A DNA stretch of 64,000 nucleotides from Urechis unicinctus (taxonomy: Eukaryota > Annelida > Polychaeta > Xenopneusta > Urechidae): contig CM067345.1 in NCBI GenBank assembly GCA_034190875.2, positions 28,090,312 through 28,154,311 on the forward strand. The letters run 5' to 3'. Of the stretch, positions 1 to 64,000 are shown one piece after another. The position numbers and the translations under genes are program-made. The notes under the pieces are model-generated. The model was not told the DNA's origin, searched no databases, and saw only the letters and a list, made by a program, of their open reading frames with translations. Within the stretch, counting starts at the first letter, position 1; every line of letters begins with the position of its first letter.

Positions 1-333
1 TGTATAACTTTTTCTGTGAGCCTATCTATGCCATCGGTTAATTCAACAGTGTACATACTATGGGTCAATAAATTACGTAAGACATGATAGTATACAGTCG
101 AGAAGTTTCTTATTTCATGTGTTTGTCGGGTTTATGGTTCAAGCGGCGCTTAATCTCGCGAGCCCCGCTGCTGTTGTATTGAACTGGGTGCGTCGTGTTA
201 GCGCGGAAAAAATCTACCCGCCAGCTGGGCGGCTAGTTGTGATTATTTACCCGCCCGACTCAAATTTCACTCGTCATTGGCGGGCGGGCGGGCGGGTGTT
301 AATTTCGAGCCCTGATACTATTGAAAAAATGAA
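1..333. other. Unannotated left edge with a G-rich tract
   Basis: No gene is seen here. Positions 279-297 hold four consecutive GGG runs separated by single C bases, which could form a G-quadruplex. Short complementary C-rich runs lie just upstream near 217-255. Tandem satellite DNA begins at about 334. Confidence 0.4.
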
Positions 334-1830
334 AATTTTTTTACTAATTGATTTAAAAAAATGAAACATAGCTTATTAGAAAAAACCGAGCAATACCATG
401 GAAATTGAAACCTCAATAACGAAATTGAAACCTTTTTTTTACCAATTGATTTAAAAAAATGAAACATAGCTTATTAGAATCCTCTAGATTATACATTTCT
501 TGTGGTTTAATTTCACTATGATATTCAACATATAAGACATGAAAAGTGTCTGTTATCCCTTACCATAGAATTCTGGCACAAAACCGAGCAATACCATGGA
601 AATTGAAACCTCAATATTTTTTTACTAATTGATTTAAAAAATGAAACATAGCTTATTAGAATCCTTAGATTATACATTTCTTGTGGTATTTCACTATGAT
701 ATTCAAATATAAGACAAAAAGTGTCTGTTATCCCCTTAGAATTCTGGCACAAAACCGAGCAATACCATGGAAATTGAAACCTCAATAACGTTTTTTACCA
801 ATTGATTTAAAAAAATGAAACATAGCTTATTAGAATCCTAGATTATACATTTCTTGTGGTTTAATTTCACTATGATATTCAACATATAAGACATGAAAAG
901 TGTCTGTTATCCCTTACCATAGAATTCTGGCACAAAACCGAGCAATACCATGGAAATTGAAACCTCAATAATTTTTTTTACTAATTGATTTAAAAAAATG
1001 AAACATAGCTTATTAGAATCCTAGATTATACATTTCTTGTGGTTTAATTTCACTATGATATTCAACATATAAGACATGAAAAGTGTCTGTTATCCCTTAC
1101 CATAGAATTCTGGCACAAAACCGAGCAATACCATGGAAATTGAAACCTCAATAACGTTTTTACCAATTGATTTAAAAAAATGAAACATAGCTTATTAGAA
1201 TCCTCTAGATTATACATTTCTTGTGGTATAATTTCACTATGATATTCAACATATAAGACATGGAAAGTGTCTGTTATCCCTTACCATAGATTTCTGGCAC
1301 AAAACCGAGCAATACCATGGAAATTGAAACCTCAATTATTTTTTTACTAATTGATTTAAAAAATGAAACATAGCTTATTAGAATCCTCTAGATTATACAT
1401 TTCTTGTGGTATGATTTCACTATGATATTCAACATATAAGACATGAAAAGTGTCTGTTATCCCCTACCGTAGAATTCTGGCACAAAACCGAGCAATACCA
1501 TGGAAATTGAAACCTCAATAACGTTTTTACCAATTGATTTAAAAAAATGAAACATAGCTTATTAGAATCCTAGATTATACATTTCTTGTGGTTTAATTTC
1601 ACTATGATATTCAACATATAAGACATGAAAAGTGTCTGTTATCCCTTACTGTAGAATTCTGGCACAAAACCGAGCAATACCATGGAAATTGAAACCTCAC
1701 TTAACTTTTTTCTAATTGACTTAAAAAAATGAAACATACCTTTTTGGAATCCTCATGAGTATACCTATCTTCATGTATAATTTCAACAAGATACAATGAA
1801 TTTGAAAAAAAATCACTGACACCCCTACCT
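334..1830. repeat. Satellite array, about 182 bp unit, alternating two unit types
   Basis: About eight head-to-tail units. The landmark ACCATGGAAATTG recurs at 395, 593, 764, 948, 1130, 1314, 1498 and 1679, giving spacings of 171-198 and mostly 181-184. The first unit has lost about 100 bp internally. The last (1695-1830) is strongly diverged, as expected at an array edge. Units alternate: those entered through CCTCAATAACG continue with ACCAATTG, and those entered through CCTCAAT followed by T/A continue with ACTAATTG. This points to a dimeric higher-order unit of about 365 bp. Short open frames inside are not genes. Confidence 0.93.
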
Positions 1831-1962
1831 CAACAGATCAATTTTGTATTATTCTCATTGAATCACTAATGTCAGCATAATTATTTGGAGTGGATCATTT
1901 AGCTTCTATCGAGGGTTAATTTTGAGTGAAATTGAAAAGCAAAAAAGTCAAAATGTCATTAT

Positions 1963-2148
1963 TAAGCTTAGCTCCGGTCGAACAGTAATATGAATATATC
2001 TACTCAGACGTCTTGTAGGGCTATACTCAGCTGTTCCTGATGCTGATAGCCCCGGTCGGACGGTGATTATACATATAATGATATATACTACTAGTTAGCC
2101 TTACAGGCTGTGGCCTATAGGAAGTCTACGTAGACGTCTTATGACGAC
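1963..2148 (+). repeat. Dispersed GACGTC / TTACCGTTCGACCGG repeat, copy 1 (doubled)
   Basis: Contains GCTCCGGTCGAACAGTAATA followed by an A/T-rich stretch and AGACGTCTTGTAGGG. A second partial copy (CCCGGTCGGACGGTGATTAT) starts near 2041. The same sequence occurs at 8721-8777 (minus), 14575-14615 (minus), 36791-36838 (plus) and 44850-44890 (plus), and as a hairpin variant at 10413-10460. No coding potential is seen. The rest of 1831-2569 holds nothing recognisable. Confidence 0.7.
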
Positions 2149-2569
2149 TGAATCCAACTCAATTGATAAATCTTCAATGGAAATAAGATTTTGAGTTATT
2201 TTGTTTCATCGTATGTTTTGATGGTAAAGAAAAATTGGCACCTATAACCACTAGCAGGGCATGGAACTAAGAAAATTTGCCATGGGCCATCCAGACTGGT
2301 AGTTCTGAAAATCCACCGGCCCTGAAAAAAATTCAACCAGCCCAAAAAAAAAAAAGTGTGTTTACAAATACTGAATTTTTTACCAATGACCCACAGAATA
2401 TGATTCACAACAAAATTGTGCCAAGAAAAAAATTCCATATTCAATCACTTGACATACACAGCATGAAAAACATATTGACACTTGGGGAAGAACCTTTAAT
2501 ACGCAACAAAAACACCATACTCAACAACAAACTAACGTAAACAAAGGCCTACTCTGGTCCATCCGCCTC

Positions 2570-2704
2570 CTCATTTTCACATTGAATGTTTTGCTTGTAA
2601 CTGGGGCGCTGAGACCTGGTCCCAGTAAACAGCCACATCTGAGCGCACAGCCTTGCCTCACATCCCTTTGTTACAATTGCGATGGAGTAAAGTCTAAAGA
2701 CTAA
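2570..2704 (+). pseudogene. Non-LTR retrotransposon fragment (CR1/L2/RTE-like, start of endonuclease region)
   Basis: One frame, open to a TAA at 2702-2704, reads VLLVTGALRPGPSK and, after a short gap, LTSLCYNCDGVKSK. This matches the layout known from CR1/L2/RTE-type elements: a hydrophobic run, a GDIxxNPGP-like motif, then a strand like YYNxRGLRSK that opens the apurinic endonuclease domain. The usual N of NPGP is R here. No endonuclease core or reverse transcriptase follows, so it is a short dead fragment. It recurs nowhere else that I noticed. Confidence 0.6.
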
Positions 2705-4401
2705 ACATGTCTTCTGCGATCCAACTGTATCATAGGTGTGTATGCATATCAAAAATTCACATCAAAAGCATTGTTGCCACTTTTATAAATGAATTAACTG
2801 TAAGCAGGACATTGTTGATAGCTTTCTTGATAGAATGGTTTGTAGGTTTTAAACTATGATACAGTTGTTAAAAAAGAGAATTCTGCCTGCCTGCTGAGCT
2901 AATCTTGTTTAAATCTGAACTTAAAATGCCAGAAACTGAAATACATGCGTTGTGAAGCAGCTCTTGCATGATGGCACCTGGAGATGCCAAGTAGAACCTA
3001 GCGAACGGATAGCAAACAAATACCAAGTGGCTGTATATATTTACCAAAATGGTGGTCATCGTATCACGATTGATATATATGATGGAATTTCCTAAATTAC
3101 AGCATCATTGGAGGGCAAGGTTTTTGCGCTGTTACAGATATTCTTTTTACATGTTGTTTTCTAGATGCTTGGTTGAAGACCCAGGACGTTATAATGTCCA
3201 TGTTCCGATAAGACAAGGCACTGAAACGAAAACTTTAAAAAAATGATGAAAGGATATGACTAAGATGGATGTAGAAACAATGTTGACCTCACGATTTACT
3301 TACTGAAACAAGGCTCTAAGCGATTCAGACAAGAGTCCGAGAGGTCAAAAGAGAAAGGGAGCTTACGTACACCAATGTGCCCCCTGTTACTTTGCAGTAT
3401 GCACAGACAGGTTCAAAACATTCATAGCTCTTCCAAGATTTTACTTTAATTTAGTTCCACGAGTTTAACCTATATGTAGTTAGTTGCTAGCATGTTGTAA
3501 CTAGTACAACAGCATATTTCACCCTTGAAAATTAATGATAAGCCACTGGAATCGAGATACTAGGTGATCTAGAATCCTAGGTGATCTAACAATAAAGTGG
3601 CTATCATTCTGGTAAATGGCTGCCATTGCTGTTATAGGACAAATATGCGGAAGCCCTATAGCCATAATTCTTTCTAAGGGCATGCTATAACAGTGTGCTG
3701 AAGCTTGTGCTTGTTGCATAGTAAAATGTCATGGATGTTGATGACGTTATTTCCGGTTCAGAAAGCATCAAAATTTATCAAAATTAACTACCAATATTTC
3801 TGTGTATAACGTTTCAATCTTAAAAACAATGTTTACATTCTCTAGAAGTTTTATTCAATTGCAAACTTTCTCTGAATGCATGTAATTGTAAATAATGCAT
3901 CGTTAAATAAATTGTAGCTGGTCAATAATTTCTCGTAGCAAAAATCAGTGATATTCTTTTAATTCATAATTGACAAGCTAATTATTGTCCAATCTGTAAC
4001 CACTTGAGTGCTGAAACCACTATAAAACTTTTACAATGACAAAATATCAAAATATTCATTGTTTTCAAAGCGCGTTCAGTTGGAATTTTTTTAAGTTCGC
4101 TTGTTTTTGGTTTTGTTTGTGAACTTTTTTTGGCTGGGGATGCAAATTTGATTATTTTTTTTAAAAGGTCAGCCACAATAATGCGCATAACCCAGATTCT
4201 TTCTTTAAAATCTTGATCTTAAACTAAGGTCAAGTTCATAGAAAATGTGAACAATTCTCAGTTCTCATGGAAGGTTTTGTCATCATACTTATTCATAGTG
4301 GTTGTAAAACTTATTGCATGGTGGAAGAATGTTGCATGTACTATTGTATTGAAAAATTGGAAACTAAATTTTGAAATATCATAGAATGTGTTTGTGTTCA
4401 G
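2705..4401. other. HDAC8 upstream region; first coding exon not identified
   Basis: The first detected HDAC8 exon begins with Ala-Ser-Leu-Thr-His-Ser-Leu-Ile-Glu. In the family this follows about 35-40 N-terminal residues ending near PKR. That first exon should lie here or further upstream, beyond the satellite, but I see no convincing match with a start codon and a phase 0 donor. No other gene is visible in this stretch. Confidence 0.4.
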
Positions 4402-7400
4402 GCAAGTCTGACCCACTCTTTGATAGAGTCCTATGGGTTGCTAGATTCTATGCAACTAGTTCCTCCCTCATTGGCTAGTGATGCTGACCTCAGCACATTC
4501 CACTCGCAGGGCTTCATTGACTGTGTTAAAAGGATGAGTGGAAGAGAGGATCAGGAACGGGAAGATGAAGATGCCGAGGCATATGGGCTTGGTCAGTTAT
4601 CAGCTCATGTATATTTCAAGTATAAATTATCAGATTCTATTGATACTGCCAAGGTCATTTTATTGTACCACACAGCATTTATTTGTTTGTGTTCAGTGTA
4701 TGATTGTCCAGCATTCCCTGGGGTGTACAGCTATGCAGCCATTGTAGCTGGAGCATCTCTTAAAGCTGCGGAGGTTTTGATAGATGGGAGCGCTGATGTG
4801 GCTGTCAACTGGCCTGGAGGTTGGCATCATGCCAAGAGGTAGTGTTGTTTTGAGAATATCAATGTATATGACAACATTCTCATGCTTTTATAAGAAATTC
4901 AAAAAAGTCTACGGTACAGTGGAAATCATCTATTCTCTATGCATGGTTCTACTTGTATTACGACAGAGATGAGGCGTCTGGCTTCTGCTACTTCAATGAC
5001 CTAGTTTTAGCCATCTTGAAACTTAGGAAAAAGTATGAACGAGTTCTTTATGTGGATTTAGACCTTCATCATGGTGATGGTGGGTGAATACATAGTACTA
5101 AGTCTTCCTTTGTGTTTGTTTCTACTAGTAGAAGTTGTTTTTTTCTACATTGTACAATTTTGCTCAATATAACTGTTTGTCTTTTCTTGTGTATGCATGC
5201 TACCTGTTTCAGGTGTAGAGGATGCGTTCTGTGCTTCCCCATCAGTTATGACAGTTTCCTTCCATAAACACTCGCCTGGCTTCTTTCCAGGTGATTTCCA
5301 TTTACGAAAAAAAAACCATGAAGAGCAATAAATAGGGTATTTTTCATGTCACCTAAGTAAAGGATATTATAATTTATATTTCATCTACTGTGTGGTTAAA
5401 CATAGCTGTTCATTGCTGTTGGTGAAATTATTGTTTAATGGCTCATCGGCACTGGGTGTCAGCAATTGAGTGATTTTTTGGGGTCGTAAATGTGCAAAAT
5501 CAGCAATTTTTGTGAAACTGCTGAAGGTTGATTTATTAATAACCTTGGCCGTTAGTTTTAAGTCTTTGCCTTACAGGGTCCTTGCTTAAAGGCCTTGTTG
5601 GGTGGCTCTCGGTTGATATTAAATCAACTTACAGAGATTGGATAAGGTGGTAATATTCAACATCCTCACAAAGTATAGATATACCATGCAATCTTGTGTA
5701 TTTGTTGCACCAGTGTGTAGATAGGACCACCTTTTTGCCTGGAAAATTGTTCCAAAATTGTTATAGTAGTAAATGCATGACCATGCTATCATGTTCCCAA
5801 GCTGTAAGTGTAGGCTGAAACATGTTAAGATTGTATTAAGTCAGTGGTGACTGCCATCAGAGTCCCTCTGCTTAATGTCTTCCAAGAATGAGTTGCATGA
5901 TTGAACTGAAAATTCTTTTTTTTCATACCATAGCACTTGAATAATACCCCGTTGCTACTTAGCTGCAATGACAGACAAATGAACTACCCTGTTTACTTGT
6001 GTTAAGGTAGCAACATTTTGGACAAATTTTCAATAAACAAAGAGGGTTGTGCAACCAATACACAAGTTACTACGGTAATCAACATACAAAAGTCAGATTA
6101 TTATGACGTTGATGTGTGTGCTGATATAAAGAAACAGTAAGCTGAATATGGATAGTGTTCCTCAATGTCGACAGTCATGTTTGTCGGACAACGTTGGTTT
6201 TATAATTGCAGGTTCTGGAAGTTTGACTGACATTGGTGTTGGCAAGGGTCGCTATTACTCGGTCAATGTTCCCCTAGATGATGGCATCACTGACTCGAGC
6301 TTCTTGAAAATATTTTCCAGGTGATAAACATTCCCATTACCCTACATAAACAAAATGACCAACAGTGGTTATAAGTTTTATCCTACTTTTGGTGCAAAGA
6401 TAAACATGACTATTATGCTAGACTTGCAGTAAGTACAGTATATATTTTTTACATGAGAAAAATATATAATAGAAGGATGTTTCTCCAGAGAAATGCATAA
6501 AACTATTTGGGGTTTAGTTGTTTGACCCATACAGTTATTCAATTGTGTTATCTACTATTACCTGTTGGGGGCCCTTTGCATGTTGCATTAGTGTGATGGA
6601 GAAGGTGCGAGAAACATACGAGCCACTAGCCATCGTTTGTCAGTGTGGAGTGGATGGATTGGTAGGGGACCCATGTGCTTCATTCAATCTCACTCCTGCC
6701 TCTTTACAGCAAAGCTGTTACTGACTTGCAGAGTTGGAATATACCCTTGCTTTTAACAGGAGGAGGTTTGTTTTTGTTACTTACAGTAGCATATAACGTC
6801 ATTAAGGCACAAAGTTGTGAGGCATTTAGTTTGACTCCATAAAGCACAGATTCCTTGTTGCAGAAATGTGCAAGCACAAGCTTTTGTGATGGCCATGTAA
6901 TTATGCATAAACTCGGTTCAGATGAACAAATAGTCAGTAGTTATACCTAGTATGTCACCCAAGTTAGCAATTTTGGGTCTAACACTTCACACCTGAATAT
7001 GCCCAGGAGGATACAACTTTGTGAATGCAGCTCGCAGTTGGACAACTATTACAGCTGCTGTCACAGGACATAAAATACCTAGTGATATCCCTGAACACAA
7101 AGCATGTACAACTTATCCTTGCTCGAATCTTTGAAATAATTAAGAAATATTTTTGTGCATCAGAATTGTGCTTCTTAACTCAGCTGTTGTTTCAGTACTT
7201 TACTAAGTATGGACCAGACTATGACTTAAGTATTGCAGCTGGTAACCAACGAGATAAAAACACTTCCGTCAGTCTTGTGGAAACAATTGATGTCATTCAT
7301 GGTAGGCATGCATATTTTACTATTGACTTAATAATATATCTGTATTAGGAATAATTCATGCATCTGAGAAACCTTTTATGATTTAATATGAAGATTTCCA

Positions 7401-7475
7401 TGAACCAGTAACTCAATGGTTTTTGTTTCAGCTAACCTTGGAAATGTGAAATGCTGTGTTGCCCAAAAAGACTGA
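4402..7475 (+). CDS. HDAC8: Histone deacetylase 8 (class I, zinc-dependent), lacking exon 1, one frameshift
   Basis: Removes acetyl groups from lysines of histones and other proteins; vertebrate HDAC8 acts on the cohesin subunit SMC3. Exons: 4402-4591, 4697-4838, 4967-5079, 5213-5290, 6212-6320, 6592-6765, 7007-7101, 7196-7301, 7432-7475 (stop TGA). Intron phases fit throughout. About 349 residues are recovered; with an exon 1 of about 38 the length would suit the family (human 377). Visible catalytic parts are [11 protein letters not shown] (tandem His), [11 protein letters not shown] (zinc-binding Asp and His), GVDGLVGDP (third zinc Asp) and GGGGYN (catalytic Tyr). VEDAF and SPGFFPG favour HDAC8 over HDAC1/2/3. 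The conserved GLGYDCP reads GLVYDCP across the first junction. Exon 6592-6765 carries one extra base between 6693 and 6711: the frame would stop at TGA 6721, but shifting by one restores [19 protein letters not shown]. The intron at 7102 uses a GC donor. Confidence 0.93.
7102..7195 (+). other. GC-AG intron in HDAC8
   Basis: The exon ends ...CCTGAACACAAA and the intron starts GCATGT. The acceptor is TTGTTTCAG at 7187-7195. Only this junction keeps phase 0 and yields [14 protein letters not shown], the same length as the conserved HDAC8 segment. Using the GT three bases downstream shifts the frame. Confidence 0.8.
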
Positions 7476-7526
7476 CTTTTTGCCTTATTGCTTCTTGGCC
7501 AATCTTCTTGTAAGCAGGCATTGTTA

Positions 7527-7532
7527 AATAAA
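7527..7532 (+). other. Poly(A) signal of HDAC8 (AATAAA)
   Basis: Lies 52 bases after the HDAC8 stop codon. A second AATAAA is at 7578-7583. Either could end the transcript, giving a very short 3' UTR. Confidence 0.6.
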
Positions 7533-7583
7533 ACATGTTACTCCATTTATTCTGCATCCCTTGTTTTCTATTTGTCAAATAAA

Positions 7584-8301
7584 AGTATAATACAAAAATT
7601 CTTAACTGCTTACCATTGTTTTCTTGTGTTCATCACACACTTATTATTTTGGTATCAGAAAAGTGTATTTCATAATATGTTATGAATGATACCAATTATA
7701 TATAAATACATGAGACAAAAATCCTTGATTAACTTCAATGTTATGTAGGAGTGATATATTGTGAATACAATAGCCTACATGTAAATGACAAGGCATGCAA
7801 TACAAAATCTGCAGATGGTGCAATGGAATTTTATTTGCAACGCTGTTCATTATCTTTATCCAAATTTGTCCTTTTGAATTATCTGGATCTGTCTGAACTT
7901 TTAACATCTGAAAATATGATAATTATACTCTATTATTTGTACATTACATTTGATTTGGAGTTCAATAACTTCCACATTAGCACTACTAAAATAATACGAC
8001 TGCCCGACCTAGGAAGTGCCTGCAGTTATTTTACGAGACTACTCTTGTCTGTTATTCTGTATTTAATTCACTAAGAGTCCTGGTTTTGGGATTCCAGCGC
8101 ATGTGTTCGAAACGCTCAGTGCGGAGAAAGTGTAGCGGCCAACGTACAGTAGAAGTATATTTTGACAATAAACAGATAAAAGGCAACATCCGGTATCAAT
8201 CAGTTGACAGTTAGTCATACAAATTCGATTACAAATCAACACTGGTCTCTCTCAATCAAGATCGCGATCTCTAAGGATTCGCCCCCAGATATACCGGCAA
8301 T
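7584..8301 (+). promoter_or_regulatory. HDAC8-CHMP2B intergenic region with the CHMP2B 5' flank
   Basis: About 720 bp separate the end of HDAC8 from the CHMP2B start codon, on the same strand. The distal part is A/T-rich. The last 200 bp are less A/T-rich and must hold the CHMP2B promoter and 5' UTR, but no clear TATA box or initiator can be named. Confidence 0.4.
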
Positions 8302-11300
8302 ATGTCGTTCTTTTCGAAGAAACCGACGGTGAAAGGTATTTGTTATGATATCGCTTGTCAAATACTACTTTTGAACAAAGTTTGGGAGACAGGAGCTAGG
8401 CAGTGCCACTGGCTAACCCCGGGAAGGTGGGGGGGGGGGGGGGGGGGGGTCTTAGGGTGTATAGAGGTAGTATATATGTGCCGCGCGACGGGGTGTGTTT
8501 TTTCGGCCTTTCGACTTGTACGACGGGTTTTTGGGCCTCATACTTGTACGACGGGGTATGTTTTTCAGCTTCAATCTGTACAACGGGTTATACGTTCGCA
8601 TAATACCTTGTACGACGGGGTATGCTTTTGGCCATTTTGACCTTGTACGACGGGTTCGGGTTTTCGAGGTCCCGCGGCACACCCCTATCCAGAATAAGGC
8701 CAAGTGCCCTCCCCCCGGGGGCTAGCCCTACATGACGTCTGAGTATAAATTCATGTTACCGTTCGACCGGAGCTAGGAACTGGCGTGCTGTAAGGGCACC
8801 AGTGCGCGACGGAAGGTTGTGAGGAAGAGGAAACAACAGGGGCCGTATCCATAAAGAAACTTAAGTCCGCAAACTCAGGTTTTTGACCGTCTTATCCGTA
8901 TCCCAAAAGAATCTTAAGTCTTCTAGCGTGCTCAACTCTGAGTCAGCAAGGTAGCTGACTTAACTTCGCTAGCTCAAACTTAAAAATGGCGGTCCAACGG
9001 TAATGTTTCCAGAGAAATGCTTTTACAGATCTAAATAAGAACATGTATGTTCTTAAAATGAACCAAAACATAATCAGCCGTTCGTTTCGTATGACACACC
9101 AATTTTTATCGGGTTATTTGAATTATTTACGCAGCAAGTTTTTTTCGTAAAAACGAAGTGGGGAATCCTTCACAAACAATCGGGTCGCTTAGGAGAGGCT
9201 GTTGTTTCCTAGAAAGCGAGGCAGCTTGCAGCAGTCTAGCTCCGAATTAAGAGTGTTTTGCGGGATAATCTGAGTGGATGGGAGTTTCCAAGTGAATAGA
9301 ATATCCATTCGAGATTGGTCATGTTACAGATAAATTTCTTAAACTTCATTAATCAAAACAACGGCGCCAAGATTCACATTTCATATGATTGAATATAAGA
9401 AAAGCAGGTGCCAAGCCTACAAGTATATAAATCCACTTCATGATAAAATGGCAGATATTGAAAGTGCCCCCAAAGCACACCAACGACAAGGGTTATTTTG
9501 CGATAAAAAAAACTCTGCTTTATACGTCAAATACAACGACACGTCATAGTCTAATGATGCGCAGTGACCCAGTAACGCGCGAATTCCAACGAACTGTCAA
9601 ACAACAAAACTCAACAAGGATTGTTTGTATTCATCGCAGAATTATAATGTTATTAGTGCAAGCATGGTCGATGGAATTATTTCCCAATCGTGTGGATTAG
9701 CCGTGATTATATTGCCGATTATAAGAGCTAGCCAGTTTGCAAATCGTCTCCATAAAAAACAATGGTTCATCGTGCCGCTGGCGTTGTGGTCATGTTCATG
9801 GATAACAATCATTACATTTACAGTGCCGTAGATTGCTGAGAATATATTGAAATTCGTATATTATACCTGATATCACCGTATATTATACTTGATACCATAA
9901 AATATTGTACAGTCGGATTGAATAAAGGTGAATGACATATTCATAAACAACCGGTTTAAAGACTATTCCTTTTTACATTGTTTTGATAAACGATAAGTTG
10001 ATAACGACAGTAGACTACTAGACCCTACTAGGTCTAGACTTTATTATATAAAATAGTCAGACTAGACCACTTCCATTCCTCCGTCTAAATCGACCATTCT
10101 TTGCCACTTTATTACATTTTCTGTCTAATGAACACAGAGACAAACTATGATCGCGAAGGTACATGAGTGAAACTATAGCCACTAATCGTTTTTGGCTGTT
10201 TGCCAGCCTTGAGCTGGCGGTCTCAGCTGAGTTCGCTAACAATTTGTTTTGTGGATACGCCTGAGTTCGTGGACTCAGCACGCCGACTCAAGTTAAGACG
10301 ACTCAAGTTAAGATTCTTTATGGATACGTCCCCATAGTGGTTGTTCAATAGCTTACGTTCTCACTATTGAGAGGATCACTCTGCAATATTAATAATAGTT
10401 CCCTTTGTGTTGCCGTGCACGACGTCTTATATATTTATATTACCGTCGTGCGCGGCTACTCTTTGTGTTGTTATTGCTATAAATGATTAAGAGATTAGAT
10501 TACTTTTAGGCCTGAGTTGAATTCTCTTGAGAGTTACTGCATGTCAGTGTGGTGAGGGGACAAACGAAGCAGCCATTCCGTATGTTCTTATTTACAGTAT
10601 CTGAAATAGGTATGTTTGTTTGATGTAAATAACAAAATTTTATGTAAAAGATTATTGCATTAAAATTATTTATACTCCAATCGGTAAATGTTAAGTATCT
10701 TTAAAATTTCTGTACAGCTTTATGATAACTGGTTTCCAAAAATATTAAGTGGTACAAATCCACCCCTTGTAAATGCAAGATATTCATGGCTTCATTCCTT
10801 TGTTGGTCGTAGCAGTTGAATTTACCAGCTGAGGTCATATTGGCCCTTTATATATATTTAGTATTTGTTGAGCCATCAGGCTCGCAAATTGACACAATAA
10901 TTGTAAAACAGTCCGTCAAAACACAACGTGTTGGCTTGCGCTCTCCGTCATCGTAGCGCAGTGTGCAACACACCAACGTCACAACGCGTAGTGTTCAATC
11001 AATAGTGTGTTAAAAACCTTTAACGAAACTCCTGCAACTAGTTTGACCTTACATCACTGACATGACGCTAGCTAGTTATCGAGACAATGCATACTACGAC
11101 ACGTAACAAGCACAGGGATTTGCATTGGCCTGCCGGTGGCTATCTTCTATGTATACATAGAATATAGCGGCTGGCAGGCCAATGTAAATCGCTGTGGTAA
11201 CAAGTGCCTCTGTTTTCGATTCATAGGGTATTGGCAGAATAAAGCAACTTGCGGTTAAACCGTACATGACTGAGTGAGTCTTAATTATAAGCACACGAAA

Positions 11301-11566
11301 CTGGCGTATGGATCAGTGCTGTACGGTTACTGATTATTCTGTCTTACATGCTCGGCTGCACATTGAAAGACGCTGAAACCTCAGTCTTCAAGGCTTCAGT
11401 GTTTGCTCGAGATAACATTCGCGATCGGCGAAGTAATTAACATGTCCGGTCGGACAAGTACTCTGGACTTTTCACTTGTCCCATAAGCTGAACCACCTGT
11501 CCCGGGCAAGCGGACAACTGTTAGTGTCTAGCCCTGATATATACTTGCATTCATACATATATGATA

Positions 11567-11662
<96 letters not shown>

Positions 11663-13976
11663 AGCCATTCAACCATATGCAAACATTACGGTGCTTCTCC
11701 CTATCTCTGAATGAGTGTGCGTTATCCTGGGCAGTATTGCCAGCAACCTGGTACAGAATGCCTCACTCACAAGCTGTGAAGCATTCGTAGTTGGGGAACA
11801 TCGCTCATGTGCCGATACAACAGTCAGATCTTATCAGACACATCAAAACTTACAGGCCAGTGGGACAGAGACATGCTCGGCTGCTAGCTGATGTGCGTTC
11901 TCAACATTGCTATGTATAATCATCTTTTGATTTCCAATGTGTCACCAGTAAAGCTGGTTCTAGATAATTATACCAGGAAAGGATCATTTAAACTACTTCG
12001 AGCATACAATTCCACCCCTGATATAATCAACTCACTGCTGGTGATGTCATGATATGTGGTATTTCACATCCATATGTGGTATTTCACATCCAGAACAGAT
12101 GCATGCAAATGAAAGGGTGATGAAGAAAGGACAGCGAGATATGGAACGAGAAAGGCGCGAGCTGGAGCGAACTGAGAAAAAAATAGTATGTATGATGTTG
12201 TAGTATTTTTCATACCAATTAAAGTTAGAGCTTCTGAATTGTAAATTGTTCTTGATCGATGAAATAAGCATTCTTAACTATAATTTTGATATTGTTATAT
12301 GGTAGGATTATTGTGTATGTTAGGAAGAAGATATAAAAAAGGCAGCCAAACAAGGCAATAAACAGGTGGGCATTTTAGTGTGAACATTTGTGATGATTTG
12401 ACAAATGTGACTTTGATACAATTAAAGTGTTCAATTTAATATGATCACAAGTGCTAGATGTAGATTATGGTAGTCAAGTCATTTCATGTGTGATGTAATT
12501 GCTTACAGGCAGCTACTATTTTAGCCAAGCAGTTGATAAACATTCGCAAGCAGAAGACTAAAACATATGCAATGGGCTCTAAGATGTCATCCATTGGTAC
12601 ACAGCAGAAGGTGAGTGCCTACGGAAGGCAAGACTGCGAATGATTAATATAAAACTATTTTACATCATAAATGCTGGTTCAGGGGAAACTGTAGTGCAGG
12701 ACGCAGAACATCTTTGATTACCTGGGTTTCAATTTTATACTACATTGAAAAACCCTGTTTCTACAAGATATATTTACAGGGTTTTTTTAAAAAACGATTT
12801 TATCAATGTTTTACCCTTGGATATGATTTATAAATACTAACAGTCATCAACTGTCTGATTGTCAAATCATAATTGCTGAATTTGTGATTTTTAGATGATG
12901 CACTCCAATATGAAAATGGCTGATGCTATGGCTACTACCACAAAGGTAGGTCACATAGACATCTGAACAGTGGACGTCATTATCAGTCATATGCTTAGCT
13001 ACACATTTTTCTTGTTGATTTTGTTCTCTCAACAACTTTTTTTCTTTTACATTTTGTAGACAATGGTAAACATGAACAAAGTGATGGATCCTCAGAAGAC
13101 AGCTAAGACAATGCAGGAATTTGAGCGACAGAATGCCAAAATGGAAATGACTGAGGAAATGAGTAAGTGTACACCACAATATCTTACAACTGCACTATAT
13201 GAATATATCATAGAGGAAGAAAATAGCATTGCTAGCTGTGTTCATTTTGAGCTGCACTTCCTAATTAAAACTGAAGTGCTAATATAAATTCCTTTATTCA
13301 ATAATTTAAAATGCTGTTTACAGTAAATGACACAATGGATGACATTTTCGATGAGTCTGGTGATGAAGAAGAACAGGACTCCATTGTCTCCCAAGTACTT
13401 GATGAAATTGGCATTGAAATGTCCGGCAAGGTTAGTAACAGAGCTCTGCATATAAATAAATCCTTTTTTGTGTATTGTCATCTGGGAATACATTCTCATT
13501 CTTAATGGTCCCCTGTACCTCTGCTGGGTAAAAGGCAAGTATCTTCAACTTTCAACCTGACCCTTAATGCTGGAACCCATGTTAATATTTTAAATTCATT
13601 TCCCACATCGATCTGTTGAAAATGTATTGCCTGATGTACCAAATAAATTCTGCAACTAGAATTAATGATAAGTGGCAAAATATGAGAGGGCATTCCTTTG
13701 ATTGAACCAGAGAATCATCCATTGGATAACAATGAACTTAAGTTGCTATAGATATATTTGAATGTATATGCTCATCCTAATGTGCACAATATATCTCTTC
13801 TGGCTAGATTCTTCAAATGTTAGTTGTCAGTGTAGAAATGAGCATTGTGTGTGTATGTGCTTGTTGTACAGCTTGCCGAGGCTCCATCTGCTCACAAGGG
13901 TTCTCTTGGCACAAAATCCAAGACAGACTTTACAGATGATGAGCTTGAAAAGCAACTGGCAAACCTCCGATCATAG
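8302..13976 (+). CDS. CHMP2B: Charged multivesicular body protein 2B (ESCRT-III subunit)
   Basis: ESCRT-III subunit that assembles into membrane-scission filaments in endosomal sorting, cytokinesis and membrane repair, and is disassembled by VPS4. Eight exons: 8302-8335, 12094-12185, 12324-12365, 12509-12610, 12895-12945, 13060-13162, 13324-13430, 13872-13976 (stop TAG). Phases agree at every junction and give 211 residues, against 213 in human CHMP2B. The N-terminus [13 protein letters not shown] matches the family start. The basic core includes [29 protein letters not shown] and [14 protein letters not shown]. The acidic segment [12 protein letters not shown] precedes [13 protein letters not shown]. 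The last residues [13 protein letters not shown] form a MIM1-type VPS4-binding helix. [10 protein letters not shown] and the IGIEMSGK region favour CHMP2B over CHMP2A. No frameshift is seen. Intron 1 is 3.76 kb and full of mobile sequence; the others are 114-441 bp. Confidence 0.97.
8429..8449. repeat. Poly-G tract of 21
   Basis: Uninterrupted G run in CHMP2B intron 1. Its length is likely to be unreliable in the assembly. It lies just before the degenerate 33 bp repeats. Confidence 0.9.
8481..8662 (+). repeat. Degenerate minisatellite, about 28-34 bp, keyed by TTGTACGACGGG
   Basis: The core TTGTACGACGGG or a close variant occurs near 8481 (GCGCGACGGGG), 8515, 8543, 8576 (CTGTACAACGGG), 8608 and 8642, always followed by a T-rich stretch. 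Six copies lie inside CHMP2B intron 1. Overlapping open frames on both strands are by-products of the repeat. Confidence 0.75.
8721..8777 (-). repeat. Dispersed GACGTC / TTACCGTTCGACCGG repeat, copy 2
   Basis: Reverse complement of the 1963 copy. Reading minus it runs GCTCCGGTCGAACGGTAA, an A/T stretch, CAGACGTCATGTAGGGCTAGC. It lies in CHMP2B intron 1. Confidence 0.75.
8848..10334. mobile_element. Inverted-end DNA transposon, probably non-autonomous
   Basis: The left end reads GGGGCCGTATCCATAAAGAA, and the right end reads GGGGACGTATCCATAAAGAA on the other strand. Both continue with repeated CTTAA and AACTCAG motifs for about 100 bp, for example ACTCAGG near 8875 and its complement near 10265. 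The interior has only short open frames: a 33-codon one begins ATGGCAGATATTGAA near 9448, and a 74-codon minus frame covers 10057-10281. None is recognisable as a transposase. No clear target duplication is seen. It sits wholly in CHMP2B intron 1. Confidence 0.72.
10403..10470. mobile_element. 48 bp hairpin element flanked by 10 bp direct repeats
   Basis: CTTTGTGTTG at 10403-10412 and again at 10461-10470 bracket a 48 bp insert. The insert forms a 12 bp stem: CCGTGCACGACG at 10413-10424 pairs with CGTCGTGCGCGG at 10444-10455, with one G-T pair. The 19-base A/T-rich loop ends in TTATATTAC. The stretch from GACGTC to TTATATTACCG is shared with the dispersed repeat at 14575 and 36791. Confidence 0.65.
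11103..11204. mobile_element. Palindromic MITE with exact 8 bp target duplication (hAT-like)
   Basis: GTAACAAG occurs at 11103-11110 and 11197-11204. Between them lies an 86 bp near-perfect palindrome with ends CACAGGGATTTGCATTGGCC and, on the other strand, CACAGCGATTTACATTGGCC. The centre is TTCTATGTATACATAGAA. An 8 bp duplication with ends starting CA/CAG is typical of hAT transposons. The tiny size and the palindrome make it a foldback MITE. It lies in CHMP2B intron 1. Confidence 0.8.
11574..11659. repeat. (TA)n microsatellite
   Basis: About 43 TA units after a short TG run, in CHMP2B intron 1. The poly-Tyr/Ile frames across it are artefacts. Confidence 0.95.
12053..12092 (+). repeat. 20 bp tandem duplication at the CHMP2B intron 1 acceptor
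   Basis: ATATGTGGTATTTCACATCC occurs twice head to tail, and the second copy ends in the acceptor CAG used at 12091-12093. The polypyrimidine tract is weak. The first copy lacks an AG at the matching place, so it does not make a competing acceptor. Confidence 0.85.
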
Positions 13977-14196
13977 TCTTTCATTATCTGTGATACTAAT
14001 TGTTCTTGAATGTAAATATGACCTGTTTTGTACTATGTTATTGAGATAAAAAGTTAATAATAGCTTGTATGATTGTATGGTAACCCTGTAAAATACTTTG
14101 CCCAGTGCCTAAATGAATTATGCATTTATAGAATCATAGAATGAATGGATGAATTAAGGGTGTGTCGGTTGTGCAGACAATGTCTGCATTCTATTT

Positions 14197-14202
14197 AATA
14201 AA
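14197..14202 (+). other. Poly(A) signal of CHMP2B (AATAAA)
   Basis: Lies 220 bases after the CHMP2B stop. A second AATAAA at 14264-14269 is an alternative end. Confidence 0.6.
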
Positions 14203-14574
14203 ACAATATAGCAAATTATATGTTCTAAGAGGTGACCAACTTAACAGTCATTTGTCTTGGTGCAATAAAATAAGACTAAAGTTATAAGCAGCCATGGTAA
14301 GTCAATGCAAAGTTTATTAAATAACCACCCCCATGCTCTAAATCCATTTTAAAGTGATCGATATGGTATCTGACCAGAAAGTAGAATAAATTATCTCTAG
14401 AAGTTCTATTGTACCAAGCTGCATTAACATCTTGATGGTAAATGCCTCTATGTTGCTCAATGGGGTAGTCTGAGGTTCTTTTCTAATGTGTTGATTATCA
14501 TTTGTATGTATATGACAAACCGACATCATACATAGATATATATTTTATACTGCTATATCCATCAACATTATTCA

Positions 14575-14638
14575 AGACGTCCAAGGTATATATTTATATT
14601 ACCGTTCGACCAGAACTATATTTAGGCAGATGGTTGTA

Positions 14639-14688
<50 letters not shown>
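14575..14688. repeat. Dispersed repeat copy 3 (minus) next to a CA/TA microsatellite
   Basis: 14575-14615 reads GACGTCC, then TATATATTTATATTACCG and TTCGACC, the minus-strand form of the dispersed family. A short (CA)n run from about 14638 passes into (TA)n ending near 14688. Confidence 0.75.
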
Positions 14689-14690
<2 letters not shown>

Positions 14691-15898
14691 CACTTTTATA
14701 TGAACTCCATACTATATGTGTCACTTGCGTTTTTATCGCGGGAAAAAATAGAAGGGTCACATAACTACCAACATACGAGGTTTGGAAATCGTGTGCTCGA
14801 ATATGAAAGTTAAAATCGATAATTCATAATGCGAACGTTATGATCTATGCAAAGTACATAGCGGCGCATTCAGCTTGAATAAATTACCACATTCTAGCTT
14901 GCAAATGAGGTTTGACCTCAATGTTTTAAATTGTCATTATCATAATATTAACTGCTCAAGTGAAGAAGAAATCTCACTGTGTGATGCTGTGGTCGTGGTC
15001 CAATCAGAAGACCCAAGGGGTAGATCCCATTTACCATTGTTGGTTTTGTGGTAGTGCCACCTGGCGACGGGCGGGTATTCACCGCACAGCTAATTGGAAC
15101 GGACCCTCTTAGCATAGCACAAAACACTTTTATGCTGCTTTCAAACATTAGATTTTGAAATTTGATTAAGATCATGGCAAAATATCTGACGAAAGAACAT
15201 TTACCGAATCAGCGAAGGTTGCGAGAGGCTCGAGAGAGCAGAACAAAGAAACTGACCTTAAGGGAATGGGTCCGTGCTATTTATATCAGATAGAATTTTG
15301 TAAAATTATGCAAATATGCTCCTTGAAGCCCATAATCAGATTTCCAGAAAAAAAACTTTGGGTTCCCAAACTGGTTTGGTTGCTATGACAACTTGATTGA
15401 TACCCCTGTAACGCCAATATCGGCCGCGAGATGACACTTTTTAGAGTGATACTGATTACACAATAAATATGATAATTAGTAATAATTTCAATATATATAT
15501 TGCTAAATATGACTTTATGTGCGTATGTAATGACAGATATGTGCCTTTAAGTACAAATCATGCTAATTTAATAAATATAATCAGAGTGAAATTAAAATTA
15601 ATTAACTGTATAATTGATGATTTTTTGCTAAAAAAAAAAATATTTTTTACCCTTAAAAGGTCTAGCTAAAAAAACTACAGATAGAAAATTCCTATTTTGT
15701 GCTATTTTGTAATGTGATGTATATGCAACATCTATAGAAAATATGAACTGGTGTTCCCAAACTAATTTTGTCATAATTACAGTTTTATATTTTCTTGTTG
15801 GGGCCGAATTCTTCACCAGGACTTGGATCAGGAATGTGACGCTTTGATGTGTGCACTGGGGTCGCACCACCACATATCGAACAGTTCATAGTAAACAT

Positions 15899-16345
15899 GT
15901 TACGACCCAACTTGAAATCCGGTCAATTTTGAAATTGTCCTGACCCAACTTGAAATTTCAAGTTGGGTTGACCCATTTTAAAATTGGACGGCGTGTTGGC
16001 AGGCACGACTGGTATGGAAAGCGGCGGCGCGTTTGTAACATTATCGGCAAAGTATATCACAATGCATGGTGATACAGACAGCGCTCGCTGATGTACCCGT
16101 AAGGCTGAATTTTCCTTTGCCCAGTACAAATATGTCTTCATCCGATGTCTGTCTGTTTGTTTGTCTGTTAGCAAAGATGAAGCCTTCAGGGATCAATGGT
16201 CGCGTACCAAGGACGAATGCAACAGAGAAATAAATAAATCTCAATAGCAGTCCATTGCTCTCTCAAACACGCCTCGCGGAGCGATGTTTGATCTCAGACC
16301 TTGACCGTTATTTTAAGTTGGGGCAAGTAAATGGCTGACCCAACT
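15899..16345. repeat. Palindromic region built on GACCCAACTT
   Basis: Contains an exact 26 bp palindrome at 15943-15968, two abutting ACCCAACTTGAAA arms, embedded in a longer imperfect one spanning about 15912-15999. GACCCAACTT recurs at 15904, 15942 and 16337, and AAGTTGGG occurs at 15960 and 16315. The outer copies could be ends of a small foldback element, but no target duplication is clear. Between 13977 and 15898 nothing else is recognisable apart from the 14.6 kb repeats. Confidence 0.55.
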
Positions 16346-17796
16346 TCATGTAAATGACACTATATACTTGAAATAAGTATCAGAATTGGTTCTCTACCAG
16401 CCAAATGGGTCCCTCATCCTAAGTCTGCGCAATATATATCGGCATATTGTGATTGGTTAGGATAAATTATTTGCATTTTAAGAGTTTTATTTAAGGTACC
16501 AACCACATTTGATATATGATTAGTATTTTAGAAGAATTAATGCTTGAATAAGACGCATATACACACTAAGTTCCCTTTCCAAATGATAATGTTGTTTAGG
16601 ACTACCACGGTACTCCATACACGCGTGTGCGCTCCTTGCGCTGGTGATCTGCAGTTGCGTGTATACAGAACATCGGTCGATTTCCATTCGAGCGTACATA
16701 AACATTCGCTGACTAATTGGTCGATTGTCGATCAGCCTTAACTAAGCGATGCAGCGTATGGTTGGCTCATTGATCAGATGGATATGGCTCAGTGATAATG
16801 TTAGGCGAATCGAAAGAACCTCATGGCAATCATGGCCATTGTATTTACCAGGTTAGGATGAGTCATATTGAGCTATCCAATATTCTCAGTAATGGGCTAT
16901 CCAAGTTAGGTTGGACCAATGTTGGTCCTCAAATGACTGATGTCAGCTAATATAACCGAATGTGTATGCTGGCGTGTGTCCAGATGTTTGGGGTCATTGT
17001 GGTTTATAATGTTTGCTGTCGGTATAGATATGGAGCGATAGGTGAATTTGGATAGGATATGGTACCGTCAAGTCGGGCAGCCGATTGTAGAGGGCACATA
17101 GCTCTTTCATCGATGAGGAAAGAAGGGGCTGGTGCAACTAACAACACTGTTGGCAAGTGCTATATGTTTCTCAGATTCATAACGACCGCTTTATGGGCGC
17201 ATTTCTAGTGACACTTGGTCGTTTCGTTGAGTATCGACGGCAAGACAGTAATTGTTAATCACAGGGATAGCTGTTAAAGTAAACAGAAACGGATAAATTC
17301 CTCGAATATTGCTGTGAAAAGTTGAAGTTATTCTCTATGAATCATATAATCCGATTAATTTGATTGGAATTGATGACTGGACGATTCGATATCTGGATAA
17401 TGTGCAGACCTCGTCATATCGACTGTTGGATGCCCAAAAGAAGTGGATACACGATGGACGGAAGGAATCGATAGCTTGTCAACTGCAGTGACGAAACGGC
17501 CCAAACAGCTATTTAAATATATATCAATTGCGTTTCTAAGCTGACATCATTGACGTACCCGCTTGCCAAGTCACTTGGCGAATGAATGAGAAAGCTCAGT
17601 TGTTAAAGAGCGTAGGTAATGTACAGTGTGTAACCTAGAAAGTGAGTCTCGTGTGTGTCTGTCTTTAATGCGACGCCCTCAAGTGGCTTCGGCTTAAACT
17701 TCGACTTCCAAATAGAAGCAAAAGGGATTCATGTATTCACCATAGGTATGAGGACCGAAAGCGACTAAAGAAGAGTGCCATAGCAAAGGATTCACA
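16346..17796 (+). promoter_or_regulatory. Upstream region of the XK-related gene
   Basis: No gene is seen. The region must contain the promoter and 5' UTR of the XK-related gene. An A/T-rich TATTTAAATATATATC near 17509 could serve as a TATA-like element, but this is a guess from composition and position. Confidence 0.3.
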
Positions 17797-19934
17797 ATGA
17801 AGACCAAACTGCTATGTCGTAGGCAAATAAACGCCGCCAAGCACTCGACCAGCACTAACCGGCCATCTTCGGAGCTCAAATTAGGCCTAAATTTTCGTCA
17901 ACATCAAAGCGCCGAAAACAAGGACAGCAGAAATGCAACCGACGATACACCAATAGTGATGCCTGATGGTAATGAAGGTGCAAGCGGCAGTCACGAATCG
18001 GTCGGAGGAATTAAGAATCGGGACGAACCCATATATGAGAACGGACAGGGTAGCAGCCATGATGAGGTTGATATCGCCATCTCGCGCCCAAACACAGACA
18101 AAGCAAACAAATCCTGGCCAGAAGAACACAAACCACCCCTGACGCCTGAATCATCGAAGTCTGTAGAAAAGGTTACCCTTGTCGATATATTGGGGAATTT
18201 GATTGCGATTGCGAGTTATTTATTTGACGTTGGGTCGGACCTCTGGGTAGCTTACACCTACTTCATGGCTGAACATTGGTGGTGGTTTGGTTTGACTTTG
18301 AGCTTTGTTTTTGTGCCTTCGATCATTATCACCTTGTTCAGTTTGAGTTGGTATGGAGGACCACAAGGCACAACAGGAGCGAGGATCACCATTCAGATGG
18401 GTTTCACGCATTGTCTTCTTTTTCTTCCAAATTGCTCCTGTGCTAAGGTAATATTATTTATATTAATAAGCTTTTAGTGAAAAATAGTATTATTATAATA
18501 TACGTACCCAAATTGATTACAACTTTCAACAGATATCATTCGATTTGATATTTTTACAGGTACATAGATTCTATAATTTACGGTGTCCGCTCAAGGAAGG
18601 CCGTCGAGCAGGTAGAAAACCACAAAGATTGGTATTACCGGATGCTGAATGAGGACACAGACTCCACTCTCCTCCGTCTCTTTGAGTGTTTTCTTGAGGC
18701 TGCTCCACAACTCGTACTCCAGCTCTACGTCATATCAACTATTGGGCTTCAGTCGACTTGGTACATGGGTGAGTTCCCCTGCAGGAACATGTCATTGTAT
18801 TATCATTACATTAATGTCGCCATTAGACATCATGAAGGGCTAGTTAAGTGTCAATGGCTGATCCAGTTTTAGAGTTACTGTGATGATAACATGTAACAAA
18901 ATTAAACGGATGTGCCTTGGCATTTTTATTACTGACTACCTAGGAACTCTTTTCAGATGTTCCATTCATATCGAGTCATACTTGCTGGTTTCATAATTGA
19001 TATTTCTTTTGGCTGCACAGGAGCCGCCCAGTGTGTTTCCTGCTTCACTTCGCTCTTCTCCCTCTCATGGGGCATCGCCTCATACCACAAGGCCCTACGG
19101 TTCTCCACTCACATAGCCAAAATGAATTGGCCCGGCTTTATCCTACAAATCCTTTGGCGTAGCTTCACCCTAGCGTCACGTGTTCTCGCTTTGGGACTCT
19201 TCGCCTCACAGGTGCCCGGTTGGATCTTTGCAGTGGCTGTTGCCATCCACTGTTTACTCATGTGGATCTGGGTCATCATGATGCGGACTGATTTCTGTAA
19301 CAGCCGAGCCAAGGAAGCTTTGTTTAACCTGGTGCTAGCTGGGGTATATATATTCGACTATGTGAATGCCATTAAAGGTCACACGAGGCTTCGTTACCTA
19401 ATCTACTACACCACTGTTTGCATAGAAAACTGCGCAATGGCCGCCATCTGGTATTCTCTCGAATCCGCCGTCAGCAGTTGGTACATCAAATTCGCCATGG
19501 CTATGATATTGCTTGGATTATTTATTGGTATTTGTTGTCAGGTTATTTACTACAAATGCTTTCATCCTGTTAACTACTCCCCAGAGTTAACACAAATCCA
19601 GACATGTTTGCCATGGGAACAATGGGTTAATGGAGAAGACGCTAGCTCAACCACGGAAGGGGGCATAGGTACAAACACACACGGACTGAACGGTTCTCAT
19701 TTGAGTGTGTGTGATTCCCTCGACAAATGCCCCGATTTCACTGCATGTTCACACCGTGATGACACTTACATCCAAGAATCTCCCGAATGTAAGGAAAGCA
19801 GACATTCTGGCAATGTGAGCGATGAGATCGCTGATCAGTCTCTCTCTCCTGCTAATTCACCGTCGCCAACTAATTATGTCATTACAGGTGTACATAGTCA
19901 CAGCTACGATGAAGTCGATTCTACCTACCTGTAG
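17797..19934 (+). CDS. XK-related protein (XKR8/9-like; candidate caspase-activated phospholipid scramblase)
   Basis: Multi-pass membrane protein of the XK family. In this family XKR4, XKR8, XKR9 and nematode CED-8 expose phosphatidylserine in apoptotic cells after caspase cleavage. Exons: 17797-18447, 18560-18768, 19021-19934 (stop TAG). The product is 590 residues if one extra base is ignored. About 125 hydrophilic N-terminal residues precede the first membrane segment (VTLVDILGNLIAIASYLFDV), then DVGSDLW, WWFGLTL, FFQIAPVLRYIDS, LLRLFECFLEAAPQLVLQLY, a hydrophobic core to YYKCFHP, and a polar tail of about 120 residues. LRLFE plus APQL is closest to XKR8/9. DEVD occurs at residues 89-92 and 583-586, the latter followed by STYL and the stop. 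The frame breaks between 18351 and 18401: dropping one base near 18355 gives SWYEDHKAQQERGS and joins FRWVSRIVFFFFQIAPVLR correctly into exon 2. Orthology within the family is uncertain. Confidence 0.92.
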
Positions 19935-21300
19935 GGGCGCTACCTGTGACGTGTAACAGATGACCCTCTTTATCACACATGGTTTTCTGATGTCAAGCGA
20001 AAGTCATATACGATATATGTCTTCTGCACTTGCTCTTAATTTTATATTGCTTTTGCGTGCAATTTGTTACGGCTTCAGTTTTGCTAAGGTGCTGACCTTT
20101 TTGTGTTCATTATCACAATCCGCATCTGTCTTTGCATAATGCAATTTTCACTAATACCTAATATATTTATCATATTTAGTAGTCATCCCAGTCAACACAA
20201 CATTATTCCTTCGTTGACTCTTCTACAGTACGTTTTTTCCTTATATTAAATTTTTGTATTGTTCTACAGTTAACTATGTGCCAGTGGGGAGTCTACACAT
20301 TTGTTAAATGCACTTTTCTCATCAATATCGTAAAATGTATTGTCGTATTTCTCTCTTTTGTATATTGTACTGTTTATCTTTAAGCCTTGTTGTTTCCCCT
20401 TAATGACTCACTAAAATATGCACCAGTGACCGTTTATTACTTTATATTTTCAGTTTCAGCCTATCACTGTTTTATTACAAGCCATCCCTTTAATGGTGGG
20501 ACCCCTGTCTGGTATCTATGACATAACCTCTTTTCTATTCTCCTATTAACTATTATGTCTGCTTTTCCCTCACCACCTGGACCATTCCATTTATTCTATT
20601 CCATCTTTACTTGGTCTTCTTCATCCGTCTGGTTATTTGTGGAATAGATTATGAGGCTCTTACGATATGAAGTAGGTCACATGATGTATTGTGAGGTCAA
20701 AGGCCGTACCTCCTAGGTCATACACCACTTCATCCGTACCTCATCGGTCATAAACGACAAACTAAGGTGCATGGCAACCAACTAATTCAGATGGACCCCA
20801 GCCGACGTTTGTTAAATGAATTATATAAAACAATTACATATAAAACTAACACACACAGCGTTAGCTACCAATGCAACATGGATTTAGATCGGCTATAACA
20901 GAACTTAGCATGCTATGGAGATACTCGTGACAAGCCCTTTCCTCATTCAAGTAGACCCCATTTGGGAGCAAGTATTGTTGCCAGTTGGACCAAATGCCGA
21001 TATGGCGCCATAATATGATCTCAGGAAGAGGATCACGAAGAATTGCAATAAATAGCATATTTAATTAATTTGTGTGCCGAGAATAGGCATGGTTGCCAGT
21101 CGTGACATTGCGAAATTGACAACATGGCTGAGCTGCATCGAATTAGGCATTTATATAATTCCTTACGGATAGTAACGAAGGGAACAAGCATGATCGCAAT
21201 ACGTAACATTGCAATATTGATGTCATTAAAGAATAGCATTGCATAAATCAAATTAATTATTAAGTTAACATATGGCGAGGTTAAGCGTTGATGTGATATT
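19935..21300. other. 3' flank of the XK-related gene
   Basis: Presumed 3' UTR, pyrimidine-rich to about 20640. No AATAAA is found close to the stop; the nearest clear one is near 21047. No other gene is recognised. Confidence 0.4.
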
Positions 21301-21950
21301 TAGTCTGTTGTTGTTACAGTATTTAGACGCTGACAATGACAATGACGAGTTTTATGAACATCAGCAACCGGAAGTCGGCAGGTGCTATGGTATCATTACA
21401 TCCCTTCTCAGTCATAAGAATGGAGTAACATTTATAGTTATCGAGATATAATAGGCATATGTGTCACAGAGCAACTGTGACTGAGTGATCACTGGGATAG
21501 ACTGCCCTCGCACTCAAATAGGGATTGTTATGCCCTTGCTTAATTATTAGGTGGCATCATGTTGATATCTTGTGGGTATGGGCTCAATTCGGCTACTTCT
21601 TCTCAAAGGGATGATGGATGGAGAGGGAACGTGATCCTGTAAAGGGGGGTGGGGTGATGTGTAATGCTGGGGATCTTTATGGAGTGGTTCTTCTATAGGC
21701 GTTTCTAATCTCACGCAGATGTTTTTGGTTGCGACTTAGGTAGGTTCTTTTTGCTGTTTTGACCACATAGCTTCTTGGCTCCTTCCTGTCTTTCACCACC
21801 ACATCAAGGCACCAGGTTTTCTTGTCCTTCAAGTATCCGGGCCGGTTGTCGTGGTTGTAGTGGTGGAAGCTCATTGGGAGTATTGTCCTGCTCCTGGGCT
21901 TTTGCCATTTGTTTCTCTATTGATTCGTTTTGACATGTTGAGCGGCACAC
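21300..21950 (-). mobile_element. 5'-truncated Ty3/gypsy LTR retrotransposon remnant
   Basis: On the minus strand, 21950 down to 21547 encodes the end of a gypsy-type pol: NELPPLQPRQPARI, then after a frameshift near 21840 VVVKDRKEPRSYVVKT and YLSRNQKHLREI, then RSSRIEPIPTRYQHDAT and a TAA at 21547. This is the familiar integrase C-terminal pattern (LPPLxPGxxVR, EPRSYxVxT, RNRxHLR). About 145 bases further on come GAGAAGGGA, a polypurine tract, and TGTAATGATACCATAGCACC at 21400, which looks like the start of the 3' LTR. Everything upstream of the integrase end is missing. Confidence 0.72.
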
Positions 21951-23899
21951 AACACCCCGTGCGTTATGATAGCCACCGGCTGTGGTGTTGACGAGTTTAT
22001 GCCTGGCGATGCCAATGATCTTTGTTGATATTTCACCGGGCTGGATTTGTAAGAGGAGGTTTTTAACATTATGAGTTTCATTTATTCGAGCTAACAGACC
22101 CTACATTGGAACGTTTTGTGATATATCATACGTTTAATAATTAAATCAATTTACAAGACACTTCTTCCGACATTTGCCATGCTGTATAATCTCGTTAAGA
22201 GAATGAACAACTGCATCGACGCTGAATTCCACCTGAGCTTCTTTCTTGAACATTGCGCTGAGGTCAGATAGATAAATGATAGAAGCAAATTAGAGAAAGT
22301 ATGACAAGACATGATTTATCATTTAGTAATTGGAAATAGTTTTACTGTTGGTTTTGGGTTAAAGGCGCATTTCATAAAATATCATGTAAAAATTACGTTA
22401 TAGACCGATTCCACATTTCGAGACGATATTCGCAACATTGAGTAAAATCTATGGCCCCGGCTAACCCCACAATGAACCGTAATAGGCGCTACGAGATATC
22501 CGAAGCTCTTGTCATTCTTTTTACCAATATAAAGTTTGCGCATAATATAATTAATTTTTTCCTTTCCAGAGTGATTCATAAAAGTGGTTTCATGTTGTTT
22601 CATTAATTCTTAACTATTCAAAGACCGCTAGCAATATTAATCCACATAAGATGAAAATATATTGGGGGTTGAAGCGCTTGTCGGTTCAGAATTCCGGAGA
22701 AGTCTTGTGTGTAGTCCCAAAAAAGACTTGTGTTTGTGTGAAGGGCGTTGTTTTTGGGTACAAAGACTTTTTATTAAACACGCCGATTTTTTCACCCCAT
22801 GATCATATCCAGTGTTTCTATAGCCTCGCCATTTGCAGAAACCAGAAATCAAATATTTCAAAGCTATCCAAGCTCCCGACATGTCTAAAACACATTATCA
22901 GTAAATCAGATTAATAGGCTATCACACTGTAATAGTATTTACACCCATCATTTAATTATCAATGATTACCAAAGTGGTTATACAACAACGGTTGTACGAA
23001 ATGGAACTGCCAAGAACAATTTGCCCCAACATTAGAAGAGAAGGAGTATGTGATTTTTAATTTGAATGTCAATAGTAATTGGATTGCTGGGATAAAAGAG
23101 AGGTCGCCCAGTAGCAATTTTAATGCTAGCGAGTATTGTTGAGTGTGTCGGGGTAATGTTATTTATTCCAGGACAACGTTCATCCTGTGTGGATATCAAT
23201 AAGACCGTGTGTGTTATTATCCTCTAGATATAACACCAGCATTATCAATAATCACAAGGCATGAAACATATGTTTGCTACTTTCATTTGAAGAGACATTT
23301 GCTTTACAAATTGAACACAGGAGCCAAAATGTGAACATTTCGGCAAAAGAAAATCTTTTTTCGAATAATTTTCAGGTGCCGCTTCCCTACTCACGTGTTG
23401 TCGCAGTGGATGTATATTTTGGTCATTAAGGGATTCAGCTATTTGTTCAGCTCGGAAAGAGTATATTAGATATGAGACTATGAGCATTATTATTAACAGC
23501 AGGATATAATTAACGGTCTTGGCGCGAAAAGTGTTCTCAATAGCATATTATAGTCAAGCTAGACGAGTATCTTACTTACCCTTCCAAGCAGTGTTATGTT
23601 CCAAAGGTCACCAGCAACCTCGGCAATCGTCTCAGAAAAGCAACAGCTATCATTCCCAAAACTTTTCATTTAAGCATGTGAAACGTCCAAATAAAGAGAT
23701 CCTATTCTTCAAAGTATTAGCCTCCAAACCATACAATGGCGCACAATCAAGGTCAATCGCTACCAGTTCTGCAAACAATGCATAGACATTAGAATCAATG
23801 CTTGGCATGATAAGCATGAAGTGAGAATAACATGGAAGTACTTTAACATGTCGAAGTGATGCAAACAACTGTCCTGTTACACATACATTGACAAATACA
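21951..23899. other. No recognisable feature
   Basis: A/T-rich sequence with short open frames only. No conserved protein, RNA gene or repeat is recognised. Confidence 0.4.
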
Positions 23900-24064
23900 C
23901 CATCACCAAAAGATCAGAGCATTAAACTGACGCCATCACCAAATGATCACAGCATTAAACTGACGCGTTCATCAAATGATCACAGCATTAAACTGACGCC
24001 ATCATCAAATGATCACAGCATTAAACTGACGCCATCATCAAATGATCACAGCATTAAACTGACG
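23900..24064 (+). repeat. 33 bp minisatellite, five units
   Basis: Five direct repeats of exactly 33 bp, keyed by GATCACAGCATTAAACTGAC. Unit length is a multiple of three and the frame stays open, reading an 11-residue repeat close to TPSSNDHSIKL from 23888 to 24163. There is no splice context or homology, so I treat it as a repeat and not a gene. Confidence 0.9.
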
Positions 24065-25869
24065 AAATCACAAAAATATATTTTGCGCAGCGTATTAATC
24101 ATCGCGAAGCATAACCTTTCTGCAGCTATTAAATTTTTATTCCATACACATTCACAATGTTGATTTTAAACATCAAACCTTTCATGCGGCGCTCAGATTG
24201 CAGCAATCGACAGTGACCGTGTTGATATTTATAAGCAGTCTGTCTGTATCCGCGCATAACGCTTTTCATGCGTTTTCTCAATTACATCAGTCGCTGGCAA
24301 ATCAGATATGTAAATGGTATTGATGAATATATCCAGGTAATTTAGGACACGTCTTTCAAACCTTGTTTCTGAGGTTTGCGATAAAACATGAGTATAGCTG
24401 CCACTCAGCCGTTAGAAAATCCATTTTGAGATTTGACCATTTGAAAAACAATTCTTCCAAGGCACATTACTTGGTATGAGTAAGATAATTATCATAATGT
24501 GATATTTCATTATCATCGTCTTATATAACAGCACAGTTGATGCCGACTTTTACCAATGGCGACCATGATTGGGGACAGAGTCTGATCTACTTTTTAGCAC
24601 TTTCACTTTAATGTGAAAAGTCTCATATTCGAGTTAAATGTACTCAATTCACCACCCAGTTACTCTACATCATGTTATTGCCACTCCTGTGCCTCCCAGC
24701 TAACAATGCCATAAACTTCAGTGGAGAAGCCCTGTCATGTCCACCGACATTAATCGTCTCGCGGTAGTTAACATAGAGCTGAGCACTCTCCCATATGATG
24801 GGCTCGGCCATCAAATAACTTTATATCGCTTCAGACCGAGCCATACAATAACAAACGTATAAAGGTCGTCAAGTGTACTTGTCGTATAGAGCCGAATGAT
24901 GTAACCTCATCGACTCATCAAGCACCTGTCAGAAAAAGCCTGCTTCTTAGTCTACGCTTATTGATAGTGGCTTCTTATAATGTTTTTTTCTTGCTGTATA
25001 GAATATTCAGAACGTTATTTTGATGAATAATATATAGAAATTCGAGTATGCAGAATCGTGCCCAAACCAGATCATTAGGAATATGAGGACGTCGATAGGA
25101 ACAATTAATCACCTCCTTTACCTCCCTGAAAGGTTCTCTGTGGTCCCTGAGTGAACAATTACTGTCAGTGCATGTTACTAATTGACACAAACACATCCAT
25201 AAATAGCCGAGCGGCAAATGAGAACAGTATATATGAATATTTCCGGTAATCAATGTTTAGCTTTCTAAATAAAAATGCTTACTTACCGTCTGATGCGAGC
25301 CACAATTAGTTTTAATATATCTGTTTCACTCACTAACTATCACTATTCAGGCAGGAACACTTTGGAGCCTTTAGTTAACCAGGTGAGCCGAGCTACTGAC
25401 AATACATCTACGGGCACCTCGACATTACTGCATATGTAATGCTCTCGAGTGCGACGTGCCTTGATATTTGTTTCAACGAGAAAGGAAGGGCAAGGCTGTT
25501 CAAAGCGGCTCTAATAACAAGCACCAGTATGGGAAATGGAGCCGTGCTATGTGGTGGATGGCGCTCCTCATTCATTATCGTCGAGCTACGACCACGATGT
25601 ACAAAGCAAAAACAAACAAGCAATATCTTATAGCATTAGGCTCATCATATGCCACTCTAAACATTGATAGTTCCCCCTCATTTGGAATCGTCACGTCAAC
25701 GCATTTCACTTCGTGTCCCCATTGTATTTTTTTATGGGAATGATACAGAGAACTATGGGTAGAATAACAGAAACACATAATCCCCTTCCATGTATGACAC
25801 AGATGAACTGTATGGGACGCGCCTGGACTATGTAATACAATACATGACTCTGCACTATGTAATACATTA
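24065..25869. other. No gene; diverged repeat block near 25070-25180
   Basis: Around 25070-25180 CATTAGGAATATG followed by AACAATTAATCACCT resembles 34215-34330. Otherwise nothing is recognised. Confidence 0.4.
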
Positions 25870-26310
25870 CTCTACGCATGCGTTATGCAGTCTGTGCATA
25901 TCTGGCGGTCTGCATTATTTTCCCCCTGCTATAGTCACATTAAACACTTTACTCCTCGTGTTCTATTATTCATCAGGAACAAATAGGGAGCAGGCTGACG
26001 TGGCGTAAGCGGAAATGTCATCCCCGTGACGCAATATATTGCTGATGATATATTAAAAGCGTTATTTAATTTATCTCAGACATAAAGATCAAACAAACCC
26101 TGTTCATTTTACTTCGGCATCAATGATTGCAATGCTATATTTTCCGCAAATATATTAGTGGCCAAATATCCGTATTATTAAGCGCCGGACCCTGTTTACA
26201 TATCTTTGATGTAACAGTGACCACAGAACCATTTGCTATTGCGTGCACGTAGAACGCTGAGCATTGATGCGATGTCATTGCTGAACATGGGTATGATATC
26301 AACGATTACC
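25870..26310 (-). repeat. Long dispersed repeat, D block, minus orientation
   Basis: Read on the minus strand: ATACCCATGTTCAGCAATGA near 26300, then GGGGATGACATTT, ACGCCACG, CTGCTCCC and GATGAATAATAGAACACGAG near 25955. These occur in the same order on the plus strand at 49380-49720 and 53660-53990. Confidence 0.75.
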
Positions 26311-28720
<2,410 letters not shown>

Positions 28721-29372
28721 CGTATGACGCGTTGCCGAAACGAAACAGGAAGGGGGCAAAAAGATGAGGAGGGCATCGTAACCTGGGTATCCTGCTGCAT
28801 CGTGCTTATCATGAAAATAGCCCGGATGAGCCATTTTACAGCCCACGATGGTTGAGTCCATAAACTGCGGGATTATACGCACCCCCAGACAATGCAAACC
28901 GACTACGCGCGAACCCTGTTGTTCTTTGCAAAATGTGTTGCGTCGTTATGGGTACATAGCTTCTAGCGAATTAACAAACGTAGCCACTTGCAATTCGCTT
29001 AGGAGAAGGGGTCATTTGAATAATTGCACAGTGGCGATTGTGTTCATTATCTTTGCATCACCGGGACGCAATATTGCTTACATATTGCAAAACAGAATGA
29101 CCATTTTGGATTGCCAACCAGGTATCTCTGCGATGCTTTATGCAATGGACGTTAAATAATCTATGACTATTGACTATACAACTAACCGCTGTCTTCATAA
29201 ACGATGCATGTAATTGTCTCTGTGGTGCCTTACCAAGTTTGAATGATAACAGCTGAGAAAAGAGCTGACTTAATATTAGCACTTTTGGAGAGGGCCGGTA
29301 GTAGCTTGTCGTGTACAACGCTGTGTCACAAGAATACATCAGATGATATTGTACATAATGTGAACTTTTTTT

Positions 29373-29712
<340 letters not shown>

Positions 29713-29714
<2 letters not shown>

Positions 29715-32039
29715 CGTTAACTGAACCACACTCCATTTGCCACATGATATAAACAATGGAATTATTTGATAATATGATACAATGTTTCACAGCCAGTCAT
29801 TAAACAGTTGAAGCAGTTTATGCATTTGAGACAAGTAATACAATTTTCCGAATCAGGCAGTTGAAACGTGCACTTACTTACTACATTGGTTGCTATGCTG
29901 TGTGGTATACTGACCAATCAAACGATGTGCTATGTAATTAATTTGATCTTTTATTCAATCATGATTGCATTGTCGTTGGAACTAAGAATAGCATAGCGTC
30001 AAAACCGACCGGAAAATGTTAACTTTTTCTAGCTGGCGAAACCTTAAATTCTTTCCCTTTTAAAAAAAATCGCTGATCCATACATAAGGAGAGCTGATAA
30101 AACGATCAAAGGAATGAATCCCCAATGTACAATTCACCACGTAAACAGCGCCTTGAAATATGCAGGCAACATCGTGTCACGGCGAAGCAATGATAATACT
30201 GTGCCAACATCTGCCTTTCAAAATGTTTCTAATAGCAAATGTTGTTGCTTTGCTGGAAGCTATGCACCTCATTCTACACAAAGCATTTTTGCGAGGGACA
30301 TGTATAAAAAATTTTGGCAATCTGGGGCCGTATAATGTCAACGTTAATTGCGACATGAATGATATATGACTTACTCATCCCATCATGTACTATGAGCAGC
30401 TTATTCGGGTCATGTTCATGCCAAATATATCGCTTTCATTATTAAATCCTTTTGTTCTCGTCAGCAAAGCCACAAAGCAAACTATTTATTTTATCGGACA
30501 ACAAACTGGGAAGATATCTGTCTTCATGCAAGAAGAATATCTTGTATCATGACGCAGTCGCACTTTTTAGATGTCATACTTGATTTCAATATTATATTTA
30601 CGACAGTAATTATTTATGATACGTATAATCTCCGTGCTGCGAGAATGACATCATGAAAGTGGTTCCTGACTGACAAATGCGAGGGTCATTTCCTTATAAT
30701 AATACATTTATGATTAACAATGAAGGCCACTCAGGACCTCGTGGGTGGCCCAGACGAAAAAACATTTGACCCAAGATGCCCTGCCAATTGTTAACTACAA
30801 TTGCCTACAATATTTACATTATATTGCTATACAGCCCGGTTGCTATATTGCTTGAACCTTTTGTCATTAGAATAAGCATCGAGTCGGTTTTGAAAAGAGT
30901 TAAATGCACTGACTTGGCTATTCCACAGGATAGCAACTTGATGGGCAATGCTATTTCTCCTTTTTTCCGTCATAGCCATAATTGTTCCCTCGGTGTACGA
31001 ATATCTCGGAGTCCTGAGTTCTCAAGATTGTGAAGTCAATGACCATTTTGCATGCCTGTATGATGTACCCACGGAGACATCGTGTTTCAAGAGATATCAG
31101 CCCTAACAATATCAATCTTTGTCCATGCGCAATAGTCGCTCGTATGTTTCAGAAGTTTACATATTCGTCAAATAATAAAGCACCTCGCATTATAGCTTGT
31201 AAAGAATTATGTGTTGTAAAGAATCTTTTCTGTAGAATAACCACTTAATGCTTTAAGTGTGACATACAAGGCATTTTTATTTCGACGATTTATCAAAAAC
31301 CTTCTCATGATGATCATGATTACATGTCATTTCCACATTTGTTTCTGAGATATTTGTCATTTGCAAAAGTGAATGATGAAAGGGCCAAAAACCAAATTGT
31401 GGTATTCAACTCTCATTTGTTCTCCTTTGGGAAAGCATATAGGTTGCATTGTACGAACATACGCGCTCGGTAAACTCTGAATTACATTGAATGAATGAAG
31501 GCAATAATTTTCTTATTTCCTATTTCTATTTTCCCTTCTTTCTTTGGTACCACGTTATCGGTACATGACAACACAAATAACATTACTCAATGCAAGGTTT
31601 TTCTTGAACGTGCTCGTCTTTGTCCATGAATACGCGTAAGTGTGACACTGAATGAAGTTGACAATTGCTATCGTTACCTGTGTCCTATACGATATTGCAT
31701 CATCAATACGCTCTTACAAAGGCTTGCCAAGACGTGTTCTCCAGGGTTATGTTTTCCTTCATCATTTGAATAGGCTATATAGCAATACAGCATGCATTGT
31801 TATCCAACGCATGTCATGGCTCTATCACACATGGAGATTCGTAAGGCATCTTTTTGTCAGTTGATTCTACTAGAGCAAAACGTATGATGTAACTTGGATT
31901 CTCACAGTTGCTGAATACAGATGAAGTTCATTGAAGTTCGTGTATTCATTAAAATATTATGCGGGAACAATCTGAAGCGTGACAGTCGTACATTAACCCG
32001 CCCCTAAATTAACCAAGCTCTGCTAATTTTAACTCTATA
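29713..32039. other. No recognisable gene
   Basis: Short open frames at 30114-30335, 30776-31033 and 31030-31248 have no recognisable motif, splice context or paralogue in the window. Confidence 0.4.
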
Positions 32040-32230
32040 TGTAGTACATTGCTCCGCGCGTGTCTGTATATGTCTGGCGGTCACCATTATATTTCCCTGC
32101 AATATTCATATAAGACACTTTCCCCAGGACAGAGGTGCGTCCTCGTGTTCAATTATTCATCAGGGACAAAAAAGAGCGCCGCATTTACAGCTTTGTGCGA
32201 TATTTGTGGGAATGTTAATGTCATTCCTAT
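32040..32230 (-). repeat. Long dispersed repeat, D block, minus orientation
   Basis: TCTGGCGGTC near 32073 matches 25901. CCTCGTGTTC followed by AATTATTCATCAGGGAC at 32141-32165 is the minus-strand form of GATGAATAATAGAACACGAG. Confidence 0.7.
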
Positions 32231-34569
32231 GAGACTAGGGATGTATCGAAAGCATAGTATCATTAATGCCAGAAAACAAACCCAGTACTTTGAGCTGATA
32301 CTGTAAGGATATTCGTGGGACACAGCTATCAAAATGTGAATGTTGATGAGCGCGGTCCGTCCTTGGTTAGCTTGTGACAAGATATCTGACATAATTAACG
32401 CTTATATGGTACGTAACGTTATCACGGTGCTACATCAGATCGCATAGGCCTGACAATCTGTCAATTATCCATATCAAATTATAAATGTTCTCGACTACTT
32501 TCAAGTTGTGCACGGAAGGGGTGTTCAGTTTTGCTAAGACATAAGTGACGACAAAGCTAGAATATAGGGAAGATAGGTAAATACATTTAAACTCTAAAAA
32601 ATTGAGTTGTTCAAGGAAAACTTGTGAGCGAGGCTCTTTATCCATAATAGCATGCACAAAATAGTAATTGCTGTGTAACATTGGCGCTTCAGGTGAGATT
32701 CACATTAAAGCTATATGAGCTGCTAAAAGCTGAATAATTAGCTCGGTGGTACATTAAATGACTATCTTTTCATTTGCTAATGTTACCATCGATATATCAT
32801 ATGTAGGAATGTTCTGGGCGTATTGGGCCTTAATCCTTTACCAGTGTTTACAAATACTGGCAATAAGGACGTCGATCATTTTCTAAATTCTTCACTGAAT
32901 ACTGGCAATAAGCACATATGTATATACTTGCAACTCCAACTTTCTATTCGAATTGCCCTATAGACTAGCTAAAAGCTTAGATATTTACTATCATTGCTGC
33001 GCATAGTCTTTTATAGTTACTTTGTATCAATAGCACACTACAATGTGCATATGAAGTAATTGAAGCGGAAAATATTGCTTACCAGTTTTAAACTTTAACC
33101 TGTAAGGCGGACGTTGTACATACTACATCATCATCTATAGATTGGCGATGTCGTACGGCTGAAAGTTGGGGTGTGGTGTGAAAGGGGTTGGACAGAGGAG
33201 TGTTGAAGAGTCTGTCTGCCTGTGGTTGAACATAAATGTCAGGAGGAATGACGAAGTGATATATTAATGCAAGGACTATGACAACAAGTTACAGACCATG
33301 TTACAGTTGCAGAATTGCTAGTCATAGCAACTAAGCCATAAAATTCAAACATGACAATCACAGCGCAGTAATAAGTCTTTTCTACTCAAGCTTTGTTTGT
33401 CATTTAGCTTAATATTTTTTACACGCAGATTACAACAGCTGAAATCAGCAGATGAAAGTGGAAATGGATATGATACCAACTAGCTACATTAGATCACTGG
33501 TCATTATTCCATTTAATTACATTATATCTCCATTTGTAGTCGGCTAAAGCTGTATTATGTCATCCATGTTGTATTTAGCTTCAATAAGACCCCTTACAGG
33601 TTTGTATCTGGGGCAGGTGATAGAGTTTGTCCGTCCAGTTTTATAATCAACTCAGGTTCGAGGGTATGAAGGAATGGCATCCAATGTGAGTATGGCTCCA
33701 TCGAAAAGGTCAGTGGTGCACCAAGGAGACATATGTCGGTTAATAACCAATCCACATACTGCGTTCTTTGCCGGGGTGCGGATAATTTACAACGCCGTAG
33801 TACACATCAAGGAATCAAACATTCACAACATTAATCTTTGAAACAACGATTCTCTTTTACACAAACTCACATTTCGCTATAAGATGGCTTGCCGTCACAA
33901 TATCTATAACAAGTCTGCAGTAGACGTTCTGCACAGACTTTAACATGCCCATTCATCGTAACGTGATATGCCTATATACGTTCATCTTCGATTCAGATAA
34001 CGAAGTTGCTGCCGTGCAGCCGCGCCGTCTTGGTGGGAAAGCCACTTACCTTCATCGCATAAATCATCAATTACGCAGAAGTACTCGCAGTTGTGTGAGC
34101 AGACCTACGAAAGCCTAAATCAACACACATCTTACTGTTGGCATTATTGCACAGAGCCGAACGCCAGCGCTGTATTGTGAATTACCACTATGCAGACTGC
34201 TGCTGAAAACAGAACATTAGGAATATGCGTGCATAGAGCGCAATAATTTAATAACCTGAATAACTGTCAAATCAATCTCCACAGGCCTTGAACAACCAAT
34301 TAATGTCAGTGCGTTACGCTGTGAATAATATGGATGAATGATACCGGTTGTTATCGCATGGCTACATCCGTGTCAATGCAAAACTACGAGAAAGTGATTC
34401 TCGCAAGTGACTATCATGATGTAGACCACTCATCAGAGAAAGTATATATATGTATATATTATACATGATAACTGTCGCAATTGAAATACTGAAATCAGGT
34501 ATGACGTCTCCATTTGGGAGCGCGACAAAATGGAACGTTTGCCCCGAGGCGCGTTACGATCGCTTCCCT
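32231..34569. other. No gene; interval where D-block orientation changes
   Basis: The last minus-oriented D block ends before this stretch and the first plus-oriented one follows it. CATTAGGAATATG at 34215 resembles 25075. No gene is recognised. Confidence 0.4.
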
Positions 34570-35340
34570 CAACGCTAATATCAACCACTGGAGTTCTGGC
34601 ATAAATAGTAATTCAGGAATGGCAATAGCATTTCTACTGACGCCACGCCAAACTGTCAATTCATGGTGGATAATAGAAGGGGAGTACGCATCCCCGTCCC
34701 GAGGAAAGTGTCGACTATGAATATACAGATGAATATAATATAGCGAGCACCAGCCCAGACAGCACTAGGCGTGTGTGGGATAATGCACTACATTGTACAC
34801 ATTTCGTCCCATGCCACCATAATCGAGTTATAGTTCATCCGTGGTTGGCTAATTTAGGGTGTGGGGCGTTGATTGTCAATCAAACGATCGTTTCCAGACA
34901 ATATTGTGACAATGACATATTTGCACGGGAAACACATCGCTAAAATGTCATGGGGTTAGTCTAATACACGAGCATCATTTTGAAGTTTTTGAATATAATG
35001 AAATTAAATGAAACGTTGTTTTATGTCGTTGCTTGGCACATCGAGGTCATAGTTTAACGATGATGGATTAGAATGATTGCCTTGGTGGGAATTCGCTCTA
35101 GTTGTGCTCTAAACAACACGCTACAGTTACGTTTCCCACACATGCTATAAATTTGAGCCACATTCTAAGGCACTTCCCTTCTATTTTTATTGAAGCAAAA
35201 GCCTGAGTATGTCGCACTCGAGAACTAAACATGCAGCTTAATGTCGTGGTTTCCGTCGATAATGAACTTCCAGTATACTTTGTTGTCATTTGATCAGTTC
35301 ACATGGGTTAATGCCGGGCCATGTGTTGTAGGTTGATCAA
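34570..35340 (+). repeat. Long dispersed repeat, D block plus downstream block
   Basis: ACGCCACGCCAA near 34640, GTGGGATAATGCACTACATT near 34776, and a CATGGGTTAATGCCGGGCCA segment near 35303. The same three occur in the same order at 61690, 61865 and 62530. An internal part of the D block is missing here. Confidence 0.65.
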
Positions 35341-35529
35341 CTGCAAGAACATTTTGAACATAAATGCTTGTAAGAAGCACAGCACTTGTATGATTGAACG
35401 TCGTGGCACGGTGAAATCTCATTCACGTTCCATTAACAAAACTCCGTTAAGGAGTGACTTACTGGAATGAATATAACTAAATGGTAGCTCAACTGACCGT
35501 CGTTGGATTCGTCCGGCTTTGTTGAATAA

Positions 35530-36838
35530 TGTTCTGGACGGTATCGGGTCAGTTAGCCCCCGTGACGGTTCTCCCTCGCTGGGACGATACGCCCCCGGCT
35601 CAGTTCGCCCCCGAGACGATACGCACCTGCAATGATACGCCCTCGTTTTACAGAAAGGAATATTGTTATGTACTAAGATTGGGGATAAATAGTACAAGTC
35701 CGTTTTTGAGTAATAAGTCTCTTTATTTTCGTAATCTCTCTCTCTCAAGCCTCGTGCCCCGACTGCCTCGCACCTCAGCCGTACCACGATACTTTTCTCC
35801 TCCTCCAGCCAATCACATATTGATACAAATACATTAAATCACATCCATCCAATCAGAGGATGCGAGGAGTAGGGTCCGTCTCGGCTGATTGTGGCAAACC
35901 CGCATCAGCATTTTTACAATGGCTAATCACATCTGACCGGATGTTATAAACATCAAATGCATACAGGCGACTGCACATGACCGGATAGGACAATTACAAT
36001 TAAGAATACATCAAAGTTACAACGATGGTCAAGAATGACGGGATGTGACATAGAACACAGAAACATGAAGTACAACGATGGCCTATATGCCCGGATACAA
36101 TAGACAATAAAACAGACACCAACAAAGACGCCCAGCCAAGATGAAACACTACATATACAACCCAGGAATATGACAATATACTAAATGCTACATATTTCAG
36201 TATTAATGAATTTATATCTCTTTAATGCATAATGTCTACCGTCCATAGAAACCATACAACCGTACAAAACGCGTACAGATTCTGAAACCGAGCACCAGAA
36301 TGAATGTTGAATACAAAGCCCGTGTTGTATTAAGTTATATATTTTTTTTGTGCGCTTTAAGTTCGTATTCTTGTTTTATTTTACAGATTTTCACAAATGA
36401 TCAATTATAACATCATATGCTACTGCCATAACTAAAAAATACCACACATTCTTCTGGGGCTCGGTTTCTGCATCTGTACGCGTTTTGTTCAAAGGGCATA
36501 TCGTCCCGAGACGACGGCCCGGCCAAATGCCCTGGCCGCCGAGTCCAAACGCCCTTACAGCACTCTATACGGGGACGATGGTGCAATGTATTGTTTCTCT
36601 GGACGGTGGACATTTAAATTAATTACATGTCAAGAAAATAAATTAATTAATACTATTCCTTTATTAAATAAAATATGTACAATTCAGTATATTCCTTTCT
36701 GTAAAGCAAGGACGTATCAGGTGTCATGGCTTTATACTCCAAAACGTGACAGACTAGTCAAGAATATCGTTTTTATTACGCTTGAACATGCGCCGCCGGT
36801 CGAACGGTAATATAAATATATAGGACGTCTTGTAGGGA
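35530..36838. mobile_element. Inverted-repeat element of about 1.1 kb, followed by dispersed repeat copy 4
   Basis: TTTACAGAAAGGAATAT at 35647-35663 is matched exactly in inverted orientation at 36689-36705. Flanking GATACGCCCTCG and GATACGTCCTTG extend the arms to 35634 and 36719. Just outside on the left, several GACGATACGC-type repeats lie at 35540-35640. Copy 4 of the dispersed family (CCGGTCGAACGGTAATATAA to GACGTCTTGTAGGG) is at 36791-36838. A 122-codon minus frame at 35419-35787 runs through these repeats and resembles no known protein. Confidence 0.55.
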
Positions 36839-39049
36839 TACCTCAGGGTTTGTTCGCAGGTGTAACGCTATTTATTGTTAAATTTACGGTAATCTCTTGT
36901 ACCGATAGTGTTCACTATATTGGGACGGGTTCTTTTTTATATAGCATTCTAAAACTCCAATCAAAATAGAGTCATAGAAGAAATGTACGAATCGAAAGAC
37001 TCACCATTTCGTCTGCTCGCGTTCCCGCCTTCTGTCGAATCCGCGCTGCGCGTGACGTCACGACTATGCGTTATAAACAAATGACCCTTTAATACGCATA
37101 CGTCATTTTTCCATCGACATGTGCTCATGTTTGTAAACACGGGTGCGACCGACAGATTTCGAAACGGTGTAATCGACGATATAGAGTTGAACCAATTCGC
37201 AAAATGGTTTTTATGGGTTCCAAACGAGTTGTTCTATTAAATGGAGACAAAAAAACGCATACCATTTTTTTCGAAAAAATGCACCTTTAATAAGTGGCCA
37301 AGACGTTTACCAATTCACAAGCATGCCATTACCAGCAACTCGTATGTTGAAAGACTACCTGAAACACCTTAGCTGCAATAACCAACCACGTGTAAAGGTT
37401 ATAACAATAATGTAAGATATCTGCTATTGTCTTTGTGTAATTTTCCATTTGCAGGTTATTCCATTCCCACATCAAAATATTTCGGCTTGAATTTACAATC
37501 TACATATGTTACATTTATTAGGGTAAACATGTGTACTTTCTTTAATCTCTTAGAAGTCACACAATAATTACCAAACTGAAGCAGCGTCGTTGGATTTAAC
37601 CTGATTTATTCCTCGTCACTCAGATGATTACATTAGATGGTGGTCGCACCTCTGAAAGGGGATGTACCTAAGGCTCAACGGTATCGTTCTGGACTTTTGT
37701 TTCATCGTCTTGGTTTTCCCCGCTTTGTCTAGGCAACGGGCATGTGCTAAGTGGTCGCTGACACTTAATTGCTTAAGTGGGAGATGTCCAAGTATCACAA
37801 TCATGTTAATCTATCACCGTCTCGATATCACTTCGTTGTTGAAAGCCACGTTATAACCCAATATTAACGTTTTTCTCACCACCTTGAACAATTATATACA
37901 CGGAAGATATCATACAAAGTATGGTAGGGTCGTGCTAAAATTGGTTCATTTGGAATGTGCGTTCGGTGAGATGACCTACATAAGAAATCAACTCCTGGCA
38001 TTGCAGATTAATATTCTTCAGGCACTAAAGAGACCAATTATCGCTTGTGCATATAAGTATTTGACATCAACATAGCCATTAACTGCGGGACAGTAAAGAA
38101 CTTAGCTATGGCTGATTAAATCAATAAGAATACTATGGATGGATACTGCTGCAAAGGTTATCATCATTATATTGTGTAATCAAATGTATGTAGAGTGGTG
38201 CTGTGGTAAGCAGCAAGAAATCTATTCTATCATGCGAATGATGTACATCAAATAGTCATTATATCATGCGACTATATAATATTTGAAACTCTCAATATAG
38301 GACATGTCAAGCGATTATGAAGTCTTTCATCGGCAAGTCCGCAAAAATGTTTTCTGGTAGCCATATTGACACGAGAATTTGCCAATGATTTACATCATGA
38401 TCCTAGTATACATGTACCACTCATGTTCAATAGCCTCATCAGTTTGTTTGACTTTTTCTATGGAGGGCTGAAAAACATACTGCACACTTCAGTAATTAGT
38501 TAACCTCTTTAGAAAGTATCTAGGTCAAGGTCGATACACTGCCTCAATGTCATATTTATGGTGGCTTTAAGATACAGTCAAGTGTTTGATTCATTTGAAT
38601 CATGTCACACGATATGTAATAGACAGTATTGCTGAATATTCGATTGGTGCATGACGAAAACTATCACAAAATCCAAAGTTTGCTGCAACTGTGTTCATTT
38701 TTGTTATGAAGATACACAGTCCCAGAATGAGAAGGAGAATAGCCTCGATCACAAGGGTCTTACCTAATTAAGTATTAATCCCATGATCCTATTAAGACCA
38801 ATTCCTTTCGTTGTTTTTTTGATAGTTGCCGAGGACGATAGAGATTGAAGAATAAATAAAAAGACCGGCAGCTGCCAGTTTCTTAATTAATATGTCATCG
38901 TCAACCCTCTTGAGGCGCTCTGTGTTCACGCCTCTCTATAAATTCTGCTTTAGTACCATTATCTGAAGTGATGCCGTTCTTATTCTATTTTACTATGTAG
39001 TTCTGCGTATGTACAGATGACTTTAAGCATCATTTTTATACATTGAGTT
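36839..39049. other. No recognisable gene
   Basis: 36950-37300 is locally richer in CpG (GCGCTGCGCGTGACGTCACG near 37043) and ends in a T/A-rich stretch. It could be an old promoter or transposon end, but no gene follows. The rest is A/T-rich without recognisable content. Confidence 0.35.
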
Positions 39050-39520
39050 TAAGGACATCAGAAGTTGACATATTTGTTGAAGGAAGAGATCTGTGCTGAC
39101 AGTGGATCACGATGTCTGCATGTTAACGACAAGCAATTTGGTTGAGGCTTTACGTGTCTTGAATAACATTTCAAGCTGTTAGCCTCTTTAGCTGTGAGAA
39201 TGATTAAGGAAAGGAGAGAAAAACACAGGGAGCAAAATGTCATAATAAGGATGGGGTCGTAATACTTTATCAGGTGGACATAGCCAGTCAGAACAAAAAC
39301 TCCTCATCCAGGGTCTCATGCGCGCATCTACAAGAATAAATGGGAATACGTTCACAAGAAGTTCCTTGAGGCAGACAATGTAACTGGCCTTGATGGCCTG
39401 CTGTTACTATTTAATTAATCCCGTCCCGTCCCGCTCTCAGTAATCACACCCACCATGTCACAACATGCGATGTAAACCAATCCGCAGACCATATTAACTA
39501 TCAACTAGGGGATTATTTAA
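39050..39520 (+). repeat. Long dispersed repeat, F and G blocks
   Basis: GTGTCTTGAATAACATTTC near 39149, CTCATCCAGGGTCTCATG near 39302, and CACCCACCATGTCACAACAT near 39447. The first two recur at 41880 and 42040, the second at 63707, and the third at 43224. Confidence 0.65.
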
Positions 39521-40099
39521 GAGCGACCTGCTATCCCTACTACTTCGCTCGATGCTCTAATTTATCTGTCTAGTATGAAACAACAACATGGCTCTAATTA
39601 CCTTCCCGTAAAAATGTTATATTTTAACAAATATATTTGGTCAGCGAACGATGGTGATAAATGAGAACGTACAATGCGATATCTCATGCTACGTGTCCAA
39701 TAAAGGCGTTGATTCACGAGCTATCATTTATGTTCGAAACAGAGACATTATTAATTTCAAGCAGGAAAGACGCTATTACCTGTGTCTAATTGTCAACAAT
39801 ATAATGTACATATATGTATAAAGCAGTCATGCAAGTGACAATAACAGCCAACCGTAACGCAATTAGTTTTATTATGCAACTGTTATCACTATTGCAGTTT
39901 CACTTAACTTGTCATTGTTCACGAGGATTAATGTTTTTGTACATTTTTTTATGCAACAATAACAGGATGTGTAGCTCTAATCACTATTATTGCCAATGAA
40001 TGCGAAAAAATCCCGAAATATCCTGCATTCAACAATACCGGCGTATAAGAAATATAAAAAGCAATATGGAACACAATGTTATGCATTTTTGTATAAATA

Positions 40100-40132
40100 T
40101 TATATATATATAGATATATATATATATCTATA

Positions 40133-40194
<62 letters not shown>

Positions 40195-40770
40195 TATAGA
40201 GAGATATATCTATATATAGATATATCTATATATATATCTATAGAGAGAGAGAGAGATATATCTCTAGATATATAGAGATCTCTAGATCTAGAGATCTAGA
40301 TAGGGAGAGAGAGAGAGAGAGAGAGAGAGATATTTATCTCTCTATATAGAGGGATCTCTATCCCTATAGAGAGAGAATATCTGTATATATATCTCTATCT
40401 AGATGTCTATAGAGATCTATCTCTATCTCTCTATCTCTAGATCTCTCTCTATCTATACTCTCTAGGGAAGATCTCTCTCTCTCTCCTCTCTCTCTCTCTA
40501 GAGAGATATATATATATAGAAAGAGAGAGAATCTCTCTATCTCTCTATATATATCTCCTAGATAATCTCTCTCTCTATATCTCTCTCTCTCTCTCTTAGA
40601 GTTTATCTGTATATCTCTCTCTCTCTATCTCTCTCTCTATATCCTCTCTCTCTCTCTATCTCTCTCTCTCTATCTCTCTATCTCTCTATCTCTCTCTCTC
40701 TCTCTATAGATATATCTCTATCTATATCTATATATATCTATATCTCTATATATATATATATATATATATA
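40100..40770. repeat. Large compound TA / GA / GATA microsatellite
   Basis: About 670 bp of TA, GATA, GAGA and CTCTAT tracts, with many local palindromes such as AGATCTCTAGATCTAGAGAT near 40280. No coding content. Confidence 0.95.
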
Positions 40771-41859
40771 CTTTTGGACAAGGCCATGGCCTTGATGTGC
40801 ACGGCAGTTAAGTACAGTATATGTGCTCTCGGCTATTAGAGAATAATCCATATATCTTGGTTGTTATCAACCATATGATGTCCGACATCAGGATGAATTT
40901 GTAAAAAAATCATTCGTAAATTTGATTTGTTTATGAGAAATTTAATAAATAAGGGGGATTGCACTAGGATCGACAACATTTTCTAGGGGTGAATGGAACA
41001 TAAAAAGCATAACAACATTTAGATGCTGGTGAATGGAAGTTTGGGATTAACGTTGTGGGTGAATGATATCGAAATTGCTTAAGAAACACTTATTGTACAA
41101 ACTGGCACATGCCCTAGATGCATCCTTGAGAGGGATTCATCAGTATCACAGTATGTTTGATATGAGTTCAATGCAACATAGAGGATATAACGTAATATGA
41201 ACTACACCAAGAAAGTTAATGGGATCATCACCGTTGATAACATGTGGTTCATTGTTTTCAAATCTATTATGCCCCTCTCTATGGTGGTTCAAGTCGTCGT
41301 ATTGTAGTTCCATTTTTACGAAAATATGAATCTGAATGAAAAAATTAGGTTGAGTCATAATGACTTATTATCAATTTCAGCGCAGTCGGCATTGATGCTT
41401 TGCACGGATGTCTTTCATTCCATGTTTGTGTAAATGCGATTTACAGTTAGTTCCATGCAATTGGTCATGGGGAGGGCCATCGACTGAGTTTTCGTCGACA
41501 AATTATTATAAACATAGATATTTTAATCATATTCTTTTAATACGCTATCAATATGCCTTACAGATCACTGCCACTGCAAAGGGCACAGATAATAGAATAA
41601 TATGTGTTCGTAGTGTATTGCGGGATTTAGATCCTCTAGTGGAATGCATACATTATACAACTCTTTGCAATTGTCAATGGTAGCGATCTGCCAATTTCTT
41701 GAATAATATTTAAACTTCATATGTATTAAGCAACCATCAGAAATTCAATTAAGTAAAAAAATCAATGGAACATCAAACAACTTGCACGAGTAGAATTGTC
41801 TGACATGATGCCATACATATGTCATAATTTTGTTCGGTTTCGTGTATATTCATGACATG

Positions 41860-43330
41860 CAACGTGGTAGCGACATTACGGGTCTTGGATAACATTTCCA
41901 CCTGCTAGGCTCTATAACTGTGAAAATGCTGCAAGAAAAAATAACAACCCAATTGGCTAATTAGTCTGAGAAAGCCTTTGTTAGGGTGTGGTGATGATAC
42001 TGTACGTGGTAGGACGCAGGTGGTCATGGGAAATTACGTTCCTCATCCAGGGTATCGTGTGCGCATCTTCATCAATAAAGATGAACACATTCATCAAACA
42101 CTCTGCATAATGTAATGCTATTTGTGTTGTCATGTACCGACAAAGATAGCAGCAATATTGTCGTAGTACTTCCGATGTCTACAATGCAACTTTTATTGCT
42201 ACTTTCATGTGCAGTTGATTAAATTAAATTAAATTCAGCAATTTTTTTTATCTGTATCTACCAGGCACGCCATTGACATGATATTGAAGTAATACTTCAG
42301 CGATCCTGACCTAGCGACAATCCAGAACGGGAAAAATATGAAATACGAAAATAAATGTCCTCGTTCGTTCAATATAATCGAAAGTATATATATTCGTTCA
42401 ATGCAATATGTATGCATTAACAATCGAATTATGGGATTGGATTGTTCGTTCCTTTTTCATTTTCTTTCAATCATTTTCATAGCGTGCAAATGGCAAATGT
42501 AACCAACGAACTAAGCACGTAGATTGGGATCGTTTCCTTTATATGGCATTAACTTGGACACAAACATTTCTGGTAAACGATGGAAAAGTTATACAGCAAG
42601 CGTCTCATTGAGTGGGGGGTGGGGTCTCTATATGGAGCATATTACATAATTCGGCGTTATGTTCCAAATGTTCATGGCCACACTGAAACGACCAGTTCGT
42701 CGCACCAAGAGCAACAGCATGTGGCTCTTTGCTGCCAATTACTTGTTGAAGTAGCTTATTTAGCATGCCATCCCCAAACCCTCTTCCCAACTACTTAGAC
42801 CTGGCTACAATGATGAAATATCAAACAGCTCCCTTAAGTGTTGTTTGTGGAAAGACTCTGAATTTTGTGTCAGCAAGATGAAGTGCTTCATTTGAGCAAA
42901 TATGCGTGTAGCATACAGTACACCCATGAATTACAAATAGCTTATAGCGATGTGCGCAACACAAGGTAATTGACTGGGTCCCTTGGGAAAATTACGCAAT
43001 GTAGCTAACATTTTCAGAATATGAACTGTTCTTTATAGCGCCATATACCTCCAGATAACTAAATAGCGGGATGATTCAATATCTGACGAATACGCAGACT
43101 TCCGAACGACTATTGCACATGGGTAAACAAAGATGCGGCAGCCAATGAAAGTGGCCTGGACGCTTTCCGTCAATATATAATATTGCCTGCTCTGGCTCGC
43201 TGAGCTCCGCCCCTCAGTAACCACGCCCACCATGTCACAACATGCCAAGCGGACAAATCCTTTGAGCGCTCTACGACGGGGAAAACAATCGCTTGAGTTA
43301 CCTTCCAATTTTAATAACAATGTTAATGTA
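41860..43330 (+). repeat. Long dispersed repeat, F and G block copies
   Basis: F: GGGTCTTGGATAACATTTCC near 41880, CTCATCCAGGGTATCGTG near 42043 and CATGTACCGACAAAG near 42131. G: CACGCCCACCATGTCACAAC near 43222. Intervening sequence is diverged, and no gene is recognised between 40771 and 44790. Confidence 0.6.
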
Positions 43331-44789
43331 AGCTGAGGGATGTGAAATATATATGATTAAGCTTACCCCATTAATGAGTAAATTTGAGAGCGATCACTAT
43401 GGTTATCAATGTTTGGCTATAAAGTCGTCATTGTCTGAATTTATATTAACGTGCAAATAAAGAGCTAATGATTAATAAATAAATAAAAAAACAATGTTTT
43501 GTGCCAATACCGACCAGTGCGAAAGCATACATCTAAAATAACAAATACTAACTCTTGTAAGCTGTACTTTGAGTGTGTCATATGGAACACGATTGTGCGG
43601 TGTACTACTGTCTACTGTCTAATGTATACAAATTTAATAGGATCTGATGAAATAGTATGCACCGCCACTATTAATATGCTACATACAACATAAAATCACA
43701 CTGCATATGTTTGTGATTTCAGCTTATTATTCCCCTGACCCCCTTTAACGGTGTCATTGACAATAGATTCATACCTCGCCAATTTGGATGCATCTCATCG
43801 ACACGATGAATCGCTGGGATGATACAATCACTTTCATATATCGATTTCAATTCGCGGAGCCCAAGTAATTGTGGTTGACGTGACGTTTTATCAACGGGAC
43901 ATATATATGAAACTCCCATACTATCTATCGCAGTTCACATTTGTTGGAACAAATTTGCTCGTGATTAATTAAGTATGAATTTAACGGATTTATCTTATTG
44001 ACACAGGATATTTGAACACGTGTACAACGAGGTTATACGATATGATTAATATAATAAGTTTTCCAGTTTGTTGGCTCCCCTAACTGATGAACACGTAAGA
44101 TACCTAAGTCACGATGTCTATTTTGTCAGTCGGCACTTTGGCGCGTGTCATATATATAACAAAATTGGATTCTTCGTGTGAAATAATTTAATCTTAAAAT
44201 ATCCCCTTGCTCCAAATTATTAGTTTTTTGATTTACATCATATCATCTTCAGTAGCGCTCTCTGCTCTGTCCGTCAATACATATTCCAGAGAGCGTTTAT
44301 TGACCAAGTCTTTTCTGGATATTATGCCTCGGTTGGTGTTTGCTATGACGCATCCGTTAACCGGTAGATGCTTTGTTCTAATCTCAGATAAAAACACGCG
44401 AGTGACAATATAAACCTTCTGATTTCATGAAGGTGTAAGTCATAATAGTACTACAAATAGTGCCATCCACTCACAGAAGTTCTTGCGCGTGGATTATATG
44501 GATTAGCAATTGGGTGTTAGTCAAGAAATATTGATGGTGCTGCTCTCCCAATCGCTGTGTGACCCCACGGATTAGTTTTAAAAACCAACTAGATGTGTAT
44601 TTTAAAGGGAAAGGTTATAAATTTTGTAACTCGGGTGTTGATGTCCATTTGCAGGGCACCTATGGACCTACCGGTTTGTTTGCCCCGGCCACCTATCACC
44701 ATTAGGTTTTGGGAGGCCATCATTGCGAATCGTTGTAAATCAGATGAAAGTGCCCGGCGTCACTGCGTATAGCGAATACTCGAATCGAT

Positions 44790-44910
44790 CAAGGCCACGA
44801 CATCCACCACAACAACACACTGCGAGGGCTTCCCTAAGTGCTAATATTAAGCTAGCTCCGGTCGAACGGTAATATGACATCTTGTAGGGCTAATATTAAG
44901 CCAGCTGTTG
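44790..44910 (+). repeat. H block interrupted by dispersed repeat copy 5
   Basis: The H block (CCACAACAACACACTGC, then GGCTTCCCTAAGTGCTAAT) is cut by TAGCTCCGGTCGAACGGTAA to CATCTTGTAGGG. GCTAATATTAAGC stands on both sides, as expected if the short element inserted and duplicated its target. Uninterrupted H blocks are at 47010, 51990 and 56910. Confidence 0.6.
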
Positions 44911-47382
44911 TCTATGATGTTATAATTCATTATTAACAAGGTGCTTCAGGGCGCTTTTAATGTTTCTTTTATGAGGAATGGGGATTAGCATTAATATTCA
45001 GAAGTTATGGATTATTTACCAACAGAAACACAGAGATAGGAACCGGCAATCGAAAAAACTTAGGGAATTTCTAGACAACGTCGTGTCGCGTTGATACAGG
45101 GCTCATACGCGCCACATCGGTGTTCAAAAAATATTCCAATGGCCCCCTCTTCTATAACACATGCAAGTGGCGACGCGTAACTGCGCTGGAAGCTATGTAC
45201 CAATAATTACGCTAAACACTAAAAACCAAGGCCCATAAAACAACATGAGTAATGCAACGTTGGCTCCTGCACTGTCTGACCTATGACTCAATGTGCTGTG
45301 AAATGCACTGCACGATGCCGCACAATACAGGGTCACAATGCATTCGCCTCTTTTCAGTTGCGACTTCATCATTTCTGCCTCGTCGGCCTGCTACGCGGCA
45401 AAAGCTATCTAAGATTTCATTAGGAATGAACCTTAAACTTAAGTATCTCTTCTTGAGAAAATTTTCGTTCTCCCAACGAGGAGATTGTTATTATAGACAA
45501 CTTATTGTAGTTTCTTGTAGCACCTTTTCTGGTCGTATATATGTAAGAATTACTGGACCAAGTAGTCTTTTCTGGATTTGGTAGCTCAGTCGAAGACACT
45601 ATAAGTCATTGATTTATTTGGACGTTGCAGCAGTTTAAATTTAAAGAGTAATAGCTATATGAGTGTGCCAGAGACAATTTGACGTTTTTGAAACGATTTC
45701 GAGGGAAGCTTCTAAACTTTTTCCAGATGGCCGAATAATACAAGCAAGTTATAAAAAAACTATTTTTGGCTAAGTGCATTTGTAGTGTTTGCTTGTGATG
45801 CTTATGTTTAAGAAGCAATTTGGATCCAGGATCTTGTTGGAAGTAAGTTTAAAGTTGAACGTAAAACATTCAGCCTAATGCCGCGGATGTATGAATATTT
45901 GTCTGATATGTTAAAGTTACAATTAATGGCAAGTGCCATTGTGCTGATCCCCTAATAAACACCTATCACTGACGTCATAAATATGTCAGTTAGATACGTA
46001 AACAACCGCAAGAACTGACACTGCAAGCTCAACTATCATGACAAACTCGACCACAGCATGATATGACACATAAAAACAACAGACCAGACAACAACAGCCG
46101 CTACATCACCAATCTGCCAGCGGTAACCCACAGTACTGTTATAAAGCCGACGCCGATTTTCATGTAAATCTCCCAAAGCATGATAATGTGTAGATGGGCC
46201 TAATATATCGGGTGTCTGAGGAAACAGGATCATTACTCATAATATATTCGTGGTACCGTTCATTTTAACGAGACCATTCAAAATGCTTCATACTATAGTG
46301 CATATTATGTCACATCAGCGAAGTTTATGCAAAAAAAAACTTCATTCTCGTCACAACAAGCACTGACTTCGAGGCATGTGAATAATGTTATATGAGGCAG
46401 CACATAGCTGGACAAGGCAATTGTGCAGTTCCGTATGCGCCCTTTGTAAAAAAGGTTCGATGAGCCTATGCAAATACAGTGAATTCATTTGGTGTTATTC
46501 ACTAACCATGTAGTGTTGCCTTAAGCAGAAGTAGTGTCGATATTGTGACAAGCACTGAACCGTGAATGCTGTGTGAGCTGGAGTGGGTACGCGCATATTT
46601 TCAGTAGTTTTCTGAGCGTCGATTAATAACCTGCTGGAGTAGTCAAGAAGTTTATATTGCAGCGCTGTTTGTGTGCTTGTAACCATTATATCAGATTATC
46701 TTACATTTCAGTTGTATTTATTCTGCGGTTATAGGGCTTCAGTTGTACATATAACTATATATTTCGTTCTTGACACAGCGATATACATTCTAAAATCAAA
46801 CATTCTAGCCTCAAAGTTTGACTGATTACCAAAGCATGGTGACTGTTGTTCAGGTATTGTCATGCATAAAGTCTACAGCAATCAATGAAGTAGATTGAGG
46901 GGGTGGGGGTATGCTTGTCGCGATTCTTCTCTAGGTATGTTAAATTACGAATACTCTCAGAGTGTGAAAAGCATGTTGACTTTACCGCTTATAACAACTA
47001 ATCGAATTGGCCAGGGTCACAGCATCCTTCACAACAACGCACTGCCAGCGCCTACCTAAATGCTTTTATTAAGCCAGCGGGTTGTCCATATAATCTGGCG
47101 CCGCTGGGCGCAATACATTTATTGTTATGCGAGAAGGGGATTGGTATTTACAGGCTGCCTTCCTTGATTATTCAGTGTCCCTTGTAAATAGGAGCGGCAG
47201 AGATGGCTGGTTGTCTATAGAAAGCACTTGATCCAATGTGCCTTAAAAACAGTTCTTCAGGAAGATTACCAATACCCGAGACACATAGTGCCTAAATGCT
47301 CTGACGAGGATGTAGCGTAAACATATACATTTGATCGAATCATCGCTGGTAAGTGAATGCGCTGGTTTTATCCCTATATGAC
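44911..47382. other. No gene; includes an H block near 47010-47110
   Basis: A 110-codon plus frame at 45252-45584 has no recognisable motif. CACTGCCAGCGCCTACC near 47041 marks an H block, followed downstream by ATTATTCAGTGTCCCTTGT near 47168, which recurs as ATTATTAGTGTCCCTTGT near 52173. Confidence 0.45.
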
Positions 47383-48395
47383 CAAGGGCGTAGCTTCCTA
47401 TAGGACGTGTAGGCCGCGACCTACTAATTTCCCCAGAAAGTCAAAAATGCCAAAAATGCAATAAAAATCGGAGGGTGGGTTTGTTGGTTGGGTGGGGGGG
47501 GGGGGGGGGGGGGTAGGGGTAATGGGACACCAGAAACAAGATGTGCCAAGAACAGGCAGTGACTGATTTGTCATCTTACCACACCCCCCACCCCACCCCA
47601 TGTAAGACGACTCGCGTGAATTACTTGTGACGTAACGTTATAAACAATGTGACGTTACTTTCCCAACCACAGCATCTGAATAACTTTTGTTTTTATATCA
47701 AAACGCATCATTTCGATAAGTATGTATTTAATAATAAATATATATTTTCAAGTGCAATACAGTATGCAAGAAAAAGTTTCTACCATGAGCTACTTGGATC
47801 AGGTGGAAATATCCGTCACTGGGGGTAACTGTTTTGGCGGGAACGAGGCTTTGCTGAGTTCCCACGAAACAGTTACCCTCAGTGACGGATATTTCCATCT
47901 GAACCGCGTGCTTATGTAAGAAACTAATATGTAAACCAGTAAAGATAGATTTACTATGTTTACAAGTTATTGTTTTGTAATCCTACATTTGTTTTCGAAT
48001 GGCCGTGTTCAAATTATTGCATTAATAACATATAATACACATAATGTTGTACAGAGACATACCGGGTTCAATTCTTGTCCGTCTGATTTTTTTTTAGTTC
48101 TTTGTCTTGCAACAATTTTAATTTTAAATGACATTATTTATTATTGTAGTATTCTTTTCCAGGGCATTTGGAACAAGTAGTAAGCTGCGAAAACTCAGCG
48201 GTTATTCCAGTCATGAGACTTAAATCTAAGTAAAATGTCATGATATATATGGTCTATGAAACATTCCTTTTGTACCAAATATACGCCAAAACGCACCTCT
48301 GACCTTCTAGGGTAAAAATTTTTTCGGGGGGAGCATACCCATAGACCCCTCTAGAATTCGGCCTACACATTGATTCCATCCAAGCTACGCCCCTG
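47383..48395. mobile_element. DNA transposon with CARGGGCGTAGCTT ends and 5 bp target duplication
   Basis: The left end is CAAGGGCGTAGCTT, and the right end read inward is CAGGGGCGTAGCTT. Both arms meet again at GTGTAGGCCG some 23-26 bases in. ATGAC stands at 47378-47382 and 48396-48400. The interior holds a 20-base G tract (47494-47513), a C-rich counterpart near 47580-47600, and a long hairpin at 47799-47902. There is no transposase frame, so it is non-autonomous. The ends resemble hAT termini, but hAT normally makes 8 bp duplications. Confidence 0.75.
47799..47902. repeat. Long hairpin, arms of about 45 bp, 13-base loop
   Basis: 47799-47844 pairs with 47858-47902 with only a few mismatches. 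The stem core is GGAAATATCCGTCACTG and its complement. Weaker complementarity continues outward to about 47775 and 47926. Transcribed, it would fold into a small-RNA-precursor-like stem, but inside a transposon it is more simply read as a foldback core. Confidence 0.85.
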
Positions 48396-48400
48396 ATGAC

Positions 48401-49365
48401 CTCTAGCAAATAAAATCCTTCATAGGAAATCTAGTTTGAGTGACATTGACAAGTCCCCACTGGCCAACCAGGGAAATGTAATCAAGTAACAGTGGTCCAC
48501 TTGTACAATCTAACACTCGTATCATGACTGTTGGTGACAGATATTTTGCTGCTCCCGCACTCACCGTCTTTAGAATGAACTCCCATTTATTTTGTCTTCA
48601 ACACCCTCAATGTGACTCTCTCCTGCTTCAAGTAAAAGCTCAATACACAGCTTTTCAGTCGTGCACATGACAACGCAGGTTCACAAGCGACAAGCAGGTT
48701 CATAAGCGATATCATATTAAAACACATTGTCCTAGAAATTTATAAATTAAGCTCATAAACTTGTTAGCAATTAGGAAGTAGTTAAGTCGCATGACATATT
48801 ATAAATGTCTAGTCTAACGTGAGCTGCTGCTTCACACCAATACCACTTAACCAGTACAAATGTTATTTCAGATATGTTCGTCCATATAATATACTGATTG
48901 TATCATTGAAAAATAAAAAGATAGTCACTAAATGTAATAGAAAACTATAATCATCGAGCTGTTAATACACCAGATAGCTTCCGAATCATGACTCTCCTCT
49001 CAAACGCCGATGAGGTACATCAGTAATCGTTTTGCATTTGGAACGATGGATAAAAAGTTTGTTCCCTTAAAAAATTAATTGCATTGAACAATTTTCTATC
49101 CTAATTTATAACTGCATTTGAATGCACTTTTAATGCATAACGTCTACAAAAACTGAACACCTTAATGTGTACAATCTACCAATGGTCGATTTATTTATTT
49201 CACATGGTGTGTTTTCGGTCTGACAGACACATCTGGGTTATTTGATGTGGCACCATGAATATGTGATGTTCCATATATGCGTTCATTATGCCAAATCTAT
49301 CTAACCCTAATACACTTTCAAACCACATTGCTGTGTTAAACAATAGTTATCGTCCATAATGCTGT
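48401..49365. other. No recognisable gene
   Basis: Low-complexity A/T-rich sequence without conserved frames or recognised repeats. Confidence 0.35.
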
Positions 49366-52160
49366 TGATCACTGATATCACGCCCACGTTCATCAGTCAC
49401 GTCGCATCAATGCTTTGCATTCAACATGCACCAACATCGAAGATATTTAAACAGGGTCCGATGTTAGCTAAGAAGGATATGTGGTCACACTTTTCTTTAG
49501 GATATATTTGGTATTGCAATCATTCATGCCGCATGATAATCTCCAGTACATGGGTTGTTTGACCTTCAGGATAAATGATATCACGTTTACAATATATCAT
49601 AAGTGTTATATTGTCACGGGGATGACATTTGCGCTAACGTCACGCCAGCGTGTTGATTCTCTGCTCCCGATGTGTTCCTGATGAATAATAGAACACGAGG
49701 AGACACTTCCTTCTTGAGAACAGTATGCATTACATATGCGAGATGATGTTGTGCAGTTCAAATCAGCAGAGCCAGACACGTCCCACGCCGCGATAAACGA
49801 GTGATCATTCATATGTTTGGTAATACCGGGAACGGGTCATGTATGTCTGTCATGCTGCCGATCGTTCACAAGGTGATTCTTAAAAAAAGAATTTAAGTAG
49901 TGACACGAAGTTCTTTGTCGGGTGGGATGTCACTCATCGCAACGCTTTGACCGGGCAATCGATGTCAAATGAAGGAAAACAATGCATGGAGTGGAATGGG
50001 ATGATACAATAAACCTCGTAAATAGTTGTTTGACTAAATGAAACGACATACAGAAGAGTCCATTCTATGTTCCAATAGTAACGTATGTCTTATATCTGAA
50101 TCGTTAAACCCGAAACGTTTCCTTGGCTGCATTATAAGTCATTTCAATGTAATCCACGCTTTATTATAAACAAAAAGGGATCATCGTAGCATGTTAGAGG
50201 TCCACACAATGTTAGTATTAAGAAACATCTGAAACTGACATATTTGAATGAAATATGATCTACTTTGCAAAGATAATAATTTTAAAAACTTCAGTTGCCA
50301 ACATACGTATGTAGTATGGGTAATGATGCAGGTAGTCGACATGCACCAAAGAATCGGTCTATGGATGTCATCTCACCCGGCGCTACACGTGCTTCCTTTC
50401 CGGTTTAACTGTTCTTGCATCATCACATATCATCTGTGCACTATTATTGCCGAAACACTAAATATCATGCTTACGAAACATAATATCTCAATCCAACCAT
50501 TTTAAAATTCATTTCTCATATAGCGATCACAAGGAGCAAAGATTCAATATATCTGTACTCAGAGTGCCGATGTATTGTACCTTTTAGAACGTCATTAAAG
50601 ATATATCATTCTATGTTTTATTGTGTTAATAATGGTATCAATTAAGATTGTGCAAAAATAAGCTTTGTCGTACCAAGAAATCATTTCAGATGCTAATCAT
50701 GCTAAATATTTTCAAGGTGTTAAGATTTTGTGCATGACAACAATTGATAATTCGAACCGTCAATTATTACGCCCATGTCCAGAAAGCAGCCTACAGCATA
50801 CGATCCTGCATTTTATAACAATCAGGTATACAACATGTTAGCACCATTCACCGTGTGCACAAAATGAACTGAAACATTTGGTATTGAAATCCAAAAACAA
50901 TAATCGTAAATGAAAACATTGAAAGCCTTAATAGAGGCCTGTGTGCAATGTTAAATACTGCATCATTTGTACAATCCCGTGTGCGACCTTCATAAGAATA
51001 CAGATAAGCCTGGAAAAAAAGAATTAATTCATTTCGGTTGAATTCACTACCTACGTAGTGCAACCATAAACAGACGTGGCAGGAAAGTTAATGATAATAT
51101 TGTAATTCTTCACTAGTTTGTCGATTGTGATTTTTTTAAAGCCATGCAAAGGGAATTAAGAAAATATATGTTGATGTGTTTTTTATGTTGTTCCAATGAC
51201 TGCCTTATAATGATTGTATCACATAATCTAACATCTCAATCGATTATATTCTGCGGCAATAGGATCCTTGATGTACTTGTTACGTTGAAAAATCCTCGTC
51301 CACATAGTTTTGTTTGTGAAGCAGCAGCGGGGTAGTGAATACTGCATCCACAGTGTGTTGTTTTCCCTATAAACTCCAATTATGTAGCTGCCCATCATTG
51401 CATCCATTTAATTCACATATTTGTTGGTGATCGTGTCACTTTCAATTATAATATACCCCAGCTGTTCCATGCATCACATTGTTAAGCACCGAGATGATAT
51501 ATCCCTTCCATACTGAGCACTTGCCATGCCCATATTAGCAGAATAAAACGTGGTTATACCATGGAGGGATTATCATTTGTCCTGTATTTTGTGGGTTCAT
51601 AAACAGCGAGGCAAATGACTGCCATGGTAGAGGGAATTAGTGTCTTTCTGGTGTGTCTTACTTTCATTGGCACTCACTGATACACAGATAAGAACATCTG
51701 ACAAGGTAATGACAATGTTGAATACGCTTCCATTGTTTTTCACGACCCAAACTTCTTTTCTTGGAACTTGGTTGAAAGGATTAGTGATGTTATCAAAGAT
51801 AATATGAAGATTATATATATGTTGATTTTGTCAGATACATATCTGTTATAATGGAAGAAACAAACCAATGTAAATAACAAGATGCATGATATTTTATTTC
51901 GGTGAATATGCTGCAGTTGTATGAAAGTGCGTGTTAATTTAATGTTCGAAGATATGATACATAGCAGGTGACAATGTGCAAACTTAAACTGCAACCCATC
52001 CACCTTAGCAACGCATCGCCAGGGCTTCCGCAAGCGCTAACATTAAGACGGCTGTTATATCAGCTATTTGTATTTCACATGGACGAGGCGGGACAATTTT
52101 CGCCTGGTGCTCCAGGGGTCAATACATAAATCTCTCATGAAAAAAATGGACATTTGAAGT
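49366..52160 (+). repeat. Long dispersed repeat, D to H copy
   Basis: Ordered blocks: CATCAGTCACGTCGCATCAA near 49391, GATGACATTTGCGCTAACG near 49620, GATGAATAATAGAACACGAG at 49681, CACGTCCCACGCCGCGATAA near 49777, TTCCAATAGTAACGTATG near 50070, and the H block near 51985-52060. Apart from this order there is no coding potential. Confidence 0.7.
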
Positions 52161-53089
52161 CTGCATGAATCGATTATTAGTGTCCCTTGTCTGAAGCAGC
52201 GAGAGAGATAGCTGGTCGGGCATTAATACTTATGTCACTTTGTAATATGTAAGCAATATCGTGTCCTGGTGATGCAAGTAAAATGCATATAATCGCTATG
52301 CCAAGCAAGTGGCATTGCTAGAAGCTGTGCTTTTATTATTATGCGAAGCACTTGACCAAATTCTTTGAAACAACACCCATATGCAATCGATGTGTTGGCG
52401 TTTAGTACTGTTTTGTAGCGTGTATATACCACCACCGTTCATTGCAATGATAACCAACAGACTCATGAGAACTGTGCTGTAAACTACCCCAGGTCTATCT
52501 CATGCCAAATTACGTTTGGTGCACGTGCTACTAAAAGACTTCATAAGGGTTTGACACTGTCTCTTCGTGGAGGTGCAATTTCTGTTTTTCGCATTATAAT
52601 GGCACCGTATATCATTAGCATCATAACATTGGTTTTTAGTTGCCTACTGCGAGAACCCTTTTCATCAACTTGCTCTTTGATATGATGCCCCTATGATTAC
52701 ATTATTGTGATTACCTTGCAACATGACGGGTTATTGCAATTGACATGTCTCAGAGTGCCCTTAACCAGCGAGTTGTTTGACAGTATGCATTTGTGAAATG
52801 ACTCTGCAGCAACCTTAAGCAAATGTAGGTGTTAGAATTGTGTGAACAGACATATATATGTTAATGATTTCAGAAGTAATTAATTTCCATATATTCTCAT
52901 TATATTACCCAGACTTCATTCGTATTGTATGACAGTCTGACTTTTCAATTATTTTCAAGAACTGACACGAAAACATTCTAGTGACAAACAGCATTTACAA
53001 GGGAATTTGTTTCCGATATGTTATTGTAGCCAGTCTTCAATGTAGTTAGAATGTAATTTACTACTGTGAAGATTATGAATCGTTTGAAA

Positions 53090-54859
53090 TATCACGCCAA
53101 GGCGGCGCGTTTACATTACAGCAGCTATATTGTGGAAGCGGCGTACAGTCTTAAGAAGATAAGTAAGTTGGTGTTTTGTTGATTGCCGGAGACGGCTATT
53201 GCTCATGTATTATTCTGTTTGATTTGGACCATGTTTATTTATACGTGCGGAAAAACACTGGCTGACACACGAACCCGATGTCCACTACGGAGCCGCGAAA
53301 TATCGGCACACTTCGCTGTTAAAGAACGCAGCCCATGCCCTGTTTGTTATCCGACTTATGTCTCCCTGATGTTCCAATGACCTTTTCGTTGGCGCCACAC
53401 TCGCTCCAGTGTAATACCCGAACATTACATTATGGACCATCACGTTCATATGAAGACATCCCCCTTTAATATATCGGTGATATGATGCTATTTATTAAAT
53501 ATGGAAGGTTCGATACCACAGGCAGATCCATTTATTCCGTGCCTATGTTAATCTACCGAAATTAACGACACATACGTTATATTTCACAGTCAACATCTCC
53601 CTGTACATTTAAAAATTAAGGAACGGCAGCTCTCGTCAACTATCTCATTTTAACCCTGATGTAGTCATGGTTGATTTCATACCCATGTTCAACATTAAAA
53701 TCGCTTCATTACTTAGCATTTTACAGTGCACTTAGAAATTTTCCATTACCGTTTCAAAATGTTTAGGGGTTACAAATATCCACATTATATCAACTGATGC
53801 CGGATTATCGGCTTCAGATGCTGATTTACTGGCATAAATAATTTCAAGCTTTCAATATATCCTCGATGTTATATAATCTCGCAGGAATTGCATTGACATT
53901 TCCACCAACGCCACGCCAAGCAGCTGATGCTGTGCTCCCTTTTTGCTCATGATGAATAATAGAACACGAGAACGCACTTCCATCCTGGAAAGAGTGTCTA
54001 ATGTGAAAATAGCATGGAAAATAATACGCGTGGAGTAATGCAATACAGTTAAAATTAGCCGAGCCAGGCACGTTTGCACAGGCGATAATTCACCTGCGTT
54101 TAGATGTTAGATTTATTTATTTTTGGGAGGAGCGGCAATGTATTACTGTTATGCAGCTTTTCCTTCTCGATATTTTAATAAAACAATATAGTGGCGACAC
54201 GAAATCCAATGTGGTTTATTACTCATCGCGATGTTGCTATCGGTTAATTCACTGCGACGATATCAATTGTGAGAAAAAGCTCATTTAATTCAGAACTGTT
54301 ACAATGCTAGCGTAATACACTAAACATCATTATCAGCGGTTAAGATAAATATAATAAAACATTTTCTTCGGCGCTTTGTACACAGAGTTTATAGCTCGGC
54401 GATAATGAATGAGGATGATTTCCTTTATTGGACAGAACCCTGGATGCCCGTCGACCACTTGGCAAGTTCCGTTTCCTGTTCCGATGCTATTCATTTGACC
54501 CAGGATTCGTAAGATTAAACCAAGTCATATTCATGCTAAATTAAGTGAATACACCATGTTCTAATATTAACGTATGCTTTATTACTTAATCATAACCCCC
54601 GCAATATTTTCCTGGATCCATTAAAAACACTTCTAGTACAATTTACGCTTTATATAAACCAAAACGAATCATCATCGCACAATGTTTGAGGTCAGATCCT
54701 TCGTTCATTGCCTTGAATAATGATCGTGTCATACTTGATCCTGTGTCAACAGCCAGCTACTCAAAACACCATAATTAAATACGTTGTCATTGTACGTCGC
54801 AAATTAAAGGCACTGTGGATCCAATATCCTTCATAACGTTGTCGAGTGCCCATCGCAGC
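53090..54859 (+). repeat. Long dispersed repeat, I and D copy
   Basis: I: CCAATGACCTTTTCGTTGGC near 53373. D: CCACCAACGCCACGCCAA near 53902, GATGAATAATAGAACACGAG near 53951 and GAGCCAGGCACGTTTGCAC near 54060. Then TAATACACTAAACATCATTA near 54313 and TTCTAATATTAACGTATGC near 54559. Same order as at 49.6-50.1 kb and 59.4-62.2 kb. Confidence 0.7.
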
Positions 54860-56130
54860 AATATTCCTCCATTATTTCCTCATGTGACCCCTGTGGCAAT
54901 ATATCTTCATTATGTCTTCATGTAATCCCAGTGGTTTTTCCTCCATTGAGTCTTCATTTGACAACTCTGGCAATATTCATCCACTATGTCTTCTTGTGAC
55001 CACAGTGGCAATATTCCTCCATTGAATCTTCTTGTGACCACAGTGGCAACATTCCTCCATTCAATCTTCTTGTGACCACAGTGGTAAACACCACAGTGGT
55101 ACATTCCTCCATTCTTCTTGTGACCCATTCCTCCATCAATCTTCTTTGTGTGGACCACTGTGGCAACATTCCTCCATTCAATCTTCTTGTGACCACAGTG
55201 GAAACATTCCTCCATTCAATCTTCTTGTGACCACTGTGGCAACATTCCTCCATTCAATCTTCTTGTGACCACTGTGGCAACATTCCTCCATTGAATCTTC
55301 TTGTGACCACTGTGGCAACATTCCTCCATTCAATCTTCTTGTGACCACTGTGGCAACATTCCTCCATTCAATCTTCTTGTGACCACTGTGGCATTCCTCC
55401 ACATCTTCTTGTGACCACTCCCTCCAATCTTCTTCTTCAATCTTCTTGTGACCACTGTGGCAACATTGACCACCTCCATTCAATCATTCCTTCTTGTGAC
55501 CACTGTGGCAACATTCCTCCATCTTCTTGTGACCAATCTTCCATTGAATCTTCTTGTGACCACTGTGGCAACATTCCTCCACATCTTCTTGTGACCACTG
55601 TCCCTCCATTCAATCTTCTTGTGACCACTGTGGCAACATTCCTCCATTGCATCTTCTTGTGACCACAGTGGCAATATTTCTCCATTGAATCTTCTTGTGA
55701 CCACTGTGGCAACATTCCTCCATTGAATCTTCTTGTGACCACTGTGGCAACATTCATCTTCTTGTGACCACTCCATTGAATCTTCTTGTGACCACTGTGG
55801 CAACATTCCTCCATTCAATCTTCTTGTGCAGTGACAACATGTTCCTCGACATTGAATCTTCTTGTGGACCCATTGCGTGTATTCCTCCATAATCTTCTTG
55901 TGACTATTGCAAACTTCTTGTGTGCCATTGGCATCTATCTTTCCCTCCATTCCAATCTTCTTGTGACCACTGTGGACAACATTCCTCCATTCATCTTCTT
56001 GTGACCTTGTGGCAAAGTTCATTTCTAGGAGCTATCCCTTATTATTACGCATCTTCTTGTTGACCCAAACAGTGACAATATTTCTCCATTGAATCTTCTT
56101 GTGACCACTGTGGCAACAAAATTCCTCCAT
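54860..56130. repeat. 38 bp minisatellite, about 30 units
   Basis: Tandem 38 bp units keyed by CTTCTTGTGACCACTGTGG and CAACATTCCTCCATTCAAT. The central part (55150-55830) is most uniform, and both flanks are degenerate with shortened and interrupted units. An early subset carries CCACAGTGG instead of CCACTGTGG. Since 38 is not a multiple of three, a reader passes through all three phases every 114 bases. This yields long minus-strand frames (up to 180 codons, 55480-56022) with 38-residue periodicity. There is no homology or splice context, so these are not called genes. Confidence 0.93.
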
Positions 56131-57199
56131 AACGATACATTAAGAATTTATGAAATTTGTTAAGAATTGAAATCACGGAACCACTGAAACTTTCATAGAT
56201 CACAGTCTTTAATGAATCTCTAGAAGGTCAGAGAGATGATTAATGAAATTATCGAATTTATTCTCTCGATGCACTCATATTCATCCGATTTTAGAACGAT
56301 TCTGCGCATTCAACGAGTTCGTACAAATCGATATATTCGTACATGTCTCGAACTATAGCATCATAGTGACTCATTGTATGATATGAGGTATTAGTATGTC
56401 ATCATTTACAGAAACCTGGAATTTCAAGTGTGTTTAAAGTAGACATTCATCCTCACTATTGTGTCCCTCTGGTGGAAACCATAGAAGCCTTGACCGATTA
56501 ATTAACCACACACACAGATATACATGGTGAGACTGTTCGTATGGTGTTCCAAAATAAAACCACTGTCTTCACCCACTGTCTTACATCATCGTACATTTCG
56601 GTTGAATATATGTTGCGATAAAACGCTTCCTGGTGTACGCATTACATTTTTATACGTCATGGACGTAGTGCATAATTCTCCAACAACATATTATTTGCCT
56701 CCTAAAAAACTGTGCTCATTTGTTTAACTGGACGCCTCCCAGCGTCTGCAGTTGACTGGTACCTTAAGCGTTGTGGATGTCCGTGCCGAACTGAGTGTGC
56801 TGTTGATCATGCTTGTCAGAAAAGGACTTCAGGAATAACACCTCAAATTGCCAGATGAAAATAAAAACTTTGAGCGTTAATGCTTTTGTCGAACGATCGA
56901 ATCGATTAGGGCCTCCATATCCACTACATCAACGCTCTGGCAGCACTTCCCTGACAGCTTTTATCACACCAGGTGGAATCTTATGTATTCTTATTCAACA
57001 GTCTTTTTACAAGTAGAGTGAGTAGCATAAATGTGCATGTAGGTAATTGCATGTCCATGCGTTGTTATTTATCTGTCTGAGAGTGGTGTAATGGTATCGT
57101 TATCTTAATCATAGTCGGAACATTTTCCAGCAAAATAAAGCCTCCAGGCAAACCGTTTAGTTTGTTGAACTTCAAATTGGAAGATTCATGACGTATTCT
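56131..57199 (+). repeat. H block near 56890-56970 in otherwise featureless DNA
   Basis: CGATCGAATCGATTAGGGCC, then CCACTACATCAACGCTCTGG and CAGCACTTCCCTGACAGC, match the H blocks at 44.8, 47.0 and 52.0 kb. It follows the minisatellite. No gene is recognised. Confidence 0.55.
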
Positions 57200-57900
57200 C
57201 CTCGCGAAGATCTCAAACGAGGTTTCAATAATATGATTGCGACGGTTATTGTGTAGTCTTCGTCCCAGACTCCAGGGGTTCCGCTACGCTTCTCGCCCTT
57301 TGAGTCTACGACACGACCAGCTCTAAAAGTGGCGCGTCCGAATATTCATTAGACACGTTCGTTAATCTTCGTGACCAATCATAGCAAAGGTTGTGACCCG
57401 GATTGACCTTAATTGCACGTGTCTGGCTCATGGAACTGGCTTGTGATACGCACCCTCGGTTCTATATGACGTCTGGACATTGTAGTGGTCTGCTGCTAAA
57501 GTTCAAATTGGCACCACAACAAGCGCTTTAATCGCTTAGCTGCACGATAGTATGTTTACGTGATAGTAAGTTAAAAAGAACCAGTTGTGTGTCTGCTTCT
57601 CTCGCCGAATGTGTGATTAACGGTGCCACTCAGCGTGAAACCACTCGGCCGGTTGGACAAGTACTTCGGAAATTGTAGAACTGACCAATGAGAGACAACG
57701 ACTCAAAGGTACCCGAGAGTGACCGAGAGACACAGCTTGTGATTGGAGCATCCCAAATCTGGGATGCCCGTCCAGTTCAATATATTATGGTCCCCTAGAC
57801 CTGAAGGCGAGACTATTGAACATCAGTAACATGTAAACAGCGCCCGCAGCCATCAGGCTAGGGGACCTTGACTAGTTATTGTGTGCAACATGAATACTCT
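57200..57900. other. Locally CpG-richer region with inverted repeats
   Basis: GGTCCCCTAG at 57789-57798 is inverted at 57858-57867 (CTAGGGGACC). GCATCCCAAATCTGGGATGC at 57748-57767 is an 8 bp stem with a 4-base loop. ATTGG/CCAAT motifs lie near 57366, 57686 and 57741. This could be a decayed transposon or an isolated promoter-like segment; no coding exon is seen downstream. Confidence 0.4.
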
Positions 57901-59030
57901 TTCTGGTGAGTGGTTCAAAAGTGGTTCCTGGCTGTCAGCTACGCGAACCATTTTCTTACAATCATCACTGACGACTTTCATCCATATTGGTATTATTAAC
58001 AATTCATCAATGTGTTTGTGTCAAATAGTGCAATTCACTCAAAGTAATTGATCACCAAGGACCGGCAGACACCTTTACTGTAAGGTTACGGAAGTGATTA
58101 TTGAGGTCATAAAATTCTTTCTCTCGATGCATACATATCCTTATAGAACTGTGTGAGCACCGTGCTGTGTATTCGTAATGCACAATTCGCATGGCAATTG
58201 CAAATGATTTATAGTATGAAACGTGTGATGGCGTTTAACATTGTCTGTAGATGTCCACTATGCCACCCTTTATTGTCTATCTAACCATTGGTCATATTGT
58301 ATACCTGTATGAGATCACTGCGGAGACGAAAACTAACTCAAAAATACCGGCTATGAGATTAGCAGTTTTCAATTATCATTTGAGGTGAATAGCTTATATA
58401 GGAACGCTCGAAGAAAGTTACTCTATAGAAATATATTGACAAGGCTACAAATTACATAGTATGTTGCTGAGTATATTGTTTTGCTCAATCGGTATTAGCA
58501 TTAATGATTTATCAATTTATGGAAATTTTATGCGTCATATGGACATTGCCAGGCACCAACCATATGCCATGGCATAATGCATCTGCATTAATTATTGTAT
58601 AATTGACTGTGTGATATAATCTGCCAAGTCTCGCCACCCGCCACTGTTGTCACATGCAGATCTGCTACTAGAGCCGTCAGGAGGACAAGAATCACGTTTT
58701 GGTCCGGATAACGTCATAATTATCAATCCTACATTCACTGTTTATCATTCAACGAGGTTTACGTTTGATAATATTTATGTGGCAACCAGAAGAATTCAAT
58801 AAAGAGGAAATCATTTATTGACCCCAAGAAACTGATGCTAACCACGTACCACATACAGTTTGAATTTTATGGTCGCCATATTGATAATACATAATGAATT
58901 AACTGATAGTACAAGTTTTAAAATTATCGTGATATCCTTTGAGCCTGATGTGGTATAGTATTGACATGCATCAAATAATGCTACGCATGGCCACTATGTT
59001 CAGGAAAGCTTTTACATATTTGCAGTGAAG
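57901..59030. other. No recognisable gene
   Basis: A/T-rich sequence with no recognised frames, repeats or RNA genes. Confidence 0.35.
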
Positions 59031-59445
59031 ATAAGTGGGCTTCCCGATATGACGGCGCGGCGCACAGCAGCAATGATGTTTAAATCGAACATTTATGTAT
59101 ATAGTCATATCACGTCATGGGAAATGATCACGATAAAAACTGAATAGAAAATGCATAGTAGACTTGTTCAATGAATACCGCAACCAACAATTTGTCGATC
59201 AGAGGGTTAATGTGAAAGGGAATGTTCTTATTTGGTTGTTACCTGAGTCGCCTCTCATTCCAAGTTTATATTTGTATGTAAGAAGCCAACTGAATTGGAT
59301 GTGAACATCAGTGCAAAAAAGTATCTTCATACTGTGCTGGTAAAAGAACGCGGCACGTGCCTTGCATGTGATCAGACATATGTTTCCCTGATGTACCAAT
59401 GACCTTTTCGTTGGCGCTACACTCACATCTGGTGCCACTCTTGCG
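59031..59445 (+). repeat. Long dispersed repeat, I block
   Basis: GTGAAGATAAGTGGGCTTCC near 59026 and GACGGCGCGGCG near 59051 resemble 53066-53110. GTACCAATGACCTTTTCGTT near 59392 matches 53370. The separation between the two I copies is about 6 kb. Confidence 0.6.
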
Positions 59446-61199
59446 TTCCCCTGAGTTTACGATGAATTAAGCAACTTGGCGGCTAACTCAATTTCGTGCC
59501 CTAGACGTAGTTCTAAAAAGGATTTACAAGTGGTACATGCACACGTCCTTTAGGAGCAAAATGCAATGAAGAGAATATAGCGCTATGTATTATGGTCTAC
59601 CAAGCCATGGGGACATTGGGAATATAAATCAAGTCATCTCCAGTGTTTGAATGTGGTTGATTGCTTTCAAATATATTGGGTATTTGCATCATAAATGAGA
59701 AACCTTGATAGGAAGCAACTTATCACCCGTCTTAGCGTAGTTATCTACGTCAATTGGATTTGATTTTAATAGGATTTGTTGTCGTGGATCGACCACAAAT
59801 CGAGTAGTTCTGCCGCTGTACATTGGTGTATACCTTGCTGCTATAGCCTCTCCGGTGTGATATCATTACTTATGCGTCGCTCATTCTGAACCTTCAGTTT
59901 TATCGGTTAATAAGTTGAACCACACGCCAAGGAAGGCGTGAACTATACCCCGACGGTACACAAGTAACCCTCACCCCTCGGCCTGTTCAGTATTGTCTCC
60001 ACTCTTCGACCCTCTACATCCCCAAATCAAAATAACTCCTACACATTATAACCATATGGCGATGTCGATTTACAAACATTCAGTTCCAAATGATTATGTT
60101 TGTTCCTGAAAATTCTAGGAAAAATCTTTTTGTGATATATGAACAGGCAGGCTTTAGTTTTCCCCTTCATTAGCTTGTTGATATCAATGTGGTACAGCAT
60201 TCTAGCAACTATAAACGATGACCGAAGACTATGCGCAGCAATGGCTACACGTTATTTTGCACTTGCCATCATCCACCAGGCAGCATACACCATGCAATTA
60301 GAGAGTTGGTGTTAAAAGCCCAATAAAATCTGCAGAATCATAAATTCGTCTTCACGCAACGGAGTATTATTACCTGAAAGGACACCCAAAGCGCATGACA
60401 CATCTCAACAGCAACAAGAATATATTACTGAATGTGTGCACTGCTTGTTGTGCCCCGAGAACTGACATAGCAGTCGGTGAAAAGAGAACATCAATTGATA
60501 TTCTCCAGCAAATATCAATTTGCACGTGTGCATACAATTCTCTTTGACCTCGGTTATATTGTGGCTGCCACCAGCTTATGCAGTTAACCAAGCCTCATTC
60601 ACTATCGTCATATGTTACATAAGCAATATATGTGAATATCGAATCGATCTACAAATGATGGATCACCAAAATGCTATTGTATGCTTGAATATGATGCATA
60701 AACTTCATTAAAAAGCATACTTGTGGTAATGAAATGACACAATCACGTTTCTGTTTCCCGCTTTCAATTGACTATATTTCCCCGGTGTCCCATTACAGCT
60801 AATGCCGATTGAAACCGCATGACCATATATATTCATAGCGAACTGGCACATGTATATGAAAGCACAAGGAGTTTTGTGCATAAAGCAGATTAGAAAATGC
60901 ACAAACGTCACAGAAATGACTGTTGTGGGGCACATACGCTGAGGTTTTCCACCCTTGAGTGTTGACTCCCCAAACAGATAGTCATTCAATTTATCATGAA
61001 CCTAACGCAACATCCATAAAGCAAATTTCATCTGAATCGTGATATGCACCTGCAAATGTCAATAATAGTCATTTGGTATATCGTACAACGATTTACAACG
61101 ATTGTCACTCGTTCATTTGACCTCTGCGCTGTACTTTACATTTGTTCAGGTTAAAGCGCGTTTGCCAACTATTTTCTCGACCTAATTTGTTACGTAATA
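59446..61199. other. No recognisable gene
   Basis: Short unconserved frames only (for example 60708-60989 minus). No RNA gene or repeat is recognised. Confidence 0.35.
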
Positions 61200-61425
61200 T
61201 TTTGTTGTGCGTTATGTGCTTCGGTCCTCACTCTTGTTTAAAGTTTGGTGTCATCTCCAACAGTTTATAACACTATGTCAACATCAAGATCTTGTTTATG
61301 TATTTAGATACAGAAAAGAATAGATCCCGGTAGTGACCCTTGAAAGATTATTGTCCAATCTGGAACTACGCTATTGATCGACACTCATTGCCTCTTGTTA
61401 CCGAGCCATTCATTTATCGATGCTT
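61200..61425 (-). pseudogene. Non-LTR retrotransposon reverse transcriptase fragment, decayed
   Basis: Read on the minus strand from about 61420: INEWLGNKRQ, a stop, VSINSVVPDWTIIFQGS, LPGSILFCI, a stop, IHKQDLDVDIV, a stop, then VGDDTKL near 61245. The order matches the palm of jockey/CR1-type reverse transcriptases: a WLxxRxQ stretch, SxW, PQGSxLGPxLFxIYINDL, then the catalytic FADDTKL box. At least three in-frame stops show it is dead. The rest of the element is not recognised on either side. Confidence 0.75.
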
Positions 61426-61679
61426 ATACTCTACTGCAAATACCGTCGTTTGGCAACATATTGCTGCCACGGTTTCCTGCCACAAAGAAAGAGCTTAGTC
61501 ACCATGAACTCGCTATGCACCATGTATTGGTTGACTATTTCAAACTTCCTCATGCATTTTCACACCAAATTAAGGACTGGGCTTACCATGTGTTCAACAA
61601 TAGCTATGCTAGCCTGCAATGCTTGTTATCGTTGATATCATACTCATCCTCAACCGCAACATCACATCAATTAAAAAAA

Positions 61680-62710
61680 ATTCAGTGCTTATGAGGTCAT
61701 TTTCCACCAACGCAGCACCAAACTGCTAATTCTGTGCACGTATTTTTTTCACGATGAACAATAGAGCACGAGGGCGCCCCTCCGTCGTGGGGAATCTGAT
61801 ATTAATACAGCAAGATCAATTTATTGGTGACCGCCATGTACTCATGGACTGCTTTAAACATGCGTGGGATAATGTACTACATTGTACAGAGTTAATACTA
61901 GCCGACCAAGGTACGTCCCATACCGCGCGATAACCCAACTGTGTTTTAGGTTTGGGGTATTGCATGTCTGTTATGCTAACGATCGCTTTCTGGATTTATT
62001 CCACAAAACAGCGATGCAAATTTTGATGTAGAGGATACAACTCATTGCCGTGTTTTGATCGCATTTCACTTTGAAGTTAAAGCAACGCGTTAATTTCCCA
62101 TGTATTTTTGGGTGAGCATAATACAATAAGCATCGTTATCAGACGTTGAACCAAGTTCAATGATGGGAATGCGTCATATTGCGGAAAGCAACCACGTGGT
62201 ACAGTTCCGTTCCGATATCAATGCTATACGATTGAGTCATTATGAACAACATTGCCCTCCCGTTCTCGGCAATTAAAACAAAGTGCTTATAGCTTATCAG
62301 AAAATTCCATGTGGTTTTCAAGACAAAAGCAGAGTGATGCTCACCGATTGCTTGTTCATATATTTTGTCGGGCGGAGGCGCAAATGAGCCCTCTTGCCGT
62401 AGCTGAAGGCTTTTTGAAGCAAATACCGAAACATATCATATTCGAGAGCACAACGTTTAACTTACAATATAAACTGCCAAATGCCGGATGCTGTGTTGTC
62501 AAATTATAAACTCGCGCTAGATAATACAGGGCCACGTGGGTTAATACCGGGCCACGATATGACAGTAGGCCAGGTCACGTTGGGTAGTACCGAGCCACAA
62601 GCGGTCAGTAGGTCAGGTCACGTGGGTTAATACCGGGTACATGGACATGTGTTGTCAGTTGATCTGTTTACATGGGTTAGTCAATGCTGACAGAAGGAAC
62701 ATTAACCTCC
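61680..62710 (+). repeat. Long dispersed repeat, D copy with a local 43 bp tandem array
   Basis: D block: TTTTCCACCAACGCAGCACC near 61692, GATGAACAATAGAGCACGAG near 61754, GCGTGGGATAATGTACTACA near 61862. At 62531-62690 three and a half tandem units of 42-51 bp carry CACGTGGGTTAATACCGGG. A single unit lies in the corresponding place at 35300, so the tandem expansion is specific to this copy. Confidence 0.75.
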
Positions 62711-63669
62711 AGTGATATGTCCAGCCACCATGACCCGCTTGGCATTGAGAAGGAACTGGTCACATGGCTTTTTAACTAATTGACAAAAAACGCATTAGTA
62801 AATGCGCTGCTACAATTATGACCCGGTCACAAAGATGGTTAGACACTTCGTAAATACAAAGTGTAATGTTTTCAGTAAAGTTTATCATATACGTAACAAA
62901 CAATTAATGGTATGCTTCAAGTGACTACACGATATCACTGATACATTACCAGGAAATATGTCAGCATAAAAGGTTTACAGCTTACACTGACATAAAAGGT
63001 TTACAGCTTAAACTGACACAAATAATGCAATCAGTGAACCCTTGTTATTCAGCGCCCACTTAAATGGCGCTAGTATTAAATGTTCAGACTTACATCTCTC
63101 CACAATAAACAACTCATTTGCCAACTTTTGTATATAATGATTTTACATCGGCAAGTCCAAAGCCCTTGTGATTAGGTTGATAAACTACCTCAGAATAACC
63201 CACGATGTGGCCTCTTCTGGGACATAACCTCGGTCAAATACGATGCGTTTACCGCTCTACTGAAGTGGCTCATTTATTATTGTTCTCTATGATGAAACAG
63301 CTCACTGCAACTATAGCAAGTGTCGCAAGCGATACAGTAGCAACAGAGGTTTGGTCAATACACTACACTTTTCGGTATGTTGTACAATGATGCCGCCAGC
63401 ATATTGTAGCTCAGTGAAGCAAAGTCACGATTTATTCACGTCCGACTCTGCCATGTGTCCCTTTTCATCCAAATGTCACTCTCAAAGTGGTTCATGCTTC
63501 AACGTATCATGTTTATAGCAAGTTCCCGCAAAGACATTCAATCCGAGCCTATGATATAGCCCATTGCTATCCGTTCGTCAACTCAAATGGTGGATTGGAA
63601 AGAAACATTAGATGCGCATAATTAAAGCGTTTATAAAATTTCACCCTTGGAGCACAATTAGTCTCAGCG
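62711..63669. other. No recognisable gene
   Basis: A short direct repeat (CATAAAAGGTTTACAGCTTA) occurs near 62966 and 62991. Nothing else is recognised. Confidence 0.4.
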
Positions 63670-63840
63670 AGGGTGAGTAATACTTTATTAAGTAATTATT
63701 CTCCTCGGTCAAGGTCTCGTGTGCGCATCTTTACGATTATAGATGAACTCGCCCACAATACTGTTGGCGTTTTGTAATGTTCTTTGTCATGTACCGACAA
63801 AGGAATAATCAAGATTGTCGTTGCGGGTTAAATATCCACC
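63670..63840 (+). repeat. Long dispersed repeat, F block
   Basis: GGGTGAGTAATACTTTATTA near 63672, GTCTCGTGTGCGCATCTTTA near 63714 and TCATGTACCGACAAAGGAAT near 63787 match the F blocks at 39.25-39.4 and 42.0-42.2 kb. Sequence after it to the window end has no recognised feature. Confidence 0.7.
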
Positions 63841-64000
63841 ATGCATCAATTATATGTACTTTTCCATTTATTGTGCAGTGGTTTCAATTCAAATAATGGA
63901 TATAATAAGTCCTCTGGGTTATAAAGACACAATAATATGACATTTAGGCATTTTATCGACTTTATTCTAGACACCTAGAACTCATCTATGAGGCACCTTT

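Follow-up and report, generated by a model that had tools for sequence, protein, structure and literature searches.

An XK-related gene of Urechis unicinctus with a DEVD motif in its N-terminal tail that two paralogues share

Scramblase control is placed in the N-terminal tail in the nematode, where CED-8 of C. elegans is cut in that tail, and in the C-terminal tail in vertebrates, and the motif described below touches on the question of how these modes originated. A sequence-only reading of the DNA analysed here had CED-8 activated by a caspase in its N-terminal tail. The activation half of that claim holds, since cleavage by CED-3 is reported to activate CED-8 (PMC10113483). For the vertebrate proteins XKR4, XKR8 and XKR9, a caspase cut is described as the event that starts scrambling (PMC10495444). 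The C-terminal tail of XKR8 is described as plugging a cytosolic groove, the cut falling at D355 with a helix (residues 372-382) lying beyond it (PMC10938166), and XKR9 is reported to lose 16 residues when it is cut (PMC8298096). Another member of the family, XK, is described as binding VPS13A through a cytosolic beta-strand in its second cytosolic loop (PMC9436381).

The window, a stretch of 64,000 nucleotides of the Urechis unicinctus genome (C4:28090312-28154311), carries on its + strand a three-exon gene for an XK-related protein (Table 1), with stops in frame upstream of its start ATG. The family assignment made in the sequence-only reading is borne out by all three exons, each of which matches PF09815 (E 1.6e-16, 2.5e-15 and 7.4e-49 for exons 1, 2 and 3; 60.7, 56.7 and 167 bits, the curated cut-off being 24.8); over the membrane domain the matches cover profile positions 3-80, 88-149 and 157-337 of 337. 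The best PDB match of every exon is XKR4, chain 9boj_B (E 8.1e-11, 6.9e-07 and 1.6e-31), as it is for the searched stretches of three other XKR loci of the same genome (L009, L011 and L013, introduced below); the only family members in the match lists are XKR4, XKR8, XKR9 and XK, and the nearness to XKR4 thus carries limited weight. The calcium ligands of XKR4 are given as D123, D127 and E310 (PMC10495444), and alignment finds counterparts of these ligands of TM1 and TM3 in the window protein: DVGTD of XKR4 aligns with DVGSD, which contains D144 and D148, and FLEAAPQLVLQLY of exon 2 aligns with FLESAPQLVLQLC of XKR4, so that the Glu of FLEAAPQ is the counterpart of E310. Judged by its sequence, the membrane part is unremarkable for the XK-related family and has equivalents of the XKR4 calcium-site residues, and the gene product is predicted to be a membrane protein of this family and of XKR4 type, which would scramble lipids. 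It is an invertebrate-type relation of the proteins through which dying cells display the "eat-me" lipid.

Table 1. Features of the XK-related gene, in positions of the window
Feature	Positions	Strand	Remarks
Exon 1	17797..18447	+	Start ATG at 17797; N-terminal tail (up to residue ~123), the first two membrane segments and the loop that contains the frame break
N-terminal DEVD codons	18061..18072	+	Residues 89-92; common to L009 and L010
DEVDIAISRP, ten-residue conserved motif (DEVD-Phi-x-Phi-x-R-P)	18061..18090	+	Found by three-way 12-mer comparison
Frame-break stretch	18355..18385	+	31 nt = ten codons + one base
Intron 1	18448..18559	+	GT...AG; an intron at the same place in L009
Exon 2	18560..18768	+	PF09815 E 2.5e-15; holds FLEAAPQLVLQLY, with the counterpart of the XKR4 calcium-site Glu
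Intron 2	18769..19020	+	GT...AG; an intron at the same place in L009
Exon 3	19021..19934	+	Other membrane segments, C-terminal tail of ~120 residues, stop TAG 19932-19934
C-terminal DEVD codons	19908..19919	+	Residues 583-586 in read-through numbering
C-terminal STYL	19920..19931	+	Class I PDZ-ligand-like, by sequence

The window holds other features as well. Histone deacetylase exons lie upstream of the XKR gene on the + strand (4375-4842 and ~4986-5083), presumably of an HDAC8-like enzyme, the stretch 4375-4842 matching PF00850 with an E of 3.5e-14; Pfam comparison of eight other frames of the window gave one histone deacetylase match above the cut-off and one RSN1_TM match below it. Scans of the window for tRNA genes and with Rfam were empty, and tblastn found no XKR-like stretch within it at E < 0.1 besides the gene's own exons. 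There is a tandem array at 435-1753 (period 183 bases) and a second one at 54860-56005 (period ~38 bases), the latter with long, repetitive open frames on the - strand, and there are long AT microsatellites at 28524-28720 and 29443-29712.

Searching the whole genome (1,190,315,542 bases in 926 contigs) gave 18 exon-level XKR matches, which group as seven loci, the window gene and L009-L014. The genome thus has at least seven XKR loci, and the six besides the window gene were all read, L009 and L010 as full gene models and L011-L014 as unspliced open frames. L009 and L010 are neighbours at C4:13.29 Mb. The C-terminal tail of L009 has 382 residues (sense 4809-6508), L009 and the window protein have IQTCLPWE(Q/K)W in common directly after the last membrane segment, and the donor of L010 exon 1 is GC, not GT (sense 2465). 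The membrane domains are identical at 242/331 residues between the window protein and L009, at 189/328 between the window protein and L010 and at 183/328 between L009 and L010, and gapped alignment of the N-terminal tails of the same pairs gives 29/118, 26/96 and 27/113 identities (24-27%). At the fourfold sites of exon 2 and of the membrane-domain portion of exon 3 the agreement is, again in that order, 31/81, 13/59 and 18/54, compared with 0.27 for random bases. These sites are evidently near saturation, and agreement so close to random indicates that the split of the three genes is ancient. As for relatives outside the animals, where little was to be expected, the exon 3 protein gave four pattern matches in bacterial and archaeal contigs, none of them confirmed, and no match in viral contigs; alignment A1 gave 210 pattern matches in bacterial and archaeal contigs, likewise with none confirmed.

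The N-terminal tails of these three genes share the ten-residue motif of Table 1, which with its surroundings reads SHDEVDIAISRP in the window protein, GEDEVDMALIRP in L009 and CYDEVDLDLTRP in L010, D-E-V-D and R-P being kept in 3/3. In an unanchored scan of the tails the best ungapped three-way 12-mer is this same block, with six identities; 300 shuffles gave best blocks with two identities (14 times), three (265) or four (21), and never above four. The codons of the motif differ at synonymous positions between the three genes. Because fourfold sites are near saturation between them, this conservation, which is that of paralogues within one genome, argues that the N-terminal motif is under selection, within a tail that otherwise evolves fast, and is not a relic of recent duplication. 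Among sense-strand open frames 60 residues or longer at the six other loci, only those of L009 and L010 contain DEVD, at the same place, and the motif was not found in the sense-strand open frames of L011-L014, which confines it to a single three-gene clade. The more distant L011 has DSVD-G, a weak point in favour of a caspase-type site, in an N-tail frame that is not continuous with the membrane part and that holds other DxxD strings, so that one of this form is no surprise. L010 ends FHPTKIIK-stop, five residues past the conserved FHP, and so has no C-terminal tail while keeping the N-terminal motif.

The sequence-only reading was right that DEVD stands in both tails, at residues 89-92 and, in read-through numbering, at 583-586. 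It preferred the C-terminal site, with Ser after the Asp, and doubted the N-terminal one, with Ile there, and the paralogues, in which conservation of the two was compared, turn that preference round: the N-terminal motif is kept in both of the nearest, L009 and L010, and the C-terminal DEVD in 0/6. Shuffled tails contained DEVD in 190 of 200,000 N-terminal tails, in 571 of 200,000 C-terminal tails and in both in 0 of 200,000, counts that are not clean probabilities, because the motif was picked once it had been noticed; conservation therefore tests it better.

The window protein ends SHSYDEVDSTYL-stop, and the DEVD in this end was found in none of the six other XKR loci (L009-L014), as read in their C-terminal tails or open frames. 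The C-terminal tail of L009 has only DPDD and DPED, and that of L011 is without any DxxD. Among the loci examined, the C-terminal DEVD is probably private to the window gene. Measured against the class I PDZ consensus, the last frames of three of the seven loci end like PDZ ligands, STYL in the window gene, ESYV in L009 and QTTV in L011; the others end TKIIK (L010), YTETE (L012), PTVFC (L013) and PSTS (L014). Taking residue frequencies from the two L011 tails and the N-terminal tail of L014, the chance of three such ends in seven is ~4e-4. A cut after the C-terminal DEVD would free four residues, the PDZ-ligand-like end and nothing else; the XKR8/XKR9 type of placement, a conserved site whose cutting releases a plug-sized segment, is not found here. 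It is conceivable, if unlikely, that DEVD-STYL is nonetheless a second physiological caspase site, the cutting of which would sever a PDZ ligand and free the scramblase from a scaffold, no plug being involved. The chance value just given speaks for this, as does a C-terminal tail that is predicted, at low confidence, to be without structure, and DEVD followed by Ser is described as a caspase-3/7 optimum (PMC13071377). The four residues freed compare poorly with the 16 reported for XKR9 (PMC8298096). The lack of DEVD in the L009 and L011 tails, of any C-terminal tail in L010 and of DEVD in the open frames of L012-L014 weighs further against such a site. The proposal of the sequence-only reading that one protein unites both modes depends on a C-terminal site that the paralogues do not keep and on the broken frame of the assembled gene, described below.

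The C-terminal tail can also be read as carrying YDEV, matched by N-tail YENG, as phosphotyrosine or endocytic motifs, the DEVD there being a matter of chance. YDEV fits the YxxPhi and SH2 patterns, and the expectation of a chance DEVD in the C-terminal tail, 0.003, is small and was also worked out post hoc. The Tyr before the N-terminal motif is not kept (the three genes have His, Glu and Tyr), and we hold this explanation to be quite unlikely.

As assembled, the window gene has no continuous open frame and its two tails do not lie in one frame. In exon 1 a single base breaks the frame, at a place that encodes the loop joining membrane segments 2 and 3, the bounds being a Tyr codon that ends at 18354 and Ser-Pro-Phe codons that start at 18386. 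Frame 0 is open to the end of the exon; the family segment that runs on into YIDSIIYG of exon 2, RWVSRIVFFFFQIAPVLR, sits in the next frame, and SPFRWVSRIVFFFFQIAPVLR, the window equivalent of the L009 segment SPLRWISRVVFLFFQIAPVLR, is likewise one frame over. The whole of exon 1 is read in a single frame in L009 and L010. Without the stop, the coding length is 651 + 209 + 911 = 1771 nt, or 590 codons and one base, so that the numbering 583-586 of the C-terminal DEVD is valid only if one base is passed over. A break in a T-run near 18420 had been entertained and was dropped, comparison with the paralogues placing it within the stretch given in Table 1. The cause may lie in the assembly, in a null allele or in a real lesion; the intact splice sites and conserved motifs speak rather for a faulty assembly or for something that happened recently. 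In L011 the N-tail frame and the first membrane segment also lie in different frames (sense 2866-3402 and 3314-3790), with no obvious intron; this is possibly a second frame break, of the kind to be expected if the assembly is prone to indels.

The break raises the question of whether the window copy is a pseudogene, with tails that would be uninformative on function. When 448 bases of exon 1 were searched as DNA against the genome, only the window (100%) and L009 (73%) matched, which leaves no second copy for comparison. Outside the break the coding sequence is open; its splice sites are undamaged, it retains the motif and the counterparts of the calcium-site residues, and the possible break in L011 is what such an assembly would lead one to expect. 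We therefore consider a pseudogene improbable; L009 and L010, moreover, share the N-terminal motif independently of the window copy.

With DEVD kept in the N-terminal tail and not in the C-terminal one, these sequences suggest control through the N-terminal tail. In the reading that we think most probable, and to which we would give slightly less than an even chance, a caspase cut after the Asp of the N-terminal DEVD would release a restraint exerted by that tail and permit scrambling. The long, poorly conserved N-terminal tail would restrain the XKR protein in living cells, with DEVD-Phi-x-Phi-x-R-P taking part in the restraint; in apoptosis, executioner caspases would cut after the Asp and remove the tail, and its removal would permit lipid scrambling. 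The protein would then be controlled from its N-terminal side, in the manner of CED-8, and not by release of a C-terminal plug as in XKR8 and XKR9. The C-terminal DEVD, if it is cut at all, would cost the protein its PDZ-ligand-like end and not a plug. Caspase-family (PF00656) sequence is plentiful in the genome, with at least 51 exon-level matches; there is a cluster of it at C10:17.56-18.54 Mb.

The residues that follow the Asp do not sit easily with a caspase site pure and simple. For caspase-3/7 the optimum is described as DEVD with Gly, Ala or Ser as the next residue (PMC13071377). P4-P1 are exactly DEVD in the window gene, L009 and L010, and P1' is Ile, Met or Leu across them, outside the preferred type, which counts against the caspase reading. 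Conservation runs on for six residues past the Asp, to R-P, in 3/3 genes; Phi-x-Phi-x-R-P would have no reason to be kept if the site served caspases alone, and the motif may serve binding only. Hence the main rival: the motif would be a docking motif that is never cut, its acidic start, V-x-Phi-x-Phi and R-P forming a short strand-like element for pairing with a binding partner or with the cytosolic face of the XKR protein itself, and DEVD would be a coincidence of the acidic half. That the conservation extends beyond the Asp and that P1' is bulky in all three genes both favour docking, and so does the strand-mediated binding of VPS13A described for the relative XK (PMC9436381). An acidic motif at near-saturated divergence should show exchanges of D and E, however, and D-E-V-D is exact in 3/3; moreover, XKR4, XKR8 and XKR9 of this same family are described as being switched on by caspases (PMC10495444). 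We regard docking without cutting as a tentative alternative, to be taken seriously.

Caspase cutting and docking could also be combined. With its bulky P1' and the Arg-Pro that all three genes keep, the motif may be something beyond a caspase site, perhaps one for binding that a caspase cut abolishes: the N-terminal tail would be docked on a partner or on the cytosolic face, keeping the scramblase shut, and with the scissile bond inside the docking motif one cut would both remove the tail and destroy its docking site. This more specific proposal is doubtful, and exon 3 was modelled (with four rows) at a mean pLDDT of 43.7 and a pTM of 0.25, too poorly to speak to tail docking. If true, caspase-erasable docking would be a further design of XKR activation, beside the release of a C-terminal plug and the XRCC4-assisted mode. 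In any case, a motif kept in the N-terminal tails of three anciently split XKR genes offers a defined residue to mutate and a pattern for other invertebrate XKR genes. Among the literature matches listed, as judged by titles and the starts of abstracts, there is no XKR protein with DEVD in both tails or with a comparable N-terminal motif, a weak negative that covers the top-ranked matches.

The known systems can now be set beside this locus. As in CED-8, the caspase-type site is in the N-terminal tail, and it is conserved there, DEVD being present in 3/3 members of the clade, all paralogues. XK/XKR2 belongs to the same family and binds its partner VPS13A through a strand; it differs in being described as without a C-terminal caspase site (PMC9436381). 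Like XKR4 (PDB 9boj; PF09815), the window protein has some 100 residues of N-terminal tail ahead of its first membrane segment, the match starting from chain residue 105. XKR4, in contrast, is described as being cut at its C-terminus and as needing an XRCC4 fragment (PMC10495444), whereas the conserved DEVD of the window protein is in the N-terminal tail. With XKR8 (PDB 7dce) and XKR9 (7p14) it shares the membrane domain family and a caspase-type site in the C-terminal tail; unlike the plug release of those two proteins, cutting at that site would free four residues, at a DEVD not found in the paralogues.
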